A stretch of DNA of 64,000 nucleotides, from contig JAMXLO010000039.1 in NCBI GenBank assembly GCA_024280945.1, positions 1 to 64,000 on the forward strand. The letters are read 5' to 3'. Origin of the DNA: Acetobacteraceae bacterium (GTDB taxonomy: Bacteria > Pseudomonadota > Alphaproteobacteria > Acetobacterales > Acetobacteraceae). Positions 1 to 64,000 of this stretch are shown here, piece after piece. Under the pieces are notes generated by a model that was not told where the DNA came from, did no database searches, and saw nothing but the letters and a program-made list of their open reading frames with translations. The translations under genes were made by a program, and so were the position numbers. Position 1 is the first letter of the stretch; each line of letters starts with the position of its first letter.

Positions 1-57
1 GGGACCCCCCTGTAGCAAGCCCGCGCTTTCCGGCGGGGCGCCCTGCCAGGAGCGGAC

Positions 58-411
58 ATGAGCGAGGAATCGGGCGAGGACGAGCCTCTTTCTCCTTCGT
101 TTGAGGAGAGGCTCAAAGCCGCCCGCAGCAGGCAGGGGTTGGATGCCCCGCCGCCTTTGACCGGCCGGGATACCGGCGACATGGGCGGCATGAGCCCTTG
201 GGGCATTGGCCTGCGGGTGGGGATCGAGCTGGTCTCGGCCCTGGTCGTGGCGGTCGCCATCGGCTATGGGCTCGACCGCCTGTTCGGCACGAAACCCATC
301 CTGATGGCCGTGTTCGTGCTGCTTGGCGGCGCGGCCGGCGTACTGAATGTCTGGCGCCTGTTCGCGCCACGACCGACACGGGACCGTAAGGTCGAAGACG
401 GGGGACGATAG
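58..411 (+). CDS. atpI: ATP synthase protein I (F0 assembly factor AtpI)
   Basis: A 117-residue inner-membrane protein with a polar N-terminal half (about residues 1-45) and two hydrophobic segments (about 50-72 and 77-102). This is the usual layout of AtpI, which helps assemble the c-ring of F0. It is first in the F0 operon, preceded by an AGGAGCGG ribosome site just before the ATG. Its TAG stop overlaps the GTG start of atpB by one base, so translation is probably coupled. The family is poorly conserved, so the call rests on size, topology and position ahead of atpB. Confidence 0.88.
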
Positions 412-1148
412 TGGCGGCCGGAGGATCGATCGACGCACTGAGCCAGTTCAAGCTGGAGCCCGTGCTGGGGCTGGATTTCACCCAGTCCAACGTCATGATG
501 ATCGTCGCGGGTGTGCTGACATTCGGCCTGCTGTGGCTGGGAATGAGGCCACGCGCGATGGTGCCGGGGCGGCTGCAATCGGCGGCCGAGATGGCGTACG
601 AAACGGTTCTCGGCATGTGTACCGAGACGATTGGGCCGGAAGGCCGCGCGTTCTTCCCGTTCGTGTTCACGCTGTTCTTCTTCATTCTGTTCGGCAATCT
701 GCTGGGCGTCTTCCCATTCTTCTTCACCTATACCAGCCACATCGCGGTGACGCTGGCGCTGACTGTGTTCGTCGTTGGGCTGGTGACCGTGGTGGCGATC
801 CGCATCCATGGCTGGCATTTCCTCAGCTATTTCGTGCCCCAAGGTGTGCCTGGCGCGTTGTTGCCGCTGCTGGTTCCGATCGAGATACTGTCGTACCTGT
901 CGCGCCTGATCTCGCTGTCCGTGCGGTTGTTCGCCAACATGATGGCGGGGCACGTGATGCTGGAGGTGTTCGGCGCCTTCGTGGTCATGCTGGGCGCCGC
1001 GGGCGTCATCTTCTGGATACCGGCCGGATTCTCGCTCGCGGTGAACGTGGCGCTGATCGGCTTCGAGCTGCTGGTGGCGACGTTGCAGGCCTATGTGTTT
1101 GCCATCCTCACCTGCATCTATCTGCACGACGCAGTGCACCTCCACTAA
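411..1148 (+). CDS. atpB: F0F1 ATP synthase subunit a
   Basis: Stator subunit a of the proton channel, 245 residues, about the normal length. It is very hydrophobic with 5-6 membrane helices. The essential arginine of the proton path is visible as R172 in the stretch LSVRLFANMMAG. The start is GTG, overlapping the atpI stop (TAGTG). The c-subunit gene follows after 18 bases, so the gene belongs to the F0 operon. Nothing unusual is seen. Confidence 0.97.
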   Translation: MAAGGSIDALSQFKLEPVLGLDFTQSNVMMIVAGVLTFGLLWLGMRPRAMVPGRLQSAAEMAYETVLGMCTETIGPEGRAFFPFVFTLFFFILFGNLLGVFPFFFTYTSHIAVTLALTVFVVGLVTVVAIRIHGWHFLSYFVPQGVPGALLPLLVPIEILSYLSRLISLSVRLFANMMAGHVMLEVFGAFVVMLGAAGVIFWIPAGFSLAVNVALIGFELLVATLQAYVFAILTCIYLHDAVHLH

Positions 1149-1166
1149 CGCAAGGGACACAGAACA

Positions 1167-1391
1167 ATGGATCTCGCTTCCGCAAAGGCCATTGGCGCGG
1201 GTATCGCCGTCATCGCGCTGTCGGGCGTGGGTGTCGGCATCGGCTACATCTTTGCTGCGCTGGTCAGCAGCGTGGCGCGCAATCCGGCGGCGCGCGAACG
1301 CGTGTTCGGCCTTGCGATTCTTGGGTTCGCGCTGACCGAAGCTGTCGCGCTGTACGCACTGGTGATCGCGTTCATCATTCTGTTTGTCTGA
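1167..1391 (+). CDS. atpE: F0F1 ATP synthase subunit c
   Basis: Ring proteolipid of 74 residues, two helices joined by a polar loop (ARNPAARER). The helix 1 glycine motif GVGVGIG lies at residues 20-26, and the proton-carrying carboxylate is Glu58 in FALTEA. There is no obvious Na+-binding signature, so proton coupling is expected. Its TGA stop overlaps the ATG of the b' gene (TGATG), indicating translational coupling within the operon. Confidence 0.97.
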
Positions 1392-1972
1392 TGTTGCCGC
1401 GCACCCTTCTTCCCTTGGCGCTGCTGGCGACGGTTCTGCTCCCGGCTGCCGCGCGGGCAGAAGGGGGAATGCCGCAGCTCGACTTTGCCAACCCGCTGAC
1501 CCTAAGCCAGGTCTGGTGGGGCGCACTGATCTTCATCGTGCTCTATGTGCTGTTGTCTCGCCTGGCTCTGCCGCGTGTGGGCGAGGTGCTGGAGGAGCGG
1601 GCGCGACGTATCGCGGCCGATCTGGAGACGGCACAGGCAGCGAAGGGAAGGTCGGACGCAGCAGCAAAGGAGGTCGCCGATGCGACCGCGCGGGCGCGGG
1701 CCGAAGCTCAGGCGGCGATCAATGCGGCGCTGGATGCTGCGAAGCAGGAAGCCGCCGGGCGTATCGCGGCACTGAACCAGCGGCTGGAAAAGCAGTTGCA
1801 GGACGCGGAGGCGCAGATCGAGGCGGCGCGCGCGTCGGCAATGCGGGCCTTGCGTGAAGTGGCGACAGAAACGGCGGGCACGGTCATCGCGCGACTGACT
1901 GGTGCGCCACCTGACCAGGCGCGGCTGGATGGCGCGATCGGCGCGGCACTTGCCACCCGCCGGATCGGCTGA
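1391..1972 (+). CDS. atpF': F0F1 ATP synthase subunit b' (peripheral stalk)
   Basis: A 193-residue b-type stalk subunit. It opens with a cleavable-looking hydrophobic leader ending in AAARAEGG, then one membrane helix (WWGALIFIVLYVLLSRLAL) and a long alanine/glutamate-rich coiled coil to the C-terminus. Two b-type genes side by side are typical of photosynthetic and other alphaproteobacteria, where b and b' form a heterodimer. The open frame extends far upstream across atpB and atpE, but the ATG overlapping the atpE stop is the sensible start. GC-rich codons dominate the coiled coil. Confidence 0.93.
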   Translation: MLPRTLLPLALLATVLLPAAARAEGGMPQLDFANPLTLSQVWWGALIFIVLYVLLSRLALPRVGEVLEERARRIAADLETAQAAKGRSDAAAKEVADATARARAEAQAAINAALDAAKQEAAGRIAALNQRLEKQLQDAEAQIEAARASAMRALREVATETAGTVIARLTGAPPDQARLDGAIGAALATRRIG

Positions 1973-1984
1973 AGGAGCGGCGGC

Positions 1985-2500
1985 ATGCACGAGGAACCCG
2001 GGTTCTTCGCCGAACCACGCAACTGGGTGCTGATCGCGTTCATTCTGTTCTTCGTGATCTTCGGCAGGAAGTTATGGGCGCCGTTGGCGAAGATGCTGGA
2101 CGACCGCGGGACGCGGGTTCGCGCTGAACTGGACGAGGCAGCGCGACTGCGCCAGGAAGCCGAGGCAATGCTGCGCGAGGCAGAGGCCAGGCGCGCGGAG
2201 GCGTTGCGCGAGGCGCAGGCGTTGATCGAGGGTGCGAAGGCAGAGGCCGAACGCGTGGCTGCCGCGGCGGCGGGCGAGGCAGAGGCTTCAGCGCGGCGCC
2301 GGGAGCAGATGGCGATGGACCGGATCGCGGCGGCGGAAAAGGCGGCGGTGGATGAAGTGCGGCTGACCGCGGCCGAGGTCGCCACAGTGGCGGCGCGGCA
2401 GGTGATCGCCGAAGGGTTGTCGGCGGAGGCGGATGCGCGGCTGATCGACCATGCGATCACACAGTTGCCGGGGGCGTTGGCCAGCAGACGGGTGGCGTAG
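1985..2500 (+). CDS. atpF: F0F1 ATP synthase subunit b
   Basis: Second peripheral-stalk subunit, 171 residues. One N-terminal membrane helix (NWVLIAFILFFVIFG) is followed by a continuous charged coiled coil (RQEAEAMLREAEARRAEALREAQ). GGAGCGGC lies ahead of the ATG, 12 bases after atpF'. It is the last gene of the F0 operon; no F1 genes (atpHAGDC) follow, which matches the split ATP synthase operons of alphaproteobacteria. Confidence 0.95.
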   Translation: MHEEPGFFAEPRNWVLIAFILFFVIFGRKLWAPLAKMLDDRGTRVRAELDEAARLRQEAEAMLREAEARRAEALREAQALIEGAKAEAERVAAAAAGEAEASARRREQMAMDRIAAAEKAAVDEVRLTAAEVATVAARQVIAEGLSAEADARLIDHAITQLPGALASRRVA

Positions 2501-3170
2501 GGCAGCGCCTGGAAGGCCCGCGTGGTGGTCAACCAACATCCGCCGGCTTCCCACAATGCGAACCATCGATCGACTGCGGGGCGAGGATTGCGCGCTCGAC
2601 TTGCCTGACCTCCGTGCCGAGAGCCGTCGCCATCAAGTGTGGTACCTGTCCTAATAGCCTAGCCACGGGGGCGGGTGCACGGACAGAACGCTGCCAGTGG
2701 CGGTTGCCATGGCATGGCTGCGGCACTTGCTGCGGGGCGAACTGGCGCCATGAGGTGTGTTTTGTCACGCGGATACCCGGCGCGGGGAAGACGCTGTGCG
2801 AGTTGCAAGTATTTTTCGGTGCCGAGGATGGTGCTCCCTTCCGTCCGGCAATCTGCCGCTCGTGCATGTGATCCGCGAAGCATTGGCTCGGAACGTGCTG
2901 CCCGATCGGTTTCAATGCACAGAGTATCGGGCGGTTAGCGTTTGCTCGGCTGGCAATTTTCGGTTGCAGGCCGCCCGCTGTTGGCGCCCGGCGGCCCTTT
3001 CGTGGAGCACACCCCTGGACCTCGCACCAACGGATGGTGATACCAATGAGCCGGAAGCGACATTGCTCTGACCAGGCGCGGAGTATTCTTGCCTCCGACC
3101 ACTATCCTCGCTACACCCCTGCCGCGCCGGCACCCCTGGAGGCCGGCGTTGCCATTTGCAGGAGCGGACC
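2501..3170. other. Intergenic stretch without a recognised gene
   Basis: About 670 bases between atpF and rplY. Short open frames occur on both strands but none has a ribosome site plus recognisable protein. The cysteine-rich frame at 2614-2871 looks fortuitous. No tRNA, repeat array or strong terminator hairpin was seen. It must hold the end of the atp transcript and the promoter of rplY. Confidence 0.5.
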
Positions 3171-3833
3171 ATGGCCGATGTCGTGACGATCGAGGCCGAG
3201 GCTCGCGGGCGGGCCGGTAAGGGGGCGGCGCGCGCGACCCGGCGGGCAGGCAAGGTGCCTGCTGTCATCTATGGCGCGAAGCAGGAGCCCAGCCTGATCG
3301 CGTTGGACCCGCGCGCGGTACTGCGCGAACTGAATCGGCCAGGCTGGCAGTCGCGCGTGTACGAGGTCAGGAACAACGGCGATGCGACGCGCGTGCTGAT
3401 CCGCGATGTGCAGTTCCACCCTGTCACCGACGCCCCGGAGCACGTGGATTTCCAGCGCCTGGTCACCGGCGAGCGCGTTCGCGTGTCGGTGCCGGTACAT
3501 TTTGAGAACGACGGAATCAGCCCCGGGCTAAAGCGCGGCGGCGTGCTGAACGTGGTCCGCCATACGGTCGAAGTCTACACACAGCCGGAGCATATTCCCG
3601 ATCAGTTCAGCGCCGATCTTGCCGAACTGGACTTCAATGATGCGGTGCGCTGGGAGGACCTGAAGGGGACCGAAAATACCCGCCCGGTGATCGCCCGCAA
3701 CTTCGTGGTCGCCACGGTCGCGCCGCCCACCAAGATGACTGAGGCGGTCGCCGAGACTACTGCCGCGATACCTGGCGCGGCTCCGGCTGCACCTGCCGCT
3801 GCGCCCGCCGCCGGTGCCGCCAGGCGAGGCTGA
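3171..3833 (+). CDS. rplY: 50S ribosomal protein L25/general stress protein Ctc
   Basis: A 220-residue long form of bL25, with the N-terminal 5S rRNA-binding domain (VVTIEAEARGRAGKGAARATRRAGKVPAVIYG) and the C-terminal CTC/TL5 beta domain. The last 25 residues are a low-complexity Ala/Pro tail common in alphaproteobacteria. AGGAG at about 3160-3164 supports the ATG at 3171 over an in-frame TTG five codons earlier. The order rplY-pth-ychF is widely conserved and points to co-expression of translation functions. Confidence 0.96.
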   Translation: MADVVTIEAEARGRAGKGAARATRRAGKVPAVIYGAKQEPSLIALDPRAVLRELNRPGWQSRVYEVRNNGDATRVLIRDVQFHPVTDAPEHVDFQRLVTGERVRVSVPVHFENDGISPGLKRGGVLNVVRHTVEVYTQPEHIPDQFSADLAELDFNDAVRWEDLKGTENTRPVIARNFVVATVAPPTKMTEAVAETTAAIPGAAPAAPAAAPAAGAARRG

Positions 3834-3857
3834 TTCCGGCGAGGAACTACGCTTGTC

Positions 3858-4436
3858 ATGCTGCTCTGGGTCGGCCTCGGCAATCCGGAGCCGGGGATGG
3901 CCCGGAACCGGCACAATATAGGCTTCCTGGCTGTTGATACGATTGCCATCCGCCACGGCTTCACGCCGTGGCGGCAGCGGTTCAAGGGTCTGGTCAGCGC
4001 GGGCAGCATCGCCGGCGAGAAGATCCTGGCGCTGAAGCCGCAGACCTACATGAACGAGTCGGGTGCGTCGGTGCAGCAGGCGGCGGCGTTCTACAAGCTG
4101 CCGTCGGACGCCATCACGGCATTTCACGATGAGCTGGACCTGGTGCCGGGCAAGGTTCGGGTGAAGCGGGGTGGAGGTGCGGCGGGTCATAACGGACTGC
4201 GCAGCATGGACCGGATCCTGGGCACGCAAGATTACTGGCGCGTACGTCTTGGTATCGGTCATCCGGGAGATAAGGAGCGCGTACTCGGCCACGTGCTAGG
4301 GGATTTCGTGAAGCAGGATCGCGACTGGTTGCTGCCACTGCTCGATGCGGTGGCAGATGCCGCGCCTTTGTTGGTGCAGAGCAAGCCCGAGGATTTCATG
4401 ACCAAGATCGCGCTGCTGATGCAGGATGTGAAGTAG
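3858..4436 (+). CDS. pth: Peptidyl-tRNA hydrolase
   Basis: Releases peptides from stalled peptidyl-tRNA. 192 residues, the normal Pth length. The family landmarks are visible: Asn9 in GLGNP, the catalytic His19 in NRHNIG, Asn in TYMNESG, the acidic FHDELDL loop and the [12 protein letters not shown] loop. It lies 24 bases after rplY, and its stop directly abuts the ATG of ychF, so the three genes look like one transcription unit. Confidence 0.97.
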
Positions 4437-5531
4437 ATGGGCTTCAACTGCGGGATCGTCGGGCTGCCGAATGTGGGCAAGTCGACCCTGTTCAATGCAT
4501 TGACCGCAACCGCCGCAGCGCAGGCGGCCAATTATCCGTTCTGCACCATCGAACCGAATGTCGGTCGCGTGGCGGTACCGGATGCGCGGCTGACGACATT
4601 GGGCGCGATCGGCAAGTCGGCGAAGATCGTGCCGACGTCATTGGAATTCGTGGACATCGCCGGACTGGTGCGCGGTGCGAGCAATGGTGAGGGTCTCGGC
4701 AATCAGTTCCTTGCCAATATTCGCGAGGTCGACGCGATCATCCACGTGCTGCGCTGCTTCGAGGATCCCGACATCGCGCATGTCGAAGGCCCCATCGATC
4801 CGATCCGCGATGCCGAGATAGTCGAAACCGAGCTGATGCTTGCCGATCTCGATAGTCTGGAGAAGCGGCTTGTGACAGCACAGAAGCGGGCGCGTGGCGG
4901 CGACAAGGAGGCGAACCTATCGGTGGCGCTGATGGCACCGCTGGTCGACGCGCTGCGCGCCGGGCGTCCGGTTCGATCCGTGGTGGCGCCGGACCAGGCA
5001 GAGGCTGTACGCCGGTTACAGCTGCTGACCTCGAAGCCGGTGCTGTATGTCAGCAACGTCGAAGAGAGCGCCGCGGCACTCGGCAATGAGTTTTCTGCAC
5101 AGGTCGAGGAACGCGCGCGATCCGAACGGGCGCGTGTCGTCGTCGTTTCGGCGGCGATCGAGGCGGAGGTGGCGCAACTGCCAGAGGGCGACCGCGGCGA
5201 ATTCCTTGCCGGCCTGGGTCTGTCCGACAGCGGGCTCGATCGCGTCATCCGCGCCGGCTACGACCTGCTGGGGCTGATCACCTTCTTTACTGTTGGACCG
5301 AAGGAGGCGCATGCGTGGACGGTCGTGCGCGGCACCAAAGCGCCGCAGGCCGCGGGTGCGATCCACGGCGATTTCGAACGCGGCTTCATCGCCTGCGAGA
5401 CCATCAGCTACGACGATTATGTGGCGTGCAACGGCGAGTTGGGTGCGAAGGAAGCGGGAAGGATGCGCGTCGAGGGCAAAGAGTACGTCGTGAAGGACGG
5501 TGACGTGCTGCTGTTCCGCTTCAACGTTTAG
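4437..5531 (+). CDS. ychF: Redox-regulated ATPase YchF (OLA1 family)
   Basis: A 364-residue Obg-like P-loop protein that binds ATP in preference to GTP and is associated with ribosomes. The P-loop GLPNVGKS is at residues 9-16 and the switch II region reads VDIAGLVRGAS. The base-specificity site NVEE replaces the NKxD of true GTPases, as known for YchF. The C-terminal TGS domain (FFTVGPKEAHAWTV through KDGDVLLFRF) is intact. The start codon follows the pth stop directly. Confidence 0.97.
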   Translation: MGFNCGIVGLPNVGKSTLFNALTATAAAQAANYPFCTIEPNVGRVAVPDARLTTLGAIGKSAKIVPTSLEFVDIAGLVRGASNGEGLGNQFLANIREVDAIIHVLRCFEDPDIAHVEGPIDPIRDAEIVETELMLADLDSLEKRLVTAQKRARGGDKEANLSVALMAPLVDALRAGRPVRSVVAPDQAEAVRRLQLLTSKPVLYVSNVEESAAALGNEFSAQVEERARSERARVVVVSAAIEAEVAQLPEGDRGEFLAGLGLSDSGLDRVIRAGYDLLGLITFFTVGPKEAHAWTVVRGTKAPQAAGAIHGDFERGFIACETISYDDYVACNGELGAKEAGRMRVEGKEYVVKDGDVLLFRFNV

Positions 5532-5547
5532 CTGCGGGATTACCGCA

Positions 5548-6051
5548 ATGATTGGCTTGCGTTTTGCTGCAATAGCCGGACTGACACTGCTGGCGTCAGG
5601 CGCGATTTCAGCAAAGGCAGCCGAGGTTCCTGATGCGATCGCCGTCACGGGAGACGTTGTCGTGCTGCGCGTCCATGCGGAAGGTGCGCAGATCTATCAG
5701 TGCAAGTCGGATAATGCGGGGCATCTGCTTTGGCAGTTCCGCGAGCCGGTTGCCTCGCTGTTCAGCGATGATGTGACAGTCGGCAGGCATTATGCCGGGC
5801 CGACATGGCAGATTGAAAACAGCGTGGCGGTTGGCAAGGCTATGGCACGCTCACGCGGAGCCACGGCAAGGGACATACCGTGGCTCAGGTTCGACGTGAT
5901 TGAGCATCGTGGTGGTGGGAAACTGCAGGACGTATCGGCAATCCAGCGGATCAACACCAGAGGCGGCAACCTGGAAGGCAGGTGCCGGAATGTCGGCGTG
6001 CTGCGTGGTGTGGCGTATTCGGCCGACTACATCTTCCTGCGCAATCGGTAG
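5548..6051 (+). CDS. Exported DUF3455-type protein
   Basis: 167 residues starting with a Sec signal peptide (MIGLRFAAIAGLTLLASGAISAKAAE). The mature part carries features I associate with DUF3455: QIYQCKSDN, a central HYAGPTWQIENS motif, and a C-terminal GVAYSADYIFLR. Function is unknown; the two cysteines (in YQCK and GRCRN) could form a disulfide. An upstream ATG at 5500 lies inside ychF and lacks a signal peptide, so 5548 is preferred. Confidence 0.8.
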   Translation: MIGLRFAAIAGLTLLASGAISAKAAEVPDAIAVTGDVVVLRVHAEGAQIYQCKSDNAGHLLWQFREPVASLFSDDVTVGRHYAGPTWQIENSVAVGKAMARSRGATARDIPWLRFDVIEHRGGGKLQDVSAIQRINTRGGNLEGRCRNVGVLRGVAYSADYIFLRNR

Positions 6052-6088
6052 GCGCACCTGCAGGACGCGAGACCGACGAGAAGGGCGC

Positions 6089-7600
<1,512 letters not shown>

Positions 7601-7880
7601 CTACCTTGGCGGCGCCTTGTAGGCGTGGACGTAGGGGGAGCGCAAGGGCAGCGCCGTGGGATCCGGGCGGCGGGCCTTTGCTGACCGAAACTGCATCTTG
7701 CATATGCGCGCAACATCCGCATCGGCAAATGTCGGTAACTCCGGGCCTGGATGACGGTGCGGCCAGCTTCGTGGTCCAGCGACAGCACGTTGCATCGCAT
7801 GCCCGATCAGGCACCTCAGACTTGCTCCGAGCGAGGATCCAGAGAAAGTATTTGCGGACGGCTTTCCCGACCGCATTGAG

Positions 7881-10226
7881 GTGCCAGTGACCGAGAGCGT
7901 GCGTCACCGAATTCCGGTATTCTGCCCACTCTGCGTTTCGCGGTGTGGGTGTGAGGCGGTCGTTGAGGATGGCCGGCTACTGGCAATCGAGCCGGACCCG
8001 TTGCACCCGACCGGCGAGGCGCTTTGCGCGAAGGGGCGCGCATCGCCCGCCCTGGTCGAAGCGCCCGACCGGCTGCTGTTTCCAGTCCGCCGAACCCGGC
8101 CCAAGGGCGATGCCGATCCTGGTTGGCAGCGGATTTCCTGGGATGAGGCGCTCGACACGACAGCCACAGCGTTGCGGCAGATCGCCGCTGAGAGTGGGCC
8201 CGAGGCGGTTGCGTTCGGTGTCACCACAAGCTCCGGGACGGCTCTGTCCGATGCGCAGCCATGGGTCGATCGGCTGATCAATGCCTTCGGCTCGCCCAAC
8301 AACTGCAACTCGATGGAGATCTGCTCGTGGCACCGCCAGTTTGCCCGCGCCTTCACCACCGGCACGAACATCGGAATGCCTGATTACGAGCAGGCGGGCT
8401 GCATCCTGCTGTGGGGTCATAACCCCAGCACATCACTGCTCGCCGCGGCGACGCGAGTTGCAAAGGCGCGGGAGCGCGGAGCCAAGCTGATCGTTGTGGA
8501 TCCGCGGCATGTCGGCTTCGCGGTGAAGGCTGATTGCTGGCTGCAGGTGCGCCCAGGAACGGATGCTGCGGTCGCACTCGCCATCGCCGGCATCATGATT
8601 GACGAGGGCTGGTTCGACATTGAGTTCGTGCGGCAATGGACCAACGGCCCGCTCCTGGTGCGCGAGAACGATGGTGCGCTGCTGCGCAGTAATGCGCTTG
8701 CCGCAGCGGGCAGCGACGGCTTCGTGGCTTGGGATGAAGGGCGCGGGACGGCGCTATGCTACGATCCGGCAAGTCGCTCTTATGACAAGCCGCCGGTTCG
8801 GCTCGCGCTCTCTGGTTCGTTCGTCGTTGCCGGCCGCAACGGGCCGATCGCCTGCCGGCCGGCATTCGATGCCTACGCGTCGCGGTGTCACGACATGTCA
8901 CCAGAAATCGCGGCTCGGTTGTCCGGTGTTGATGCCGATGCGCTCCGTGCCGCGGCACGACTGCTGTGGGAGCATCGGCCGGTGGCGCATTACACCTGGA
9001 CCGGGCTGGAGCAGCAGAGCAATGCGACGCAGACCGATCGGGCGATTGCCATCCTGCATGCTTTGACCGGCAGCATCGATGTGCCTGGCGGCAATGTTCA
9101 TTTTGCACAGGTGCCGGTCAACGACGTCTCTGGCAATGAGCTGCGTGATCCAACTCAGTGGCGGAAGGCACTGGGGCTGACCGAGCGACCGCTCGGCTTG
9201 GGCAGGTCGGGGTGGATTCTTTCCGACGACCTATACCGTTCTGTTCTCGAGGAGAAGCCTTATCGCGTTCGCGCGTTCGTCGGCTTCGGTCTCAATCTGC
9301 TGTTGTCTCATGCTGATGCTGGGCGGGGCGCTGAGGCGCTGCGTCAACTTGAGTTTCACGTTCACAGCGATCTTTACCTGACGCCGACCGCCTCCTTCGC
9401 GGACATCGTCCTTCCGGTCGCCAGCGGCTGGGAGCGCGAAGGGCTGCGTGTCGGCTTCGGACTGGATCAGGCTGCCTGTGAGCTGGTGCAATTCCGTCCG
9501 GCTGTCGTTGCGCCGCGGGGTGAGGCACTACCGGATATCGACATTGTTTTCGACCTGGCGGTTCGCCTCGGTCTTGGCGAGCAGTTCTGGCACGGCGATG
9601 TGGAGGCGGCGCTCGATCATCATCTGGCGCCAAGTGGGATAAGCATCGAATTGCTGCGCGCCAACCCACGCGGGGTCCGTGTGCCGCTGCGAACCACACA
9701 TGAGAAATATCGCAGCGGTGCGTTTGCCACACCGTCAGGAAAGATCGAGATCTTTTCCTCCGTGCTGCGTGCCGGCGGTGAAGTGCCCATTCCCGAATTT
9801 CGCGTGCCGTTCGCGCAGACGGAAGAATTCCCGCTGACGCTGACCACGGTGAAGACACCACTCTACTGCCACAGTCAGCATCGCAACCTGGCCAAGCTAC
9901 GACGGGTGGAACCCTATCCGATTGCGGAACTAAGCCCCTTGACCGCCGAATCGTGTTCCATCGGCGAGGGCGATTGGCTGGCGATCGCGACGCCACACGG
10001 CCAGGCCCGAGCGCGGGCCCGATTCAATGAAACTCTGGCTGACGGCGTGGTGGCAGCTCGACACGGCTGGTGGCAGGGGTGTTTGGAACTGGGCCTGCCG
10101 GGGTACGACGCACTTGGTTCGGACGGCGCCAACATCAACCTGACCATCGGCGTGGATGCCGCTGACCCCATCAGTGGCGCTGCCTCACACCGCTGCTATC
10201 CGTGCCGAATCCACAAACTGAACTGA
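7881..10226 (+). CDS. Molybdopterin (bis-MGD) oxidoreductase, DMSO reductase superfamily
   Basis: 781 residues, no signal peptide, so probably cytoplasmic. The N-terminus carries a 4Fe-4S site C15-x2-C18-x3-C22-x26-C49. The likely Mo ligand is Cys148 in NSMEICSWHRQ. The C-terminal molybdopterin-dinucleotide domain has ATPSGKIEIFSS and SQHRNLAKLRRVEP. From memory of the family, the overall pattern is closest to the acetylene hydratase/thiosulfate reductase branch. The aspartate that is catalytic in acetylene hydratase (next to the second cluster cysteine) is Val here, so hydratase activity is unlikely. No electron-transfer subunit is adjacent. The start is GTG (7881 or 7887) with a weak ribosome site. 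Substrate unknown. Confidence 0.88.
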   Translation: MPVTESVRHRIPVFCPLCVSRCGCEAVVEDGRLLAIEPDPLHPTGEALCAKGRASPALVEAPDRLLFPVRRTRPKGDADPGWQRISWDEALDTTATALRQIAAESGPEAVAFGVTTSSGTALSDAQPWVDRLINAFGSPNNCNSMEICSWHRQFARAFTTGTNIGMPDYEQAGCILLWGHNPSTSLLAAATRVAKARERGAKLIVVDPRHVGFAVKADCWLQVRPGTDAAVALAIAGIMIDEGWFDIEFVRQWTNGPLLVRENDGALLRSNALAAAGSDGFVAWDEGRGTALCYDPASRSYDKPPVRLALSGSFVVAGRNGPIACRPAFDAYASRCHDMSPEIAARLSGVDADALRAAARLLWEHRPVAHYTWTGLEQQSNATQTDRAIAILHALTGSIDVPGGNVHFAQVPVNDVSGNELRDPTQWRKALGLTERPLGLGRSGWILSDDLYRSVLEEKPYRVRAFVGFGLNLLLSHADAGRGAEALRQLEFHVHSDLYLTPTASFADIVLPVASGWEREGLRVGFGLDQAACELVQFRPAVVAPRGEALPDIDIVFDLAVRLGLGEQFWHGDVEAALDHHLAPSGISIELLRANPRGVRVPLRTTHEKYRSGAFATPSGKIEIFSSVLRAGGEVPIPEFRVPFAQTEEFPLTLTTVKTPLYCHSQHRNLAKLRRVEPYPIAELSPLTAESCSIGEGDWLAIATPHGQARARARFNETLADGVVAARHGWWQGCLELGLPGYDALGSDGANINLTIGVDAADPISGAASHRCYPCRIHKLN

Positions 10227-10295
10227 CGCTGGATTCTATCGATCACTGTTGCCGAACAGTCGGTGACAACATCAATCAATCTGCGGGAGGACGCG

Positions 10296-11126
10296 ATGCC
10301 AATATTGGATTCCCAGGTGCATGCCTACGAACGAAACCACCCGGGTCGCCCGTGGATCGGCACGCTGACTGGGCCGACCGAGGTCACCGGCGATCAAATG
10401 GTAGCCGCCATGGATGCTGTCGGTGTCGATGGGGCGATCCTGGTTTCGCCCTTCAGCATGTACCGCTACGACGCCAGTTACGCGCTTGACGTGTTTGCAG
10501 CTCATCCGAGTCGCTTCAGGTTGGTCAAGCCGGTCGATCCCACGGATGCCGCCGTGGCCGACACAATTGCCGCGTGGGCGGCGACAACGGGCACGGTTGG
10601 AATCCGAATCTTCTTAAGGGACAACGCTTCAACCGATCCTGCGGACCCTGCCATCAATCGGGTCCTCGCTACTGCCGCACAGCATGCGTTGCCGGTCAAT
10701 GTGGCATGCACGGGACGGGTGGATCAGGCTGGACAACTGGCGGCGCGCAACCCGAATACGCGAATAGTGATTGACCATCTAGGGCTACCGCAACCGCACG
10801 AGCCGCCGGCACCCGCGGAGCCGTTCGCGGATCTGACAAAGCTGCTTGCTCTGGCACAATACGCCAATGTCGCGGTGAAAATCAGTGGCGCCTGCACATT
10901 GTCGCACGAACCGTTTCCTTATGCGGACATCTGGGATCCCCTTCGCCGCATCTTTGATTCTTTCGGCTTCGAGCGCTGCATGTGGGGTACGGACTGGACT
11001 CGGGCAGTGCGCCTATTGACATATGCGCAGGGAGTAGAGTCTTTCCGCGTCACCGATCGCCTGTCGGACAGCGAGCGGAACGCCCTCATGGGCGGCACGC
11101 TCCAGCAAATCTATAACTGGCACTGA
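10296..11126 (+). CDS. Amidohydrolase-2 family (lactonase-type TIM barrel)
   Basis: 276 residues of the PF04909 metal-dependent hydrolase fold. The N-terminal metal motif is DSQVHAY instead of DxHxH, as in lactonase-like members. VIDHLGLP and the C-terminal RCMWGTDW (metal/acid residue Asp) are clear. GGGAGG precedes the ATG at 10296, which is better than the GTG at 10263. It follows the molybdoenzyme by 69 bases in the same direction and may act on its product. Specific lactone or amide substrate unknown. Confidence 0.85.
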   Translation: MPILDSQVHAYERNHPGRPWIGTLTGPTEVTGDQMVAAMDAVGVDGAILVSPFSMYRYDASYALDVFAAHPSRFRLVKPVDPTDAAVADTIAAWAATTGTVGIRIFLRDNASTDPADPAINRVLATAAQHALPVNVACTGRVDQAGQLAARNPNTRIVIDHLGLPQPHEPPAPAEPFADLTKLLALAQYANVAVKISGACTLSHEPFPYADIWDPLRRIFDSFGFERCMWGTDWTRAVRLLTYAQGVESFRVTDRLSDSERNALMGGTLQQIYNWH

Positions 11127-11503
11127 GCGCCATCCTTGCAGGTTGGCCAACTGGAGCCGGCGAGTGATGTTGACCCTCCAAATCAATCGGCGCCTGGGCT
11201 TCTCTTTTCTTTGCTGGCTCCCCGTTTGCGTGTAGCGATCGGGGGAAAAAGGGCGGCCCGTGGACGGGAATCCACTGAGCCGCCAGTTTCCGCTTTCACT
11301 TCCGCCGCGCACCATGCGCGGCAAAATTGAATTTAATTACGGTCGGGCAATTCCGCCTATTCACACTTTTGCCAGTTGGCAATTTTTGGGCGCACGGCAA
11401 CACCATCAGCACACTTGGCTGCGTGTGGTTCGCGCGCTGATTTTGAGCGACCTCGAACATTCGTGATTGGACTGCTCACGGGGTCGCGGGCTGTGGTTGG
11501 AAC

Positions 11504-11620
11504 ATGGACGAAGTGCTCTTTCTGCTGCTCTCAACGGTAGTGGTCGTCGCCCCACTGAGTATTTTGCGGTTTGCCGCTGAGGAGGCTAGACGTGCGATTA
11601 TAGGGGCAGTTCCCGGCTAA
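11504..11620 (+). CDS. Putative 38-residue membrane micropeptide (copy A)
   Basis: A short frame with a hydrophobic segment (LFLLLSTVVVVAPLSILRF) and a charged tail ending EARRAIIGAVPG. The tail resembles that of the frame at 11779-11955. The upstream ribosome site is weak (TTGGA). Whether it is translated is uncertain; the support is its repetition nearby. Confidence 0.3.
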   Translation: MDEVLFLLLSTVVVVAPLSILRFAAEEARRAIIGAVPG

Positions 11621-11778
11621 TCACTCTTCAGTTGTAGATGCTCGTGGCGCGCCTCCGATAGGTGAGACGGTGAAAACTTCGTCGGGTGGCTTTCCATCTG
11701 TCCGAGGCTTTCCGCCAAGCTGCAAGCGGTTCGATTTCGTGAATGCGCCCGATCGCCGATGCGCGGCGTTTGCCACCC

Positions 11779-11955
11779 ATGAACTGCTTCTTCTGGACCG
11801 CCGTGACTATCGGGGTCACCGCAACCCTGATCTTTCTCGGATTCCGCTCCGCCTCCTTAGAGGCAAGAAGTGCGATCGGACAGGTTGTTCCCGGCTATCG
11901 GTTTCTTCGTTACGCTGTGTTGGCTCTTTTCGGTCGTGGCGTTGGGCTGAGGTAA
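11779..11955 (+). CDS. Putative 58-residue membrane micropeptide (copy B)
   Basis: A hydrophobic segment (WTAVTIGVTATLIFLGF) is followed by EARSAIGQVVPG, matching 8 of 12 residues of copy A, and then 19 more residues. Copy A ends with TAA where copy B reads TAT. No convincing ribosome site; an in-frame ATG at 11743 is an alternative start. Function unknown. Confidence 0.3.
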   Translation: MNCFFWTAVTIGVTATLIFLGFRSASLEARSAIGQVVPGYRFLRYAVLALFGRGVGLR

Positions 11956-12158
11956 AGATTGTGTCCTCAGCATCAGCCACAGTCGGCCGGTCAGCACGCT
12001 TGCCGGAGAATAGCGTGATGGCGACCTCCGCACGCCGCTGAGGCTCCTCCGGCGAGCTCCACTCCGGGTCATCATTGCCGGAGCTGCCTGATCGGTGGAA
12101 ATGAGGCTGACGAGGGTGCCCGTTGGGTGCCAAGTTCTGGCTTGATTGTGGGGGAGCT

Positions 12159-13367
12159 ATGCCGCTGAAATCTCAATATTCCTCTGATCCTGGGAACCTC
12201 TTTGTCCGAGACGTTCGTCCGCTGGGGGGCGATCCTACTGATATCCTGATTGCAGGAGAGCGCATCGCGTGCGGGCCAGCACCGGCCGGGGTGCCTGTCC
12301 TGGATGGGGGCGGGCGTATCGTGCTGCCAGGGCTGGTCGAAGCTCACACCCACCTGGACAAGTCGCTGCTTGGTCTGCCTTGGTACCGCAACGAGGTGGG
12401 ACCTCGGTTGATCGACAAGATCGAAAATGAGCGCACGGTTCGCAGGACATTGCCCATTGATCCGCGGCAACAGTCGGAACGTCAGGCGCTGCTTTCAGTG
12501 TCGCATGGCAGCACGTTCATCCGCAGCCACGTGGATGTGGACACGGAGTGTGGCGTGGCCGGCATCGAGGGTGTGCTGGCGACGCGGGAGGCGCTTGCCG
12601 ACGTCGTCGATATCGATCTCGTCGCTTTTCCACAAAGCGGGCTGTTGGTGCGACCTGGCACGGTGGGACTGCTGGAGCGAGCATTGCGCCTTGGTGCCGA
12701 GACGGTAGGCGGGCTGGACCCATGCGCGATCGATCGCGATCCGAAGGGCCATGTCGACGTGGTATTCGGCCTTGCTGATAAATTCGGGCGTGGCGTCGAT
12801 ATCCATCTGCATGAACCTGGTGAGATGGGTGCGTTCTCGATGGAGCTGATCATCGAACGGACCCTCGCCCTGGGAATGCAGGGTAAGGTGATGATCAGCC
12901 ACGCATTCTGCCTTGGAATGCCCGATGCATCGGTGGTGGATCCGCTGATCGCTGCGCTGGCGGAGGCACGCATCTCGATCATGACCACGGCATCCGCCTC
13001 GCGAACCGTGCCGCCGCTGAAGCGTCTGGTGCAGGCTGGCGTGGTGGTGTGCGCCGGATCCGATGGCATCCGCGACACATGGGGACCGTATGGCAACGCG
13101 GACATGCTGGAGCGGGCGATGTTCGTGGGACAGCGCTACAACCTCCGCAGAGACGATGAGCTGGCGCTGGCGCTCGACGTGGTCACCACAGGGGGTGCGA
13201 GGGCATTGGGACTGGAAGGCTATGGCCTGACCCCGGGCTGCGGCGGCGATCTGGTTCTGGTGGAGGCCGAGACCATCGCAGAGGCGGTTGCACAACGGCC
13301 GGGACGACGCACGGTGATCAAGCGAGGTCGCGTGGTGGCTCGTGATGGAGTGGCCGAACGCAGATGA
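12159..13367 (+). CDS. Cytosine deaminase-like amidohydrolase
   Basis: 402 residues of the amidohydrolase superfamily, closest by eye to the CodA/cytosine deaminase group. It has an N-terminal beta-sandwich, the metal pair H63-x-H65 in VEAHTHLDK, then HLHEPGE, ISHAFCLG and the metal aspartate in CAGSDGIRDTWGPYG. GGGGAG precedes the ATG at 12159, better than a GTG at 12123. Likely hydrolyses an exocyclic amino or ring amide group on a heterocycle. The substrate cannot be fixed from sequence. The MFS gene downstream is convergent. Confidence 0.83.
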   Translation: MPLKSQYSSDPGNLFVRDVRPLGGDPTDILIAGERIACGPAPAGVPVLDGGGRIVLPGLVEAHTHLDKSLLGLPWYRNEVGPRLIDKIENERTVRRTLPIDPRQQSERQALLSVSHGSTFIRSHVDVDTECGVAGIEGVLATREALADVVDIDLVAFPQSGLLVRPGTVGLLERALRLGAETVGGLDPCAIDRDPKGHVDVVFGLADKFGRGVDIHLHEPGEMGAFSMELIIERTLALGMQGKVMISHAFCLGMPDASVVDPLIAALAEARISIMTTASASRTVPPLKRLVQAGVVVCAGSDGIRDTWGPYGNADMLERAMFVGQRYNLRRDDELALALDVVTTGGARALGLEGYGLTPGCGGDLVLVEAETIAEAVAQRPGRRTVIKRGRVVARDGVAERR

Positions 13368-13376
13368 TGCGGCGCT

Positions 13377-14594
13377 TTACCGCGCCAACGCCGGCTGTGC
13401 CCTCTCCCGTATTACAAGCGGCGCGATGGCCGCCATGTTCAGCAGGTTGAACGCAATGCCTGCAGCGAAGGCGGGCGCGTAGAAGCCAAACCGGTCATAC
13501 ATGGCACCTGCCAACCAACCGCCGGCAGCCATGCCGAGTGCGCCAGGGAACATCACTATCGGAATGCGCCAACTCGCCTCGTGGGCTGGGAACAGCTCCC
13601 GCACTGCCAAGACGTAACCTGGGATCAATCCGCCGAAGCCCATCCCAAATGCGGCCGAAACAGAGAAGAGCCCTATCTCGTTCTGCGTCAACAGAAAGCC
13701 GATCATCGCGACAGCCATGCTGATAGAGGCGCACAGCACGGTCGCCAGACCGCCTAAACGGTCGGCCAGCCAGCCCCACATCTGCTGCGCCACGAAGCCG
13801 ATCGCGAGCTGGGTCGACAACATCGCGGCGCCATGTGCTGGGCCAATCCCGATATCGCTGCAAAAAGCGACCATGTGCGACAGCGGCATGGCCATGGTGG
13901 TGCAGCAGCAAAAGATGGCAAGCCCAAGCAAACCCAGAACGAGATTTGGGGGCAGCCCCAACACCGACGAAGCGGCGGTGCCATCCCTGGTGCCCGCCGC
14001 CAGCGGGGACGGTCCTTCCGGAGGCGCACGAAAGAACATGGCCGCCAGGGGAACGATTGTGACCGTCGCGAGCATGCCATACAGCAACATGGTGCTGCGC
14101 CAACCGATGGTTGCAACGGCGAACTGCAGCACCAGCGGCCACAGCGCTCCGGCCATGTATTGTCCAGACGAGACCAGTGCTACCGCCGACCCGCGATGCC
14201 GGTCGAACCAGCGCGTCACGTAGGCCATGATCGGCGAAAACATTCCAGCCGCACCGAGTAGCCCCACCAACAGCAAGTTGCACAGGTAGAGCGACCAAAG
14301 TCCGCCGAACGACGCCACGACCAGACCGGTCGCAAGCATGATGCCGCAAAAAATCACCACGCGACGAATGCCCAGATGTCCTGAAATCCATCCCATCAGG
14401 ATTCCGCCGAGGCCGGAGCCGATATAGGTGAGCGAGACCGCCAGCGAGGGACCGGATCGCGAGGTGCCGAGCTCGGAGGCTATCGGCTTCAGCGCCACCA
14501 CGGTGACCAGCGGTGCGCCGTAGGAGATCGTCAGAACTGCTAGCGCAACCGTTGCGACCACCCAGGAACTTCGGCTCTCGACGCTGCGGACCAT
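13377..14594 (-). CDS. MFS transporter
   Basis: 405 residues with about 12 membrane helices and the two-lobed MFS pattern. The loop 2-3 signature reads GWISGHLGIRR, repeated in weaker form in the second half (GWLADRLGG). By eye it is closest to oxalate/formate or organic-anion carriers, but the substrate is not inferable. It starts 24 bases after the upstream solute-binding protein gene on the same strand, so the two are probably co-transcribed. Confidence 0.88.
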   Translation of the reverse strand: MVRSVESRSSWVVATVALAVLTISYGAPLVTVVALKPIASELGTSRSGPSLAVSLTYIGSGLGGILMGWISGHLGIRRVVIFCGIMLATGLVVASFGGLWSLYLCNLLLVGLLGAAGMFSPIMAYVTRWFDRHRGSAVALVSSGQYMAGALWPLVLQFAVATIGWRSTMLLYGMLATVTIVPLAAMFFRAPPEGPSPLAAGTRDGTAASSVLGLPPNLVLGLLGLAIFCCCTTMAMPLSHMVAFCSDIGIGPAHGAAMLSTQLAIGFVAQQMWGWLADRLGGLATVLCASISMAVAMIGFLLTQNEIGLFSVSAAFGMGFGGLIPGYVLAVRELFPAHEASWRIPIVMFPGALGMAAGGWLAGAMYDRFGFYAPAFAAGIAFNLLNMAAIAPLVIRERAQPALAR

Positions 14595-14618
14595 CGCCGG
14601 TTTCTCTTGCTCGACGCC

Positions 14619-16193
14619 TCAGGCTCGACGCATGCCCCAGAACACCGGGAACGAGGCAAACACCATGTCCTTGATGTCAGAGCGGAATGCTGTGGGCTGC
14701 TGCATGCGGCACAGCACCAGAAAGGGCACCGTCTCGAAATACCGCATTTGTACCTGCGCAGCGATCGCCTTCTGCGTTGCGAGGTCCGGCGCATCGAACC
14801 ATGCCGCACGGAGTTCCTCGAGGCGCTCGTCCGTTGGCCAGCCGAACCAGCCGTTTCGGCCGTTGCCGCGCAGGGGCAGCATGCTGCCGGGATTGGCGGC
14901 GGTCAGTGGGCTCATCACTGTGATGAAGGCGCCCCAGCCGCCCTGGTCGATCGGATTCTGGCTGGCACGCCGCGTCACCACCGTGCCCCAATCCATCGCC
15001 TGGTAGTTCACCTTCAGGCCGATGCTTTGGAACAGCTCGCGGGCTACCTCCGACATCTGCGACAGTGCCGGCTGGTCACTTGGTGCCATGAGCACGACCG
15101 GCTCGTTCTTGTAACCTGACTCGGCAATCATCTGCTTCGCCAGCGCGACATTGCGCGGCTTTGTCAGCGCGTCCATTCCGGCCGTGGTCGCCATCGGCAT
15201 GGTTGGCGCGAACAGTGCGGTCGGTACGATGCCAAGTTCCTTCTGGTCACCGATCGCCGCGTCGAGGAATGCCTGTTGGTCCAGCGCGACCTGGATCGCT
15301 TGCCGCACCTTCAGATTATCGAGCGGCGAATTGAGGTTGTTGAGGACCATGAACATCAACCAGCCGGCGGGGTCGGGTACCTTGACCTCGATGCCGCCCG
15401 ACTTCTTCAGCATCGGGCACAGATCGATCAACGGCAGCTCCACCCAGTCCACCTCGTTCTTTTGCAAGGCAGCGGCAGCGACGGAGGGATCCGGCTGTAC
15501 CAGCCACTCGACGCGCTCGAAATGCGCCACCTTGCCGCCGGCAAAGAACGCCGGCGGCTCCTGGCGCGGAACGTAACCGTCGAAGCGCGCATAGGCGCAG
15601 CGGGCGCCGGACACCCACTCGTCCTTCAGGAAGCGGAACGGTCCCGATCCGGTGATGTCGGTCAGCTGTTCCGTGCCAGGACCCTTCGCGACACGCTCCG
15701 GCATAATGAAGCACTGGCGTCCACCGAGGCCGAACACCAACTGCGGGCAAGGCCGCTTAAGCCGGATGGAGAAGCGCTTGTCGTCGATCGGGACAATCTC
15801 GTTCACATAGCGCATGAGGTTCTGGCCGAATGAATCGCGCGAGCCCCAACGCAGGATGGATTGCGTGCAGTCGCGCGCCAGCACCTTCTGCTTGTCGTGG
15901 AACATCAGGCCGTCGCGCAGGGTAAAGGTCCAGGTCAGCTTGTCTGCCGACAGATCGTGGCCTTCGCACATCTGCGGCCGCATGTCGCCGGCACCGTCGT
16001 AGCCATACAGGGTGTCATAGACCATGTAGGCGTGGTTGTAGGTGATAACGGCGGTCGTCCAGATCGGGTCCAGCGACGTCAGGTTCGCCTGTGGCACGAA
16101 GCGCAGAGGTTTCTGTGCCTGCGCCAGGGCTGGCGCAGCCAGGCTACTGGTGGCGAGGATCGGGGCAGCTTTCAGTAAGTCTCGGCGCCGCAT
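14619..16193 (-). CDS. ABC-type solute-binding protein, dipeptide/oligopeptide class (SBP_bac_5)
   Basis: 524 residues, periplasmic. It opens with a Tat-type signal (MRRRDLLKAAPILATSSLAAPALAQA). The mature protein has the cluster C SBP pattern: LRFVPQANLTSLDPIWTT, then TFTLRDGLMFHDKQ and DITGSGPFRF. GGGAGGA sits just ahead of the ATG at 16193. No ABC permease or ATPase genes are adjacent; an MFS gene follows instead. It may be an orphan binding protein using permeases elsewhere. Ligand unknown. Confidence 0.92.
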   Translation of the reverse strand: MRRRDLLKAAPILATSSLAAPALAQAQKPLRFVPQANLTSLDPIWTTAVITYNHAYMVYDTLYGYDGAGDMRPQMCEGHDLSADKLTWTFTLRDGLMFHDKQKVLARDCTQSILRWGSRDSFGQNLMRYVNEIVPIDDKRFSIRLKRPCPQLVFGLGGRQCFIMPERVAKGPGTEQLTDITGSGPFRFLKDEWVSGARCAYARFDGYVPRQEPPAFFAGGKVAHFERVEWLVQPDPSVAAAALQKNEVDWVELPLIDLCPMLKKSGGIEVKVPDPAGWLMFMVLNNLNSPLDNLKVRQAIQVALDQQAFLDAAIGDQKELGIVPTALFAPTMPMATTAGMDALTKPRNVALAKQMIAESGYKNEPVVLMAPSDQPALSQMSEVARELFQSIGLKVNYQAMDWGTVVTRRASQNPIDQGGWGAFITVMSPLTAANPGSMLPLRGNGRNGWFGWPTDERLEELRAAWFDAPDLATQKAIAAQVQMRYFETVPFLVLCRMQQPTAFRSDIKDMVFASFPVFWGMRRA

Positions 16194-16407
16194 ACCATTT
16201 TCCTCCCGTCGACCTTCGGCACGCAGACTGCTGTCGCGCTGCCGTTCAGGGGCAGTCATTGCATCACAGAGAGGTTCGGGGCAACCCAGTCGCCCCAGGC
16301 AGCGAGGTGCGTGCCACCCGGCATTGCGGACCGCCTCGCGCACTGGCTACCGTGCGCGGAGGAGCAGTGGGTGAGAACGCTCCGACTTCCTGCAGGGAAC
16401 GATCTGA

Positions 16408-17862
16408 ATGGCTCTACGCTGCGATCTAATCATCCGTGATGCTGCCGTTTTCGACGGGACCGCTGCACCTCGCTTCAATGCCGATGTCGGAATTGCGGGA
16501 GATCGGATCGTCGCCGTCGGCGATCTTGGCAGTGCCGCGGCCGACGAGGAGATTATTGCCAGCGGCAAGGCTGTTGCACCGGGCTTCATCGATGCTCACA
16601 CTCACGATGACCGCGCGGTTCTCTGCGGACCGGAGTGCATGCTCTGCAAGATGTCGCAGGGCGTTTCGACCGTGGTGGTCGGCAATTGCGGGATCAGCCT
16701 GTCCCCGGTTCGCATGGCTACCCGTCCAGTGCCACCACTGGACTTACTCGGCGACGAAGCCTGGTGGACGTTCGGCAGCTTCGGCGAATACGCCGACAGA
16801 CTGAGACGCGACCCACCGCCGGTGAACACCTACGCTCTGATCGGCCACATGTCGCTGCGAGTGGAGGCCATGTCCGGCGACACTCGGCGCGCCGCGACGG
16901 ATAAGGAGGCAGAACACATGCGACGGCGCCTTGCCGACGCTTTGGCTGAGGGCGCCTCGGGGTTTTCTACCGGCCTGTATTATCCGCCGAACATGATGGC
17001 GCCGACGGATGAGGTGATCGCGGTTGCCGATGCGCTGCGGGAGGCGGGTGGGATTTATGTCACTCACATGCGGGATGAGGCGAGCGACGTGCTGGCCTCG
17101 ATCGAGGAGACATTGCGTATCGGCCGATCGGTCAACGCCCCCGTGGTGATCAGCCACCACAAGTGTTCTATGCCGGAGAACTTTGGTCGTTCCGCCCAGA
17201 CGCTCGCAGCGATCGACGTTGCTGCAGGCAATCAGCGGGTCGACTTCGATGTCTACCCGTACCCTGCGGGTTCCACTGTGCTGATGCCCGAGAGGGCACG
17301 GTCCGACGTGCCTGTGCAGATCACCTGGTCCGTGCCTCATCCCGACTGCGCCGGCCGCATGCTGCACGACATCGCGAAGGACTGGGGTCTGGAGTTGCGC
17401 GATGCAGCCGAACGCCTGCTTCCGGCCGGCGGCATCTTCTTTCAGATGGATGAGCAGGACGTACAACGCATCATGGCGCATCGGCTGGCGATGATCGGCA
17501 GTGATGGTCTGCCGCACGACGCGTTTCCACATCCTCGGCTTTGGGGAACCTTCCCGCGCGTCCTCGGTCATTACGCCCGGGATATGGGCCTGTTCAGCAT
17601 GGAGGAAGCGGTGCACAAGATGACCGGTCACACTGCCGAGGTGTTTGGAATGATCGATCGCGGCGTGATTCGTGCCGGTGCCTACGCCGATCTTGTGCTA
17701 TTCGATCCAACGACCGTGCGCGACAGCGCCACTTTCGCGGAACCCGTGAAGCCGGCCGAAGGTATTCTGAAGACCTGGATCAATGGGCAGCTGACATACG
17801 TGGCTGGGAGGGGCGCAGTCGCCGAGCGTGCCGGTCGGCTGGTGACACGAAACGGCGGATAG
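16408..17862 (+). CDS. N-acyl-D-amino-acid deacylase (D-aminoacylase) family
   Basis: 484 residues, amidohydrolase superfamily. The metal motif H64-x-H66 is in FIDAHTHDD and the family-specific GNCG at 92-95 supplies the bridging Cys94. VISHHKCS and the HTAEVFGMIDRG C-terminal region agree with D-aminoacylase. It would hydrolyse N-acyl-D-amino acids or a related amide. It is divergent from the peptide-binding protein gene across 214 bases, which fits a shared theme of peptide or D-amino-acid use, though this is inference. Confidence 0.88.
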   Translation: MALRCDLIIRDAAVFDGTAAPRFNADVGIAGDRIVAVGDLGSAAADEEIIASGKAVAPGFIDAHTHDDRAVLCGPECMLCKMSQGVSTVVVGNCGISLSPVRMATRPVPPLDLLGDEAWWTFGSFGEYADRLRRDPPPVNTYALIGHMSLRVEAMSGDTRRAATDKEAEHMRRRLADALAEGASGFSTGLYYPPNMMAPTDEVIAVADALREAGGIYVTHMRDEASDVLASIEETLRIGRSVNAPVVISHHKCSMPENFGRSAQTLAAIDVAAGNQRVDFDVYPYPAGSTVLMPERARSDVPVQITWSVPHPDCAGRMLHDIAKDWGLELRDAAERLLPAGGIFFQMDEQDVQRIMAHRLAMIGSDGLPHDAFPHPRLWGTFPRVLGHYARDMGLFSMEEAVHKMTGHTAEVFGMIDRGVIRAGAYADLVLFDPTTVRDSATFAEPVKPAEGILKTWINGQLTYVAGRGAVAERAGRLVTRNGG

Positions 17863-18012
17863 ACGCACAGCAGTCCGTAACACGCGCTGTCTCCTGTTTT
17901 CGCGGACCCTGTGGCAGCGTTCGCTGCCGGGGCGCGCGGGTCCGATAGGGCTGCGGCAACCCGTTTCTCGTCGCTGTGCCGTTAGCGCGTTGCAACTGTG
18001 AAGGAGGAAACC

Positions 18013-18519
18013 ATGCCGCTGGAAGTCCGCCGCGTTGTGACCGGACATGATACTGCTGGGAAAGCCATCGTCGAATCAGACGAGCGAATGATCGGCGCCA
18101 CCCGACCCGGCCGCGCCGGCATCGCGCGCTGCGAGATTTGGTCCACCAATCAGATGCCGGTCGACAATTCGGACGAAGCGGCTGCGGAGCAACGGAAAGG
18201 CTTTGTGGTCCGGCACAACTATGTCGGGTCGGGGCAGGGGACGGTGGTGCGGATCACCGAATTTGCTCCGGGCTCGCCCAAGTTCATGCACCGCACGGAG
18301 ACGCTTGATTACGCCATCCTCTTGTCCGGCGAGTGCGACCTGGAGTTGGACTACGGCAAGACGGTGCACCTCACCCAAGGCGACGTCGTCGTGCAGCGCG
18401 GCACCATGCATGCGTGGGTCAACACCGGCACGCAGCCATGCGTGTTTGCTTTCGTGCTGATCGACGCCAAGCCGGCCGAAGCAGGTGGGCAGAGCCTGCG
18501 GACACATTATCCGGCCTGA
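18013..18519 (+). CDS. Cupin-domain protein
   Basis: 168 residues with one beta-barrel cupin: PGSPKFMHRTETLDYAILLSGECDLELD (motif 1) and GDVVVQRGTMHAWVNTG (motif 2). The motif 1 metal residues are partly present (His, Glu). A strong AAGGAGG lies ahead of the ATG at 18013. It is six bases upstream of the TauE/SafE exporter gene, suggesting an operon. It could be a small isomerase, a dioxygenase-like enzyme or a sensor; no specific reaction can be assigned. Confidence 0.85.
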   Translation: MPLEVRRVVTGHDTAGKAIVESDERMIGATRPGRAGIARCEIWSTNQMPVDNSDEAAAEQRKGFVVRHNYVGSGQGTVVRITEFAPGSPKFMHRTETLDYAILLSGECDLELDYGKTVHLTQGDVVVQRGTMHAWVNTGTQPCVFAFVLIDAKPAEAGGQSLRTHYPA

Positions 18520-18525
18520 GCGCGC

Positions 18526-19359
18526 ATGGGACATGGCGGGGAGTTTGCATGGCTGGCAGCCAGCGTCATGATTGCCGGCGTGACGAGTGGGATCCTCGCC
18601 GGGCTATTCGGCATCGGTGGCGGTGCCATCATCGTGCCAGTGCTGTTCGAAGTATTCCGTCTTCTCGGCGTTCCGGAAGTGGTGCGCATGCAGCTATGCA
18701 TCGGCACATCTCTTGCGACCATTCTACCGACAGCGGTGCGCTCATACCGTGCACACAAGGCGCGGGGGTTGGTGCTCCCGGACGTCATGCGTCGTTGGGC
18801 GCTGCCGTCGATGGCGGGTGTTGCCATTGGCGCAGTGCTGGCAGCGCTGGCGCCTCCTGATCTGTTCAAGGCCGCGTTCGGGCTCATAGCCTGTGTCATC
18901 GCCGCAAAGTTTCTGGTCGGCAGTGACAGCTGGGTATTGAGCAGCGAATTGCCGGGCACGGCAGTGATGACCGGCTACGGTTTTGCGATCGGTCTGTGTT
19001 CCTCGCTGATGGGAATCTCAGGTGGCTCTCTGGTGACGATGACGCTGACGGTGTACGGCACGCCGATTCACAACGCCGTGGCGACCGCCGCAGGGCTTGG
19101 CGTTCCGATCGCTCTCGTCGGTACTATAGGCTATGTGATTGCGGGATTGCGGTACCAGGCGATGCTGCCGCCACTGTCAGTCGGGTTCGTCTCCGCGATC
19201 GGGGTCGTTCTGATCGCGCCGTTGTCGAGCTGGACCGCACCATTCGGCGCCCGACTTGCACATAGGCTGCCGAAGCGTTGGCTCGAGATCGGGTTCGGCC
19301 TATTTCTGCTCCTTATCGCTCTACGCTTCCTGGCCGGTCTCGTTTTCTCGGCGATCTGA
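18526..19359 (+). CDS. Sulfite exporter TauE/SafE family (TSUP) membrane protein
   Basis: 277 residues, 7-8 membrane helices. The TSUP repeats are visible: GILAGLFGIGGGAIIVPVLF near the N-terminus and LCSSLMGISGGSLVTM in the second half. Family members export sulfite, sulfoacetate or other organic anions. It is closely spaced after the cupin gene and probably co-transcribed. Substrate uncertain. Confidence 0.93.
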   Translation: MGHGGEFAWLAASVMIAGVTSGILAGLFGIGGGAIIVPVLFEVFRLLGVPEVVRMQLCIGTSLATILPTAVRSYRAHKARGLVLPDVMRRWALPSMAGVAIGAVLAALAPPDLFKAAFGLIACVIAAKFLVGSDSWVLSSELPGTAVMTGYGFAIGLCSSLMGISGGSLVTMTLTVYGTPIHNAVATAAGLGVPIALVGTIGYVIAGLRYQAMLPPLSVGFVSAIGVVLIAPLSSWTAPFGARLAHRLPKRWLEIGFGLFLLLIALRFLAGLVFSAI

Positions 19360-19395
19360 AGGGTACCGCGTGGCGCTCGGCCAAGACCGTGGATC

Positions 19396-20658
19396 TTAGA
19401 TCACGCGGCTTTCTGCCAGAACGACCAGCTCGGCGCGAGACAGTTCCAGCTCGTCGCAGAAGATTTCCAAGTTGTGCTCGCCGATCAGCGGCGCCCGCCG
19501 GGAGAGCTGCCAGGGCGAATCGCTAAAGATCGCGGCCTCGCCTGGATAGGTGAAGCTGCGACCTAGCTCTGGATGTTCTACCTGTTTCCAGAAGCCACGA
19601 TCATGCAGATGAGGGTCATCGAGCAAGTCCTCCGGAGCACGCACCACGCCCCAGGTGAAACCACGTTCCTGGGCGGCATGGTACGCTTCTTCCGCCGGAA
19701 GACTGGCAATGAAGTTGGCAACCAGGTCGTCGATTATGTGCGAAGTGCTCTCCGCTATGACCGCGGGGTCCTGGTATTTCGGATCCCTGAGATCGCCGGC
19801 CATGCCATAGGTGTCCAGCAGGTCCGCCAGGTTCCTGACGAACCTAGGATTGAGCCGACCGCCAAGCAGTGCGCAGACATATCTGCCATCCTTGGCACGG
19901 AACTGGGTACGGGGCGTATGATTGGCGGCGTGGTGCCGGCCAGTCTGACGACGCAGCACCTCTCCTCGGTAAACGTAGCTGGCAATCGCGGCCTCGGTCG
20001 TCAGGGCACACGCCTCGTGTATCGACGCATCGATATACTGGCCTTGCCCTGAGAGCGTCCGATCGACCAGCGCAGCCAGGATGGCCATGCAGGCGTAATG
20101 ACACCCCATGTGCCATGCATTGCCGCCGCCCGGCGCAACGGGCGGTCCGTTCGGCACATCCGCCTCGTCATATCCGCTGGAGGCCATCTCGCCGCCAGCC
20201 GCCATGTGCAGCAGATCGCTCGAAAGGTAATCGCGCCAGGGTCCGGTCTGACCGAACGGGGTCAACGAGCACTGGATCAGCCGGCGGTTCTGCTGGCAGA
20301 GGAGCTCATAATCCAACCCTAGCGATGCCATGAACCCAGGCGGAAAGGTTTCCAAGACAACGTCTGCGGCCGCGGCCAAACTCCGAAACAGTTGGCGACC
20401 ATAGGCAGCTTTTAGGTTCAAGGTGATGCTGCGCTTGGACGTGTTGTAGTACCAAAAGGACAGGCTGCGCTCCGGGTGAGGAACGTCATCCAGGAATGGG
20501 CCGACGCGACGACTGGGCTCGCCGCCAGGCGGTTCGATCTTGACCACATCGGCGCCGAGATCGCCAAGAAGTTTGCCGCAGAATTGGCCTTTTTCGTCCG
20601 CCAGTTCCAGCACTCTGAGACCTGCCAGTGGCCCAGGCGTAGGCTGGGCGTCGGTCAC
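19396..20658 (-). CDS. CoA-transferase family III (CaiB/BaiF), copy 1
   Basis: 420 residues. Family landmarks are LRVLELADEKGQFCGKLLGDLGADVVKIEPPGG at the N-terminus and the catalytic aspartate in GQGQYIDASIHE. These enzymes move CoA between carboxylic acids. The gene is third in a minus-strand operon; its ATG overlaps the stop of the paralogue upstream by four bases. Two different class III subunits side by side suggest a heteromeric enzyme, as in BbsEF or SmtAB. Acceptor and donor unknown. Confidence 0.93.
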   Translation of the reverse strand: MTDAQPTPGPLAGLRVLELADEKGQFCGKLLGDLGADVVKIEPPGGEPSRRVGPFLDDVPHPERSLSFWYYNTSKRSITLNLKAAYGRQLFRSLAAAADVVLETFPPGFMASLGLDYELLCQQNRRLIQCSLTPFGQTGPWRDYLSSDLLHMAAGGEMASSGYDEADVPNGPPVAPGGGNAWHMGCHYACMAILAALVDRTLSGQGQYIDASIHEACALTTEAAIASYVYRGEVLRRQTGRHHAANHTPRTQFRAKDGRYVCALLGGRLNPRFVRNLADLLDTYGMAGDLRDPKYQDPAVIAESTSHIIDDLVANFIASLPAEEAYHAAQERGFTWGVVRAPEDLLDDPHLHDRGFWKQVEHPELGRSFTYPGEAAIFSDSPWQLSRRAPLIGEHNLEIFCDELELSRAELVVLAESRVI

Positions 20659-21992
20659 CGCAACATCTCCTCCATATAGTGAAAGCGCGTGCGGTTTGCC
20701 GGCCAGAAGGTACCGTCGGCGAATCCCGAACAGAGTTCTTCGTGGCTATAGCCGAGCAGACCTTCAACGATCTCTTGTGTGTGCTGACCGATCAGCGGAC
20801 TTGGGCTGTGATTCAGCGCCGGGGTTCTCGACAGTTCAAATGGAGCATTCTGAACCAGGTGCTGTCCGAGCGCCGGATGCTCTATCGGCGAGTACATCTT
20901 CCGGTGGCGCAGTTGCGGATCATGCTCGACGCGGTCTTCCGCACTCTGCACGGGAAGGGCGCGGACTCCTCCAGACTGGCATTGCTCCGTCAGCTGGTAT
21001 TTCTCCAGCGTCATGCTCCACGCTTCAATTCGCTGGTCCAGTTCCTCCTGGTGCTGCAGCCGCCCAGTGAGCGTGGCGAAGATCTCCGAGGTGGCCCACG
21101 ACGGCGACCCCATAACCTGAATCAATCGCTGCCACTCTTCGTCGTCATGGCAGACAATGACGCACCAGTCATTGTAGCCACCAGGATGCGTGCGATAGGC
21201 ATTGTGCGGCGCAACTGTCGGTCCGCGGTAATTATTGAGCAACGGCGTGCCGGGCCAGTGGGCACGATTGCCTGGCGGAAACCCCGCGCGGCGCGATCCG
21301 CGCCCGTTCACCGTGAAGTCCAGCAGAGCCGGACCATTGAGCGGAATACTGGCCACCATCTGCGACAGGTCGATATGCTGGCCGCGTCCGGTAGTATTGC
21401 GATGGTAGAGGCCGGCTAGTGCGCACATCGCGCCGTACATGCCGCCGGTATCATCCATGTACGACCAACCCCAGCCGGCCGGCGGCTTGTCGGGCAGACC
21501 TGACAGGAGAGTCAGGCCTGAAACAGCCTGTGCGACTGGACCGAATGTCGTGTAGTGGTGGTTCCTCCCTGTATGGCCATAGCCAGACATGGATACATAA
21601 ACGATATCGTGCTTGATCCTGCATAACACATCGTAGCCGAGGCCCCAGTTTCGCAGCACACGTGAGCTGAAATTCTCGATGACGATGTCGGAGATGGCGA
21701 TCAGGCGCTTCACCACCTCCAGGCCTTTGGCGCTGCGCACGTTCAGGCTAAGGCTCTTCTTGTTGACGTTCGTATCGTTGAAATTGCCCGAGGTGTTGAG
21801 GTTCACCTCGAGGTGCTGCGGTGTCGTTGTGCTGGGCAATCGGCCGCGCTCATTCTCAGGCCACTCGATCTTTATGACCTCGGCGCCGAGAGCACCCAGC
21901 CAGCGCGTGGCCCATGGTCCGGCCCGAACCCAACTGAAATCCACTACGCGGACGTTTTCGAGCGCGCGCCGTCGAGACGCCGCGTCAGTCAC
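20655..21992 (-). CDS. CoA-transferase family III (CaiB/BaiF), copy 2
   Basis: 445 residues, paralogue of the downstream gene. It has VRVVDFSWVRAGPWATRWLGALGAEVIKIEWP and the catalytic aspartate in GRGQHIDLSQMV. Four-base overlaps on both sides, with the alcohol dehydrogenase gene upstream and CoA-transferase copy 1 downstream, show tight translational coupling. It probably works together with copy 1 on an acid produced by the neighbouring dehydrogenase pathway; that link is inference. Confidence 0.93.
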   Translation of the reverse strand: MTDAASRRRALENVRVVDFSWVRAGPWATRWLGALGAEVIKIEWPENERGRLPSTTTPQHLEVNLNTSGNFNDTNVNKKSLSLNVRSAKGLEVVKRLIAISDIVIENFSSRVLRNWGLGYDVLCRIKHDIVYVSMSGYGHTGRNHHYTTFGPVAQAVSGLTLLSGLPDKPPAGWGWSYMDDTGGMYGAMCALAGLYHRNTTGRGQHIDLSQMVASIPLNGPALLDFTVNGRGSRRAGFPPGNRAHWPGTPLLNNYRGPTVAPHNAYRTHPGGYNDWCVIVCHDDEEWQRLIQVMGSPSWATSEIFATLTGRLQHQEELDQRIEAWSMTLEKYQLTEQCQSGGVRALPVQSAEDRVEHDPQLRHRKMYSPIEHPALGQHLVQNAPFELSRTPALNHSPSPLIGQHTQEIVEGLLGYSHEELCSGFADGTFWPANRTRFHYMEEMLR

Positions 21993-23080
21993 GCCCCAAC
22001 GCCGAAATCGACGAGCTGTCGAAGTACATTACCCTCCTTCAGCTTTGCATACCCTTCGTTGATGTCGTCGAGCTTGATGTGGCTGGTGATCAGGTGGTCG
22101 AGCTTAAGGTGACCCTTCTTCCAGGCATTCAGCAAACGTGGCATGTCGACACGGAAGCGATTACTGCCCATTGAGGACCCCTGGATTTTCCTCTCGCGCA
22201 GGAAATCATATGCGTGCAGCTCGATCTTCATGCCGAATGGCACCATCCCTATGATTGTCGCGGTACCGCCAGGACGGAGACATTCGAATGTCTGTTCGGC
22301 GGTCTTCTTCAGGCCGACCGCCTCGAACGCGTATTCCACTCCGCCGCCCGTGAGCTCCTTGATGGCCTCGACCGGATCGGCGTTGCTCGCGTTGATGGTA
22401 TCCGTTGCACCCATCTCCTTGGCCGTTTCGAGTTTTGATGAGATCGTGTCGACTGCAATGATCCGGTCAGCGCCGGCTATTGCGGCACCATTCACGGCGG
22501 ATAAGCCGATACCGCCGCAACCGAACACAGCGACTGTACTGCCGGCTGTTACCTTGGCCGTATTGATGACGGCTCCAGCACCGGTGATGACGCCGCATCC
22601 GACGAGCGCTGCCCGATCCAACGGGATTTCTGGGCCGATCTTCACCACTGCGTTCTCGTGCACGAGCATCTGCTCGGCGAAGGTCGAAAGATTGAAGCAC
22701 TGCACGATCGGCTTTCCGTTCAGGAACAGCCGCTGCGCCTTGCCGGGCGGCATCTTGACTGCAGTGTTGTTGCACAGATTGGGGCGGCCGGTCGTGCAGT
22801 ACTCGCAGGTGCCGCAGAATACCGAGGTGCAGGTGATGACCTTGTCGCCGGGGGAGACATAGGTGACTTCGCTGCCGACCGCTTCGACGACCGCCGATGC
22901 TTCGTGGCCGAGCACACAAGGCGTGGGCATCGGATACAGACCTTCGATGAAGTGTAGGTCACTGTGACAAAGGCCGGTAAATGCAGTCCGCAGCAGGACC
23001 TCGTGCGCTGCTGGTTTGGCGATCTCGAGGTTCTCGATCGCCAACGGCTGACGCGCCTCGTGCATAACAGCGGCTCGCAT
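21989..23080 (-). CDS. Zinc-dependent NAD(P) alcohol dehydrogenase
   Basis: 363 residues, medium-chain dehydrogenase. The catalytic zinc site is C38 (GLCHSD), H59-E60 (LGHEA) and a later cysteine in LVGCGV. The structural zinc lobe is C89-x2-C92-x2-C95-x7-C103. The Rossmann motif FGCGGIGLSA is intact. The pattern is close to the class III/AdhC-like group. The ATG at 23080 follows an AGAGGGAAG site and is preferred over a longer frame. First gene of the operon with two CoA-transferases. Confidence 0.93.
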   Translation of the reverse strand: MRAAVMHEARQPLAIENLEIAKPAAHEVLLRTAFTGLCHSDLHFIEGLYPMPTPCVLGHEASAVVEAVGSEVTYVSPGDKVITCTSVFCGTCEYCTTGRPNLCNNTAVKMPPGKAQRLFLNGKPIVQCFNLSTFAEQMLVHENAVVKIGPEIPLDRAALVGCGVITGAGAVINTAKVTAGSTVAVFGCGGIGLSAVNGAAIAGADRIIAVDTISSKLETAKEMGATDTINASNADPVEAIKELTGGGVEYAFEAVGLKKTAEQTFECLRPGGTATIIGMVPFGMKIELHAYDFLRERKIQGSSMGSNRFRVDMPRLLNAWKKGHLKLDHLITSHIKLDDINEGYAKLKEGNVLRQLVDFGVGA

Positions 23081-23277
23081 GTGGGCTTCCCTCTTCGTGA
23101 GCTGGTTGTCCCGGTATTCGGCAGAGCAGATCACCGATCCGCGTGTGCTGCAACCCGATGGCCGCGAAGCACGGCCGCTGACCGCAAGTGGCCGGGCATC
23201 GGACAACTGGTGGGTTCGCTGATCCGCCGATCAGGCGGGCCCCTTGATTCGCATCTGCTGCTGCCGAGGTAGTGGGC

Positions 23278-24225
23278 ATGCGAATTTTCGTCGCCGGAGC
23301 CAGCGGCGTTATTGGGCGCCGCCTTCTGCCGCTGCTTGTCGCCGCCGGGCATCATGTGACGGGCCTTACCCGAACGCCCGCAAAGGCAGACCTCATTCGC
23401 GGTAGCGGCAGCGAGGCCGTGGTCGCAGATGGGCTCGATTCCGTGGCGATGCGGTCCGCTGTATGTGCCGCCAAGCCTGAAGTCATCGTGCACGAGATGA
23501 CATCGCTTTCCGGCGCAATGGAGCTTCGAAACTTCGACAGCGTATTCGCGCAAAGCAATCGCCTGCGCACCGAGGGCCTCGACATCCTGTTGGGGGCTGC
23601 CCGCGAGGCAGGCACGCGCCGCATCGTCGCGCAAAGCTATTGCGGTTGGCCCTATGCGCGCACCGGCGGCCCGATCAAATCGGAAGACGACCCGCTCGAT
23701 CCCAATCCGCCGCGGCGTCAGCGGCAGACATTGAGTGCCATTATGCGGCTCGAAAGCACTATCGCTCAGGCGCGAGACATCGGCGGCGTCGCCCTGCGTT
23801 ATGGCGCGCTATACGGGGCGGACACTGGAATGCTGAGCACTTGGGTGTGCGACCAGGTTCGGCGCAGACGCATGCCGCTGATCGGCACTGGTGAAGGCTG
23901 GTGGTCATTCCTGCACGTTGACGATGCCGCAGCGGCCACCGCTGCTGCTGTCGAACACGCGGCGAGCGGAATATTCAACATCGTTGATGACGAGCCCGCG
24001 CCGGTACGGGAATGGCTGCCGACACTGGCTTCCATCCTCGGCGCAGGACCACCGAGGCGCTTGCCGAAATGGCTGGCGCGACTGTTGGCTGGCGAAGTGA
24101 TTACCAGCATGATGACTGAAATGCGCGCCGGGTCGAATACGAAGGCCGCACGATGCCTGGGCTGGCATCCGGCACACGCGTCCTGGCGCGAAGGCTTTGT
24201 CGACTCGCTCGGTGGCTCGAGATAG
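23278..24225 (+). CDS. NAD-dependent epimerase/dehydratase (atypical SDR)
   Basis: 315 residues. The N-terminal dinucleotide motif GASGVIGRRL is clear, followed by an SDR-extended body with a LHVDDAAAATAAAVEH segment. The usual YxxxK catalytic pair is not obvious, so this may be an atypical member acting as an isomerase or reductase, or binding nucleotide only. GAGG lies ahead of the ATG at 23278; an in-frame GTG two codons earlier is possible. Divergent from the dehydrogenase operon. Confidence 0.85.
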   Translation: MRIFVAGASGVIGRRLLPLLVAAGHHVTGLTRTPAKADLIRGSGSEAVVADGLDSVAMRSAVCAAKPEVIVHEMTSLSGAMELRNFDSVFAQSNRLRTEGLDILLGAAREAGTRRIVAQSYCGWPYARTGGPIKSEDDPLDPNPPRRQRQTLSAIMRLESTIAQARDIGGVALRYGALYGADTGMLSTWVCDQVRRRRMPLIGTGEGWWSFLHVDDAAAATAAAVEHAASGIFNIVDDEPAPVREWLPTLASILGAGPPRRLPKWLARLLAGEVITSMMTEMRAGSNTKAARCLGWHPAHASWREGFVDSLGGSR

Positions 24226-24271
24226 CGTTTTTTGTCCAAATGAATGCTGTGCTTCGGCCAGAGCCGAAGTG

Positions 24272-25339
24272 TTACGGCCGGTACCGGTGCATCACTTCTG
24301 CCAGCCGATCCAATGGGAGAGCATGCGCGGTATGGCCGGCATATCCGGTCATTGTCTCGGCGGCCGTCAGCGCATTGAGGATCGCCTCCTCGGTCGCTTC
24401 GGCTGCTGCCTGGAACAGCGGGTTCATGGCGTCGGGAGACAGCATGCGCAGTGCGCTGATCGCCTCGCCCTGCCGCACGTGGTTCCCGGTGGCGAAGGCA
24501 AGAAAGATGTCGCCACTGCCGTTGAAGCCGACTCCGCCAACCCAGGCCAGCCCGGTCGTTGCGCGTCGCGCCAGGCGCTGGCATTGGATTGGCAGTATCG
24601 GCGCGTCGGTCGCCAGTATGGCGATGATCGAGCCGGCATCGCGCGGCACGTCGCGATGCGACGGCACGGCCTCGGTGCTGATTTCCCTGCCGACAGGCAC
24701 GCCGTCGACCCGGAGCAATTCGCGTGCGCCATAGTTCGCCTGCACCAGCGCGCCGACGGTGAAGCTCTCGCCAGCCGTTGCGACGATGCGCGATGCAGTT
24801 CCTGTGCCGCCCTTGAACTCGTGGCAGATCATGCCGGTGCCGCCGCCAATATTGCCCTCGGCGACCGGTCCCGACGCCGCTGCATCGAGCGCGGCGATCG
24901 CGTGGTCTGCGGTTACCGGAAAGCTGGCGGCGTCGCTGAGCCATCCATCGTAGGTTTCGGCTACCACCGGAAGCAGCCAAGGCATCTTCACCTTGTCGCG
25001 GACCGCCAACGCGCAGACCGCATCCCGCACGACGCCAACCGAATGCGTGTTGGTGATGCAGATAGGTGAGGCCAACAATCCCTGTTCGGCGATCCACGCC
25101 CAGCCGGTCATCTCGCCATTGCCGTTGAAAGCGTGGATACCCGCAAACACCGCGTCGCTCCACAGTTCCGGTCCGCGTGGCCAGATCGCAGTAACGCCAG
25201 TACGCACCACATGCGGTTCGTCACGGATCAACGTGGTGTACCCGACGCGGACACCAGGCACATCGGTGATCGCGTTCCACTGCCCGGGCGGCAGCGCCCC
25301 AGTGACGATGCCCAAGTCACGCAGTCTGGCGCGTGGCAT
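24272..25339 (-). CDS. P1 family peptidase (DmpA/beta-peptidyl aminopeptidase type)
   Basis: 355 residues, Ntn-hydrolase fold of the DmpA family, which cleave N-terminal L-, D- or beta-amino acids. The self-processing site is visible as Gly236-Ser237 in DAGSIIAILATDAP; Ser237 would become the N-terminal nucleophile of the small chain. GNIGGGTGMICHEFKGG is also family-typical. The start codon lies inside the end of the LysR gene (23-base overlap), so both are translated from one message. Substrate unknown, but D-peptides would suit the D-aminoacylase-like gene nearby. Confidence 0.92.
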   Translation of the reverse strand: MPRARLRDLGIVTGALPPGQWNAITDVPGVRVGYTTLIRDEPHVVRTGVTAIWPRGPELWSDAVFAGIHAFNGNGEMTGWAWIAEQGLLASPICITNTHSVGVVRDAVCALAVRDKVKMPWLLPVVAETYDGWLSDAASFPVTADHAIAALDAAASGPVAEGNIGGGTGMICHEFKGGTGTASRIVATAGESFTVGALVQANYGARELLRVDGVPVGREISTEAVPSHRDVPRDAGSIIAILATDAPILPIQCQRLARRATTGLAWVGGVGFNGSGDIFLAFATGNHVRQGEAISALRMLSPDAMNPLFQAAAEATEEAILNALTAAETMTGYAGHTAHALPLDRLAEVMHRYRP

Positions 25340-26249
25340 GTTGGCCCTCCGCCGAAGTCAGCGACCGCGCCTGCTCCAGCAGCCAATCGCGAAAGATCAG
25401 CAGACGAGGCGACGGTTCGATATGGTCAGGATAGACGATGTAATATGATCGATCAGCACGCACTGCATGCGGTACGGGGCGCACCAGCCGTCCTGCCTCG
25501 AGTTCAGGCTGTGCCAGCAGGCGGCGCGAGAGCGCGATGCCCAGACCGGCGATCGCCGCCCGCAGCAGAATATCTGTTTCGGCGAACGCCATGCCGCGCT
25601 GCGGCGGTGGTGCGGTCATCCCCAGTGCCTCGAACCATTGGGCCCATGGCTGCAACGGCGTGTGCAGCAGTCGCGACCTGGCCAGCTGATGCAGCGTCTT
25701 TGGCAGACGGCCGTCATTGAAACGGGGACTGCATACAGGGAACACGTCCTCATCCGCCAACAGCACGGCATGGGTACCGGGCCACTTGCCGCCGCCATAG
25801 CGCACCGCGAGGTCGACATCCTCGGAGGCGAAATCAGTCAGCAACGGGCTGGCACGGATGTTGATGTCGATATCAGGATGCCGCGTGCCGAAATCAGCCA
25901 GCCGTGGAATAAGCCAGTGTGCCGCGAATGCCGGCAGCACGCTGACGGTGAGTGCGCGTTGCGGCCGCCCGCGTACCTCTTCGATCCCACGTGCGATGCT
26001 GTCGATGGCATCGCGCACGGTGTCAGCAAGTTGGCGACCTGAGCCGGTCAGTTGCACGCCGTGACTCTTGCGGTGGAACAATGCGAAACCGAGCTCGCGT
26101 TCCAAAGCCTTGATCTGGTGGCTGATCGCACCGTGCGTCAGATGCAATTCGTCGGCCGCCCGCGAGAAATTCTGATGCCGCGCCGCCGCTTCGAAGGTGC
26201 GCAGCGCGGCCAGAGGCGGTAGGCGCTGTGAGCGGGATTCACCCATCAT
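25317..26249 (-). CDS. LysR-family regulator, GcvA-like
   Basis: About 310 residues. The N-terminal winged helix-turn-helix reads NFSRAADELHLTHGAISHQIKALERELG, followed by a periplasmic-binding-protein-like effector domain (LTVSVLPAFAAHWLIPRLADF...). That order and wording are typical of GcvA-type LysR proteins. Start codons cluster at 26246, 26249 and 26261; none has a strong ribosome site. It overlaps the P1 peptidase gene, an unusual same-strand arrangement for LysR, which more often sits divergent to its target. Confidence 0.93.
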   Translation of the reverse strand: MMGESRSQRLPPLAALRTFEAAARHQNFSRAADELHLTHGAISHQIKALERELGFALFHRKSHGVQLTGSGRQLADTVRDAIDSIARGIEEVRGRPQRALTVSVLPAFAAHWLIPRLADFGTRHPDIDINIRASPLLTDFASEDVDLAVRYGGGKWPGTHAVLLADEDVFPVCSPRFNDGRLPKTLHQLARSRLLHTPLQPWAQWFEALGMTAPPPQRGMAFAETDILLRAAIAGLGIALSRRLLAQPELEAGRLVRPVPHAVRADRSYYIVYPDHIEPSPRLLIFRDWLLEQARSLTSAEGQHATRQTA

Positions 26250-26324
26250 GTGAGAAAACATCGTTACCAGTCGGCTGTCCACAAGCCTATCTGGTTGCCG
26301 GTGCTCATGGCAGGGAGGCCTCGC

Positions 26325-26864
26325 ATGCCGCGCGCGTTCACCACGCTTGCTTTCAGCCCCGCGGTTCGCGCCGCGCAGGCGCGGTATGGCTCGCGCGAGA
26401 GAATGCAGCAGCTTGCGGCGCGCGAACCCGAACGGGCAGCGCTTTCCGATGAGATGCAGCAGCGGCTGCGCGTCGCGAACAGCGTCATCATCGGGACTGC
26501 GAGCCGCGACGGCTGGCCTTACATGCAGCATCGCGGCGGTCCGCCTGGCTTCATCAAGGTATTGGCGCCGGATGAGCTCGCTTTCGCCGATTACGGTGGC
26601 AACCGACAGTACATCACCGTCGGCAACCTGGCCGAAAACGACCGCATGTTTCTCCTTCTGATGAACTACGCCGAGAGGACCCGGCTAAAGGTCTGGGGCC
26701 GGGGCAGGGTTGCAGACGACGATCCCGCGCTGTTGGAGCAGGTACGCGATCCGGACTACCCGGCGCGCCCGGAGCGCGTGATCCGCATGCACGTCCAGGC
26801 GTGGGACACCAACTGCAACAGCCATATCCCGCACCTGATATCAGAAGACACTGGCGCAGCGTGA
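26325..26864 (+). CDS. Pyridoxamine 5'-phosphate oxidase-family flavin-binding protein
   Basis: 179 residues of the PPOX split-barrel fold: ANSVIIGTASRDGWPYMQHRGGPPGFIKV and NRQYITVGNLAENDRMFLLLMNYAERTRLKVWGRG are characteristic of general FMN-dependent or stress-type members. An AGGGAGG site precedes the ATG at 26325. Substrate unknown; likely binds FMN or F420-like flavin and handles small oxidised compounds. Divergent from the LysR gene. Confidence 0.88.
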   Translation: MPRAFTTLAFSPAVRAAQARYGSRERMQQLAAREPERAALSDEMQQRLRVANSVIIGTASRDGWPYMQHRGGPPGFIKVLAPDELAFADYGGNRQYITVGNLAENDRMFLLLMNYAERTRLKVWGRGRVADDDPALLEQVRDPDYPARPERVIRMHVQAWDTNCNSHIPHLISEDTGAA

Positions 26865-26886
26865 GCCAATCGGGTAGGAGGGCGCA

Positions 26887-26961
26887 ATGTCCTGCCTCGT
26901 GAACAAGCGCATGGTGAAGAACTGGAAGCCCGGTCGGGCATCCTGGGCGTGCGCGTGTTGA
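26887..26961 (+). CDS. Candidate 24-residue leader peptide upstream of asd
   Basis: A 25-codon frame with a very strong ribosome site (AGGAGGG, six bases before ATG), ending in codons for Trp-Ala-Cys-Ala-Cys then TGA. A small hairpin (GCCCG-GT-CGGGC) lies inside it, and a terminator-like hairpin follows 22 bases after the stop, ahead of asd. The layout is that of transcription attenuation. The codon bias (2 Trp, 3 Cys) does not match an obvious end product of the aspartate pathway, so it may instead be an independent microprotein. Confidence 0.45.
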   Translation: MSCLVNKRMVKNWKPGRASWACAC

Positions 26962-26983
26962 CGGCAGCGACATAGCACCACCC

Positions 26984-27018
26984 AAGGCCCCGCCGGCACC
27001 GGACGGGGCCTTTGCTTT
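26984..27018 (+). terminator. Hairpin terminator or attenuator between leader ORF and asd
   Basis: The stem AAGGCCCCG (26984-26992) pairs with CGGGGCCTT (27004-27012) across an 11-base loop, followed by TTGCTTT. It is GC-rich with a modest T-tract. It could end the PPOX/leader transcript or regulate read-through into asd 44 bases further on. Confidence 0.65.
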
Positions 27019-27061
27019 CCAGGCACTCGTCTCCGCCGGCCCAACCAACGGAGCGAGTTCA

Positions 27062-28081
27062 ATGAGCCTGCAGCATCCCATCGTCGCAATTGTCGGTGCC
27101 ACCGGCGCGGTCGGCGCCGAGTTGATCGCCAGTCTGGAAAGCCGCGCGTTTCCACTGGAACGATTGCGCCTGTTCGCCTCTGAACGCTCAGCCGGTCGCA
27201 GGTTGCTGTTCCGCGGCGAGGGTATTCCGGTCGAGCAACTGAACGAGGACAGCTTTCCAGGCACCGACATCGCGCTGTTCTCGGCCGGCAGTGTGGTGTC
27301 GCGGCGGTTCGCGCCGATGGCGGTGAGGCAGGGCGCGGTGGTTGTAGACAACTCCTCGGCTTTTCGCATGGAGCCGGCGGTACCGTTGGTGGTGCCCGAA
27401 GTGAACCCTGAGGCGATCGCCCGCCACATCGGCGTCATCGCCAACCCCAACTGCGTTGCCATCGTCGCCGTGGTGCCGCTCTGGCCGCTGCACCGGCACA
27501 TCCCGATCCGCCGGGTGGTTGCTGCCACGTATCAGGCGGCGTCGGGTGCTGGTGCCGCGGCGATGGAAGAACTGCGCGCCTCCACCGCCGCCTATCTGCA
27601 GGGCGCTGCCTACCAGCATCGGGTGCTGGCGCATCCCTATGCCTTCAACCTGTTCAGCCACGACACACGAGTGGATCCCGCTACCGGCTACAACGAGGAA
27701 GAGACCAAGGTGATGCGCGAGTTGCGCAAGATCATGGCCGCTCCGGACCTCAGGATAGGCGTCACCTGCGTGCGTGTGCCGGTGTTGCGCGCCCACTCCA
27801 TCGCGCTGACGGTGGAGTTCGAGCGCCCGATCGCCCCGGAGCAAGCCCGCGAGGTGCTTGCTGACGCATCAGGTGTCCGCATCGTGGATGACGTGGCCGG
27901 CAACCACTTTCCGATGCCGATCGAGGCCTCAGGCCAGAACGACGTGCTGGTTGGCCGGATTCGCCGCGATGTCAGCGATCCCTCGGGGTGCTCATTGGCG
28001 ATGTTCGTCGCTGGCGATCAGCTGCTGAAGGGCGCGGCGTTGAACGCGGTTCAGATCGCTGAACGGTTGATAAGCGGTTAG
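27062..28081 (+). CDS. asd: Aspartate-semialdehyde dehydrogenase
   Basis: Reduces aspartyl phosphate to the semialdehyde for lysine, threonine, methionine and diaminopimelate synthesis. 339 residues. It has the NADP motif VGATGAVGAEL, the catalytic cysteine in NPNCVAIV, the substrate arginine region and VRVPVLRAHSIALTVEFE. The length and motifs are those of the common Gram-negative/Gram-positive Asd type 2. It is transcribed alone and may be controlled by the leader and hairpin upstream. Confidence 0.96.
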   Translation: MSLQHPIVAIVGATGAVGAELIASLESRAFPLERLRLFASERSAGRRLLFRGEGIPVEQLNEDSFPGTDIALFSAGSVVSRRFAPMAVRQGAVVVDNSSAFRMEPAVPLVVPEVNPEAIARHIGVIANPNCVAIVAVVPLWPLHRHIPIRRVVAATYQAASGAGAAAMEELRASTAAYLQGAAYQHRVLAHPYAFNLFSHDTRVDPATGYNEEETKVMRELRKIMAAPDLRIGVTCVRVPVLRAHSIALTVEFERPIAPEQAREVLADASGVRIVDDVAGNHFPMPIEASGQNDVLVGRIRRDVSDPSGCSLAMFVAGDQLLKGAALNAVQIAERLISG

Positions 28082-28093
28082 GATGAAGTGACC

Positions 28094-28120
28094 GGATGAG
28101 CGCCTGAATTGCGCTCATCC
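28094..28120. terminator. Shared hairpin between convergent asd and nfrA
   Basis: A perfect 10-bp stem GGATGAGCGC / GCGCTCATCC with loop CTGAATT lies midway between two converging genes. It has no strong T-tract on either side, but its position suits a bidirectional terminator. Confidence 0.65.
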
Positions 28121-28125
28121 AATCG

Positions 28126-30045
28126 CTAGAAGGCCAGCGTCAGTCCTACGAAGACGCCACGGGCACGGTCGTCACCGGCAAGCTTGAAGCGATACTGGAC
28201 GTTCAGATCTATAAAGGACATCGGCGCGGTGTACTTGTCCTCACGGAACCACCAACGAAGGCTTACGCCAGGGCCTACTCCGAGTGCGCTGGGTGTGGCA
28301 AACAAACTGTCGTAGCTGCCGCCAAGCGCGAGGAAAGGGGTCGCCACCAACGTGTCGCTGATTGCATCAAGGCGAAAGCTGCGGCCGAGCCGGGCCTCGT
28401 ACGCGACGATATTCTCGACCGTCTGAAAGTATCGATCGTATTCGGCGTAGATCTGCCACATGGTCCAATTTGTGGCGTCGTAGCGCAGATCGGTGCCGTC
28501 GCCATGGGAGAATGCCACGCGCGCCAGCCAGTCCTGGCGTGCATTGGTGCCGATCGGGAACACCCGCGCTCCTTCAAGAACAAGGTTGAAGTCGGAGAAA
28601 GGTTTGACCCGCATCCCGGCCGCCCCCTGCCATGTCGGTGCACCGGTCGGCGCTCCCGTCGCGTCCGACAATGTTTCGAAAGACCGGACGAAGACCTCGA
28701 AAATTCTGCCATCCCGATAGCCGATCACCGGCGGACGCCAGTAGACTTCGGTGCCAGCCTGAAGGATGCGCCCGACCGGCGGGGGCGTCAGGGAAGAACT
28801 GGGCATCACACCAACAGCGCCGTATGTCAGGCTTGCGAACGCCCCCCAGGTGCGTTCGAGTTCCGCCACTTCGCGGCGTGTCTCGAACAGTGACTGCTGG
28901 CTCAGTGGCAGCTTACCCTCGGCATTCGCATCGATTGCGGCTTTGAAGTCGGCGATGGCCTCCGCATTGTCGACGGAGCGCTTGGCGGCATAACCCGCGT
29001 CCAGCATCGCGGGGCCGGTCAGGTTGCCGCTGGCCTTTGCCTGGCGGAATCGGGCGGTCGCCGTCGTATCGTCGCCGAGCCGGACTGCGAGATAGGCGAT
29101 GTCGAGATCAGATGCGCCATCCAGATCACCGCTCGCCTTGGATTTCTCGAACAGCGCCTTTGCATCCGCTCGTCGTCCAAGGTCTGCGAGCAGGTTGATC
29201 TCGGCCTTCACCATGGTCGCGCGATCCTGAGCCGTCGTGGCGAGTTCCGCTGCCGAGCTGAAGGCCGAAAGGGCTTCCTCCTTCTCGCCGAGCGCGAGGA
29301 GGGCGAACGCACGCCGTGAGGCGATGGCATAGGTCTTATCAGCGGCGTAAGGCTGCAGAGCATCGACGGCACGTTGTGGCTGCTTTGCCGAAAGCGCTGC
29401 ATCGGCGAGTGCCAGCGCGACATTTCTGCGTTCGGTGTCGGTCGCAAGCCCGGCAGCCTGGGCGGCGGCAAAGTCATCGGCGGCTTCGGCAAATTGGCCC
29501 GATCGCTGGCGAATATATCCACGCTGCGCAAGCAACGCCCCGTCATGCGGGTTGTTGGACAGCGCATCCGTCGCGACCTTATCCGCCTCGGCGAGATGGC
29601 CTGCGTTGGCGAGAGCATCGACGAGCAGCCGACGATACGCTTGGTTGCCAGGCGCCAGCACTACTGCTCGGCGAGCAGATGTCACCGCCGCGACGTAGTT
29701 GCCCTGCGCCTCCAGCTTGTATGCGGCATCCGCCGCTCGGTATGCTTGGTCCCGCACACCTGCCTGGACGGCCTGTTCTGCCGTCTGCAGCAGTTGACGA
29801 TATTGCGTATTCTGCGGGGCGAGCGACACCGCTTCGCGCGCACGCCGAACCGCTTCAGCGTAATTGCCGCGCGCATACGCCTTATAAGCGGCATCCGCCG
29901 CATTGTAGGCGGCGGCGGACGGCACGACAGTGGTGTCTCCGCCCGGCGTTTGCGCTTCGGCTGCAGCAGCCCCACCGATCAGGCCTGCCAGGAACAGTGC
30001 GGCTATGAAATTCGGGCGTATGCACCAGCCGCACCTTCGACCCAT
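28126..30045 (-). CDS. nfrA: NfrA-like outer-membrane TPR protein (N4 adsorption protein A type)
   Basis: 639 residues with an N-terminal signal (about residues 12-32, ending AAAEAQ). Residues about 45-400 are TPR-like helical repeats; the first two units are near copies (AYNAADAAYKAYARGNYAEAV and AYRAADAAYKLEAQGNYVAAV). The C-terminal 230 residues look like an outer-membrane beta domain, with GVGPGVSLRWWFREDKYTAPMSFIDLNVQYRF and a terminal aromatic residue, as in the NfrA C-terminal family. In E. coli NfrA is the outer-membrane partner of NfrB in glycan export and the phage N4 receptor. It follows nfrB by 12 bases with a GGGGAAG site. Confidence 0.85.
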   Translation of the reverse strand: MGRRCGWCIRPNFIAALFLAGLIGGAAAAEAQTPGGDTTVVPSAAAYNAADAAYKAYARGNYAEAVRRAREAVSLAPQNTQYRQLLQTAEQAVQAGVRDQAYRAADAAYKLEAQGNYVAAVTSARRAVVLAPGNQAYRRLLVDALANAGHLAEADKVATDALSNNPHDGALLAQRGYIRQRSGQFAEAADDFAAAQAAGLATDTERRNVALALADAALSAKQPQRAVDALQPYAADKTYAIASRRAFALLALGEKEEALSAFSSAAELATTAQDRATMVKAEINLLADLGRRADAKALFEKSKASGDLDGASDLDIAYLAVRLGDDTTATARFRQAKASGNLTGPAMLDAGYAAKRSVDNAEAIADFKAAIDANAEGKLPLSQQSLFETRREVAELERTWGAFASLTYGAVGVMPSSSLTPPPVGRILQAGTEVYWRPPVIGYRDGRIFEVFVRSFETLSDATGAPTGAPTWQGAAGMRVKPFSDFNLVLEGARVFPIGTNARQDWLARVAFSHGDGTDLRYDATNWTMWQIYAEYDRYFQTVENIVAYEARLGRSFRLDAISDTLVATPFLALGGSYDSLFATPSALGVGPGVSLRWWFREDKYTAPMSFIDLNVQYRFKLAGDDRARGVFVGLTLAF

Positions 30046-30057
30046 CGCTGCTTCCCC

Positions 30058-32166
30058 TCAGGTCTGAGCCGTGGCAAACAACTGCTGCTGCGCCGCCATC
30101 GCCTGCTCGATCGCCTCGCGCGTCACGACGCCCTGTGCGACCAGAAAGTCGCCGATGCGGCCATCCTCATCCGGCTGATATTGCGATAGAACCGAGTCGA
30201 GAGCGTCGCGCCGTACCAGACGCATCTTGAGGAGCAGATCGCCGAGCAGCGGCACCGTGTCCGTGCGCGTCACCGCGTCGTTCGGACGCATCACCCGGAA
30301 CGCACCGGCGATCTCGCTCTCGCGCACGACGTGCCAGCTAGGCTCTTGGTTCAGCGACCTCGCTATGTCTCGCCGCATGTCGGTACTGGCTGGACCCGCC
30401 GTTGCGAGCATCACCCGCCCGGCCGGGTCGATACCGATTGGCGCGATCCGCCACCGCACGCATGTTTCAATCGGCAACATGCCTATCGCTTCGCGGATCT
30501 GCTCGACGGTCGGATGCGCGCGCGGCAGGTTGCTCTGGTAGGCGATCGCCTCGGCAACCGTCTCCTCATCCAGCAACCCGTCAGCAATCAGCATCCGACC
30601 CAGCGGCAGCCCGGCGTCTTGCTGGCGATGCAGCGCCAGAACGAGGTTCTCCTCGTCAAGGGCGCGCCAGGCCACCAGCAGTTCACCCAGTCTACGCCGC
30701 CGCTGTACCAGGGTCTCGACGGACGGGAAATCATGGTGCGTCTTGTCCCAGACGATGCGGGTGCCGAACAGAACGTGCGATAGGAAGATCCTCCAAGCAC
30801 GCGATGCAGCCATGAAATTCACCAGATTGCCGACCACGATGCGGGGGATGGAGAGCAGGCCATGCTCCCAGCCATAGAGCCGGCCCACGAAGTAGCAGCG
30901 CTGCGAAATGCGCCACAGGAACACCGCGCCATTGGCATAGAACAGCAGCACGATGCGCCAATCGAACAGCCTGTCCAGCAGCGAATTGTGCCACCAGCCG
31001 CTATAGGCAGCGATATAGAAAGCAAGCAGCTGCGCGGTGAGGATGTACGCAGCGATATTGATGAACGGTGTGATGATGCCCTTCCTGTCACGGAACAGGA
31101 GGTACTTCACTGCAAGTGAACCGGACCAGCCGACCTGCTGCCAGCCCTGGAAGCATATACCGAGAACCCATCGCGCCTTCTGTCGGTAGGCAGTGCGAAA
31201 CGTATCGGGAAAGTACTCGCGCACGCAGAGTGCCATGCGCAGCCGTAACTCCTTCTTCGGACCCAGGCCGAACCACTTCTGTCGCTGGACTGCGAAGCTG
31301 ACGGGAAACCGACAAAAGATTGACTGCATGCCGCGCTGCGCGAGGCGAGCACCAACGTCATAATCCTCGGTGAGAGTGTCGGTGTTGAACGGTTGGTTGT
31401 TCGTTTCGCGCGCCAAGGTGGTGAGTGCGCGGCGCGAAAAGCAGGTGCCGACACCGGCCGAAGGCACCATTCGGGAAAGGCTTTCGCGGACCACCAGATC
31501 ACGCGCGTGCCATTCGGCGAACTCATCCATATAGGTTCCGGCCACCAGCTCGTCCCATCTCCGCTCGAGCGAGGTGACAGGGATTTGGATAAAGTCCTTC
31601 CGCGGCAGAATATAGTTGAAGAGCTTGAGTTCCAGCGGGTGGAGCACATCCTCGCTGTCGTGCAGGACCATGCCGGCAAACTTGATGTCGCTGGTCTGCT
31701 CATGGAGGAAGATCGCCTGGACGATCCAGTTCAGGCAGTCGGCCTTACATGTGGGACCGGGATGCGGCACCTCCACCCGGATCAGCTGGCGGAAGCGTCG
31801 TCGCATCCGTTCGACTTCGGCGATGGTCGCCGGATCGTTCGCATAGGTGCCGACGAAGATCAGATAGTTCTTGTAGTCGAGCGTCGTGACCATGTTCTCG
31901 AGCATCGGCGCAATCACCGCCTGTTCGAGCCATGCCGGTACCATGATGGCGAGAGGCTGCTCATCGCGTTCATAGAGTTGATTGGCGGTCAGCGGCCTGT
32001 GGACCCGCCAAACTGTGAGATGACGGTATAGTTCCCGGCACCAGAACCACACGTCGACGAAGAGATCATCGATTGACAGCAGTAGGATAACCGACGCCAG
32101 AATGACTGTCGCCAGCACCAGACCACTGTAATATGCAGAAGCAACCGAGGCGGCTGGATCCAGCAT
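30058..32166 (-). CDS. nfrB: NfrB-like c-di-GMP-responsive membrane glycosyltransferase
   Basis: 702 residues. There is one N-terminal membrane helix (about 12-34), then a processive GT2 domain: HDSED, TEDYD and the QxxRW motif in RQKARWVLG, followed by a membrane region (ITPFINIAAYILTAQLLAFY...). The C-terminus holds T2SSE_N/MshEN sequences: RLGELLVAW...ALHRQ...LGRMLIADG...AIAYQ from about residue 487, and a second tandem motif from about 635 (LLGDLLLKM...SQYQ...IGDFLVAQG...AMAAQ). MshEN modules bind c-di-GMP. The E. coli homologue polymerises ManNAc when c-di-GMP is bound. The ATG at 32166 is 10 bases after wecB. Confidence 0.87.
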   Translation of the reverse strand: MLDPAASVASAYYSGLVLATVILASVILLLSIDDLFVDVWFWCRELYRHLTVWRVHRPLTANQLYERDEQPLAIMVPAWLEQAVIAPMLENMVTTLDYKNYLIFVGTYANDPATIAEVERMRRRFRQLIRVEVPHPGPTCKADCLNWIVQAIFLHEQTSDIKFAGMVLHDSEDVLHPLELKLFNYILPRKDFIQIPVTSLERRWDELVAGTYMDEFAEWHARDLVVRESLSRMVPSAGVGTCFSRRALTTLARETNNQPFNTDTLTEDYDVGARLAQRGMQSIFCRFPVSFAVQRQKWFGLGPKKELRLRMALCVREYFPDTFRTAYRQKARWVLGICFQGWQQVGWSGSLAVKYLLFRDRKGIITPFINIAAYILTAQLLAFYIAAYSGWWHNSLLDRLFDWRIVLLFYANGAVFLWRISQRCYFVGRLYGWEHGLLSIPRIVVGNLVNFMAASRAWRIFLSHVLFGTRIVWDKTHHDFPSVETLVQRRRRLGELLVAWRALDEENLVLALHRQQDAGLPLGRMLIADGLLDEETVAEAIAYQSNLPRAHPTVEQIREAIGMLPIETCVRWRIAPIGIDPAGRVMLATAGPASTDMRRDIARSLNQEPSWHVVRESEIAGAFRVMRPNDAVTRTDTVPLLGDLLLKMRLVRRDALDSVLSQYQPDEDGRIGDFLVAQGVVTREAIEQAMAAQQQLFATAQT

Positions 32167-32176
32167 TCCGGATGGC

Positions 32177-33325
32177 CTAGTTGCCGATCGGCGGCGCGAC
32201 GAATTCTTCGACGCGGCGCCCCACGAGGGCGGCCATGATCCGTTCAGTGGCGTGGCCGTCGCCATAGGGATTTAGCCGACGCGAGACGTCGTTGTAGGCA
32301 GCCTGGTCGTCGAGAAGCTCGGTGACCGAGGCCACGATTTGCTCCTCGCTCGTGCCGACGAGGCGAACTGTCCTGGCGGCAACCGCCTCGGGTCGCTCCG
32401 TAACGTCGCGCATGACCAGGACCGGTTTGCCCAGCGACGGCGCCTCTTCCTGTACGCCGCCTGAATCGGTCAGGACGATGCATGCCCTCTGCATGAGGTA
32501 AACGAACGGCAGGTAGTCGAGCGGATCGATAAGATGGACACGCGGCCGGTTCGCAAGCGTGCCGAGCACCGGTTCCCGAACATTCGGATTGAGATGCACC
32601 GGATAGACGATATCGAGGTCCGGCCGTTGCGACAGTCGGCGAAGTGCTGCGCAGATCGCCGCGAATCCGTCACCGAAGCTCTCGCGGCGGTGGCCGGTCA
32701 CCAGAAGCAGTCTGCGGTTGGCTTCAAGGAAGGGAAACTGCGCTGCAAGCGACGACCGGAGGTCGGTGTCGCGATCGATCAGCGCGGTGATGGCCAACAG
32801 AGCATCGATCACCGTGTTGCCGGTGACGACGATCCGGCCGCCGAGTCGCTCGTTCTCCAGATTGGCCTTTGCGCCTGCAGTCGGTGCAAGCAGCAGGTCG
32901 CTGACGACATCGACGACGCGCCGGTTCATCTCCTCTGGCCATGGTCGCGAGAGGTCGTAGGTCCGAAGCCCAGCCTCGACATGCCCGACCGGAATACGGC
33001 GGTGGAATGCGGCAAGCGAGGCTGCCATCGCCGTGGTGGTATCGCCGTGCACGAGCATCCGATCGGGTCGCAGCTCGTCGAGCACCGCGTCCAACGCACC
33101 AAGTGCGCGCGCCGAAAGCGCGTTCAGTGTCTGATTGGGGACCATCAGCGAGAGGTCGAAATCCGGCACGATCCCGAACAGCTGAAGCACCTGTTTGAGC
33201 ATCTCGCGATGCTGGCCAGTGACACAGACCAGCGAGCGGATAGCGGGCTCGTCCTTCAGCGCCTTGACCAGCGGCGCCATCTTGATGGCTTCTGGCCGCG
33301 TGCCAAACACAGTGAGGATGTTCAT
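32177..33325 (-). CDS. wecB: UDP-N-acetylglucosamine 2-epimerase (non-hydrolysing)
   Basis: 382 residues, GT-B fold. It opens MNILTVFGTRPEAIKMAPL; HGDTTTA, HVEAGLR, PEEMNRR, TGHRRESFG and DSGGVQEEAPSLGKP carry the catalytic and UDP-binding residues. It converts UDP-GlcNAc to UDP-ManNAc. First gene of a three-gene operon with nfrB and nfrA, it would supply the donor sugar for the NfrB polymer. No other enterobacterial-common-antigen genes are adjacent. Confidence 0.95.
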   Translation of the reverse strand: MNILTVFGTRPEAIKMAPLVKALKDEPAIRSLVCVTGQHREMLKQVLQLFGIVPDFDLSLMVPNQTLNALSARALGALDAVLDELRPDRMLVHGDTTTAMAASLAAFHRRIPVGHVEAGLRTYDLSRPWPEEMNRRVVDVVSDLLLAPTAGAKANLENERLGGRIVVTGNTVIDALLAITALIDRDTDLRSSLAAQFPFLEANRRLLLVTGHRRESFGDGFAAICAALRRLSQRPDLDIVYPVHLNPNVREPVLGTLANRPRVHLIDPLDYLPFVYLMQRACIVLTDSGGVQEEAPSLGKPVLVMRDVTERPEAVAARTVRLVGTSEEQIVASVTELLDDQAAYNDVSRRLNPYGDGHATERIMAALVGRRVEEFVAPPIGN

Positions 33326-33700
33326 GCCCGTTCCACCGCCATAAGCTCCGCCAGCGCAAATCTCGGCTCATCGGTATAGAGTGGGCCGGAGGCGCCAATC
33401 GCGATTCGAGGCTCGACGCCAGTTTGATCGAGGTGATATCCACCATACGGATAGGGGGCGGATCGTTAAGATCGTGTCATCGGCCAGTTAAACACCTGGA
33501 TAATGCGAGCTGTGCACGCGATTGCTCCCGCCTCATCGTGCTTTTCATCGCCTGTGATGCAGCAAAGCTGCATTGCCCGAGCAGACGGTGCGGCAACGGT
33601 CCAGGGGGCGGACGTCGGCGCTGGGTGCATAGGCGTCCCTGCCATCGGGTGCGGCAGGTCCTCTGTCGTCACATGACAGCACCAACATCGCTGCGGCAAC
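33326..33700. promoter_or_regulatory. Divergent control region between wecB operon and sensor kinase
   Basis: 375 non-coding bases that must hold promoters for both directions. Two dyads are visible: ATGCAGC-AAA-GCTGCAT at 33557-33573, and CTGTC-N7-GACAG at 33663-33679, about 20 bases ahead of the kinase start. They could be operators or RNA hairpins. No clear -35/-10 pair was identified. Confidence 0.4.
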
Positions 33701-35710
33701 ATGCGTCGCCGTGGCATCCTTCCAACCAAGCGGTGGTCAGTTCCCTTGGACACTCTTGCCGGTTCCGTCGAGCGGCCTGACGCACAGAGCATTCGACCGG
33801 CGCGTGCAGGTTGGGGTGTCCGCCGCTATCTTCTGCTGGTGGTGCTGAGCAGCCTTCTTCCGCTCGCGGCCTTCGCTGCTTACCTCTCCTACGACGGCTC
33901 GCGGGCGCAGCTCGCGACGATCAGGACCTCGGTGATCTCCACGACGCGTGCTCTCGCCGTCGCGGTGGACGAACATATCCGCGTGCGCCGCGCGATGCTG
34001 GAAGAGCTGGCAAAATCGCCCCGGTTGCAAGACGGCGATCTGATTGGCTTCCACGCCGAGATGGTCGGCGTGTCACGCCTGTTGCAAGGCCCGATCCTCA
34101 CGCTGGTGCGTCCGGATGCGACCCGTGTACTGTTCAGCGATCTGCCCCCTGACGCCGTGATTCCCGGCTCTTCTCAGCCCGACCTGGTTCGACGAGTGTT
34201 CGAAACCGGGCAGCCACAACTCTCCGACGTCTTCGTCAGTGCTGTGACGCGGGAACCGATCGCGGTGCTCGCGGTACCGGTGAAGCGCGACGGGAGAGTG
34301 ATCTGGTCGCTGCAATTGGGCATGCGGAACCAAGAGTTCGGCCAGTTGCTCAATGAGCATCTGCTGCCGCCCGGCTGGCTCAGCGGCATTGTCGATCGAC
34401 AGGGCCGCTTTCTGGCGCGCGTGCCTGACAATGACAGGCGCGTCGGGCACCTGGCGTCCGAAGGCTGGCGCGCGGCCATTCAGGTCCGGCCGGACGAGAG
34501 CTGGGACCGTTTCGCGTCCCTCGAGGGCGATAGTGTCTACAACGGCCACGCACGCGCACCCGAGACGGGCTACATCGTCGGCATCGGTGTCCCGGCAAGC
34601 ATCATCGAGGCGCCGCTGCATCGCTCGCTTTGGCGTCTGTTGATCGGTGGCTGTGTCGTGGTCGCACTCGGCACACTGATCGCTGTCCTCGTGGCCCGAC
34701 GTGTCACGGACGGCCTGCGAAACGTTGCCGCGGCTGCGGGCCAGGTACCGATGGGTCATTGCGACGCGCCGCGCTCCACCAGTGTACGCGAGATCGACCA
34801 GATCGCCGCGGCCCTGATCGAGAGCGCCCAGACCATCCTGCGGCGCACCAACGAACTCAATCATCTGAACGAAACACTGGAACAACGCGTCGCCAGTGAA
34901 ACCGCCGACAGGCTGCGCGCCGAAGCGGCACTGCGCCAGGCACAGAAGATGGAAGCGATCGGTCAACTCACCGGTGGCGTGGCACATGACTTCAACAACC
35001 TGTTGCAGGTCATTTGCGGCAGCCTCGAGAACCTGCGCCAGCGATTCAGCAGCGATGCCGATACTCGGCTGCGCCGGTCGATCGAGCTTGCCGGCCAGGC
35101 GGCCGAGCGTGCTGCATCTCTGACGCAGCGCTTGTTGGCGTTTTCACGTCAGCAACCTTTGGCCCCAGAGGTGATCGACCCCAACCGCCTGGTGGGCGAC
35201 ATGTCCGATCTGATCCGGCGCAGCATCGGTGAGATGGTTGCCATGGAAACGGTTCTGGCTGCCGGGGTCTGGCGCGTGTTCGCCGATCCCAACCAGCTGG
35301 AGAGCGCGCTACTGAACCTTGCCGTGAATGCCCGCGATGCGATGCCCAGCGGCGGGAAGCTCACGATCGAAACGGCGAACACCCATCTCGATGAGGCATA
35401 CGCCGCGTCTCACGAGGTCGCGCCTGGCCAATACGTAGGGATCTGCGTTACCGATACCGGCGAGGGTATGTCACCAGAGGTGATCGACAGGGTGTTCGAT
35501 CCGTTCTTCACGACCAAGCCACCAGGGCAGGGCAGCGGCCTCGGTCTGTCGCAGGTCTATGGCTTCGTGAAGCAGTCACAGGGCCACGTGAAGGTGTACA
35601 GCGAACTCGGCGCTGGCACGACAGTCAAGATCTATCTGCCACGGAGTACGGGACCTGAATTTGCCGAGGTCTCCCACGAGCACCAGCCCGGTGTCGCAAG
35701 GCGATGCTGA
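33701..35710 (+). CDS. Sensor histidine kinase, hybrid type with separated receiver
   Basis: 669 residues. There is a first membrane helix (about 43-63), an extracytoplasmic dCache-like sensor (to about 305), a second helix (about 309-332), a coiled linker, then HisKA with the phospho-acceptor His429 in GGVAHDFNNLL. The ATPase domain has N-box NLAVNARDAM, DTGEGMSPEV and GSGLGLS. Kinases of this type usually continue into a C-terminal receiver; here the frame stops and a receiver follows in another frame. The start has no clear ribosome site. The stimulus is unknown; the divergent nfr operon is a candidate target. Confidence 0.9.
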   Translation: MRRRGILPTKRWSVPLDTLAGSVERPDAQSIRPARAGWGVRRYLLLVVLSSLLPLAAFAAYLSYDGSRAQLATIRTSVISTTRALAVAVDEHIRVRRAMLEELAKSPRLQDGDLIGFHAEMVGVSRLLQGPILTLVRPDATRVLFSDLPPDAVIPGSSQPDLVRRVFETGQPQLSDVFVSAVTREPIAVLAVPVKRDGRVIWSLQLGMRNQEFGQLLNEHLLPPGWLSGIVDRQGRFLARVPDNDRRVGHLASEGWRAAIQVRPDESWDRFASLEGDSVYNGHARAPETGYIVGIGVPASIIEAPLHRSLWRLLIGGCVVVALGTLIAVLVARRVTDGLRNVAAAAGQVPMGHCDAPRSTSVREIDQIAAALIESAQTILRRTNELNHLNETLEQRVASETADRLRAEAALRQAQKMEAIGQLTGGVAHDFNNLLQVICGSLENLRQRFSSDADTRLRRSIELAGQAAERAASLTQRLLAFSRQQPLAPEVIDPNRLVGDMSDLIRRSIGEMVAMETVLAAGVWRVFADPNQLESALLNLAVNARDAMPSGGKLTIETANTHLDEAYAASHEVAPGQYVGICVTDTGEGMSPEVIDRVFDPFFTTKPPGQGSGLGLSQVYGFVKQSQGHVKVYSELGAGTTVKIYLPRSTGPEFAEVSHEHQPGVARRC

Positions 35711-36074
35711 TACCGTGGTGCTGGTGGTCGAGGATGATGGCTGTGCGCGCGCTCAGTGTCGACATGCTGCACGGCTCAGCTATCGCGTGCTGCAAGCGAA
35801 GGATGGCACAGTGGCGCTGCAGTTGCTGGCTGCACGGCCTGACATCAGCCTGTTGTTCACCGATGTCGGCCTGCCGGGGCCGTACAATGGCCGCCAGTTG
35901 GCCGACGAGGCGCGGCGACGCAATCCGGCGCTCAAGGTGCTGTTCACGACCGGCTATGCGCGCAATGCTATTGTGCACCATGGCCGTCTCGATCCTGGGG
36001 TCGAGCTGATCGTCAAGCCATTCAGCTACGCCGCGCTTGCCGCTAAGCTGAGGACCGTACTGGAGGGGAAATGA
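35661..36074 (+). CDS. Receiver domain, frameshifted off the sensor kinase
   Basis: Up to 137 residues. The receiver has the acidic pair in VVEDD, the phospho-acceptor in LLFTDVGLPG, the switch threonine in LFTTGYA and lysine in IVKPFS. It overlaps the kinase frame by 50 bases and probably was its C-terminal domain. Inside helix 1 the reading frame is also displaced: bases about 35740-35773 read in the third frame give AVRALSVDMLHG, the expected helix, and then the original frame resumes. The key residues remain, so the product may be stable or may be a decaying relic. Confidence 0.6.
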   Translation: MPRSPTSTSPVSQGDADTVVLVVEDDGCARAQCRHAARLSYRVLQAKDGTVALQLLAARPDISLLFTDVGLPGPYNGRQLADEARRRNPALKVLFTTGYARNAIVHHGRLDPGVELIVKPFSYAALAAKLRTVLEGK

Positions 36075-36084
36075 GGCCGCACCC

Positions 36085-36351
36085 ATGAAGTATCTGCCGC
36101 TTGCCATGACGCAGGGACCGCTGCTGTCCCAGGTGGTGCGCGACCTGCACAAGGACCCCCGTCGCAGGACCTTGTGCAGCTGCTGCGGCGCGCGGATGCT
36201 GATCAAGCCGGAACTCGTCGACCAGAAGGTCCGCTGTCCCGGCTGCGCCCGCTGGCAGCGCGTCACACTGAGCGAGGAGCCGCGCTGGCATCTGACTGCG
36301 GCATCCGCGGAAGCCCTCCGGCGCACCCGGTCGTGGATACGTCGTCTGTAG
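36085..36351 (+). CDS. Small zinc-ribbon protein
   Basis: 88 residues with a CSCCGAR...VRCPGC arrangement, two CxxC-type knuckles 18-20 residues apart that could bind zinc. The tail is basic. Eleven bases separate it from the receiver, so it may be co-transcribed with the two-component genes. Not recognised beyond the zinc ribbon; a nucleic-acid or protein-binding accessory role is possible. Confidence 0.6.
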   Translation: MKYLPLAMTQGPLLSQVVRDLHKDPRRRTLCSCCGARMLIKPELVDQKVRCPGCARWQRVTLSEEPRWHLTAASAEALRRTRSWIRRL

Positions 36352-36361
36352 TGCCGTCCGG

Positions 36362-36889
36362 TTATCCTGGATCGCGTGGAAACCGTACAAATCCGTTGCG
36401 GTTCGGCATGCTCACTCTGGGCAGCGACTGCGCGTCGAGCACATCGTCGATACCGACGATACCGTTGAGATTGAGGATATACGCCGACACCGCATAGACC
36501 TCGTCGTCGGTCATAGATTTTGGTGCAGTGAACGGCATAGCGCGTCGAACATAGTCGAACAGGGTCGTTGCATACGGCCAGTAACTCCCGACAGTCTTGC
36601 TTGGGGTCTTGCCGGTCGTGAGGGAACCCCTACCGCCAGCCAGTACATCCGCCGGCCCGCCAGTTCCCTTCTCACCGTGACAGGCCGCGCACTTGGCAGC
36701 ATAGACCGCTTCGCCCTGCGCCGCCGTGCCGTGCCCAGGCGGCAGTGTTGCCCCGTCGGGTCCGATGCTGATGTCCCACGGCGCGACATCGGCCGGTGAG
36801 ATCGGCTGACCGAACTGCTGAGCCTGGGTCAGCGAGGGCAAAAGCGCGAACCACACGGCGATGAGGCCGAGGCGCTTATGCGTAGACAT
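36362..36889 (-). CDS. soxD: Cytochrome c subunit of a SoxCD-like dehydrogenase
   Basis: 175 residues. A signal peptide ending SLTQAQ is followed by a single haem c site C67-AAC-H71. The distal ligand may be a Met in MPF or in the C-terminal RVSMPNRNGF. The wording (WPYATTLFDYVRRAMPF, DDEVYAVSAYILNLNGI) is typical of the cytochrome that accepts electrons from SoxC-type sulfite/sulfane dehydrogenases. It overlaps the end of soxC by 14 bases. True SoxD is often longer (di-haem), so this is a short version. Confidence 0.8.
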   Translation of the reverse strand: MSTHKRLGLIAVWFALLPSLTQAQQFGQPISPADVAPWDISIGPDGATLPPGHGTAAQGEAVYAAKCAACHGEKGTGGPADVLAGGRGSLTTGKTPSKTVGSYWPYATTLFDYVRRAMPFTAPKSMTDDEVYAVSAYILNLNGIVGIDDVLDAQSLPRVSMPNRNGFVRFPRDPG

Positions 36890-38156
36890 TGGTCGCCTCG
36901 CCCTTCTCGTCGATGCGCCAGCTGGCAATGGCATTGTAGTGATAGATGCCGCGCAGACCGCGCTCGGCAGCAAACGCTGCGCGCGTCGGCTGCACCATGC
37001 CGGTGCTGTCAGTCGCCCGGCTCTGCAACACGGCTGGTCCGCCGTTCCATTGCCAGGGCGCTCTGAAGCGCACCGGCGCCTTCGGCAGAATCGGCTCTTG
37101 CAGCACCGCCGGTGCCCAGCTTTGTCCCCCATCGGCCGACACATCGACCTGACGAATGCTGCCATTGCCGGACCACGCCAGACCGGAGATCTCGTAGAAG
37201 CCGCGCGAGGTGAGAGCGATGCCCGGTGCAGGACGGGTGATCAACGACTTCACCTCCATCGGAAACACGAACTGCCACGCCTTCTCGTCCTTCAGCAGGA
37301 TCGTGTATTTCGACGTCTCGTCCTTGGACATGGTCGGCGTGGCCACGACCTTGATCCGCCGCAGCCATTTGACGTTCGTGTTGCCTTCGAAGCCGGGCAG
37401 CAGCAGGCGCACCGGATAGCCGTTCGACGGCCGCACCCGCTCGCCATTCTGGTAGAGGCACACCAGCGCGTCGTCCATCGCCTTGGCCAATGGAATACTG
37501 CGGCTCATCGACGCGCCATCAGCGCCTTCGGCGATCAGCCAGCGAGCGGCAGGATCAACACCGGCTTCTTCCAGCAGCGTTGCGAGGCGTACCCCGGTCC
37601 ATTCGGAACAGCTCAGCAGTCCATGCAGGGCGGCAATGCCGAGAGGCTGCGGCTGCGGTGCGTTGAGCGCACCGCTGTTGCCCGCACACTCGATGAAGGC
37701 AATGCGTGATTGCATCGGGTAGCGGTGCAGTGCATCGAGCGTGAACATCAGCGGCTGACGCACCAGGCCGTGAATCACCAGGCGGTGTTGATCAGGATCG
37801 ATGTCCGGTATGCCTGAGTGGCTGCGCTCGAAGTGCAGCCCCGACGGCGTGATCATTCCGTCCAGCAAGTGCAGCGGCGTGCGGGCAGTCCCGATACCCA
37901 GCAATCCCGGTGCTGGCGGCGGTGGGATGACTCGAAGCACCTTGTCCTCGAACCGCGAGGGCTGCCCGTAAGTTGCAAAGCCGGCGCCTGGGCTTTGCAT
38001 ATACGCTTGTACCGGCAGCAGTTCTGCAGCCGCGCCGGCGGCCGTCATGCTCGAAGCCGTAGCGGCGATCGCACCTTCGAAAAGGGTTCGCCGGCTCAGT
38101 ATGCCGTTGCCGGCAGCTGGCTCAGCCAGACCGCGGTCAGACTTTCTCTTCGCCAT
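36876..38156 (-). CDS. soxC: SoxC-type molybdenum sulfite/sulfane dehydrogenase
   Basis: 426 residues, sulfite-oxidase family. A Tat signal (LSRRTLFEGAIAATASSM) sends it to the periplasm folded with Mo-cofactor. The Mo-ligand cysteine is in FIECAGNSGAL. The Mo-binding and dimerisation domains follow (SMSRSIPLAKAMDDA, SGLAWSGNGSIRQVDVSADGG). A run of G bases ahead of the ATG at 38156 serves as ribosome site. With the overlapping cytochrome gene it would oxidise sulfite or protein-bound sulfane. No soxXYZAB genes are in the window, so sulfite detoxification is the simpler role. Confidence 0.88.
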   Translation of the reverse strand: MAKRKSDRGLAEPAAGNGILSRRTLFEGAIAATASSMTAAGAAAELLPVQAYMQSPGAGFATYGQPSRFEDKVLRVIPPPPAPGLLGIGTARTPLHLLDGMITPSGLHFERSHSGIPDIDPDQHRLVIHGLVRQPLMFTLDALHRYPMQSRIAFIECAGNSGALNAPQPQPLGIAALHGLLSCSEWTGVRLATLLEEAGVDPAARWLIAEGADGASMSRSIPLAKAMDDALVCLYQNGERVRPSNGYPVRLLLPGFEGNTNVKWLRRIKVVATPTMSKDETSKYTILLKDEKAWQFVFPMEVKSLITRPAPGIALTSRGFYEISGLAWSGNGSIRQVDVSADGGQSWAPAVLQEPILPKAPVRFRAPWQWNGGPAVLQSRATDSTGMVQPTRAAFAAERGLRGIYHYNAIASWRIDEKGEATNVYA

Positions 38157-38250
38157 GTTTACCCCCCGGTGTCGGCGCCGGATGCTACCAGGGCGGCTGC
38201 CAATCCTCCAAGACTGCGAGCAGACGACGATTGCCTGCGTGGCGGCCCGC

Positions 38251-39066
38251 CTACACCGCCGGTATGGTCTCCGCCAGCCGTCCGCCGACCCGTATCGGTG
38301 CGATCCGTCGTGCCAGGCCGGTCGCATCGTCGGTCTCGATGAACACGCCGCATACCGTCGCCTCACCTTCGGCCGGCGCCAGTCTTTCGCCCGGCATCTT
38401 TCGCCAGAACCGCAGAGTGGCTGCGTCCTTCGCCATGCCGATCACGCTGTCATAGTCACCCGACATACCCGCATCGGACTGGAACGCCGTCCCGCCCGGC
38501 AGCACCTGCGCGTCGGCCGAAGGGCAATGCGTGTGCGTGCCGATCACCGCGGACACCTGGCCGTCGAGGAAATGCGCGAAAGCCATCTTCTCGCTCGATG
38601 CCTCGGCGTGGAAGTCGACGAGGATGGCCGCGACCGTTCCGCCCAGCCGGTGCCTGGCCAAGAGGTCGGCGGTGGTGCGGAAGGGGTCGTCGAGCGGGTC
38701 CATGAACAGCCGCCCCATCGTTTGCATCACCAGGGCGCGGCGTCCGCCACCCACGTCCACCAAGGCGGAACCCGCCCCTGGTGTGCCGGGTGGAAAATTC
38801 GCGGCGCGCAGCAAGCGAGGGGTCTCTGCAATGTAGGGTATGATCTCCTTGCGATCCCAGGCGTGGTTGCCGAGTGTGATGACGTCGGCGCCTGCGGCAA
38901 ACAGCGCATCTGCCATATCCGGGGCCAGGCCGAACCCGTGCGACGCGTTCTCGGCGTTCACCACCGCAAGCTCTATCCGCAGCGCGTCGCGCAGCCCCGG
39001 CAGCCTGGCAGCGACGGTCTCGCGGCCGGTTCGGCCGACCACGTCGCCGATGAACAGGATGTGCAT
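38251..39066 (-). CDS. YmdB-like metallophosphoesterase (TIGR00282)
   Basis: 271 residues. The dinuclear metal ligands appear in order: IGDVVGR, VVNAENAS, LGNHAWD, ILVDFHAEASSEK and IGTHTHCPSAD. B. subtilis YmdB is a 2',3'-cyclic-nucleotide phosphodiesterase. Its start codon abuts the stop of the fau-like gene upstream on the same strand, so the two are coupled. Confidence 0.93.
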   Translation of the reverse strand: MHILFIGDVVGRTGRETVAARLPGLRDALRIELAVVNAENASHGFGLAPDMADALFAAGADVITLGNHAWDRKEIIPYIAETPRLLRAANFPPGTPGAGSALVDVGGGRRALVMQTMGRLFMDPLDDPFRTTADLLARHRLGGTVAAILVDFHAEASSEKMAFAHFLDGQVSAVIGTHTHCPSADAQVLPGGTAFQSDAGMSGDYDSVIGMAKDAATLRFWRKMPGERLAPAEGEATVCGVFIETDDATGLARRIAPIRVGGRLAETIPAV

Positions 39067-39642
39067 TCATTCGTCCTTGCAGAAGATCAAGCCGTGTTCG
39101 GTCGCCACAGCGTCGAGACGCTCGTCGTAAGGACCAGCGGGCACTTCGTCCAGTTCCTGCCCCGCATAGGCCACGCCGAGCCGGAAGCGTTCAGGCAGCT
39201 CCGCAAGAGTGCGATCGTAGTATCCGGCGCCGTATCCTATTCGATAGCCTCGCCGGTCGAATGCCAGGAGAGGTACCAGCAGAAAATCTGGGACCAGCAC
39301 CGGTCCGTCCGGCCGCAACGTGCCGAAACGTTCCTCTATCATGACGGTATCTGGGTGCCAAAGCCGAAAAATCAATGGATTGCCGCGCTTCGGTGTCTGC
39401 GGAAGTGCGATACGGTGGCCGCGTCGATGCAGAGTGAGCAGTAGTGGCCGGATGTCGATCTCCTGGCCAATCGGCCAGAACCCCGACACCACAGCTTCCG
39501 CCGGTGGCGGCGCCCCTCGCAGCACGTGCTCGCCCACCGCGGCGCCCAGTGCCGGGTCCCACGCTTCGCGTGCCGCCAGCATGCGCTGGCGCACCATGCG
39601 CTTCGCTTCGATCAGATCGGGGGACATGTGCGGAGCCGCCAT
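39067..39642 (-). CDS. fau: 5-formyltetrahydrofolate cyclo-ligase
   Basis: 191 residues. It returns 5-formyl-THF to 5,10-methenyl-THF using ATP. Family features are an N-terminal basic helix (EAKRMVRQRMLAAREAW), VSGFWPIGQEIDIRPLL, and the ATP-binding loop YRIGYGAGYYDRTL. It lies downstream of zapA with a 151-base gap where 6S RNA is expected, and abuts the phosphodiesterase gene. Confidence 0.94.
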   Translation of the reverse strand: MAAPHMSPDLIEAKRMVRQRMLAAREAWDPALGAAVGEHVLRGAPPPAEAVVSGFWPIGQEIDIRPLLLTLHRRGHRIALPQTPKRGNPLIFRLWHPDTVMIEERFGTLRPDGPVLVPDFLLVPLLAFDRRGYRIGYGAGYYDRTLAELPERFRLGVAYAGQELDEVPAGPYDERLDAVATEHGLIFCKDE

Positions 39643-39649
39643 GGCCGTT

Positions 39650-39785
39650 GGCGTCTCATCCTCCCAGAGCCTGCGTGTGCAGGTGGGCGCCAGATACCGA
39701 GACCAGGATCCCGGCAGAGCCAGCTCCCTGGAAGATGCTTACTGGCCCCGGGGATAAATTGCCTGACGCACCCGGCAGCCCCGCC
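39650..39785 (-). ncRNA. ssrS: 6S RNA (ends approximate)
   Basis: The gap between zapA and fau is the classic seat of 6S RNA, the RNA that binds sigma-70 RNA polymerase. The sequence on the minus strand is GC-rich and can fold into a long interrupted hairpin. It ends with GCCCACCTG-CACA-CGCAGG, a motif I associate with the 3' part of alphaproteobacterial 6S RNAs. No protein frame fits. A covariance-model search would settle the exact limits. Confidence 0.7.
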
Positions 39786-39793
39786 ATCACAAT

Positions 39794-40120
39794 CTAGGAA
39801 TGCTCCAGGCCGGCGGCAATCTCCTCGGCACGTTTTGCCAGCTTGCCAAGCCGCCGACCCAGCTTCGGATCCGGCATGGACGCCACGATGGGCCCAGTTT
39901 GCGCCATCTTCTGCGACTTCCGCGCCTCATAGAGATCGTCCGCCAGCAGCAGTGAGGCCATGGCCAGCATTCGTGCCTCATTGGTGGGGCCTGCCGCCGC
40001 TTTGATCGACTCGATCCGCCGGTCGACCTCGGCGGCCATCGCCTGGAGGTGCTCCTCCTCCCCATCCTGGCAGCCGATGGTGTATGTATAGCCGTTGATG
40101 CGAACGGTAACCTGCGCCAT
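39794..40120 (-). CDS. zapA: Cell division protein ZapA
   Basis: 108 residues from the ATG at 40120. It has the conserved start VTVRINGYTYTIGCQDGEEEHLQAMAAEVDRRI and LAMASLLLADDLYEA, then a coiled-coil tail. ZapA cross-links FtsZ filaments. The longer frame (to 40159) adds 13 residues but AGGGAT sits ahead of 40120. The small coiled-coil gene upstream on the same strand is probably part of the unit. Confidence 0.92.
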   Translation of the reverse strand: MAQVTVRINGYTYTIGCQDGEEEHLQAMAAEVDRRIESIKAAAGPTNEARMLAMASLLLADDLYEARKSQKMAQTGPIVASMPDPKLGRRLGKLAKRAEEIAAGLEHS

Positions 40121-40142
40121 CCAATTATCCCTGCCCGTTGGT

Positions 40143-40334
40143 TCAATCAGTCCTGCCAAGCGCCGCGCGCAGACGATTGATCACTGCGTCGAGTCGCGCC
40201 GCAACCTCTTCCGCATCGTACTTCGGAAGTTGATCGCCGGGACGCGCTTCGGTGCGCGCCGCCGCCTCGGCGATCCTTTCTAACGCTGCTTCCAGCCGTT
40301 CCGCCGCCGATTCGGGATCCTCGCTGTCGCTCAC
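40143..40334 (-). CDS. Small coiled-coil protein upstream of zapA
   Basis: 63 residues, acidic, with heptad-like repeats (AAERLEAALERIAEAAAR, VAARLDAVINRLRAAL). A short coiled-coil gene just ahead of zapA is common in alphaproteobacteria (DUF4164-like), and a division-related role is plausible. 22 bases separate it from zapA. Confidence 0.65.
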   Translation of the reverse strand: MSDSEDPESAAERLEAALERIAEAAARTEARPGDQLPKYDAEEVAARLDAVINRLRAALGRTD

Positions 40335-40400
40335 TATCTTGCACTCGTCTCACCTGTCGTATGAAGAGAAAGCGGCCGGGACATTGAACGTCAAGCAGAT

Positions 40401-40844
40401 ATGCGCGACGTGAGCGGCAATCTTCGTCCTGCGGTCGTGGTTCATGGCCTCGCTGACGCTCGCACGGCATTGTCTATTGGTCGGCCGGTCATGCTGCTCT
40501 CGGCAGAAGGTGCCGTCATGTACGCCGGCAGTGCATGGTGGCGGGCGCTGATGGACCGGGCAGCGGCGGAATATCCCGATGTGGCCTGGGACAATATCCT
40601 CGACTGCGCCGATGCCTCGGGCCTCGCGCTGGGCGCGCTCCGCATCGGCCAGCGACGGATCATTCTGCATCCGGCAGCGCCAGGCTGGACCGAGGTCGCT
40701 GCCACCGCGGCAAGGCTTGGTTGCGAGGTCTTTACCGCTCGCCCGCCCGCTCTCGACATGGCGCAACGCGGCGCAGCGCGACGCCTACACAGTTGGTTGC
40801 ACCCGCGAACCACCCTGGGTGACAGCGACAATAGCCTGAGCTAG
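40401..40844 (+). CDS. Conserved hypothetical protein, possible sulfur/energy-linked partner of fba
   Basis: 147 residues without a signal peptide. An N-terminal alpha/beta stretch (ALSIGRPVMLLSAEGAVMYAGSAWWRALM) precedes DILDCADASGLALGALRIGQRRIIL-like core strands. No catalytic motif is recognised and I do not assign a function; the call of partnership rests only on its position 32 bases ahead of the aldolase gene, in the same direction. Divergent from the zapA unit. Confidence 0.6.
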   Translation: MRDVSGNLRPAVVVHGLADARTALSIGRPVMLLSAEGAVMYAGSAWWRALMDRAAAEYPDVAWDNILDCADASGLALGALRIGQRRIILHPAAPGWTEVAATAARLGCEVFTARPPALDMAQRGAARRLHSWLHPRTTLGDSDNSLS

Positions 40845-40876
40845 TACCCGATAATCCCATCAGGAAGGACCTCCCG

Positions 40877-41791
40877 ATGCGCGTCACCCAGAAAGTGAAG
40901 AAGATACTCGACTGGTACGAGGGCGATCCGCCCGGCGTGAAGGCCAACCTCGCTCGCATCTTGTCCACCGGCAAGCTTGGCGGCACCGGCAAGGTGGTGA
41001 TCCTGCCGGTTGATCAGGGCTTCGAGCATGGCCCCGCGCGCAGCTTCGCGCCGAATCCGCCGGCCTACGATCCACACTATCATTATCAGCTCGCCGTCGA
41101 GGCGGGCTTGAGCGCCTATGCCGCCCCTCTCGGCATGATCGCCGCCGGCGCCGACACGTTTGCCGGTCAGATCCCGACGATCCTGAAGTGCAACAACGCC
41201 AATTCTCTCGCCACCAACAAGGACCAGGCGGTCACGGCCGGTGTCAAGGACGCGCTGCGTCTCGGCTGCGCCGCGATCGGCTTCACGATCTATCCAGGCA
41301 GTGAATACGCCTACGACCAAATGGAGGAGCTGCGCGAACTCACCGCCGAGGCCAAGGCGAGCGGCCTGGCCGTCGTTGTTTGGAGTTACCCGCGCGGCGG
41401 CAATCTGGACCGTGCCGCCGAGACGGCGCTCGATATCTGCGCTTACGCCACGCAGATGGCGGCGTTGATGGGCGCCAACATCATCAAGGTGAAGCCGCCC
41501 ACCGCGGTCATCTCGCTGGACGCGGCGAAGAAGTCGTACGAGAAGATCGATGGCTCAACGCTCGCCAAGCGCGTCGAGCACGTCATGCAATGTGCATTCA
41601 ATGGCAGACGTATCGTGGTGTTCTCGGGCGGAGAGGCAAAGGATCTCGACGGCGTCTATGAGGAGATCCGTGGTCTGCGCGACGGCGGCGCGAATGGCAG
41701 CATCATCGGTCGCAACACCTTCCAACGCCCGAAAGAGACGGCGATCGAGATGCTGAACAAGATCATCGACATCTATCTCGGCAAGGGCTGA
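40877..41791 (+). CDS. fbaB: Class I fructose-bisphosphate aldolase (DhnA/FbaB type)
   Basis: 304 residues. Schiff-base type aldolase: the catalytic lysine is expected in NIIKVKPPTA, and the FbaB pattern includes VILPVDQGFEHGPARSF, the phosphate loop FSGGEAKD and SIIGRNTFQRP. It interconverts fructose-1,6-bisphosphate and triose phosphates. AAGGACC precedes the ATG. It runs straight into thiE (3-base gap). Confidence 0.95.
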   Translation: MRVTQKVKKILDWYEGDPPGVKANLARILSTGKLGGTGKVVILPVDQGFEHGPARSFAPNPPAYDPHYHYQLAVEAGLSAYAAPLGMIAAGADTFAGQIPTILKCNNANSLATNKDQAVTAGVKDALRLGCAAIGFTIYPGSEYAYDQMEELRELTAEAKASGLAVVVWSYPRGGNLDRAAETALDICAYATQMAALMGANIIKVKPPTAVISLDAAKKSYEKIDGSTLAKRVEHVMQCAFNGRRIVVFSGGEAKDLDGVYEEIRGLRDGGANGSIIGRNTFQRPKETAIEMLNKIIDIYLGKG

Positions 41792-41794
41792 CGC

Positions 41795-42451
41795 GTGGCA
41801 GGAATGGGCGGCAGCCAGGGCGGCTGCCGCGTCTACCTGATTACGCCACCGAAGCTGGACCCCGCGCCGTTCGCCGACCAGCTCGCGGCCGCGCTGGACG
41901 CGGGGGACGTGGCGGCGGTGCAGCTTCGCCTGAAGGACGTCGATGACGATACTTGGCGCCGCGCGATCGACGTGCTGCGTCCGGTGGCGCAATCACGTGA
42001 CGTGGCATTCCTGCTGAATGACCGTGCCGATCTGGTGCGCGAGACCGGCAGCGATGGCGCGCATGTCGGGCAGGAGGACATGCCTGCGCCTCAAGCCCGC
42101 CAGCTGATGGGCCCTGATGCGATCCTTGGCATTACGTGCAAGGGCAGTCGTGATCTCGCCATGCAGGCGGGCGAGAACGGCGCCGACTACGTTGCCTTTG
42201 GCGCATTCTTTCCGTCAGGCACCAAAGAGGTCAGGCGCTTCATCAGCCCCGACATTCTGCGATGGTGGTCTGAATTGATGGAGCTGCCGTGCTGCGCCAT
42301 TGGCGGGATCACCGCTGACAACTGCGCACCGCTGGTGCAGGCGGGTGCCGACTTTCTCGCCGTCGTCGGCGCGGTATGGAATCACCCGGATGGTGCTGCG
42401 GCCGGTGTGCGCATGCTGAACGCAGCGATCACCGCGGCCCGGTCAGCCTGA
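41795..42451 (+). CDS. thiE: Thiamine-phosphate synthase
   Basis: 218 residues, TIM-barrel ThiE. It couples HMP-PP and the thiazole phosphate. Signatures are [43 protein letters not shown] and the phosphate loop IGGITADNC. The first residues are a less conserved extension. Starts are GTG at 41795 or ATG at 41804. Three bases after fbaB, so probably one operon; no TPP riboswitch is seen. Confidence 0.95.
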
Positions 42452-42610
42452 TCCAGGCAATCCCCGGGGAGATGCAGCGCCGGTCCGGCTATTGATGACC
42501 GGTTGATCCAGATCAAAGCTTAATACATTCGGCCTGTGCATGAATGGCGTTCCTGCGGGGCCGTAAGCCGCGGTCGTGGCGCTCTTCGGCCCGTGGTTGC
42601 GCGGGAGGGA

Positions 42611-42880
42611 ATGATGCAGACGCTAGTGGTCACGATGCCGGAGCTGGAGCGGGCGGCACGTCAGTGGGCCGTGGATTTCTTCAATGAGCCGTGGGGATCT
42701 GTCCCCGTTGCGACGGACCCTCAGCATCTGGAAGGGATCGCGTGCGAAGGGAGAGGCATCGTTCTGTTCGAACGGGCGCCAGCCGATGTGCTGAAGCACG
42801 TGTTGCAAAACGGCGGCCGGCCTTGGCTGGTGAGCGACTTCGTGAACGACACGGCCGGAGACATGCACTATCGGATGTGA
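42611..42880 (+). CDS. Hypothetical protein, 89 residues
   Basis: A soluble small protein with a good GGGAGGGA ribosome site ahead of two consecutive ATG codons (42611, 42614). It contains an amphipathic start (TMPELERAARQWAVDFFNE) and a central sheet-like segment. I do not recognise a family. It stands alone after thiE. Confidence 0.55.
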   Translation: MMQTLVVTMPELERAARQWAVDFFNEPWGSVPVATDPQHLEGIACEGRGIVLFERAPADVLKHVLQNGGRPWLVSDFVNDTAGDMHYRM

Positions 42881-42902
42881 TGGGTCCGCTTCTGCCAGAG
42901 GA

Positions 42903-43082
42903 TCATCGGCAGCTCAGCCGGTGCGACGGCGTCCGGATGACGTGGCAGCGCAAACCGTGCAGTGCTCTGCCGGGCGCGAGGCCGGAACGCGGGTCCGCAT
43001 AGACTTCGATCAGGACGTCGCAGGTCGAGGATAACGTCGCAGGGCGGCGCCAGCCGGGGAGAAAGCTTGCGTCAAGGGACAT
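42903..43082 (-). CDS. Possible small protein, 59 codons (low support)
   Basis: A minus-strand frame with high GC at third positions. Its ATG lies inside the last codons of the frame at 43072-43224 (overlap ATGTCCCTTGA), which would couple the two. No family recognised and no strong ribosome site; listed because nothing else occupies this 475-base gap. Confidence 0.25.
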   Translation of the reverse strand: MSLDASFLPGWRRPATLSSTCDVLIEVYADPRSGLAPGRALHGLRCHVIRTPSHRLSCR

Positions 43083-43224
43083 CGTGCGACTCCAAGAGAA
43101 CAGGGTCGCGGTTGCCGCTGAGCACGTCCTCGTGGCGGATTTGCACCGAAACGGGCGGAGGCGCCGCCGCCATGTTCGCAAACGAAGGTTGAGGCGATTG
43201 CTCGATTTTGATGAAATTCATCAT
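43072..43224 (-). CDS. Possible small protein, 50 codons (low support)
   Basis: A minus-strand frame ending inside the start of the frame at 42903-43082. It contains a proline-rich middle (AAAPPPVSVQ). A weak upstream context and no known family make it doubtful. Confidence 0.22.
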   Translation of the reverse strand: MMNFIKIEQSPQPSFANMAAAPPPVSVQIRHEDVLSGNRDPVLLESHDVP

Positions 43225-43356
43225 TACACGTTGATCTACACCTATGATTCTACTAGCTTCTCGGCTTGGCGGCTGCGTTGCACAGACGCGGTGGCGCAAC
43301 CTTGACAGAGCGTATCCTTGGATGGATCTACAACCAGAACTAGAGGGGAATCGATC

Positions 43357-43770
43357 GTGAAGCTTTCCAAGTTGGTCGCAACCACGGCGCTGGCCGTCAC
43401 TGCCTTGGGGGGGCTGGCGTACGCCCAGAACATGCCCGAGGGCAGGGTGTATACCTTCCACTCGAAAGCCCAAGGTGGCTGTCCGGCCTTGGACTGGCAC
43501 ATCGTGGCCACTGAGAATGGCCGCTTGGAGGGCATGTTCTCCTGGAACAGCATGAAGTCGATGGCCCACGCGACCGGCAACGCGAACATGCAGTCGAAGA
43601 CGTTCCACATGACCGCGAAAGAGGTGGGCGGCCAGGGGCGCACCGCCGAGATCATGGGTAAGGTCCGGCCTGAGGACGGCTACCTCGTCGCCACTGTGAA
43701 GGGGCCAGGCATCAATTGCCACGACATCACGGTTCCGTGGTTCACGCCACCTCCGCCAAGCGGCGGCTGA
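43357..43770 (+). CDS. Exported hypothetical protein
   Basis: 137 residues starting at GTG 43357 with AGAGGGGA upstream; a perfect TTGACA box lies at 43302-43307. The first 22 residues are a Sec signal (KLSKLVATTALAVTALGGLAYAQ). The mature part is a small beta-rich domain with two cysteines (GGCPALDWHIV, GINCHDIT) and ends in a proline-rich tail. Not recognised beyond a periplasmic protein; similar small proteins occur in Acetobacteraceae. Confidence 0.75.
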   Translation: MKLSKLVATTALAVTALGGLAYAQNMPEGRVYTFHSKAQGGCPALDWHIVATENGRLEGMFSWNSMKSMAHATGNANMQSKTFHMTAKEVGGQGRTAEIMGKVRPEDGYLVATVKGPGINCHDITVPWFTPPPPSGG

Positions 43771-43856
43771 CCTGATCGGGCGCGGGTGGCGCAATTCGCC
43801 GCCCGCACCCATCCGCTTCCTCGCATTGATCGAGGATGCTAGCGTCGCCATCGACG

Positions 43857-44600
43857 ATGGCCCGACTTAGCGTCAACCTCAATAAGATCGCTCTGCTCCG
43901 TAATTCGCGTCGCACCGGCGTCCCCGATCTGCGCGCGTTTGCGCGCACCGCAGTCGACGCCGGAGCGCGCGGCATCACCGTGCATCCGCGCCCAGACGAA
44001 CGGCACATACGCCGGTCGGACGTGCCGCTTCTTGCTGAAACGATTGCCGCCTCGCGCCCGCAGGTCGAGCTGAACATAGAAGGCTATCCGGACGCGCGCC
44101 TGTTGCAGATCGCAGCCGAGGTGCGGCCGGAGCAGTGCACGCTGGTGCCCGATGCGCCGGACGCCTTCACCTCGGAGGAGGGTTGGAAATTAGGCCCCGA
44201 GCAGATGGCTTTGGTGCAGCCGGCGGTGGCGAAACTGAAATCGCTGGGCGCACGGGTCATCCTGTTCATCGACCCCGAGCCTTCGGTACTGGACCGTATC
44301 CCGCTTGCTGGGGCCGATGGCGTGGAAATCTATACCGGTTCGTATGCCGAGGCATTCCGCAGCGGAACCTATGATTCGTGGCTGGATGCCTGCGCGGTGA
44401 CGGCGCGTGCCGCCGCAGAGCGTGGCTTGGCAGTCAACGCCGGCCACGACCTGAACCTGCACAACCTGCCGCCGCTGGTCTCGCGCCTGCCGAGCCTGGC
44501 TGAGGCATCGATCGGCCACGAGCTGACAGCCGATGCGTTGGTGATGGGCTTTGCCGCTGCCGTCAGCGCTTATGTAAAGGCGCTGGCCGCGGCTACCTGA
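43857..44600 (+). CDS. pdxJ: Pyridoxine 5'-phosphate synthase
   Basis: 247 residues, TIM barrel. It condenses 1-deoxyxylulose 5-phosphate with aminoacetone phosphate in vitamin B6 synthesis. Motifs are [40 protein letters not shown], the catalytic Glu region TLVPDAP and [11 protein letters not shown] near the C-terminus. A longer frame starts at 43836 (seven extra residues); 43857 fits the family start better. Confidence 0.95.
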
Positions 44601-44639
44601 TCCATCAGGAGAAACAGTCTGCAGACACGGCTGAAACGC

Positions 44640-45200
44640 GTGGTGCGCCGCGTGGCGTTGCTGAACCTCGCGTACTTCGGCTTGGAATTCGGCGTCGCGA
44701 CTGCCATAGGCTCGGTGTCGCTGTTCGCCGACAGCATCGACTTTCTGGAAGACGCTTCGATCAACTTGCTGATCGCCGCCGCTCTCAGATGGCCGGCGCG
44801 CCGTCGGGCCCAGCTAGGGATGGTGCTTGCTGCCATCCTGATGGTTCCTGGCCTGGCAACGCTGTGGACGGCGTGGCAGAAGTTCAATGTTCCTGTCGCG
44901 CCTGTGCCCACTCTCTTGTCATTGGCAGGCTGCGGTGCACTGGCCGTCAATCTGTCCTGTGCGCTGATGCTCGCACGATATCGCCATCATAGCGGCAGCC
45001 TGACGCGTGCCGCGTTTCTCTCGGCGCGCAACGATGCGCTGGCAAACATCGCCATCATCGCCGCGGGCGCGATGACCGGCTTTGTCTGGCATTCGGCGTG
45101 GCCAGACTTGATCGTGGGTCTCGGCATCGCTGCTATGAATGCTGATGCGGCACGCGAGGTATGGACGACGGCACGGGAAGAACACCGCAGCGTCGTATAA
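44640..45200 (+). CDS. CDF-like cation transporter, membrane domain only
   Basis: 186 residues with 5-6 membrane helices resembling the transmembrane part of cation diffusion facilitators (SVSLFADSIDFLEDASINLLI corresponds to the metal-binding helix 2). The cytoplasmic C-terminal domain of typical CDF proteins is absent and several metal-site His/Asp positions differ, so transport of Zn2+/Fe2+ is uncertain. Start is GTG 44640; an AGGAG at 44609-44613 might instead serve a CTG at about 44619. Confidence 0.7.
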   Translation: MVRRVALLNLAYFGLEFGVATAIGSVSLFADSIDFLEDASINLLIAAALRWPARRRAQLGMVLAAILMVPGLATLWTAWQKFNVPVAPVPTLLSLAGCGALAVNLSCALMLARYRHHSGSLTRAAFLSARNDALANIAIIAAGAMTGFVWHSAWPDLIVGLGIAAMNADAAREVWTTAREEHRSVV

Positions 45201-45413
45201 TTGATGTGTGGATTGCGCACCATCTTTGCCTTGATGAAAGCGAAAGATCTGCTTCAACGTCGAAGATGGCGAACCAGTGACCCCATTGCAGTCGACGCGA
45301 CCTGGATTGCGCACCGACGTTGTCGCCGGCAGGGCGCGATGAGAGTCTGCTTCATCGTCACTCCTTTTGTTCGCAAACGTTGCTGCGGAGTCAAAGGGCC
45401 GGAGAGTCGCGCA

Positions 45414-45770
45414 TTATCCGCACGCGTTACCGCGCAGCGTGAAAGACTTCACGGTGCCGCCGGTGACCTCGAAAGTGGTTTCACACTTCCACTCGATCAC
45501 CTGCGGCGGAAAGCCGGCGCCGTACCATCCCATGTAATAGGGGGCGAAGGTCGGCACGCTGGGGACGATGTCGATGCGGTGTTCATCGTAGGCCAGATAC
45601 CTGACGCCACCAGTTTCGAAGCTGCGTGCCGGTACGCCCATCTGTTGCACGAGGACGCTTTCCGGCTGGCCGATGAACCGGCTGAGATACGCCTGCCGTT
45701 CGGCAAGCTGATTGGTGCAACCTGCCGCCCAAGCAGTCACAGCGAGCGCAAGCAGGGTGCCGCGACACAT
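45414..45770 (-). CDS. Small lipoprotein, SmpA/OmlA-like
   Basis: 118 residues. A lipobox (AWAAGC) at residues 13-18 marks lipid attachment. The mature part, RFIGQPESVLVQQMGVPARSFETGGVRYLAYDE, has the BamE/OmlA-like turn (short helix then beta hairpin). CETTFEV and NACG could form a disulfide. A TTG-initiated longer frame (45785) is less likely. Likely an envelope protein; function unknown. Confidence 0.75.
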   Translation of the reverse strand: MCRGTLLALAVTAWAAGCTNQLAERQAYLSRFIGQPESVLVQQMGVPARSFETGGVRYLAYDEHRIDIVPSVPTFAPYYMGWYGAGFPPQVIEWKCETTFEVTGGTVKSFTLRGNACG

Positions 45771-45788
45771 CGAGGACGTTTCCAATTA

Positions 45789-46247
45789 TCACCCCCACTG
45801 CTCGGAGGCACCGCGCTCTGGCTTCAAATCGAGCAGCGGCGTTCCGTTCAGGCAATCGAGGCCGCGCACCTGGAGGGTATTGTCTTCAACCGCGATCAAC
45901 GCGACGACCGAGGTTGCAATCGGGTTGGGTCGCACCGGTGAGCGCAACGCGAAGGTGCCGGTCGTCCGGCCGGTGGAGTAGGGCGTCTGCAGCACGAGGT
46001 CGCGGCGTGCGCTATGCATCCAGTAGAGCACCTGGATGCGCGGATGCTCCGCGACACCGGTGAGCGCCTGGCGCCAGCGTTCATCGACCACGATGGTGCA
46101 GATCGGGCCGTCCGGGCTGCCGCGCTTGGGGCAGTCTTCCCGGCGATGCCACGGGGTGTGGATCGTCCCGATGAAGTAAACGCCGGTGTCGGGGTGCGCC
46201 GGCAAATCAGCCGCCACCTCTCCTTCGCGCAATGCGTCGTCGCTCAT
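45789..46247 (-). CDS. trmO: tRNA (m6t6A37) methyltransferase TrmO/TsaA family
   Basis: 152 residues, beta-barrel UPF0066/TsaA fold. IGTIHTPWHRREDCPKRGSPDGPICTIVVDERW and FALRSPVRPNPIATSVVALIAVED are the family core; SAM binds in the barrel. It N6-methylates t6A37 in tRNA-Thr. It is an isolated short form without a C-terminal extension. The lipoprotein gene follows downstream on the same strand. Confidence 0.9.
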   Translation of the reverse strand: MSDDALREGEVAADLPAHPDTGVYFIGTIHTPWHRREDCPKRGSPDGPICTIVVDERWRQALTGVAEHPRIQVLYWMHSARRDLVLQTPYSTGRTTGTFALRSPVRPNPIATSVVALIAVEDNTLQVRGLDCLNGTPLLDLKPERGASEQWG

Positions 46248-46298
46248 GAGGCAACGGTGACAGGAATTCGCAGCTTACGTCCAGTGCGCGCACGTCGA

Positions 46299-47033
46299 TC
46301 AGGTCGGACTGAGTTGGGGTCGCTGGGTCTCAGCACAATGAGCGGATCCCGCAACGAACACCTCTTGCCACGCGGCGCGCAGGGCGTCATCGGCTTCTGC
46401 CATTGTGGCAGGAATGCCTAGAGCTCGCAGGCTGGTGACGCCATGTTCGCTGATGCCGCAGGGGATGATGCCGCCGTAGTGGCTGAGGTCGGGCGCAACG
46501 TTGAGTGCGATGCCGTGCCAACTGACCCAGCGGGAAACGCGTACGCCGATTGCGGCAATCTTGGCCTCGGTGGCGTCGGGATGCGCCATCCATATGCCGA
46601 CACGGCCTGCGCGGCGCTCGCCGTCCACGCCGAACCGGGCGAGGGCGCGGATCAGCCATTCCTCCAGCCCATGCACGAAGCAGCGGACATCGCGTGGTGG
46701 GACGGTCCCATGCGAATGCAAGAGATCCAGCATCACGTACGCAACGCGCTGACCTGGACCGTGGTAGGTCCACTGCCCGCCGCGGCCAGCGCGGAAGGTG
46801 GGAAACCGGCCGGGGTCTGTGAGTTCCTCAACTCGTGCCGACGTGCCGGCGGTGTAGAGTGGCGGGTGTTCGACCAGCCAGACAAGTTCCGGTGCGGTAC
46901 CCGCCCGGATGGCGGCAACACGGTCCTGCATGAAAGCAACGGCATCAGCATAGGGCGTCAGCCCTGCGGCGGTGGACCATTCGGGAGCGAGCGGAGGCAT
47001 GGTCGTCTGGAGAAGTAGCACGATGCGGGCCAT
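46299..47033 (-). CDS. lipB: Octanoyltransferase LipB
   Basis: 244 residues. It moves octanoate from ACP to lipoyl-dependent enzymes. Family signatures are [35 protein letters not shown], the lysine in [24 protein letters not shown], and the catalytic cysteine in [15 protein letters not shown]. It is transcribed toward trmO, with its start about 65 bases from the tRNA-Leu gene on the other strand. Confidence 0.96.
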
Positions 47034-47098
47034 CTAGCCATGAAGTCTCGGCGATTGAAGCAGCGGCGGTCATCCGCTATACCCCGGCCCTGCCCCGA

Positions 47099-47181
47099 GC
47101 GGTCGTGGCGGAATGGTAGACGCGCAAGCTTGAGGTGCTTGTAAGAGAAATCTTGTGGAGGTTCGAGTCCTCTCGACCGCA
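47099..47181 (+). tRNA. tRNA-Leu (anticodon GAG)
   Basis: Full cloverleaf: acceptor GCGGTCG (47099-47105) with CGACCGC (47174-47180), anticodon stem CAAGC/GCTTG with loop TTGAGGT (anticodon GAG), a long variable arm (AAGAGAAATCTT) and T-arm GTTCGAGTC. No CCA is encoded. Downstream at 47974-48028 is a second 3' half with a different variable arm and an encoded CCA, so the 3' half of this gene was swapped by integration of a small element. Confidence 0.95.
47130..47142 (+). repeat. Left attachment core (attL) in tRNA-Leu
   Basis: The 13-base direct repeat TTGAGGTGCTTGT covers the anticodon loop and 3' side of the anticodon stem. Identical to 47974-47986; flanking bases differ on both sides, which sets the limits of the core. 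Confidence 0.8.
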
Positions 47182-47246
47182 TTAAACAAAATCAAAGGGT
47201 TATTGCGCGGTCTCTAGTTGAGGACAGGTGGACCCCGGAGTCTGTG

Positions 47247-47263
47247 TGTGTCGTTTTTGTGTC
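47247..47263. repeat. Paired TGTGTC boxes near left end
   Basis: TGTGTC-N5-TGTGTC (spacing of 11 bp, one helical turn). A matching pair lies near the other end at 47811-47827. Likely binding sites for an integrase arm-type domain or for the XRE protein. Confidence 0.55.
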
Positions 47264-47333
47264 GCCGATCCCGCTTCACCAAGCCATCATTCTTCCGTCC
47301 TCGACACGGACTCTTCTCGCTCAAGCGCAGCCA

Positions 47334-47738
47334 CTACTCGACGTCCTTAAGGGCCTCCGTGATCCGCTCCGGTATCATGGATAGGATGGCATCGACCTTC
47401 TTACTGCCTGGATAGAGCATCTTGTAAGTGAACGGGTCGTAATGGAGCAGGATGCGCTTCCCGAACTCGGAGCGGTCAACGCCCAGTTGCTTGGCGAACT
47501 GCTCATATCTCTCCGGGCTCATCTTCCTGACACCGTTCTCGATGTCACTGATGTGGTTGTCGGTGACCCCTACGAGGCCAGCCAACTGACGCTGGGTGAG
47601 CCCCCGAGCCTCCCGAAGCTGGCGCATGTAGGCCCCCAGCTCCAACTGGAGCCGCTTGACGATGTCGTTGGTCAACTTCCGACCTGACTTATCCATAGTG
47701 TATCGCCGCCCCATGGTTGGCTTGTAGTAAACACTCAT
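47334..47738 (-). CDS. XRE-family transcriptional regulator in the element
   Basis: 134 residues. The helix-turn-helix is LTQRQLAGLVGVTDNHISDIENGVRKMSPERYEQFAKQLG (about residues 47-87), followed by a short charged tail. The ATG at 47738 overlaps the stop of the 48-codon gene upstream (ATGA), which supports this start over ATGs at codons 9 and 15. Probably represses its own promoter at 47934-47962, a common arrangement in phages and satellites. Confidence 0.88.
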   Translation of the reverse strand: MSVYYKPTMGRRYTMDKSGRKLTNDIVKRLQLELGAYMRQLREARGLTQRQLAGLVGVTDNHISDIENGVRKMSPERYEQFAKQLGVDRSEFGKRILLHYDPFTYKMLYPGSKKVDAILSMIPERITEALKDVE

Positions 47739-47881
47739 GATCGTGCCATGAGTTCCATCAGCCCGCGGGCTTCATTTTCGGTATCCTCGCAAACTCTCTG
47801 TGCCAAGCGGTGTGTCGGATTTGTGTCATCACTCACGCCACATTCAGCCTCTTTCTCAGAAGTCTGATTGTGATGTTCCAT
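47735..47881 (-). CDS. 48-residue acidic protein coupled to the XRE gene
   Basis: A short frame with GGGGA ahead of its ATG and a stop overlapping the regulator start (CATGA). The product is hydrophilic and acidic with two cysteines (AECGV, RVCED), no membrane segment. Coupling and the promoter just upstream support expression. Family unknown; it could be an antirepressor, antitoxin-like partner or leader. Confidence 0.6.
   Translation of the reverse strand: MEHHNQTSEKEAECGVSDDTNPTHRLAQRVCEDTENEARGLMELMARS
47811..47827. repeat. Paired TGTGTC boxes near right end
   Basis: A second TGTGTC-N5-TGTGTC pair, same orientation and 11-bp spacing as 47247-47263, lying within the 48-codon gene. The surrounding 21 bases match the first copy at most positions. 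Confidence 0.55.
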
Positions 47882-47933
47882 CAGTCCCCGATGGCGGCTA
47901 GTTCATTGCACGCTCTTGCAATTTCCTCATCGT

Positions 47934-47962
47934 AGCATACCCGTGATGGTATCTAAATGCAA
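47934..47962 (-). promoter_or_regulatory. Promoter and possible XRE operator
   Basis: Reading the minus strand, TTGCAT (47957-47962) and TATGCT (47934-47939) are separated by exactly 17 bases. Inside the spacer lies the dyad ATACC-N6-GGTAT (47937-47952), a suitable operator for autoregulation by the XRE protein. Confidence 0.6.
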
Positions 47963-47973
47963 ACTAAACCAGG

Positions 47974-48028
47974 TTGAGGTGCTTGTGGGGGAAACCCCGT
48001 GGAAGTTCGAGTCTTCTCGACCGCACCA
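47974..48028 (+). repeat. Displaced native 3' end of tRNA-Leu with right attachment core
   Basis: The core TTGAGGTGCTTGT (47974-47986) is followed by a variable arm GGGGGAAACCCC, T-arm GTTCGAGTC, acceptor strand CGACCGC, A73 and an encoded CCA (48026-48028). It lacks the 5' half and is not a working tRNA gene; it is the original chromosomal 3' end. Confidence 0.85.
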
Positions 48029-48118
48029 GATGCCATAGCTGCCAATAAGCCTGATTCCTCTTGCGGCACGAGGAACGCCGGCCATCGGCGCATTGCGTCT
48101 GCTGGCAGGACCCCGAAA

Positions 48119-49870
48119 CTACCTGACCGATGCGGTCGGCGGCGTCGGGCGGGATGCTTCGACCAGGCGGCCAACGATCTGGTTGATCTCCTCCTGGCTG
48201 AGCGCAAACGGCACCATCATCGTGCCACTGGCAAACTTGAATGGGTCTGACAGAAATTCCTTCAACAGAGCCGGTGTCCATGGCCCCAACTTTTGTTTGG
48301 CGCGGAGTGCTGGCGAATAGGTGAATGCGTCCGACGCAATGGGGCGACTGAGCAGATTGCTCAACGACGGTGCGAAATCGGTCGGATTGGTCGGTCCAAA
48401 GTGATGACAGGCGAGGCAACTGTGATCCACGATGGTGTTGCCAACAACGGTTGGCGTGCGCCGGCCAATTTGCAACTGGTCCTTGTCGACCGTTACGAAG
48501 ATCAGTTTCGTATCGTCAGTCCATAAGACCAGTGTTCCATCGTCGGTTTCAACCAGATCACGAATCCGATCGCCGATCCAGATCCGTTCGGTGTACAGGA
48601 CGTGGCCCTGCTCCATCCGGACCCGGTAGAGCGACGACGCCTTCAATGTCGCCACGAGCAAATCGCCGTTCCACCGGGGATCGAAATGGTTCACTTCGAT
48701 GATCTGCGACGGGGCAATACTTGGCGTCCACGCGAACAGCGGGGCTTGGTAGCCAGAATGCGAGCCGACCACGGTTGTACCAGCGGGCCACTCGTAGCTG
48801 TCGTAGTTCGTGCCAAGCGTTACGTTGGGCCAGCCGAAATCGCTTCCAGCCGTGATCAGGTTGAGTTCGTCGCCGCCGCGGGGGCCGTGCTCAGTCGCCA
48901 GCAGTTCTCCCGTCTTGGTAAAAGTGAGCCCTTCCGGATTGCGATGGCCCATGCTGTAGACGCGCCAACGACTCCCTGCCAGGTCGATCTCGATTATCTT
49001 GCCAAATGTGGAGTTGGGATCTTCCGATACCTTCGGCTCGACGATGTAGTGGTCACCAATACTGACATACAGCTTCCCGTCCTGGCGATATGCCAGCATG
49101 CCTGCACCGGAGGAGATACCGGCACCATACGAGAATTCATCGCTGGCGAAGACGTCGCGCCACGACCCGGTCGCCGTCAGGGATTTGATGTCGAACGGGA
49201 TCACCGAAACAACCGTTCGGATCTTGCCGGCCGCCTCGTCGAACTTGTCGTAACATGCCGCCAGCTCTCGCCTGTCAGGGAGATAGATGATGTCACGCGC
49301 CCTGAATTCGTCATTGGTGGCATCTGCCAGGTTGACCGGTGGGCCGGGGCGGTGATTCAGAAACGCTTGAAGGTTGTTCGGCAGCCCAGGGATCCCTCGC
49401 ATAGGCGCGAACGGACCATTCGGCAGATTGTATCGATATAACCCACCCAGTCTGTCCAGGATGATGACCGTGTTGCCGACCAGTCTGATTGCACCGCCCA
49501 TTTTGGGAACAGCGTAGCTGTCAGACAATCGCTTGCCGGTAATGGTCAGCGGCAGAAGGTTGGTTTCGAGATTCTGCCGAAAGCCAGCAGTCTGCTGATC
49601 GCGCACGGGATTTGCCGTACTGAACGACTCCCAGCCCCTTTGATGCATCCGCAAGACCGCGAGCGGAGATTTTATGAATGCGGTGGGGGAGACCCCCAGA
49701 TGATCGTAAATCGCGCGGTCTGCTATCTTGCCGAAGGCCGCTCCGATGCCGAAAGTTGCGAGCAGGCAAGACAGGACAAGAATCCTCTTGCGGGACGCCG
49801 AACGGCGCCGGACGCGGGACCCAGGCGGCGCACCGACTGATCCCGCCGTTTTTGGATCGATTGTCATCAT
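48119..49870 (-). CDS. PQQ-type sugar dehydrogenase fused to cytochrome c
   Basis: 583 residues: N-terminal membrane anchor/signal (RILVLSCLLATFGIGAAFG), a six-bladed GSDH beta-propeller with GHRNPEGL, EHGPRGGDELN and WTPSIAPSQ, then a C-terminal haem domain CLACHH with a distal methionine in TMMVPF. The propeller would bind PQQ and oxidise an aldose or related compound, passing electrons to the attached haem. Start codons ATG-ATG are near 49870. Transcribed alone, 90 bases after the displaced tRNA end. Confidence 0.88.
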   Translation of the reverse strand: MMTIDPKTAGSVGAPPGSRVRRRSASRKRILVLSCLLATFGIGAAFGKIADRAIYDHLGVSPTAFIKSPLAVLRMHQRGWESFSTANPVRDQQTAGFRQNLETNLLPLTITGKRLSDSYAVPKMGGAIRLVGNTVIILDRLGGLYRYNLPNGPFAPMRGIPGLPNNLQAFLNHRPGPPVNLADATNDEFRARDIIYLPDRRELAACYDKFDEAAGKIRTVVSVIPFDIKSLTATGSWRDVFASDEFSYGAGISSGAGMLAYRQDGKLYVSIGDHYIVEPKVSEDPNSTFGKIIEIDLAGSRWRVYSMGHRNPEGLTFTKTGELLATEHGPRGGDELNLITAGSDFGWPNVTLGTNYDSYEWPAGTTVVGSHSGYQAPLFAWTPSIAPSQIIEVNHFDPRWNGDLLVATLKASSLYRVRMEQGHVLYTERIWIGDRIRDLVETDDGTLVLWTDDTKLIFVTVDKDQLQIGRRTPTVVGNTIVDHSCLACHHFGPTNPTDFAPSLSNLLSRPIASDAFTYSPALRAKQKLGPWTPALLKEFLSDPFKFASGTMMVPFALSQEEINQIVGRLVEASRPTPPTASVR

Positions 49871-50218
49871 TCATGGTCCGTCCCGCATCGGGAGAGCTTG
49901 CTGGTCAGTCTCGCTCGCGAGGGGCTTGGCTATATCGTTACAGGATGCGCGAAATCAGATGTGGGGTGTCGAAAGGCGGAGTCTCGGCAAGGTCATGCGC
50001 CTTGCACGAACCATCAGAGGTCCCTCAGCAGTTGCACATCCGCAAGTTTAGCGGTCCGTCGTGCAACTGTCGCTCAGCCATTCGATCAATCTGCAATGTT
50101 TCGAAACATTACTGCACGGGTATGAACGGTTCTCTGAGAACGTGGCGTCTCATGTCGTCGCCATGACATGTTTCGGGTAGTGCCCTATACTGACAGCAAC
50201 AGGCAGGAGCGTTCCATC
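49871..50218. promoter_or_regulatory. Control region with three dyads upstream of TauD-like gene
   Basis: 348 non-coding bases. Three inverted repeats stand close together: AATGTTTCGAAACATT (50095-50110, perfect), GTTCTC-T-GAGAAC (50129-50141, perfect) and CATGTC-N8-GACATG (50151-50170). They lie 50-125 bases ahead of the dioxygenase start and could be operators of more than one regulator. Confidence 0.5.
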
Positions 50219-51121
50219 ATGAGTCTCAGTATCCGCCCGGCCCACCCGGTTTTTGCTGGCGAGGTCTCTGCCATCGATATCTCGCAGAAGCTGGACCAGG
50301 AGCAGGTGGCCGCGATCGAGGCAGGGATGGACCGCTATGCCGTGCTGGTATTTCGCGACCAGCAGCTGACCGACGACCAGCAGCTGGAATTCAGCCGCAA
50401 TTTCGGCGAGTTGGAAGTCACGCTGGCCGGGCAGATGGCAAAGCCCGAGGACCGACGGCTCGGGGACAGGCTAGAGTTGGGCGACATCTCCAACCTGACC
50501 GCGCGAAACGAGCTCCGGGCGCGCGAGGACAGGTCCAGGATGTACGCACTGGCCAACCGGCTGTGGCACTCGGATGCTTCGTTCCGCGCCATTGGCGCCG
50601 GCTACACGCTGCTGCACGGGCGCGTGATTCCGCGGAAGGGGGGCAACACGGAATTCGCCGACATGCGCGCCGCCTACGACGCGTTGGACGCGTCTATGAA
50701 GGCCGAGGTCGAGAGCCTGGTCTGCGAGCACTCGATCGTGTTCTCGCGCGAACAGATCGGCTTTTCCGATTATGCGCCGGGGAACGAAGAGCGGCTGCGC
50801 CCAGTGCAGCATCGATTGGTGATCACGCATCCGGTGAGCGGGCGGAAGTCGCTGTATCTGTCGTCGCATATCGGCGGCATCGTGGACTGGCCGGTGCCCG
50901 AGGCCCGCGCCTTCATCCGCGACCTGATGGAACACGCGACGCAACGTCAGTTCGTCTACGCACACGAGTGGCGGGTGAATGACCTGGTGATGTGGGACAA
51001 TCGCACCGTGATGCATCGCGCGCGACCATTCAACGACCTGAAGGAAGTTCGCGACCTGCGGCGCACGTCGATCAAGGGCACTGGACTGATGGTCGAGGCC
51101 GTTCCCGCACAGGCTGCCTGA
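50219..51121 (+). CDS. TauD/TfdA-family Fe(II)/2-oxoglutarate dioxygenase, copy 1
   Basis: 300 residues. The metal-binding His-x-Asp is in WHSDASF and the distal histidine in NRTVMHRARPF; the 2-oxoglutarate arginine is in the C-terminal DLRRTS. CAGGAGC precedes the ATG at 50219. Members hydroxylate taurine, sulfonates, aryloxyacetates and others; the TfdA-like spacing leaves the substrate open. A closely related paralogue lies 500 bases downstream. Confidence 0.93.
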   Translation: MSLSIRPAHPVFAGEVSAIDISQKLDQEQVAAIEAGMDRYAVLVFRDQQLTDDQQLEFSRNFGELEVTLAGQMAKPEDRRLGDRLELGDISNLTARNELRAREDRSRMYALANRLWHSDASFRAIGAGYTLLHGRVIPRKGGNTEFADMRAAYDALDASMKAEVESLVCEHSIVFSREQIGFSDYAPGNEERLRPVQHRLVITHPVSGRKSLYLSSHIGGIVDWPVPEARAFIRDLMEHATQRQFVYAHEWRVNDLVMWDNRTVMHRARPFNDLKEVRDLRRTSIKGTGLMVEAVPAQAA

Positions 51122-51128
51122 CCCGGGC

Positions 51129-51557
51129 TCAGCGCGAGTCTCCACACCAGCCCTCCAGGCTACGGGCGGATATCCTCGTGAGGATCTCGGTGCGTCCGAA
51201 TATCGGAACGCCGCGGTAGATGCGGGCGGAGATGCGGTCGACGGTCTCCACATGCGCGGAGACGTTGTAGGTCGCGCCGTCCTCGGGATCGAAGAACCAG
51301 CCACCGCTCCATTGGGACGGACCGTCGGAGGTCAGTCCCCAGATGATGGTCCGGCCGCACATCTCGGGCGTGCGCAGCGCCGGGTTTCGCAGCCAAGTGA
51401 TCTTGCCACAGAGTGCGTCGTGGCAAGGGAATATGTCGAAGGCGACCCGCTGAGCGACCAGCCAGGTCCCGTCGGGCACAGCCTGTTCGGCCCCGACGTG
51501 ATGCGGGGACAAGGCAACAACCATCCAGAGCGCCAGTGCTGCCCCGAAGCGCCGCAT
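51129..51557 (-). CDS. Exported DUF2147-type protein
   Basis: 142 residues: signal peptide to about residue 23, then GTWLVAQRVAFDIFPCHDALCGKITWLRNP, a central W-S-GGWFFDPEDGATYNVSA and a final RTEILTRIS, matching the DUF2147 pattern of two or three conserved cysteines. Function unknown. It sits between and opposite to the two dioxygenase genes. Confidence 0.85.
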   Translation of the reverse strand: MRRFGAALALWMVVALSPHHVGAEQAVPDGTWLVAQRVAFDIFPCHDALCGKITWLRNPALRTPEMCGRTIIWGLTSDGPSQWSGGWFFDPEDGATYNVSAHVETVDRISARIYRGVPIFGRTEILTRISARSLEGWCGDSR

Positions 51558-51634
51558 CGTCTTCTCACCACCTGTTCTGTGCCATCCGGTGTGCTCCTGG
51601 TATCATGCGCGGGATCAGAACGGGAGACCGTGAC

Positions 51635-52516
51635 GTGACCATCACCATCCGTCAGATCACACCGGTGTTCGCCGGCGAGGTCTCTGGTATCGACACCACG
51701 CAGCCGCTATCGGGTGAGGCCGTGGCGGCGATCGAGGCCGGGATGGATCGCTATGCCGTCCTGGTGTTTCACGGTCAGCATCTGACCGACGATGCTCAGC
51801 GGGCGTTCACGCGAAACTTCGGCACACTGGAGGCCTCGCCGGGCGGGCACATCGCAACGGCAGCGGAAAGGCGGCTGCCGCTGGATATGCAGGATGCTTC
51901 GAACCTGGACAGGGACCAGAGGCCGCTGGCGCGGGACGACCGGCGGCGCATGTTCAATCTGGGCAACCGGTTGTGGCACTCTGACAGCTCGTACCGTGCC
52001 CTGCCGGCGAAGTATTCGCTGTTGTCGGGCCGCATCGTCGTCGAGAGGGGCGGGCACACCGAGTTTGCTGATATGCGGGCAGCGTACGATGCGCTGGACG
52101 ATGGAGTAAAGGCCGACATCGAGGACCTGGTGTGCGAGCATTCTCTGATGTTCTCCCGTGGCGTACTTGGATTCACCGAGATCAGCGAGGCCGAGCGCGC
52201 CATGTTCCGACCGGTTCGGCAGCGTCTGGTGCGCACGCATCCGGTGACCGGGCGGAAATCGCTGTTCCTTTCAGCGCACGCGGGAACCATTGTCGGCTGG
52301 CCGGTGCCAGAGGCGCGCGCATTCCTGCGCGACCTGATCGAGCATGCAACGCAGCCGCAGTTCGTGTATTCGCACAAGTGGCGACAATGGGATCTGGTGA
52401 TATGGGACAATCGCCAGACCATGCACCGTGTTACACGGTTCGACGAGACCCAGGTGCGCGACATGCGGCGCACGACCGTGGCCGGCGATGCAATGACGGT
52501 GGCGCAGGCGGCATGA
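51635..52516 (+). CDS. TauD/TfdA-family dioxygenase, copy 2
   Basis: 293 residues from GTG 51635 (GGGAGA upstream); an ATG ten codons earlier is possible. The metal motif WHSDSSY and distal histidine in NRQTMHRVTRF are intact, as is the C-terminal DMRRTT. It shares extended identity with copy 1 (for example GRKSLFLSAHAGTIVGWPVPEARAF), so the pair arose by duplication. It converges on a serine hydrolase gene with one base between stops. Confidence 0.92.
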   Translation: MTITIRQITPVFAGEVSGIDTTQPLSGEAVAAIEAGMDRYAVLVFHGQHLTDDAQRAFTRNFGTLEASPGGHIATAAERRLPLDMQDASNLDRDQRPLARDDRRRMFNLGNRLWHSDSSYRALPAKYSLLSGRIVVERGGHTEFADMRAAYDALDDGVKADIEDLVCEHSLMFSRGVLGFTEISEAERAMFRPVRQRLVRTHPVTGRKSLFLSAHAGTIVGWPVPEARAFLRDLIEHATQPQFVYSHKWRQWDLVIWDNRQTMHRVTRFDETQVRDMRRTTVAGDAMTVAQAA

Positions 52517-52517
52517 T

Positions 52518-54092
52518 CTAGCGACGGGTGAAGCGGTCCCAGCCGCTGTCGTGGTAGAACTCGATATCGAGTGCCGCGGCCTGTGCTGGCGCGTTGAGGC
52601 TGAACGTGATCTTGGAGATCGAGCCGGCATTCGCGTTCTCGCCTGACGGTGCGTAGGTGAATACATCGCCGTCCCAATGGTGCAGCGCGTACTCGTTTCC
52701 GGTTGGACCGAGACGCAGCATCAGCGCTTTGTCGCGTCGCATCACCACGGCGTTGCCGAAGTACGGGTTCGTATAGACGCCGATATAGGCAAACAGCGGG
52801 CGAGCGGAGGCCGGTTTTGCGGGTGGTGACTTGCCGACCAGCGAGCCGAACGGTGCGCGGAGTGGCGCCATAAGGGTATGATAGGCGCTGAACCAGTCGC
52901 GCGTGATCGTCCCAAACTGCACCAGGTCCGCGAAATCCATGGCCAGCGCCTCGACCGCGCCGATCGGCGCGGCATTGCTGAGGACGGTGATGCCAACGCC
53001 CAACGATGGGATGAGGACGTAGTTGGTCGCCGCACCCAAACTGAATGCGCCGGAGTGGCTCAAATCGACGCGTGCTGATGCCAGCGTGCCGACACCGAAG
53101 CCATATCCGTACATGCCCGGTCTCGCATCGATTGTCGTCGAAGGGCCGGAGACGATTTGTGCGGTGATTGCCGGGAGAAGCGCGTCGGACGCGACGACTT
53201 GTGTGCCTTCGAAGCTGCCACCTTGCAGCACCATGGTCATCCATCGCGCCATGTCGTTCGCCGATGAGCTGACGCCGCCGGCAGGCGACTGCGCATCCGG
53301 TTGGCGTTGGTACTTCGCTTGCCAGGCACCGCCAACCAGCACATGGCCGACGGCGTGATTTGGCTGCTTGATGAAGTCCTGAAACCGTGAACTGGTCGCG
53401 GTCATCCCGAGTGGCGCGTAGATCGTTCGCTGTGACAGCGCTGCCCAGTCGGTGCGAGAGGCCGCGGCAACCGCTTCGGCCGCGGCGGTCAGGCCGAAGT
53501 TGGTGTAGGCATACTCGTCGCGAAATGAGTGCAGCCTTGCGTAGCGAAGCCGAAAGAGGATCTGCGCCCGATTATAGCCGAGGTCTTCCAGCTCATCGCC
53601 AGCATGATCGGGCAGACCTGAGCGATGCGCATACAGGTCGCCGATTGTGACATGACGCGTGATCCATCCATCTTCGAGAGCAAACCAGCGGAGATGCCGA
53701 ACGATCGGCGTGTCCCACCGGACCACACCCGCGGCGACCTGACGCGCAACGACGGTTGCACCCACCGATTTCGACAACGAGGCGAGCTGGAATACGGTGT
53801 CGGCATCTACGGCGTCCGTGGTGCCCACCTTTCGAACGCCGAACCCGGCCGCATAGGCTGTCTTGCCGTCTCGTGCAACCGAGATCGCCAAGCCCGGGAT
53901 GTGTGTCTTGTTCAGCATTTCAGCCGCGAGATCGTTCAGCCTGGCGATTGCCGCATCGATCTGTGTCGCTGGAACGACGTTGGCCGTGGCCTGCGGTGGT
54001 GGCACTGACGGATCGATGGGGTTTGCGGGGGGGTCAGCCAGGGCGGGGCTGGTGATCGCAATCGCGATCAAGAACAGTAGCCGCAATGACAT
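52518..54092 (-). CDS. Serine hydrolase, class C beta-lactamase-like, with C-terminal extension
   Basis: 524 residues, exported (signal SLRLLFLIAIAITSPALA). The SxxK motif is in ASLSKSV and the YxN in YAYTNFG, which is the class C/penicillin-binding fold. A C-terminal DUF3471-like domain of about 130 residues follows. Expected roles are esterase, D-aminopeptidase or peptidoglycan-related hydrolase, not necessarily beta-lactamase. Confidence 0.88.
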   Translation of the reverse strand: MSLRLLFLIAIAITSPALADPPANPIDPSVPPPQATANVVPATQIDAAIARLNDLAAEMLNKTHIPGLAISVARDGKTAYAAGFGVRKVGTTDAVDADTVFQLASLSKSVGATVVARQVAAGVVRWDTPIVRHLRWFALEDGWITRHVTIGDLYAHRSGLPDHAGDELEDLGYNRAQILFRLRYARLHSFRDEYAYTNFGLTAAAEAVAAASRTDWAALSQRTIYAPLGMTATSSRFQDFIKQPNHAVGHVLVGGAWQAKYQRQPDAQSPAGGVSSSANDMARWMTMVLQGGSFEGTQVVASDALLPAITAQIVSGPSTTIDARPGMYGYGFGVGTLASARVDLSHSGAFSLGAATNYVLIPSLGVGITVLSNAAPIGAVEALAMDFADLVQFGTITRDWFSAYHTLMAPLRAPFGSLVGKSPPAKPASARPLFAYIGVYTNPYFGNAVVMRRDKALMLRLGPTGNEYALHHWDGDVFTYAPSGENANAGSISKITFSLNAPAQAAALDIEFYHDSGWDRFTRR

Positions 54093-54162
54093 TGATGGGT
54101 CCTTGCGTTCGGGGCGAATCAGCGGAAGTTAGGCGGCCAGAACTGCATAGAAGGAAACGTCC

Positions 54163-55215
54163 ATGGCAGACAACCCACGCTGGTCCCGCCGTCCCAACGG
54201 ATCGAACTGGGGCGACTTCGGCGCCGATGACGAACGCGGCCGGCTCAACCTGCTGACGCCACAGAAGGTGCTGCAGGGGATTGCGGAGGTGAAGGTGGGA
54301 AAGACCTTCTGCCTGTCGCTGCCCCTCGATTATCCGGGCGGTGCAATCCTGTCGCCGCGACGGCATCCGCCGGTGCTGAAGCCGACCATGCGCGGCGAAA
54401 GACCCAACATGAACTACCCGCTGCGCTGCGATGATCCCACCGCAACCGATATCGTCTGCGACGACCAGGTGATCCTGACGCTGCAGTACTCGACGCAGTG
54501 GGATTCGCTGGCGCATGTCGGGCAGATGTTCGACGTGGATGGGGACGGCAAGCCGGAGGACGTATTCTACAACGGCTATCGTGCCGGCCGCGACATCATC
54601 GGTCCCGCGTACTATGACGCGCAGGGCAACATGACACCTTGTGACGAGCCGCAAGGTGCGCGGCACCTGGGCGTGCAGAACATGGCGGAAGCCTGCATGC
54701 AGGGTCGCGGCGTGCTGATCGACCTCGAGGCGCATTTCGGCCGCAGCGGCCACATCGTCAGCCACGATGAGCTGATGGAGGTGATGCGCAAGGACAAGGT
54801 CGTGGTTGAGCCGGGAGACTTCGTGCTGTTTCGCACCGGCTTCGCCGAGATGCTGCTGGAGATGAACAAGCAGCCAGACCGCGACAAGCTGATGCAGGGA
54901 ACCGTGGGACTCGATGGCCGGGATCCGAAGCTGCAGCAATGGGTGACCGACAGCGGCGCCGTCGCACTCATCTCCGACAACTTTGCGGTCGAGGCGATGC
55001 CGGCGCGCCCATGCATGGACGACGTCTGCGCAACCCTGCCGTTGCACGCGCATTGCCTGTTCAAGCTGGGATGCTACCTTGGCGAGATGTTCTATCTGAC
55101 GGAGCTGGCGGACTGGCTGCGGGCGAACAACCGCAGCCGATTCCTGTTCACTGGTCCGCCGCTCCGGTTGCCGGGCGCCGTTGGATCGCCTGCGACGCCG
55201 GTCGCGACCGTGTGA
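54163..55215 (+). CDS. Cyclase-family (kynurenine formamidase-like) metal-dependent hydrolase
   Basis: 350 residues of the PF04199 fold. The usual metal motif HxGTHxD is modified to TQWDSLAHVGQMFD; a second metal residue cluster is seen near GRGVLIDLEAHFG. Such enzymes hydrolyse N-formylkynurenine or cyclic amides, or act in aromatic breakdown. It converges on the homogentisate-dioxygenase-like gene; the two stop codons abut. Confidence 0.82.
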   Translation: MADNPRWSRRPNGSNWGDFGADDERGRLNLLTPQKVLQGIAEVKVGKTFCLSLPLDYPGGAILSPRRHPPVLKPTMRGERPNMNYPLRCDDPTATDIVCDDQVILTLQYSTQWDSLAHVGQMFDVDGDGKPEDVFYNGYRAGRDIIGPAYYDAQGNMTPCDEPQGARHLGVQNMAEACMQGRGVLIDLEAHFGRSGHIVSHDELMEVMRKDKVVVEPGDFVLFRTGFAEMLLEMNKQPDRDKLMQGTVGLDGRDPKLQQWVTDSGAVALISDNFAVEAMPARPCMDDVCATLPLHAHCLFKLGCYLGEMFYLTELADWLRANNRSRFLFTGPPLRLPGAVGSPATPVATV

Positions 55216-56301
55216 CTAGGCGGAGAGCCGTTCGAACGCCGCCGACACGACCAGCCGCCGGTCGGTATCGACGCTGACTCCGCACAGGGTGCGCCGCATT
55301 CCCGGGGTACGGCGCTTCTGGAATGCCGCGCGCGCAGCCTCGTCTGCGCCGTGCAGGATGCCTTGTGGCACGTGCGACAAGGTGCCCGGTCGGCGGCTGC
55401 TTGATTCGTCATGGTGCACGAACACGCTTTCGTCGTTGTCGACGTTGCGATGATAAGAGGGCAGTTCCTCGGCATTCATGTCGGCGACCGCGATCTGCGG
55501 CACGAAGGTGATCACCGCAAAGCCGGACGCCTGGAAGGTGCACCATGCCGAAGGCGCCAGGTGAATGCGATCCGAGCTTATCGGGATAATGTCGCGAATG
55601 TTAAGTTTGTAGGGGAACAGATCACCTTTCCATCCTACCGAGGCCAGGGGGTTGTTGCGATAGAAGATTGAGCTGTGCTCGCCACCGTGCTTCACCCGCA
55701 GTTCCCATTCGTCTCGCTGCGGCCAGTGATGATCATGCAACTCCGGCAGCACCAGTACTGTGGGATCGACCGGCATATGGCGGCCAACCTGTTGGTGCTC
55801 GGCGAGCGATAGCGGGGCAGGGGACTCGATGACCAGCATGTGGCTGTCGCCGGCATCGGGCATGAGGGCGAAGGTGATGCCCTTCGGAATCAGTACATAG
55901 TCGCCGGGCTCGTAGAGCAGATGGCCGAATTCGGTGACGAACTGGCCAGCGCCCTCGTGCACGAAATACAGCAGATCGCCGTCAATGCTGCGGTAGGCGT
56001 AGGGCATCGCCGCTGTTCGGCGGCTGATCGCCACGCTGACATCTTCGTTGGACAGCATGATTTCAGGCATGCCGCGTGGATCGCTCATGTCGGATGGTTC
56101 GGCTCGAGTGGTATCGGCGACACGACGTGGATGCAGTGCGCCCTCCACCCTGACGATCTCGTTAGGGCCATTCTCTCGGTAGATCATCGCGACGGGACCG
56201 AAGAACCCCTGGCGACTGATGTGCTCTTCGCGGAGGTCGCCGAGACCGATCCGCGCCTGACGGACATGGCGCCCTTTGACGTGGTGGATCCAGGAACGCA
56301 T
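55216..56301 (-). CDS. Homogentisate 1,2-dioxygenase-like protein
   Basis: 361 residues with a bicupin layout: GDLLYFVHEGAGQFVTEFGHLLYEPGDYVLIPKGITF in the first half and metal-site-like SYHRNVDNDESVFVHHDES and LSHVPQGILHGAD in the second. HmgA proteins usually have about 430 residues, so this is a shorter relative and may act on a different ring diol. Aromatic-ring cleavage is plausible beside the cyclase-family enzyme, but no other homogentisate genes are nearby. Confidence 0.78.
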   Translation of the reverse strand: MRSWIHHVKGRHVRQARIGLGDLREEHISRQGFFGPVAMIYRENGPNEIVRVEGALHPRRVADTTRAEPSDMSDPRGMPEIMLSNEDVSVAISRRTAAMPYAYRSIDGDLLYFVHEGAGQFVTEFGHLLYEPGDYVLIPKGITFALMPDAGDSHMLVIESPAPLSLAEHQQVGRHMPVDPTVLVLPELHDHHWPQRDEWELRVKHGGEHSSIFYRNNPLASVGWKGDLFPYKLNIRDIIPISSDRIHLAPSAWCTFQASGFAVITFVPQIAVADMNAEELPSYHRNVDNDESVFVHHDESSSRRPGTLSHVPQGILHGADEAARAAFQKRRTPGMRRTLCGVSVDTDRRLVVSAAFERLSA

Positions 56302-56557
56302 GGTTTGGGCTCCTCGCTTGAGATGATACGGGTGGTCAATGGCTGCAAAGCAACGCTAATCCTCGCCGCGTACTGTAGACAACGGGCACCCACGCTCGGT
56401 GTCGGTCGCAAGGCCAGCTAACGTATCGATCCGGTGAACCCATCGGAAGGCGCCCCACCTTCGGTCTCGAACTATTCACCTGCTGCCTCGTCACACCCGC
56501 GAGGCGTTGTCCATATGCTGGGCGGGAGGGCGAACGAGAGCGGGTGCTGACGTCAGA

Positions 56558-57592
56558 CTAGGCGCATGTGGATGTGAGCAGATCACGATACAATGAGAGA
56601 TACGCGTCGGCCATCATTGACACGGTGAAGCGCCGTTCGAATGCTTCGCGTATCTTCCGGCGGTCCAGCTCGTCGATGCGCCTGACCGCATCTGCCGCAC
56701 CGGCCTCGTCATCGACCACAAATCCGCTAACGCCATCTTCGATCACTTCCGGCACCGAGCCATGCCGAAAGGCGACCACCGGTGTGCCGCAGGCCATTGC
56801 CTCGATCATTACCAGTCCGAAGGGCTCGGGCCAGTCGATGGGAAACAACAGAGCGCTGGCGCCGGCCAGGAATTTCTGTTTGGCGTTTTCATCCACCTCG
56901 CCGGCCATCTGTATGAGCTTGCCGTCGATAACCGGCTCGAGCTTTTCCTTGAAGTACTGTCTTTCCTGTCGCGGCACCTTGGCGGCGATGCGGAGCGGCA
57001 TGCCTGCGGCGCGCGCGATGTTGATGGCAACCTCCGGTCCTTTTTCAGGTGACAGGCGCCCAAGAAATGCGAGGTAGCGCCCCGGCTCGAATGAGGGGCG
57101 CAGGAGCTCCGCTGGAAACCCATGATAGACGGTGCCGGCCCATCTCGCGTCTGGCAGCGGTTTGCGCTGATCATCTGATATGGACACGAAAGGCGCTTCC
57201 GGAAAGGTCGCAACCAGCCTTGGCAGCCCGGGCAAGTCCAATCGTCCGTGCAGCGTGGTGAGAAACGGAACACCAAGCCGGGTCAAAATCGGCAGGTGCA
57301 GCCAGTCGCAATGACAATGCAGCACATCGAAATCTGCCGCGCGGCGGGCAAATACCTCCAAAGCCACTGTCTGTGCGATAGAGGGATCCACCTGCGGTTG
57401 GCTGAGACGCAGTGCACGCGGCCACACTGGCGCCAGCTCCCCATTGGTCAATGAGTTGCCAGTTGCGAATAGGGTGACTTCGTGGCCGCGGCGGACCAGT
57501 TCCTCGGTCAACCAGGAGACGACCCTCTCGGTGCCTCCATAGAGCCGTGGCGGAACGCTCTCCGCCAGCGGGGCTAGCTGGGCAATGCGCAT
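56558..57592 (-). CDS. Glycosyltransferase family 4
   Basis: 344 residues, GT-B fold. The N-terminal acceptor half shows RLYGGTERVVSWLTEEL and HCHCDWLHLP; the donor half has FLGRLSPEKGPEVAINIA and the E-x7-E motif in EPFGLVMIEAMACGTPVVAFRHGSVPEVI. It would transfer a nucleotide-activated sugar to a glycan or small molecule. ATG at 57592 is preferred over a longer frame. Divergent from the acyl-CoA ligase; not part of a larger polysaccharide cluster. Confidence 0.9.
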   Translation of the reverse strand: MRIAQLAPLAESVPPRLYGGTERVVSWLTEELVRRGHEVTLFATGNSLTNGELAPVWPRALRLSQPQVDPSIAQTVALEVFARRAADFDVLHCHCDWLHLPILTRLGVPFLTTLHGRLDLPGLPRLVATFPEAPFVSISDDQRKPLPDARWAGTVYHGFPAELLRPSFEPGRYLAFLGRLSPEKGPEVAINIARAAGMPLRIAAKVPRQERQYFKEKLEPVIDGKLIQMAGEVDENAKQKFLAGASALLFPIDWPEPFGLVMIEAMACGTPVVAFRHGSVPEVIEDGVSGFVVDDEAGAADAVRRIDELDRRKIREAFERRFTVSMMADAYLSLYRDLLTSTCA

Positions 57593-57830
57593 GATTTGCT
57601 TCTGGCCTGCACCCCTCGGCCCGGCGACCGAAGCAAACCGATCAGGTCGATCCAATCTTCAATAAGGTGGCTCATCAGAAACTCTGAGGGCGGAGCTGTA
57701 ACTCGACTGAAACCATTTGCCTGCCGGTTGGTTGCGTCGGATACTGTTCACACCGTGCGGCGGTTCTCTCCCGCTGGGCTGTTCCCAACAAGGTGTTGTG
57801 CGCGATCGCGATCAGAGGAAAGCTCGCGAC

Positions 57831-59426
57831 ATGGAAACAGCAGCTGACCTACCGACGCGCCTGGCTCCCCGGGACCGCCTACTCCCCCGCATGCTGCGCC
57901 GCCAGGCGGGGCAGTATGGCAGTCGGAAATTGGTCGACATCGGCGGGCGCGCCTGGAGTTTTGCCGATGCGGTGGACCTAGCGGCGCGCTTTGGCGGCAC
58001 CCTTCGCGCCGCTGGCATAGGGCGGGGCGACCACGTCGCCGTCATGTGCGGCAACCGGCACGAACTGCTGCAAGTCTTTCTCGGCTGCGGATGGATTGGT
58101 GCGGTCATGGTCCCGATCAACACCGCGTCGCGCGGCGCGCAGCTAGGGCATATTCTGACGAACTCGCAGGCGAAGCTCCTGGTTCTGCAAGCCGAGTTCG
58201 CGGATGCGTTAGATGGCCTGGATGTGTCGTTGCCGTCACTGACCTCGATGTGGCTGATCGGTGATGCGAAATTGACTGGGCGCTGGCCGACACCGATTGC
58301 ATTTCCTGACTTGGCCGAACCAGTCACAGAAGCGTCGATCGATCCCGGCGATACGGTGGCGATCCTATACACCTCTGGCACAACCGGTGTGTCGAAGGGC
58401 GTGTGCTGTCCTCACGCCCAATATTTTTGGTGGGGGGTGAACACGGCACGGCTGCTCGGCGTGACCTGTGACGACGTGCTGCTAACCAGCCTGCCATTGT
58501 TTCACACCAATGCGCTGAACACGTTCTATCAGGCTCTGCTCACCGGCGCGGCTCTGGTGGTGGAACCGCGCTTTTCGGCATCTGGCTTCGCAGGGTCCTT
58601 GTCCCGACATGGCGCCACCGTTACCTATCTGCTCGGCGCGATGGTGCCGATCCTGCTGTCGCGGCCTGAGAGCGAACTTGATCGCGCGCATCGCGTGCGG
58701 CTCTCACTGGCGCCTGGTGTGCCTGAACGTTTCCATCCGCAATTCCTCGAACGGTTCGGCTTTCCGTTGCTGGATGGTTATGGATCGACCGAGACAAACT
58801 TTGTGTTGGGCTGCACGTTGCCGCATCAGTGTCCGGGCACGATGGGTCCGGTCGCCGATGGGTTTGAGGCGCGGGTGGTTGATGATGCAGATAACCGGGT
58901 AGCGGATGGTGTAGCAGGAGAACTCGTGCTGCGTGCCGCCGAACCTTTCGCGTTCGCGACGGGATATTTTGGCATGCCTGAGCAGACGGTGCAGGCTTGG
59001 CGCAACCTGTGGTTCCACACCGGCGATCGCGTTGTGCGCGATGCCCGTGGGTATTACCGCTTCATCGATCGCATGAAGGATGCGATCCGTCGCCGCGGCG
59101 AAAATATATCCTCGTATGAGGTCGAGCAGGTGCTGCTGTCCCATCCCGACGTGGCCGAAGCCGCAGCGTTTCCGGTACGTTCGGAGCTTGCCGAAGACGA
59201 GGTGATGGCGGCGATCGTATTGCGCGATGGTTGCTCGCTGTCTCCCGCCGCGTTGGCTGAATACTGCAAAGGCCGCATGCCCGGGTTCGCTATCCCACGC
59301 TACATCGAAATGATGACGGAACTGCCGATGACCGAAAATGGCAAAGTACAGAAGTTCCGGCTTCGCGAACGCGGAGTTACTGCGGCCACGTGGGATCGCG
59401 AGTCGTACACGCATCGAACGGGATAG
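57831..59426 (+). CDS. AMP-dependent acyl-CoA synthetase, CaiC-like
   Basis: 531 residues, class I adenylate-forming enzyme. It has the phosphate loop LYTSGTTGVSKG, DGYGSTETN, TGDRVVRDARGYYRFIDRMKD with the hinge, and the C-terminal catalytic lysine in MTENGKVQKFRLRE. The layout most resembles crotonobetaine/carnitine-CoA ligase. AGAGGAAAG precedes the ATG at 57831. Possible partner of the class III CoA-transferases at 19-22 kb, but these are far apart. Confidence 0.92.
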   Translation: METAADLPTRLAPRDRLLPRMLRRQAGQYGSRKLVDIGGRAWSFADAVDLAARFGGTLRAAGIGRGDHVAVMCGNRHELLQVFLGCGWIGAVMVPINTASRGAQLGHILTNSQAKLLVLQAEFADALDGLDVSLPSLTSMWLIGDAKLTGRWPTPIAFPDLAEPVTEASIDPGDTVAILYTSGTTGVSKGVCCPHAQYFWWGVNTARLLGVTCDDVLLTSLPLFHTNALNTFYQALLTGAALVVEPRFSASGFAGSLSRHGATVTYLLGAMVPILLSRPESELDRAHRVRLSLAPGVPERFHPQFLERFGFPLLDGYGSTETNFVLGCTLPHQCPGTMGPVADGFEARVVDDADNRVADGVAGELVLRAAEPFAFATGYFGMPEQTVQAWRNLWFHTGDRVVRDARGYYRFIDRMKDAIRRRGENISSYEVEQVLLSHPDVAEAAAFPVRSELAEDEVMAAIVLRDGCSLSPAALAEYCKGRMPGFAIPRYIEMMTELPMTENGKVQKFRLRERGVTAATWDRESYTHRTG

Positions 59427-59458
59427 CCATTAGACTGCGGCATCTGTAGGGGAAGCCG

Positions 59459-59777
59459 GTGTATCGTCTCATGGTCACTGCGCTTGGCGTTTGTGCGCTC
59501 GCAGATTGTGCTTCAACCCACCTCCACCAACGACGGTCAATCTTGGCCCCGGCGAGAGAACGATCACATTCAGCGGCGGTGCCGTTGCCGTCGGTGTTGC
59601 TTTCCGTGGGGAAGTGGAGTCCTCACATATCGTGGGCTGCAATATCCCTACCAAACGGACGGGCTATCAGTGGTAGATGTCGGTGTGACGAGAGTTACTG
59701 GCACCGGAACTGTGCATAATCTGCGCAACCTCCCCGACTCCAGCGGCAGTTCTGTTTCGATCTCGGCGGGGCGCTGA
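59459..59777 (+). pseudogene. Frameshifted relic of an exported protein
   Basis: Starts with GTG after AGGGGAAG and a signal/lipobox-like segment (MVTALGVCALADC). Reading then passes to the next frame (NPPPPTTVNLGPGERTITFSGG, from about 59517) and then to the third frame (GVLTYRGLQYPYQTDGLSVVDVGVTRV, from about 59610). The joined segments resemble a DUF1134-like exported beta protein (TLTYRG.YPF..GLSV..VGV pattern), cut short before its C-terminus. Two single-base losses fit the pattern; the gene is broken. Confidence 0.6.
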
Positions 59778-60041
59778 AGCCACGACTTGAATAGGCGCCT
59801 GGCGGACTGGTAGATGCCTTGCGGCTGTTCCCGGCACATGCCAAGAGCAGTCGCATGAACCCGTTGACGAACGCTATCGCAATGGGATGGTGCGCCGTAA
59901 CCTGAGCGCCTCGTGCTCTCGGTATCTGTCCGCCTGGGGAGCCCCGGCAATTGTCAGCGCATTGCATCGCCGCGCGATGGAGTGATACGCAAATGCGGGC
60001 ACCACGCGTCGTTTGGATGCAGTGCCGGATTGGAGGTGACT

Positions 60042-60194
60042 ATGTTGCTGGGGCTGGCTACCAAGTGGATCATCATCTTGACGGCACTGGCGCTCACGGC
60101 ATGTTCGGCCTCCGTCCGGCCGAATCCGAGCTATCCCGGGTTCATTGGAACCTACGGGCCTGGTGGCCCCGGCTGGCTCGGCATAAACCGGTAG
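60042..60194 (+). CDS. Small lipoprotein, 50 residues
   Basis: A near-perfect GGAGGTGA ribosome site two bases from the ATG. Lipobox LTAC after a hydrophobic signal (WIIILTALALTAC); the mature 29 residues are Gly/Pro-rich (YGPGGPGWLG). Probably an outer- or inner-membrane lipopeptide of unknown function. An in-frame extension to 59913 lacks a ribosome site. Confidence 0.7.
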   Translation: MLLGLATKWIIILTALALTACSASVRPNPSYPGFIGTYGPGGPGWLGINR

Positions 60195-60231
60195 GGTTCC
60201 GGATGGAATAACAGCACGTGGGACATTTGAT

Positions 60232-60483
60232 TCAGTCGTCCGTTGCGCTCTCTCTCGCGCGCAGCGCCTGCTGGCAGCCACGTGAAAGATTGCTCCAGTA
60301 CTGGCGCAGGCAGGCTGGCTGGATCGAATCGCGGGCCGAGGCGTCGCAGTAGGTCCGATAATCTTTCAAACAGGCAGAGCGAAGCTTCGTGGCGGCGGAT
60401 GTTGTTTGACCGAACGCCGGGGTCGCTACAATGAAGGTGACGAATGCGGCACCCAACCATCTGGGTCCTACGATCTGTTGCAT
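60232..60483 (-). CDS. Small exported Cys-rich repeat protein
   Basis: 83 residues. A signal peptide (LGAAFVTFIVATPAFGQ) precedes one cysteine-rich unit ACLKDYRTYC...PACLRQYWSNLSRGCQQAL, the spacing seen in GLG1-type repeats. AGAGAGGT lies ahead of the ATG at 60483. It follows the M15 peptidase gene by 28 bases and is probably co-transcribed. Confidence 0.7.
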   Translation of the reverse strand: MQQIVGPRWLGAAFVTFIVATPAFGQTTSAATKLRSACLKDYRTYCDASARDSIQPACLRQYWSNLSRGCQQALRARESATDD

Positions 60484-60511
60484 ATCGAGACCTCTCTCCG
60501 TCCGCTGTTCG

Positions 60512-61294
60512 CTACTCTGGATCGACCTGCTGGCCCAGGAGTTCTGGCCGATACTCGAAATGCATTGTGTCGTAGTGCGCCCATCGGCCGCCCCAGATGA
60601 AGCCGTGCCGCTCGAACACTCGGACAATTTCCGGCGGCACGCGGTTCACGTAATGCGGGAGACCGTCGGCCGATCGGTGCCACAGCCAGTAGTCAGATTG
60701 GGATATGTTGATGTCGATCGCGGCACCCCAAGCATGCATACTCGTCTGGCCTGTGTCGGCGACCGATCGACAAGCATATGTCCCGCCTGGCGGGTACAGA
60801 TACTTCTTATCCAGCGGCGGCAACTCGTCCAGCTCGCGCGAGATTGCGGCAAGGTGGCGGTCGACGCCGTTCACCGAAGTGATCCTGACGGGATGCCCCC
60901 ACGTCTTCGGCAGCCAAACCACAGGCACAAGTTCCAGTGCCGGTCGGCCCGATTTGCAGTCGCCGTACATTTTGTCGAAGAACGCTTTGTTGCGGACCCG
61001 GCCAGGATCGTCCATCGGTGCCGGCAGCAACGGTGAATGTGCCGGGTACGTTAATCGCAATTGGTCCAGGATGGAGCCATGCCGCAATTGCTCCTCCATG
61101 CTCTTGTCCAGCCGTCCATCAGATACCGGCATCGTCGTGCCATCGCGCCAGACCAGCCTGTCGCCATCGAAACCCGCCAACGCATCGGGGTAGGCGCGGA
61201 GCAGATCGTCGATCGTTGCCGATAGGCTCGTTTGCATGCTGCCGAGCAACACGGGAATGGCCACGGCGCAGCCATGCCACACTGTGCGAGTCAC
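60512..61294 (-). CDS. M15-family peptidase (D,D-carboxypeptidase/VanY-like)
   Basis: 260 residues. Zinc-peptidase signatures SMHAWGAAIDIN (His...Asp) and the closing MHFEYRP (His) are visible; the catalytic Glu/His arrangement fits peptidoglycan D,D- or L,D-peptidases. GTG at 61294 overlaps the serine hydrolase stop (GTGA). A hydrophobic segment near the start (GCAVAIPVLLG) may be a signal. Likely acts on peptidoglycan stem peptides in the periplasm. Confidence 0.82.
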   Translation of the reverse strand: MTRTVWHGCAVAIPVLLGSMQTSLSATIDDLLRAYPDALAGFDGDRLVWRDGTTMPVSDGRLDKSMEEQLRHGSILDQLRLTYPAHSPLLPAPMDDPGRVRNKAFFDKMYGDCKSGRPALELVPVVWLPKTWGHPVRITSVNGVDRHLAAISRELDELPPLDKKYLYPPGGTYACRSVADTGQTSMHAWGAAIDINISQSDYWLWHRSADGLPHYVNRVPPEIVRVFERHGFIWGGRWAHYDTMHFEYRPELLGQQVDPE

Positions 61295-62289
61295 GGCACC
61301 CGACCGACGATAAGATCGCCTGTCAGGCGGCGCAGGATGTCGATACCGGTGTTGCGGTGGCGCGTCGGATGCACCCGATTGGTCAACAGCGCCCACGCGA
61401 CGCCTCGCTGGAAATCGATCCATGTGCCGGTTCCGGTAAAGCCGGTGTGGCCGATCGTCTCTTGCGAGCAGGCGTTGCCTCCTGACCAGCCCTCGTATCG
61501 GGCTTCCCAGCCAAGGCACCGCGTCGCCGATTGCCGCTTTCGTATCTCAGGTGCCCATGGGTCGGCGCCCTGCAGCAAGCGCTGTGCGGCGTCGAGAACC
61601 CCATCGATCGTGCCGAACAGTCCCGCATGGCCGGCGGCACCGCCCAGCGCGAAGGCATTCTCGTCATGCACCTCACCGCGCATCACCCGACCGCGCCAGG
61701 TGCAGCGTTCAGTGGCGGCGGAGTTCCAGGGATCGGCGCCCCAGGCCAGTCCAGGCAGCAGTGCCATATCGCGCAGGGAGCATCCTGTAAGCCGTTCTGT
61801 GGCGATCCCCAGCAGCATGAAATTGATATCGGAATAGACCGGTGGCCCAGCGCGCCACATCCGCTGGAGAATAAAGGCCCGCAATGTTCCCGGCTCCAGG
61901 CCATAGGTATAGAGCGGCTCGACTGCAGGCAGATGCGTCTGATGGCTGAGGCATTGACGAAAGGTGAGACTGCGCTCCGCCGCTCCCGTATCGTATTGCC
62001 GCAGGTCCGGAATTGCCTCGATCAACGTGTCATCGAGCCCGATCCGACCGCGCGTCACAAGCTCCAGGATCTTGGGCGTCGTGAACAGAACTTTGGTGAG
62101 AGAGGCTAGATCGAACCAGGTGCCTCGCTGCATCAGCGCTCGGGTCGGTTCGGTCTGCGCCAGGCCAAAGACGCTGACCGCGCGGTCGCCTGCCGCGGTC
62201 ACAACGCCGAGGGCTGCGCCAGGGATGGAAGAGGGGACTGCTCGCGCGACCGCATCTGTAGCTGCTGCGAGTAGGTCGGCTGCGGTCAC
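61291..62289 (-). CDS. Serine hydrolase, beta-lactamase/PBP4-like
   Basis: 332 residues with SxxK in ASLTKVL, YxN-type YSDINFM and the third motif HTGFTG. No clear signal peptide, so location is uncertain. Its stop is fused to the start of the M15 peptidase (4-base overlap), which suggests a peptidoglycan-processing pair. It is divergent from the DUF2272 lipoprotein gene across 120 bases with two strong dyads. Confidence 0.85.
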   Translation of the reverse strand: MTAADLLAAATDAVARAVPSSIPGAALGVVTAAGDRAVSVFGLAQTEPTRALMQRGTWFDLASLTKVLFTTPKILELVTRGRIGLDDTLIEAIPDLRQYDTGAAERSLTFRQCLSHQTHLPAVEPLYTYGLEPGTLRAFILQRMWRAGPPVYSDINFMLLGIATERLTGCSLRDMALLPGLAWGADPWNSAATERCTWRGRVMRGEVHDENAFALGGAAGHAGLFGTIDGVLDAAQRLLQGADPWAPEIRKRQSATRCLGWEARYEGWSGGNACSQETIGHTGFTGTGTWIDFQRGVAWALLTNRVHPTRHRNTGIDILRRLTGDLIVGRVP

Positions 62290-62336
62290 GCCGATAAAAC
62301 TCCCTTTGTAACGTTTTCGCTTTTAGCTCTATACAG

Positions 62337-62397
62337 GGTTCTGCGACCAGAACCTACTGGAGCATTCCGGTACCGGTTCTGTCGTTCGGACAGAACC
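62337..62397. promoter_or_regulatory. Twin inverted repeats in the divergent promoter region
   Basis: Two dyads with the same outer sequence: GGTTCTG-CGAC-CAGAACC (62337-62354) and GGTTCTGTC-GTTCG-GACAGAACC (62375-62397), about 40 bp centre to centre, plus CCGGTACCGG at 62367-62376. They lie between the serine hydrolase start and the DUF2272 gene and are good operator candidates. Confidence 0.6.
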
Positions 62398-62409
62398 TCG
62401 TGGGGTCCT

Positions 62410-63267
62410 ATGCAGCCTCGCTTGCCGGCATTGGTCCTGATGCTTTCCGTAGGGGCCTGCGCATCGGGACCGCCGCCGGCAGCCGTGGAACAACAGGACG
62501 AGGCGGCGGGGCCGTCAACCGCACAATACGTCACACAGGCCAGTCACTCGCCGCCGTTCGCGCGTGTGCCATTTGAGCCATTCACTCGTGCGGAGGCGGT
62601 TGCCATTGCCGGGCAGGAATGGCGTCTGTTTGGCCAACGAGTGGATGATGACCCGCCACGCGCAGGTTCCGACCCGGACCCTGGCGACAATGCTGGACGT
62701 CTGCCCGGGTCTTGGCAGCGGATCGGGGAATACTGGTGGCTCGGGCAGAACGCGGGTCGCCGCGAATCGGGCTGGACGGGAATGCACGACGAAACCGGTC
62801 AGGAGTTCGACGAAGGCCGGGAAGATTACTACGCGTGGTCGGCCGCCTTCATAAGCTACGTGATGCGGACAGCCGGGGCAGGGGCGCGATTTCCCTACGC
62901 GCCGTCACACTACGTATACATCAATATCGCGAAGCAGATGCGGGTCGGCCGGACGTCGGGCTGGGCGCTCATGGCGGAGCGCGTGGATCAGTACGCTCCA
63001 ACTCTCGGCGACCTCGTCTGCTATTCCCGCGAAAGGCATCCGCTGAAATATGACAGGCTGCCGATACGCCGCTTTGCCGGACACTGCGACATAGTGGTCG
63101 CGCGTGCACCGCAGCAGATCAGCGTCATCGGCGGCAATGTCGATCACGCGGTCACCATGAAGCACGTGCCGGTGACACAGCAAGGCCTTCTCGCCGATCC
63201 GGGAGGACCGGTGCTCGATACGCGCTATCCGTGGTTCGTTGTGCTGCGGGTCCTGTACGACCGCTGA
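62410..63267 (+). CDS. DUF2272-type exported lipoprotein (possible cell-wall hydrolase fold)
   Basis: 285 residues. Lipobox VGAC at the N-terminus, a proline-rich linker, then a domain with EDYYAWSAAFISYVMRTAGA and a His in RFAGHCDIVVARAP: the Cys/Ser-His layout is reminiscent of NlpC/P60-like folds, as in DUF2272. Here the position of the usual Cys is Ser/Ala (AWSAAFIS), so activity is uncertain. Two dyads precede it and may control it with the divergent hydrolase. Confidence 0.8.
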   Translation: MQPRLPALVLMLSVGACASGPPPAAVEQQDEAAGPSTAQYVTQASHSPPFARVPFEPFTRAEAVAIAGQEWRLFGQRVDDDPPRAGSDPDPGDNAGRLPGSWQRIGEYWWLGQNAGRRESGWTGMHDETGQEFDEGREDYYAWSAAFISYVMRTAGAGARFPYAPSHYVYINIAKQMRVGRTSGWALMAERVDQYAPTLGDLVCYSRERHPLKYDRLPIRRFAGHCDIVVARAPQQISVIGGNVDHAVTMKHVPVTQQGLLADPGGPVLDTRYPWFVVLRVLYDR

Positions 63268-63330
63268 CCGTAACGGCCGGCAGGCCGTATCGCGGCAGGC
63301 GGTGCAGGTTGTTTACCGGATCCCGCGCAA

Positions 63331-64000
63331 CTAGTGCATCAGATCAAGACCCGGACCTCCACCCAGAATGACGAACATCGCCGGCAGCATGAAGATCACC
63401 ATCGGAATGGTCAGCTTTGCCCCAAGCTTGTGCGCCCTCGCCTCCAGCCGCGTGATCCGATCACGTCGCAACTCTTCGGCGATCGCACGGAGCGCCTCGC
63501 CGAGCGGGGTCCCGTACTGCAAACTTTGATTGAGCATAGTGCCGAACCGCCGCAATCCTTCGCAGGTCGATCGGTTTGACAGATTGCCGAATGCGTCACG
63601 GCGATCCGGCAGCATCCGCATGTCGTCCAGCAGACCGCTGAGTACTCGGCTCACAGCAGGGTTCGATCTCTGCATCTCCTGCGTGACACGCGCGATGCCG
63701 GCCTCAAGGCCCATCCCGGCCTCACAGCATACGACGAGAAGATCAATCGCGTCCGGCGTGCCGCGTTGTATGGCGGCATTGAACCGACGGCGAATGAGTC
63801 CGAGGACCAAGCGCGGCCCCATAATTCCGGCGACCACTCCAAAAAGAACGAATACAAACCGTGAATTGAAGGGTTGTCCCATGCTGAGAATCAGCGCAGC
63901 AGTTGGGAACAGCAGCATGCTGAGAATCTTGCCGCCGAGGACAATCGACGTCATCCGGTGCGGGTTGAAACCGGCTGATTGGAGCATAGTCTTCAGATGC
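63331..64000 (-). CDS. tadC: TadC-like type II secretion F-domain protein, partial at window edge
   Basis: Membrane protein of the Tad pilus platform: a T2SSF domain with DAIDLLVVCCEAGMGLEAGIARV, YGTPLGEALRAIAEELRRDR, and membrane segments at both ends of the visible part. The 5' end is not in the window (codons remain open to base 64000), so the true start lies beyond. Other tad genes are expected just outside. A weak hairpin (ACGGCC-GGCA-GGCCGT) at 63273-63288 separates it from the DUF2272 gene. Confidence 0.9.
   Translation of the reverse strand, partial: HLKTMLQSAGFNPHRMTSIVLGGKILSMLLFPTAALILSMGQPFNSRFVFVLFGVVAGIMGPRLVLGLIRRRFNAAIQRGTPDAIDLLVVCCEAGMGLEAGIARVTQEMQRSNPAVSRVLSGLLDDMRMLPDRRDAFGNLSNRSTCEGLRRFGTMLNQSLQYGTPLGEALRAIAEELRRDRITRLEARAHKLGAKLTIPMVIFMLPAMFVILGGGPGLDLMH

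Follow-up and report, generated by a model that had tools for sequence, protein, structure and literature searches.

Three closely packed genes on a contig from an Acetobacteraceae bacterium resemble those that make the glycan receptor of phage N4 in Escherichia coli, which raises the question of whether they form a working glycan synthase and exporter, and of what, if anything, distinguishes them from systems already described. The stretch analyzed, referred to here as the window, comprises 64,000 nucleotides (contig JAMXLO010000039.1, positions 1 to 64,000), and the host genome is an NCBI draft assembly of 156 contigs with 99% completeness. Our reading, to which we give a probability of roughly three in four, is that the operon is a working Nfr-type polysaccharide synthase and exporter that belongs to a BcsB-linked branch of these systems and has secondarily lost the BcsB-like subunit. 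The operon is real, well identified and mostly known, and the missing BcsB-like subunit is what sets it apart.

Gene layout and predicted functions

The open reading frame list and profile searches defined a minus-strand unit of three open frames, wecB (also nfrC; 32177-33325, 382 aa), nfrB (30058-32166, 702 aa) and nfrA (28126-30045, 639 aa). The stop codon of wecB is separated from the ATG of nfrB by 10 bases (32167-32176), and the stop of nfrB from the ATG of nfrA by 12 bases (30046-30057), coordinates and gaps identical to those from which the preliminary description had called the genes tightly spaced. The GT2 frame can be opened further upstream, at 32265, where it would overlap wecB, but the ATG at 32166 is the best start, as the resulting protein, with the N terminus MLDPAASV, agrees with its relatives in both length and N-terminal sequence. 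Judging by gene layout, the probable site of the operon promoter is the intergenic region at 33326-33700, although a search of the operon region found no match to the sigma-70 consensus upstream and no convincing terminator. Across this 375-base gap, and divergent from the operon, lie two plus-strand genes, one (33701-35710) encoding a dCache sensor histidine kinase and the other (35661-36074) a single-domain response regulator; this pair is a possible regulator of the operon. Also found in the window, on the minus strand at 36362-38366, was a pair encoding a cytochrome c and a SoxC-like sulfite dehydrogenase, the latter with its best plasmid matches in Methylosinus.

The first gene encodes a non-hydrolyzing UDP-GlcNAc 2-epimerase, as had been proposed. 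Its product scored 462 bits against TIGR00236 (cutoff 210), aligned over its whole length with 1vgv, an epimerase chain of known structure (459 bits), and retains the GTRPEAIKM stretch with K15, the residue whose replacement by alanine inactivates E. coli WecB (PMC8669472). A profile search of the genome found the operon copy as the sole WecB match.

The second gene encodes an inner-membrane GT2 polymerase of the PRK15489 type with a C-terminal MshEN region, scoring 1021.5 bits with NF012033/PRK15489 (cutoff 537), and 650 bits with NF008411, the model for E. coli-type NfrB, which is below the cutoff of 1170 for that subfamily. Alignment with E. coli NfrB, with which it shares 38% identity and which falls on a different branch, located the three motifs of processive GT2 synthases, D170 in HDSED, TED at 266-268 and QKARW at 329-333; D170, D268 and W333 correspond to E. 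coli D169, D267 and W330, which are required for N4 infection (PMC8669469, PMC8669472). A Pseudomonas row of the alignment was out of frame and was left out of account. From residue 490 to the C terminus (30058-30699) extends a predicted c-di-GMP-binding region of the MshEN type, supported by Pfam MshEN (32.7 bits; cutoff 23.1), by the NCBIfam c-di-GMP motif NF053729 (72.9 bits in two stretches, one at ORF residues 525-577), and by a sequence match of residues 489-598 to the MshE chain 5htl. Changes at L490, G491, G519 and L537 in this region of E. coli NfrB reduce or abolish N4 infection (PMC8669469, PMC8669472), and the aligned residues in the window are L493, G494, G523 and, where E. coli has L537, I541. 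E. coli NfrB binds c-di-GMP with a Kd of about 1 uM (PMC8669469). Six GGDEF matches were found in the genome. For NfrB, the AlphaFold2 model had a mean pLDDT of 61.3, too low for fold comparison.

The third gene encodes a probable outer-membrane export protein with a signal-like N terminus, TPR helices and C-terminal strands. It matched NfrA_C with 198.7 bits (cutoff 25), the sole match to this family found in the genome, and also matched TPR profiles. In the AlphaFold2 model (mean pLDDT 85.8), an N terminus of low confidence precedes 19 helices and then 12 C-terminal strands, an arrangement that fits a TPR and barrel exporter. Foldseek and VIA-align searches with the full-length model returned mostly unrelated TPR proteins; E. 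coli BcsC (9b8a and 9b8h) was among the Foldseek matches, weakly (TM about 0.3) and ranked below many generic TPR proteins. The preliminary identification of a membrane GT2 with MshEN domains and of an outer-membrane TPR/beta protein is thus upheld by the profile scores, which far exceed what chance would produce, and neither of the findings named beforehand as evidence against it was seen, as the GT2 scores with NfrB models rather than with a different GT2 family and the exporter carries NfrA_C.

Comparison with known Nfr systems

The best-studied counterpart is the E. coli system for the N4 glycan receptor (NGR), which consists of nfrBA-ybcH and wecB (PMC8669469, PMC8669472) and shares with the window WecB, an NfrB with GT2 and MshEN domains, an NfrA with TPR and NfrA_C domains, and the lack of a BcsB-like gene beside nfrB. 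It differs in that wecB is located in the ECA cluster, that ybcH is present, and that NfrA is longer (990 aa, as opposed to 639 aa). No match to DUF4434/YbcH was found in the window genome by a search that detected the E. coli protein as a control; because N4 can infect E. coli that lacks YbcH (PMC8669469), this does not exclude membership in the Nfr/NGR group.

By analogy with E. coli, WecB would convert UDP-GlcNAc to UDP-ManNAc, and binding of c-di-GMP to the C-terminal MshEN region would switch on NfrB, which would polymerize ManNAc and pass the chain across the inner membrane, probably acting alone as E. coli NfrB does. NfrA would then carry the chain through the periplasm by its TPR part and through the outer membrane by its barrel part. 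The identity of the sugar, the c-di-GMP control and the export are all inferred from E. coli; what the window itself provides is family membership, gene order, active-site residues, most of the E. coli residues linked to c-di-GMP, and single copies of wecB and nfrA. The profile matches and retained residues thus lend support to the earlier proposal of a candidate c-di-GMP-responsive WecB-NfrB-NfrA system.

It is also conceivable that the polymer is not based on ManNAc, with NfrB accepting another UDP-sugar and WecB serving a different pathway, such as lipopolysaccharide or capsule synthesis. None of the studies consulted gives a chemical identification of an Nfr polymer (PMC8669469, PMC8669472), and the use of UDP-ManNAc by NfrB rests on genetics. 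Nevertheless, the operon opens with wecB, which ends 10 bases before nfrB and for which no second copy was detected in the genome. The two genes are likewise linked in 76 of the 80 nearest loci, and such linkage has been described for all organisms that have no wecB elsewhere (PMC8669469). Together these observations make a different sugar quite improbable.

The same linkage bears on the earlier suggestion that a built-in wecB makes this a distinct, self-contained unit, a suggestion that did not stand. From a survey of NfrB homologues that covered 406 species besides E. coli, Junkermeier and Hengge (2021) reported that all organisms without wecB in another pathway have it directly beside nfrB, with occasional alphaproteobacterial members (PMC8669469). 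Sellner and colleagues described a cluster of Achromobacter xylosoxidans in which nfrA, nfrB and wecB are joined by genes for a BcsB homologue and for acetyltransferases (PMC8669472). In our survey of a bacterial genome collection, wecB lay inside the stretch examined in 76 of the 80 nearest loci. The wecB-nfrB-nfrA layout is therefore already known, and novelty of a wecB inside the operon was rejected on both prior work and the surveyed loci.

Compact wecB-nfrB-nfrA units also occur in other Alphaproteobacteria: Zymomonas mobilis ZM4 and Thalassospira marina have them on plasmids, and further genomes of the window's class (L147-L149) contain them as well. The loci on pZZM403 of Z. mobilis and pCSC3H3 of T. 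marina, like the window, lack a BcsB-like gene, but they include a DUF4434 gene and their NfrBs are annotated as E. coli type and are 37-38% identical to that of the window; they probably belong to another branch. In four loci of the survey (L148, L149, L157 and L158) the NfrB open frames are about 566-580 aa, probably reflecting a shortened MshEN region, and the wecB-nfrB-nfrA neighborhood is kept.

Closer to the window are loci of Pseudomonas, Paraburkholderia, Herbaspirillum, Microvirga and Nitratireductor with the arrangement wecB-bcsB-like-nfrB-nfrA(-ybcH), which share a leading wecB, the same NfrB branch (57-60% identity) and the gene order. What the window lacks is their BcsB-like gene, which encodes about 740 aa, lies between wecB and nfrB, and is annotated in Nitratireductor as two shorter genes. 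The PGR locus of Acinetobacter baumannii (PMC12507263) likewise encodes an NfrB-like PgrC, a WecB-like PgrF and a predicted outer-membrane porin, with a proposed ManNAc glycan that serves as a phage receptor, but in addition has extra genes and a BcsB homologue, PgrD, that is needed for adsorption of phage StAb3 (PMC12507263). On plasmid pII of Paraburkholderia dioscoreae (L170, 251-13941), the Nfr cluster is followed downstream by genes for AlgF and an MBOAT acetyltransferase, and an integrase gene is located nearby.

Nfr-type glycans are phage receptors in both E. coli and A. baumannii. With everything that the E. coli core needs in three genes and no other wecB found in the genome, the window operon is small enough to be useful for reconstitution, and the absence of the subunit permits direct comparison with four-gene relatives.

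Absence of the BcsB-like gene

In 80 of 80 nearest loci, wecB and nfrB are separated by a gene for a BcsB-like protein of about 740 aa, and Pfam BcsB scored above its cutoff in the BcsB-like genes of the two relatives tested. In the window, the place that this gene of about 2.2 kb takes up in relatives is the 10-base spacer at 32167-32176. No remnant was detected between positions 24001 and 38000, and neither the BcsB-like query nor the Pfam BcsB family found a match anywhere in the genome, E. coli being the positive control for the Pfam search. This absence went unremarked in the preliminary description and may be new.

The host genome is a draft of many contigs, so the gap might be ascribed to an assembly artefact; however, wecB and nfrB meet cleanly, each of them intact and with only the 10-base spacer between them, and the BcsB-like gene was found on no other contig at 99% completeness, so this explanation is hardly credible. 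In some other genomes the BcsB-like gene appears as two separate frames or is annotated as two genes, as though it were sometimes broken (L048, 4589-6963; L052, 4700-6952; L154, 6069-8808; L166, 3626-5865), which could be due to sequencing error or to inactivation.

Phylogenetic analysis of 50 NfrB sequences, which left out those of Z. mobilis and T. marina, nested the window in a clade of 31 rows (support 100/99) in which all 30 of the others are BcsB-linked; its nearest placement, with Pseudoxanthobacter, was weak (82/71). The label of being BcsB-linked or not requires only two changes on this tree, as compared with 15 in shuffles, one where the BcsB-linked branch begins and the other at the window. 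Because the window NfrB is nested in the BcsB-linked clade and the genome searches gave no BcsB match, the simplest interpretation is that the BcsB-like gene was secondarily lost from the operon, and the lack of a remnant implies that the loss was either not recent or clean.

Loss of this subunit could mean that the system is inactive, as the BcsB homologue of A. baumannii is needed for phage adsorption: in that locus, which is of the same type, insertions in the gene or its deletion confer phage resistance, and clean deletion of pgrD abolishes adsorption (PMC12507263). The operon would then no longer be a functional polymer synthase, its BcsB-like subunit having been lost, perhaps under selection by phage, and the other genes remaining for now; the presence of the BcsB-like gene in all close kin is in keeping with this possibility. 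We regard it as improbable, since all three frames are open, every catalytic residue checked is kept, and the loss, having left no remnant, is either not recent or clean. Moreover, of 302 conserved positions, 24 are altered in the window NfrB, which is 57-60% identical to 13 relatives; two intact alphaproteobacterial relatives differ at 25 of 307 and 22 of 304. It therefore does not have the look of a decaying gene, and its function is probably kept.

If the operon does work without the subunit, as in the reading that we favor, it might represent a natural deletion experiment, in which an NfrB of the BcsB branch polymerizes and exports its glycan without the subunit with the help of compensating changes in NfrB, an idea that we consider rather doubtful. 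One position may be worth following in this respect. At position 17, in the N-terminal hydrophobic segment, 87 of 87 BcsB-linked NfrBs have E or Q and 11 of 12 non-linked NfrBs have K, and the window alone has V; because the sequences are related and the position was chosen from among 24 differences, this correlation serves as a lead only. If the idea were true, position 17 would mark a contact between subunit and synthase, and the operon would show how the subunit becomes dispensable.

Distribution and origin

The operon appears to be rare among the relatives of its host. NfrA_C was found in one of 200 genomes sampled from the family, the window's own, and in 13 of 385 genomes of the class, and among 397 genomes of the order the window genome alone gave a strong NfrB match. 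A search around genome G550 recovered no further member besides G550 itself. The nearest kin of the operon are in Hyphomicrobiales, Burkholderiales and Pseudomonas, and this patchy distribution, with the closest relatives so distant, suggests gain by transfer. The GC content and codon usage of wecB, nfrB and nfrA are within the range of the other genes of the window, so any transfer would be old.

Another genome of the same family (L153; G065:C3:10000-29900) encodes, at 9239-11811, a shorter NfrB-like GT2 with a 467 aa open frame beside a wecB-like gene. No NfrA was found nearby, and the GT2 shares 33% identity with the window NfrB and matches its residues 25-487 only, indicating a different GT2-epimerase pair.
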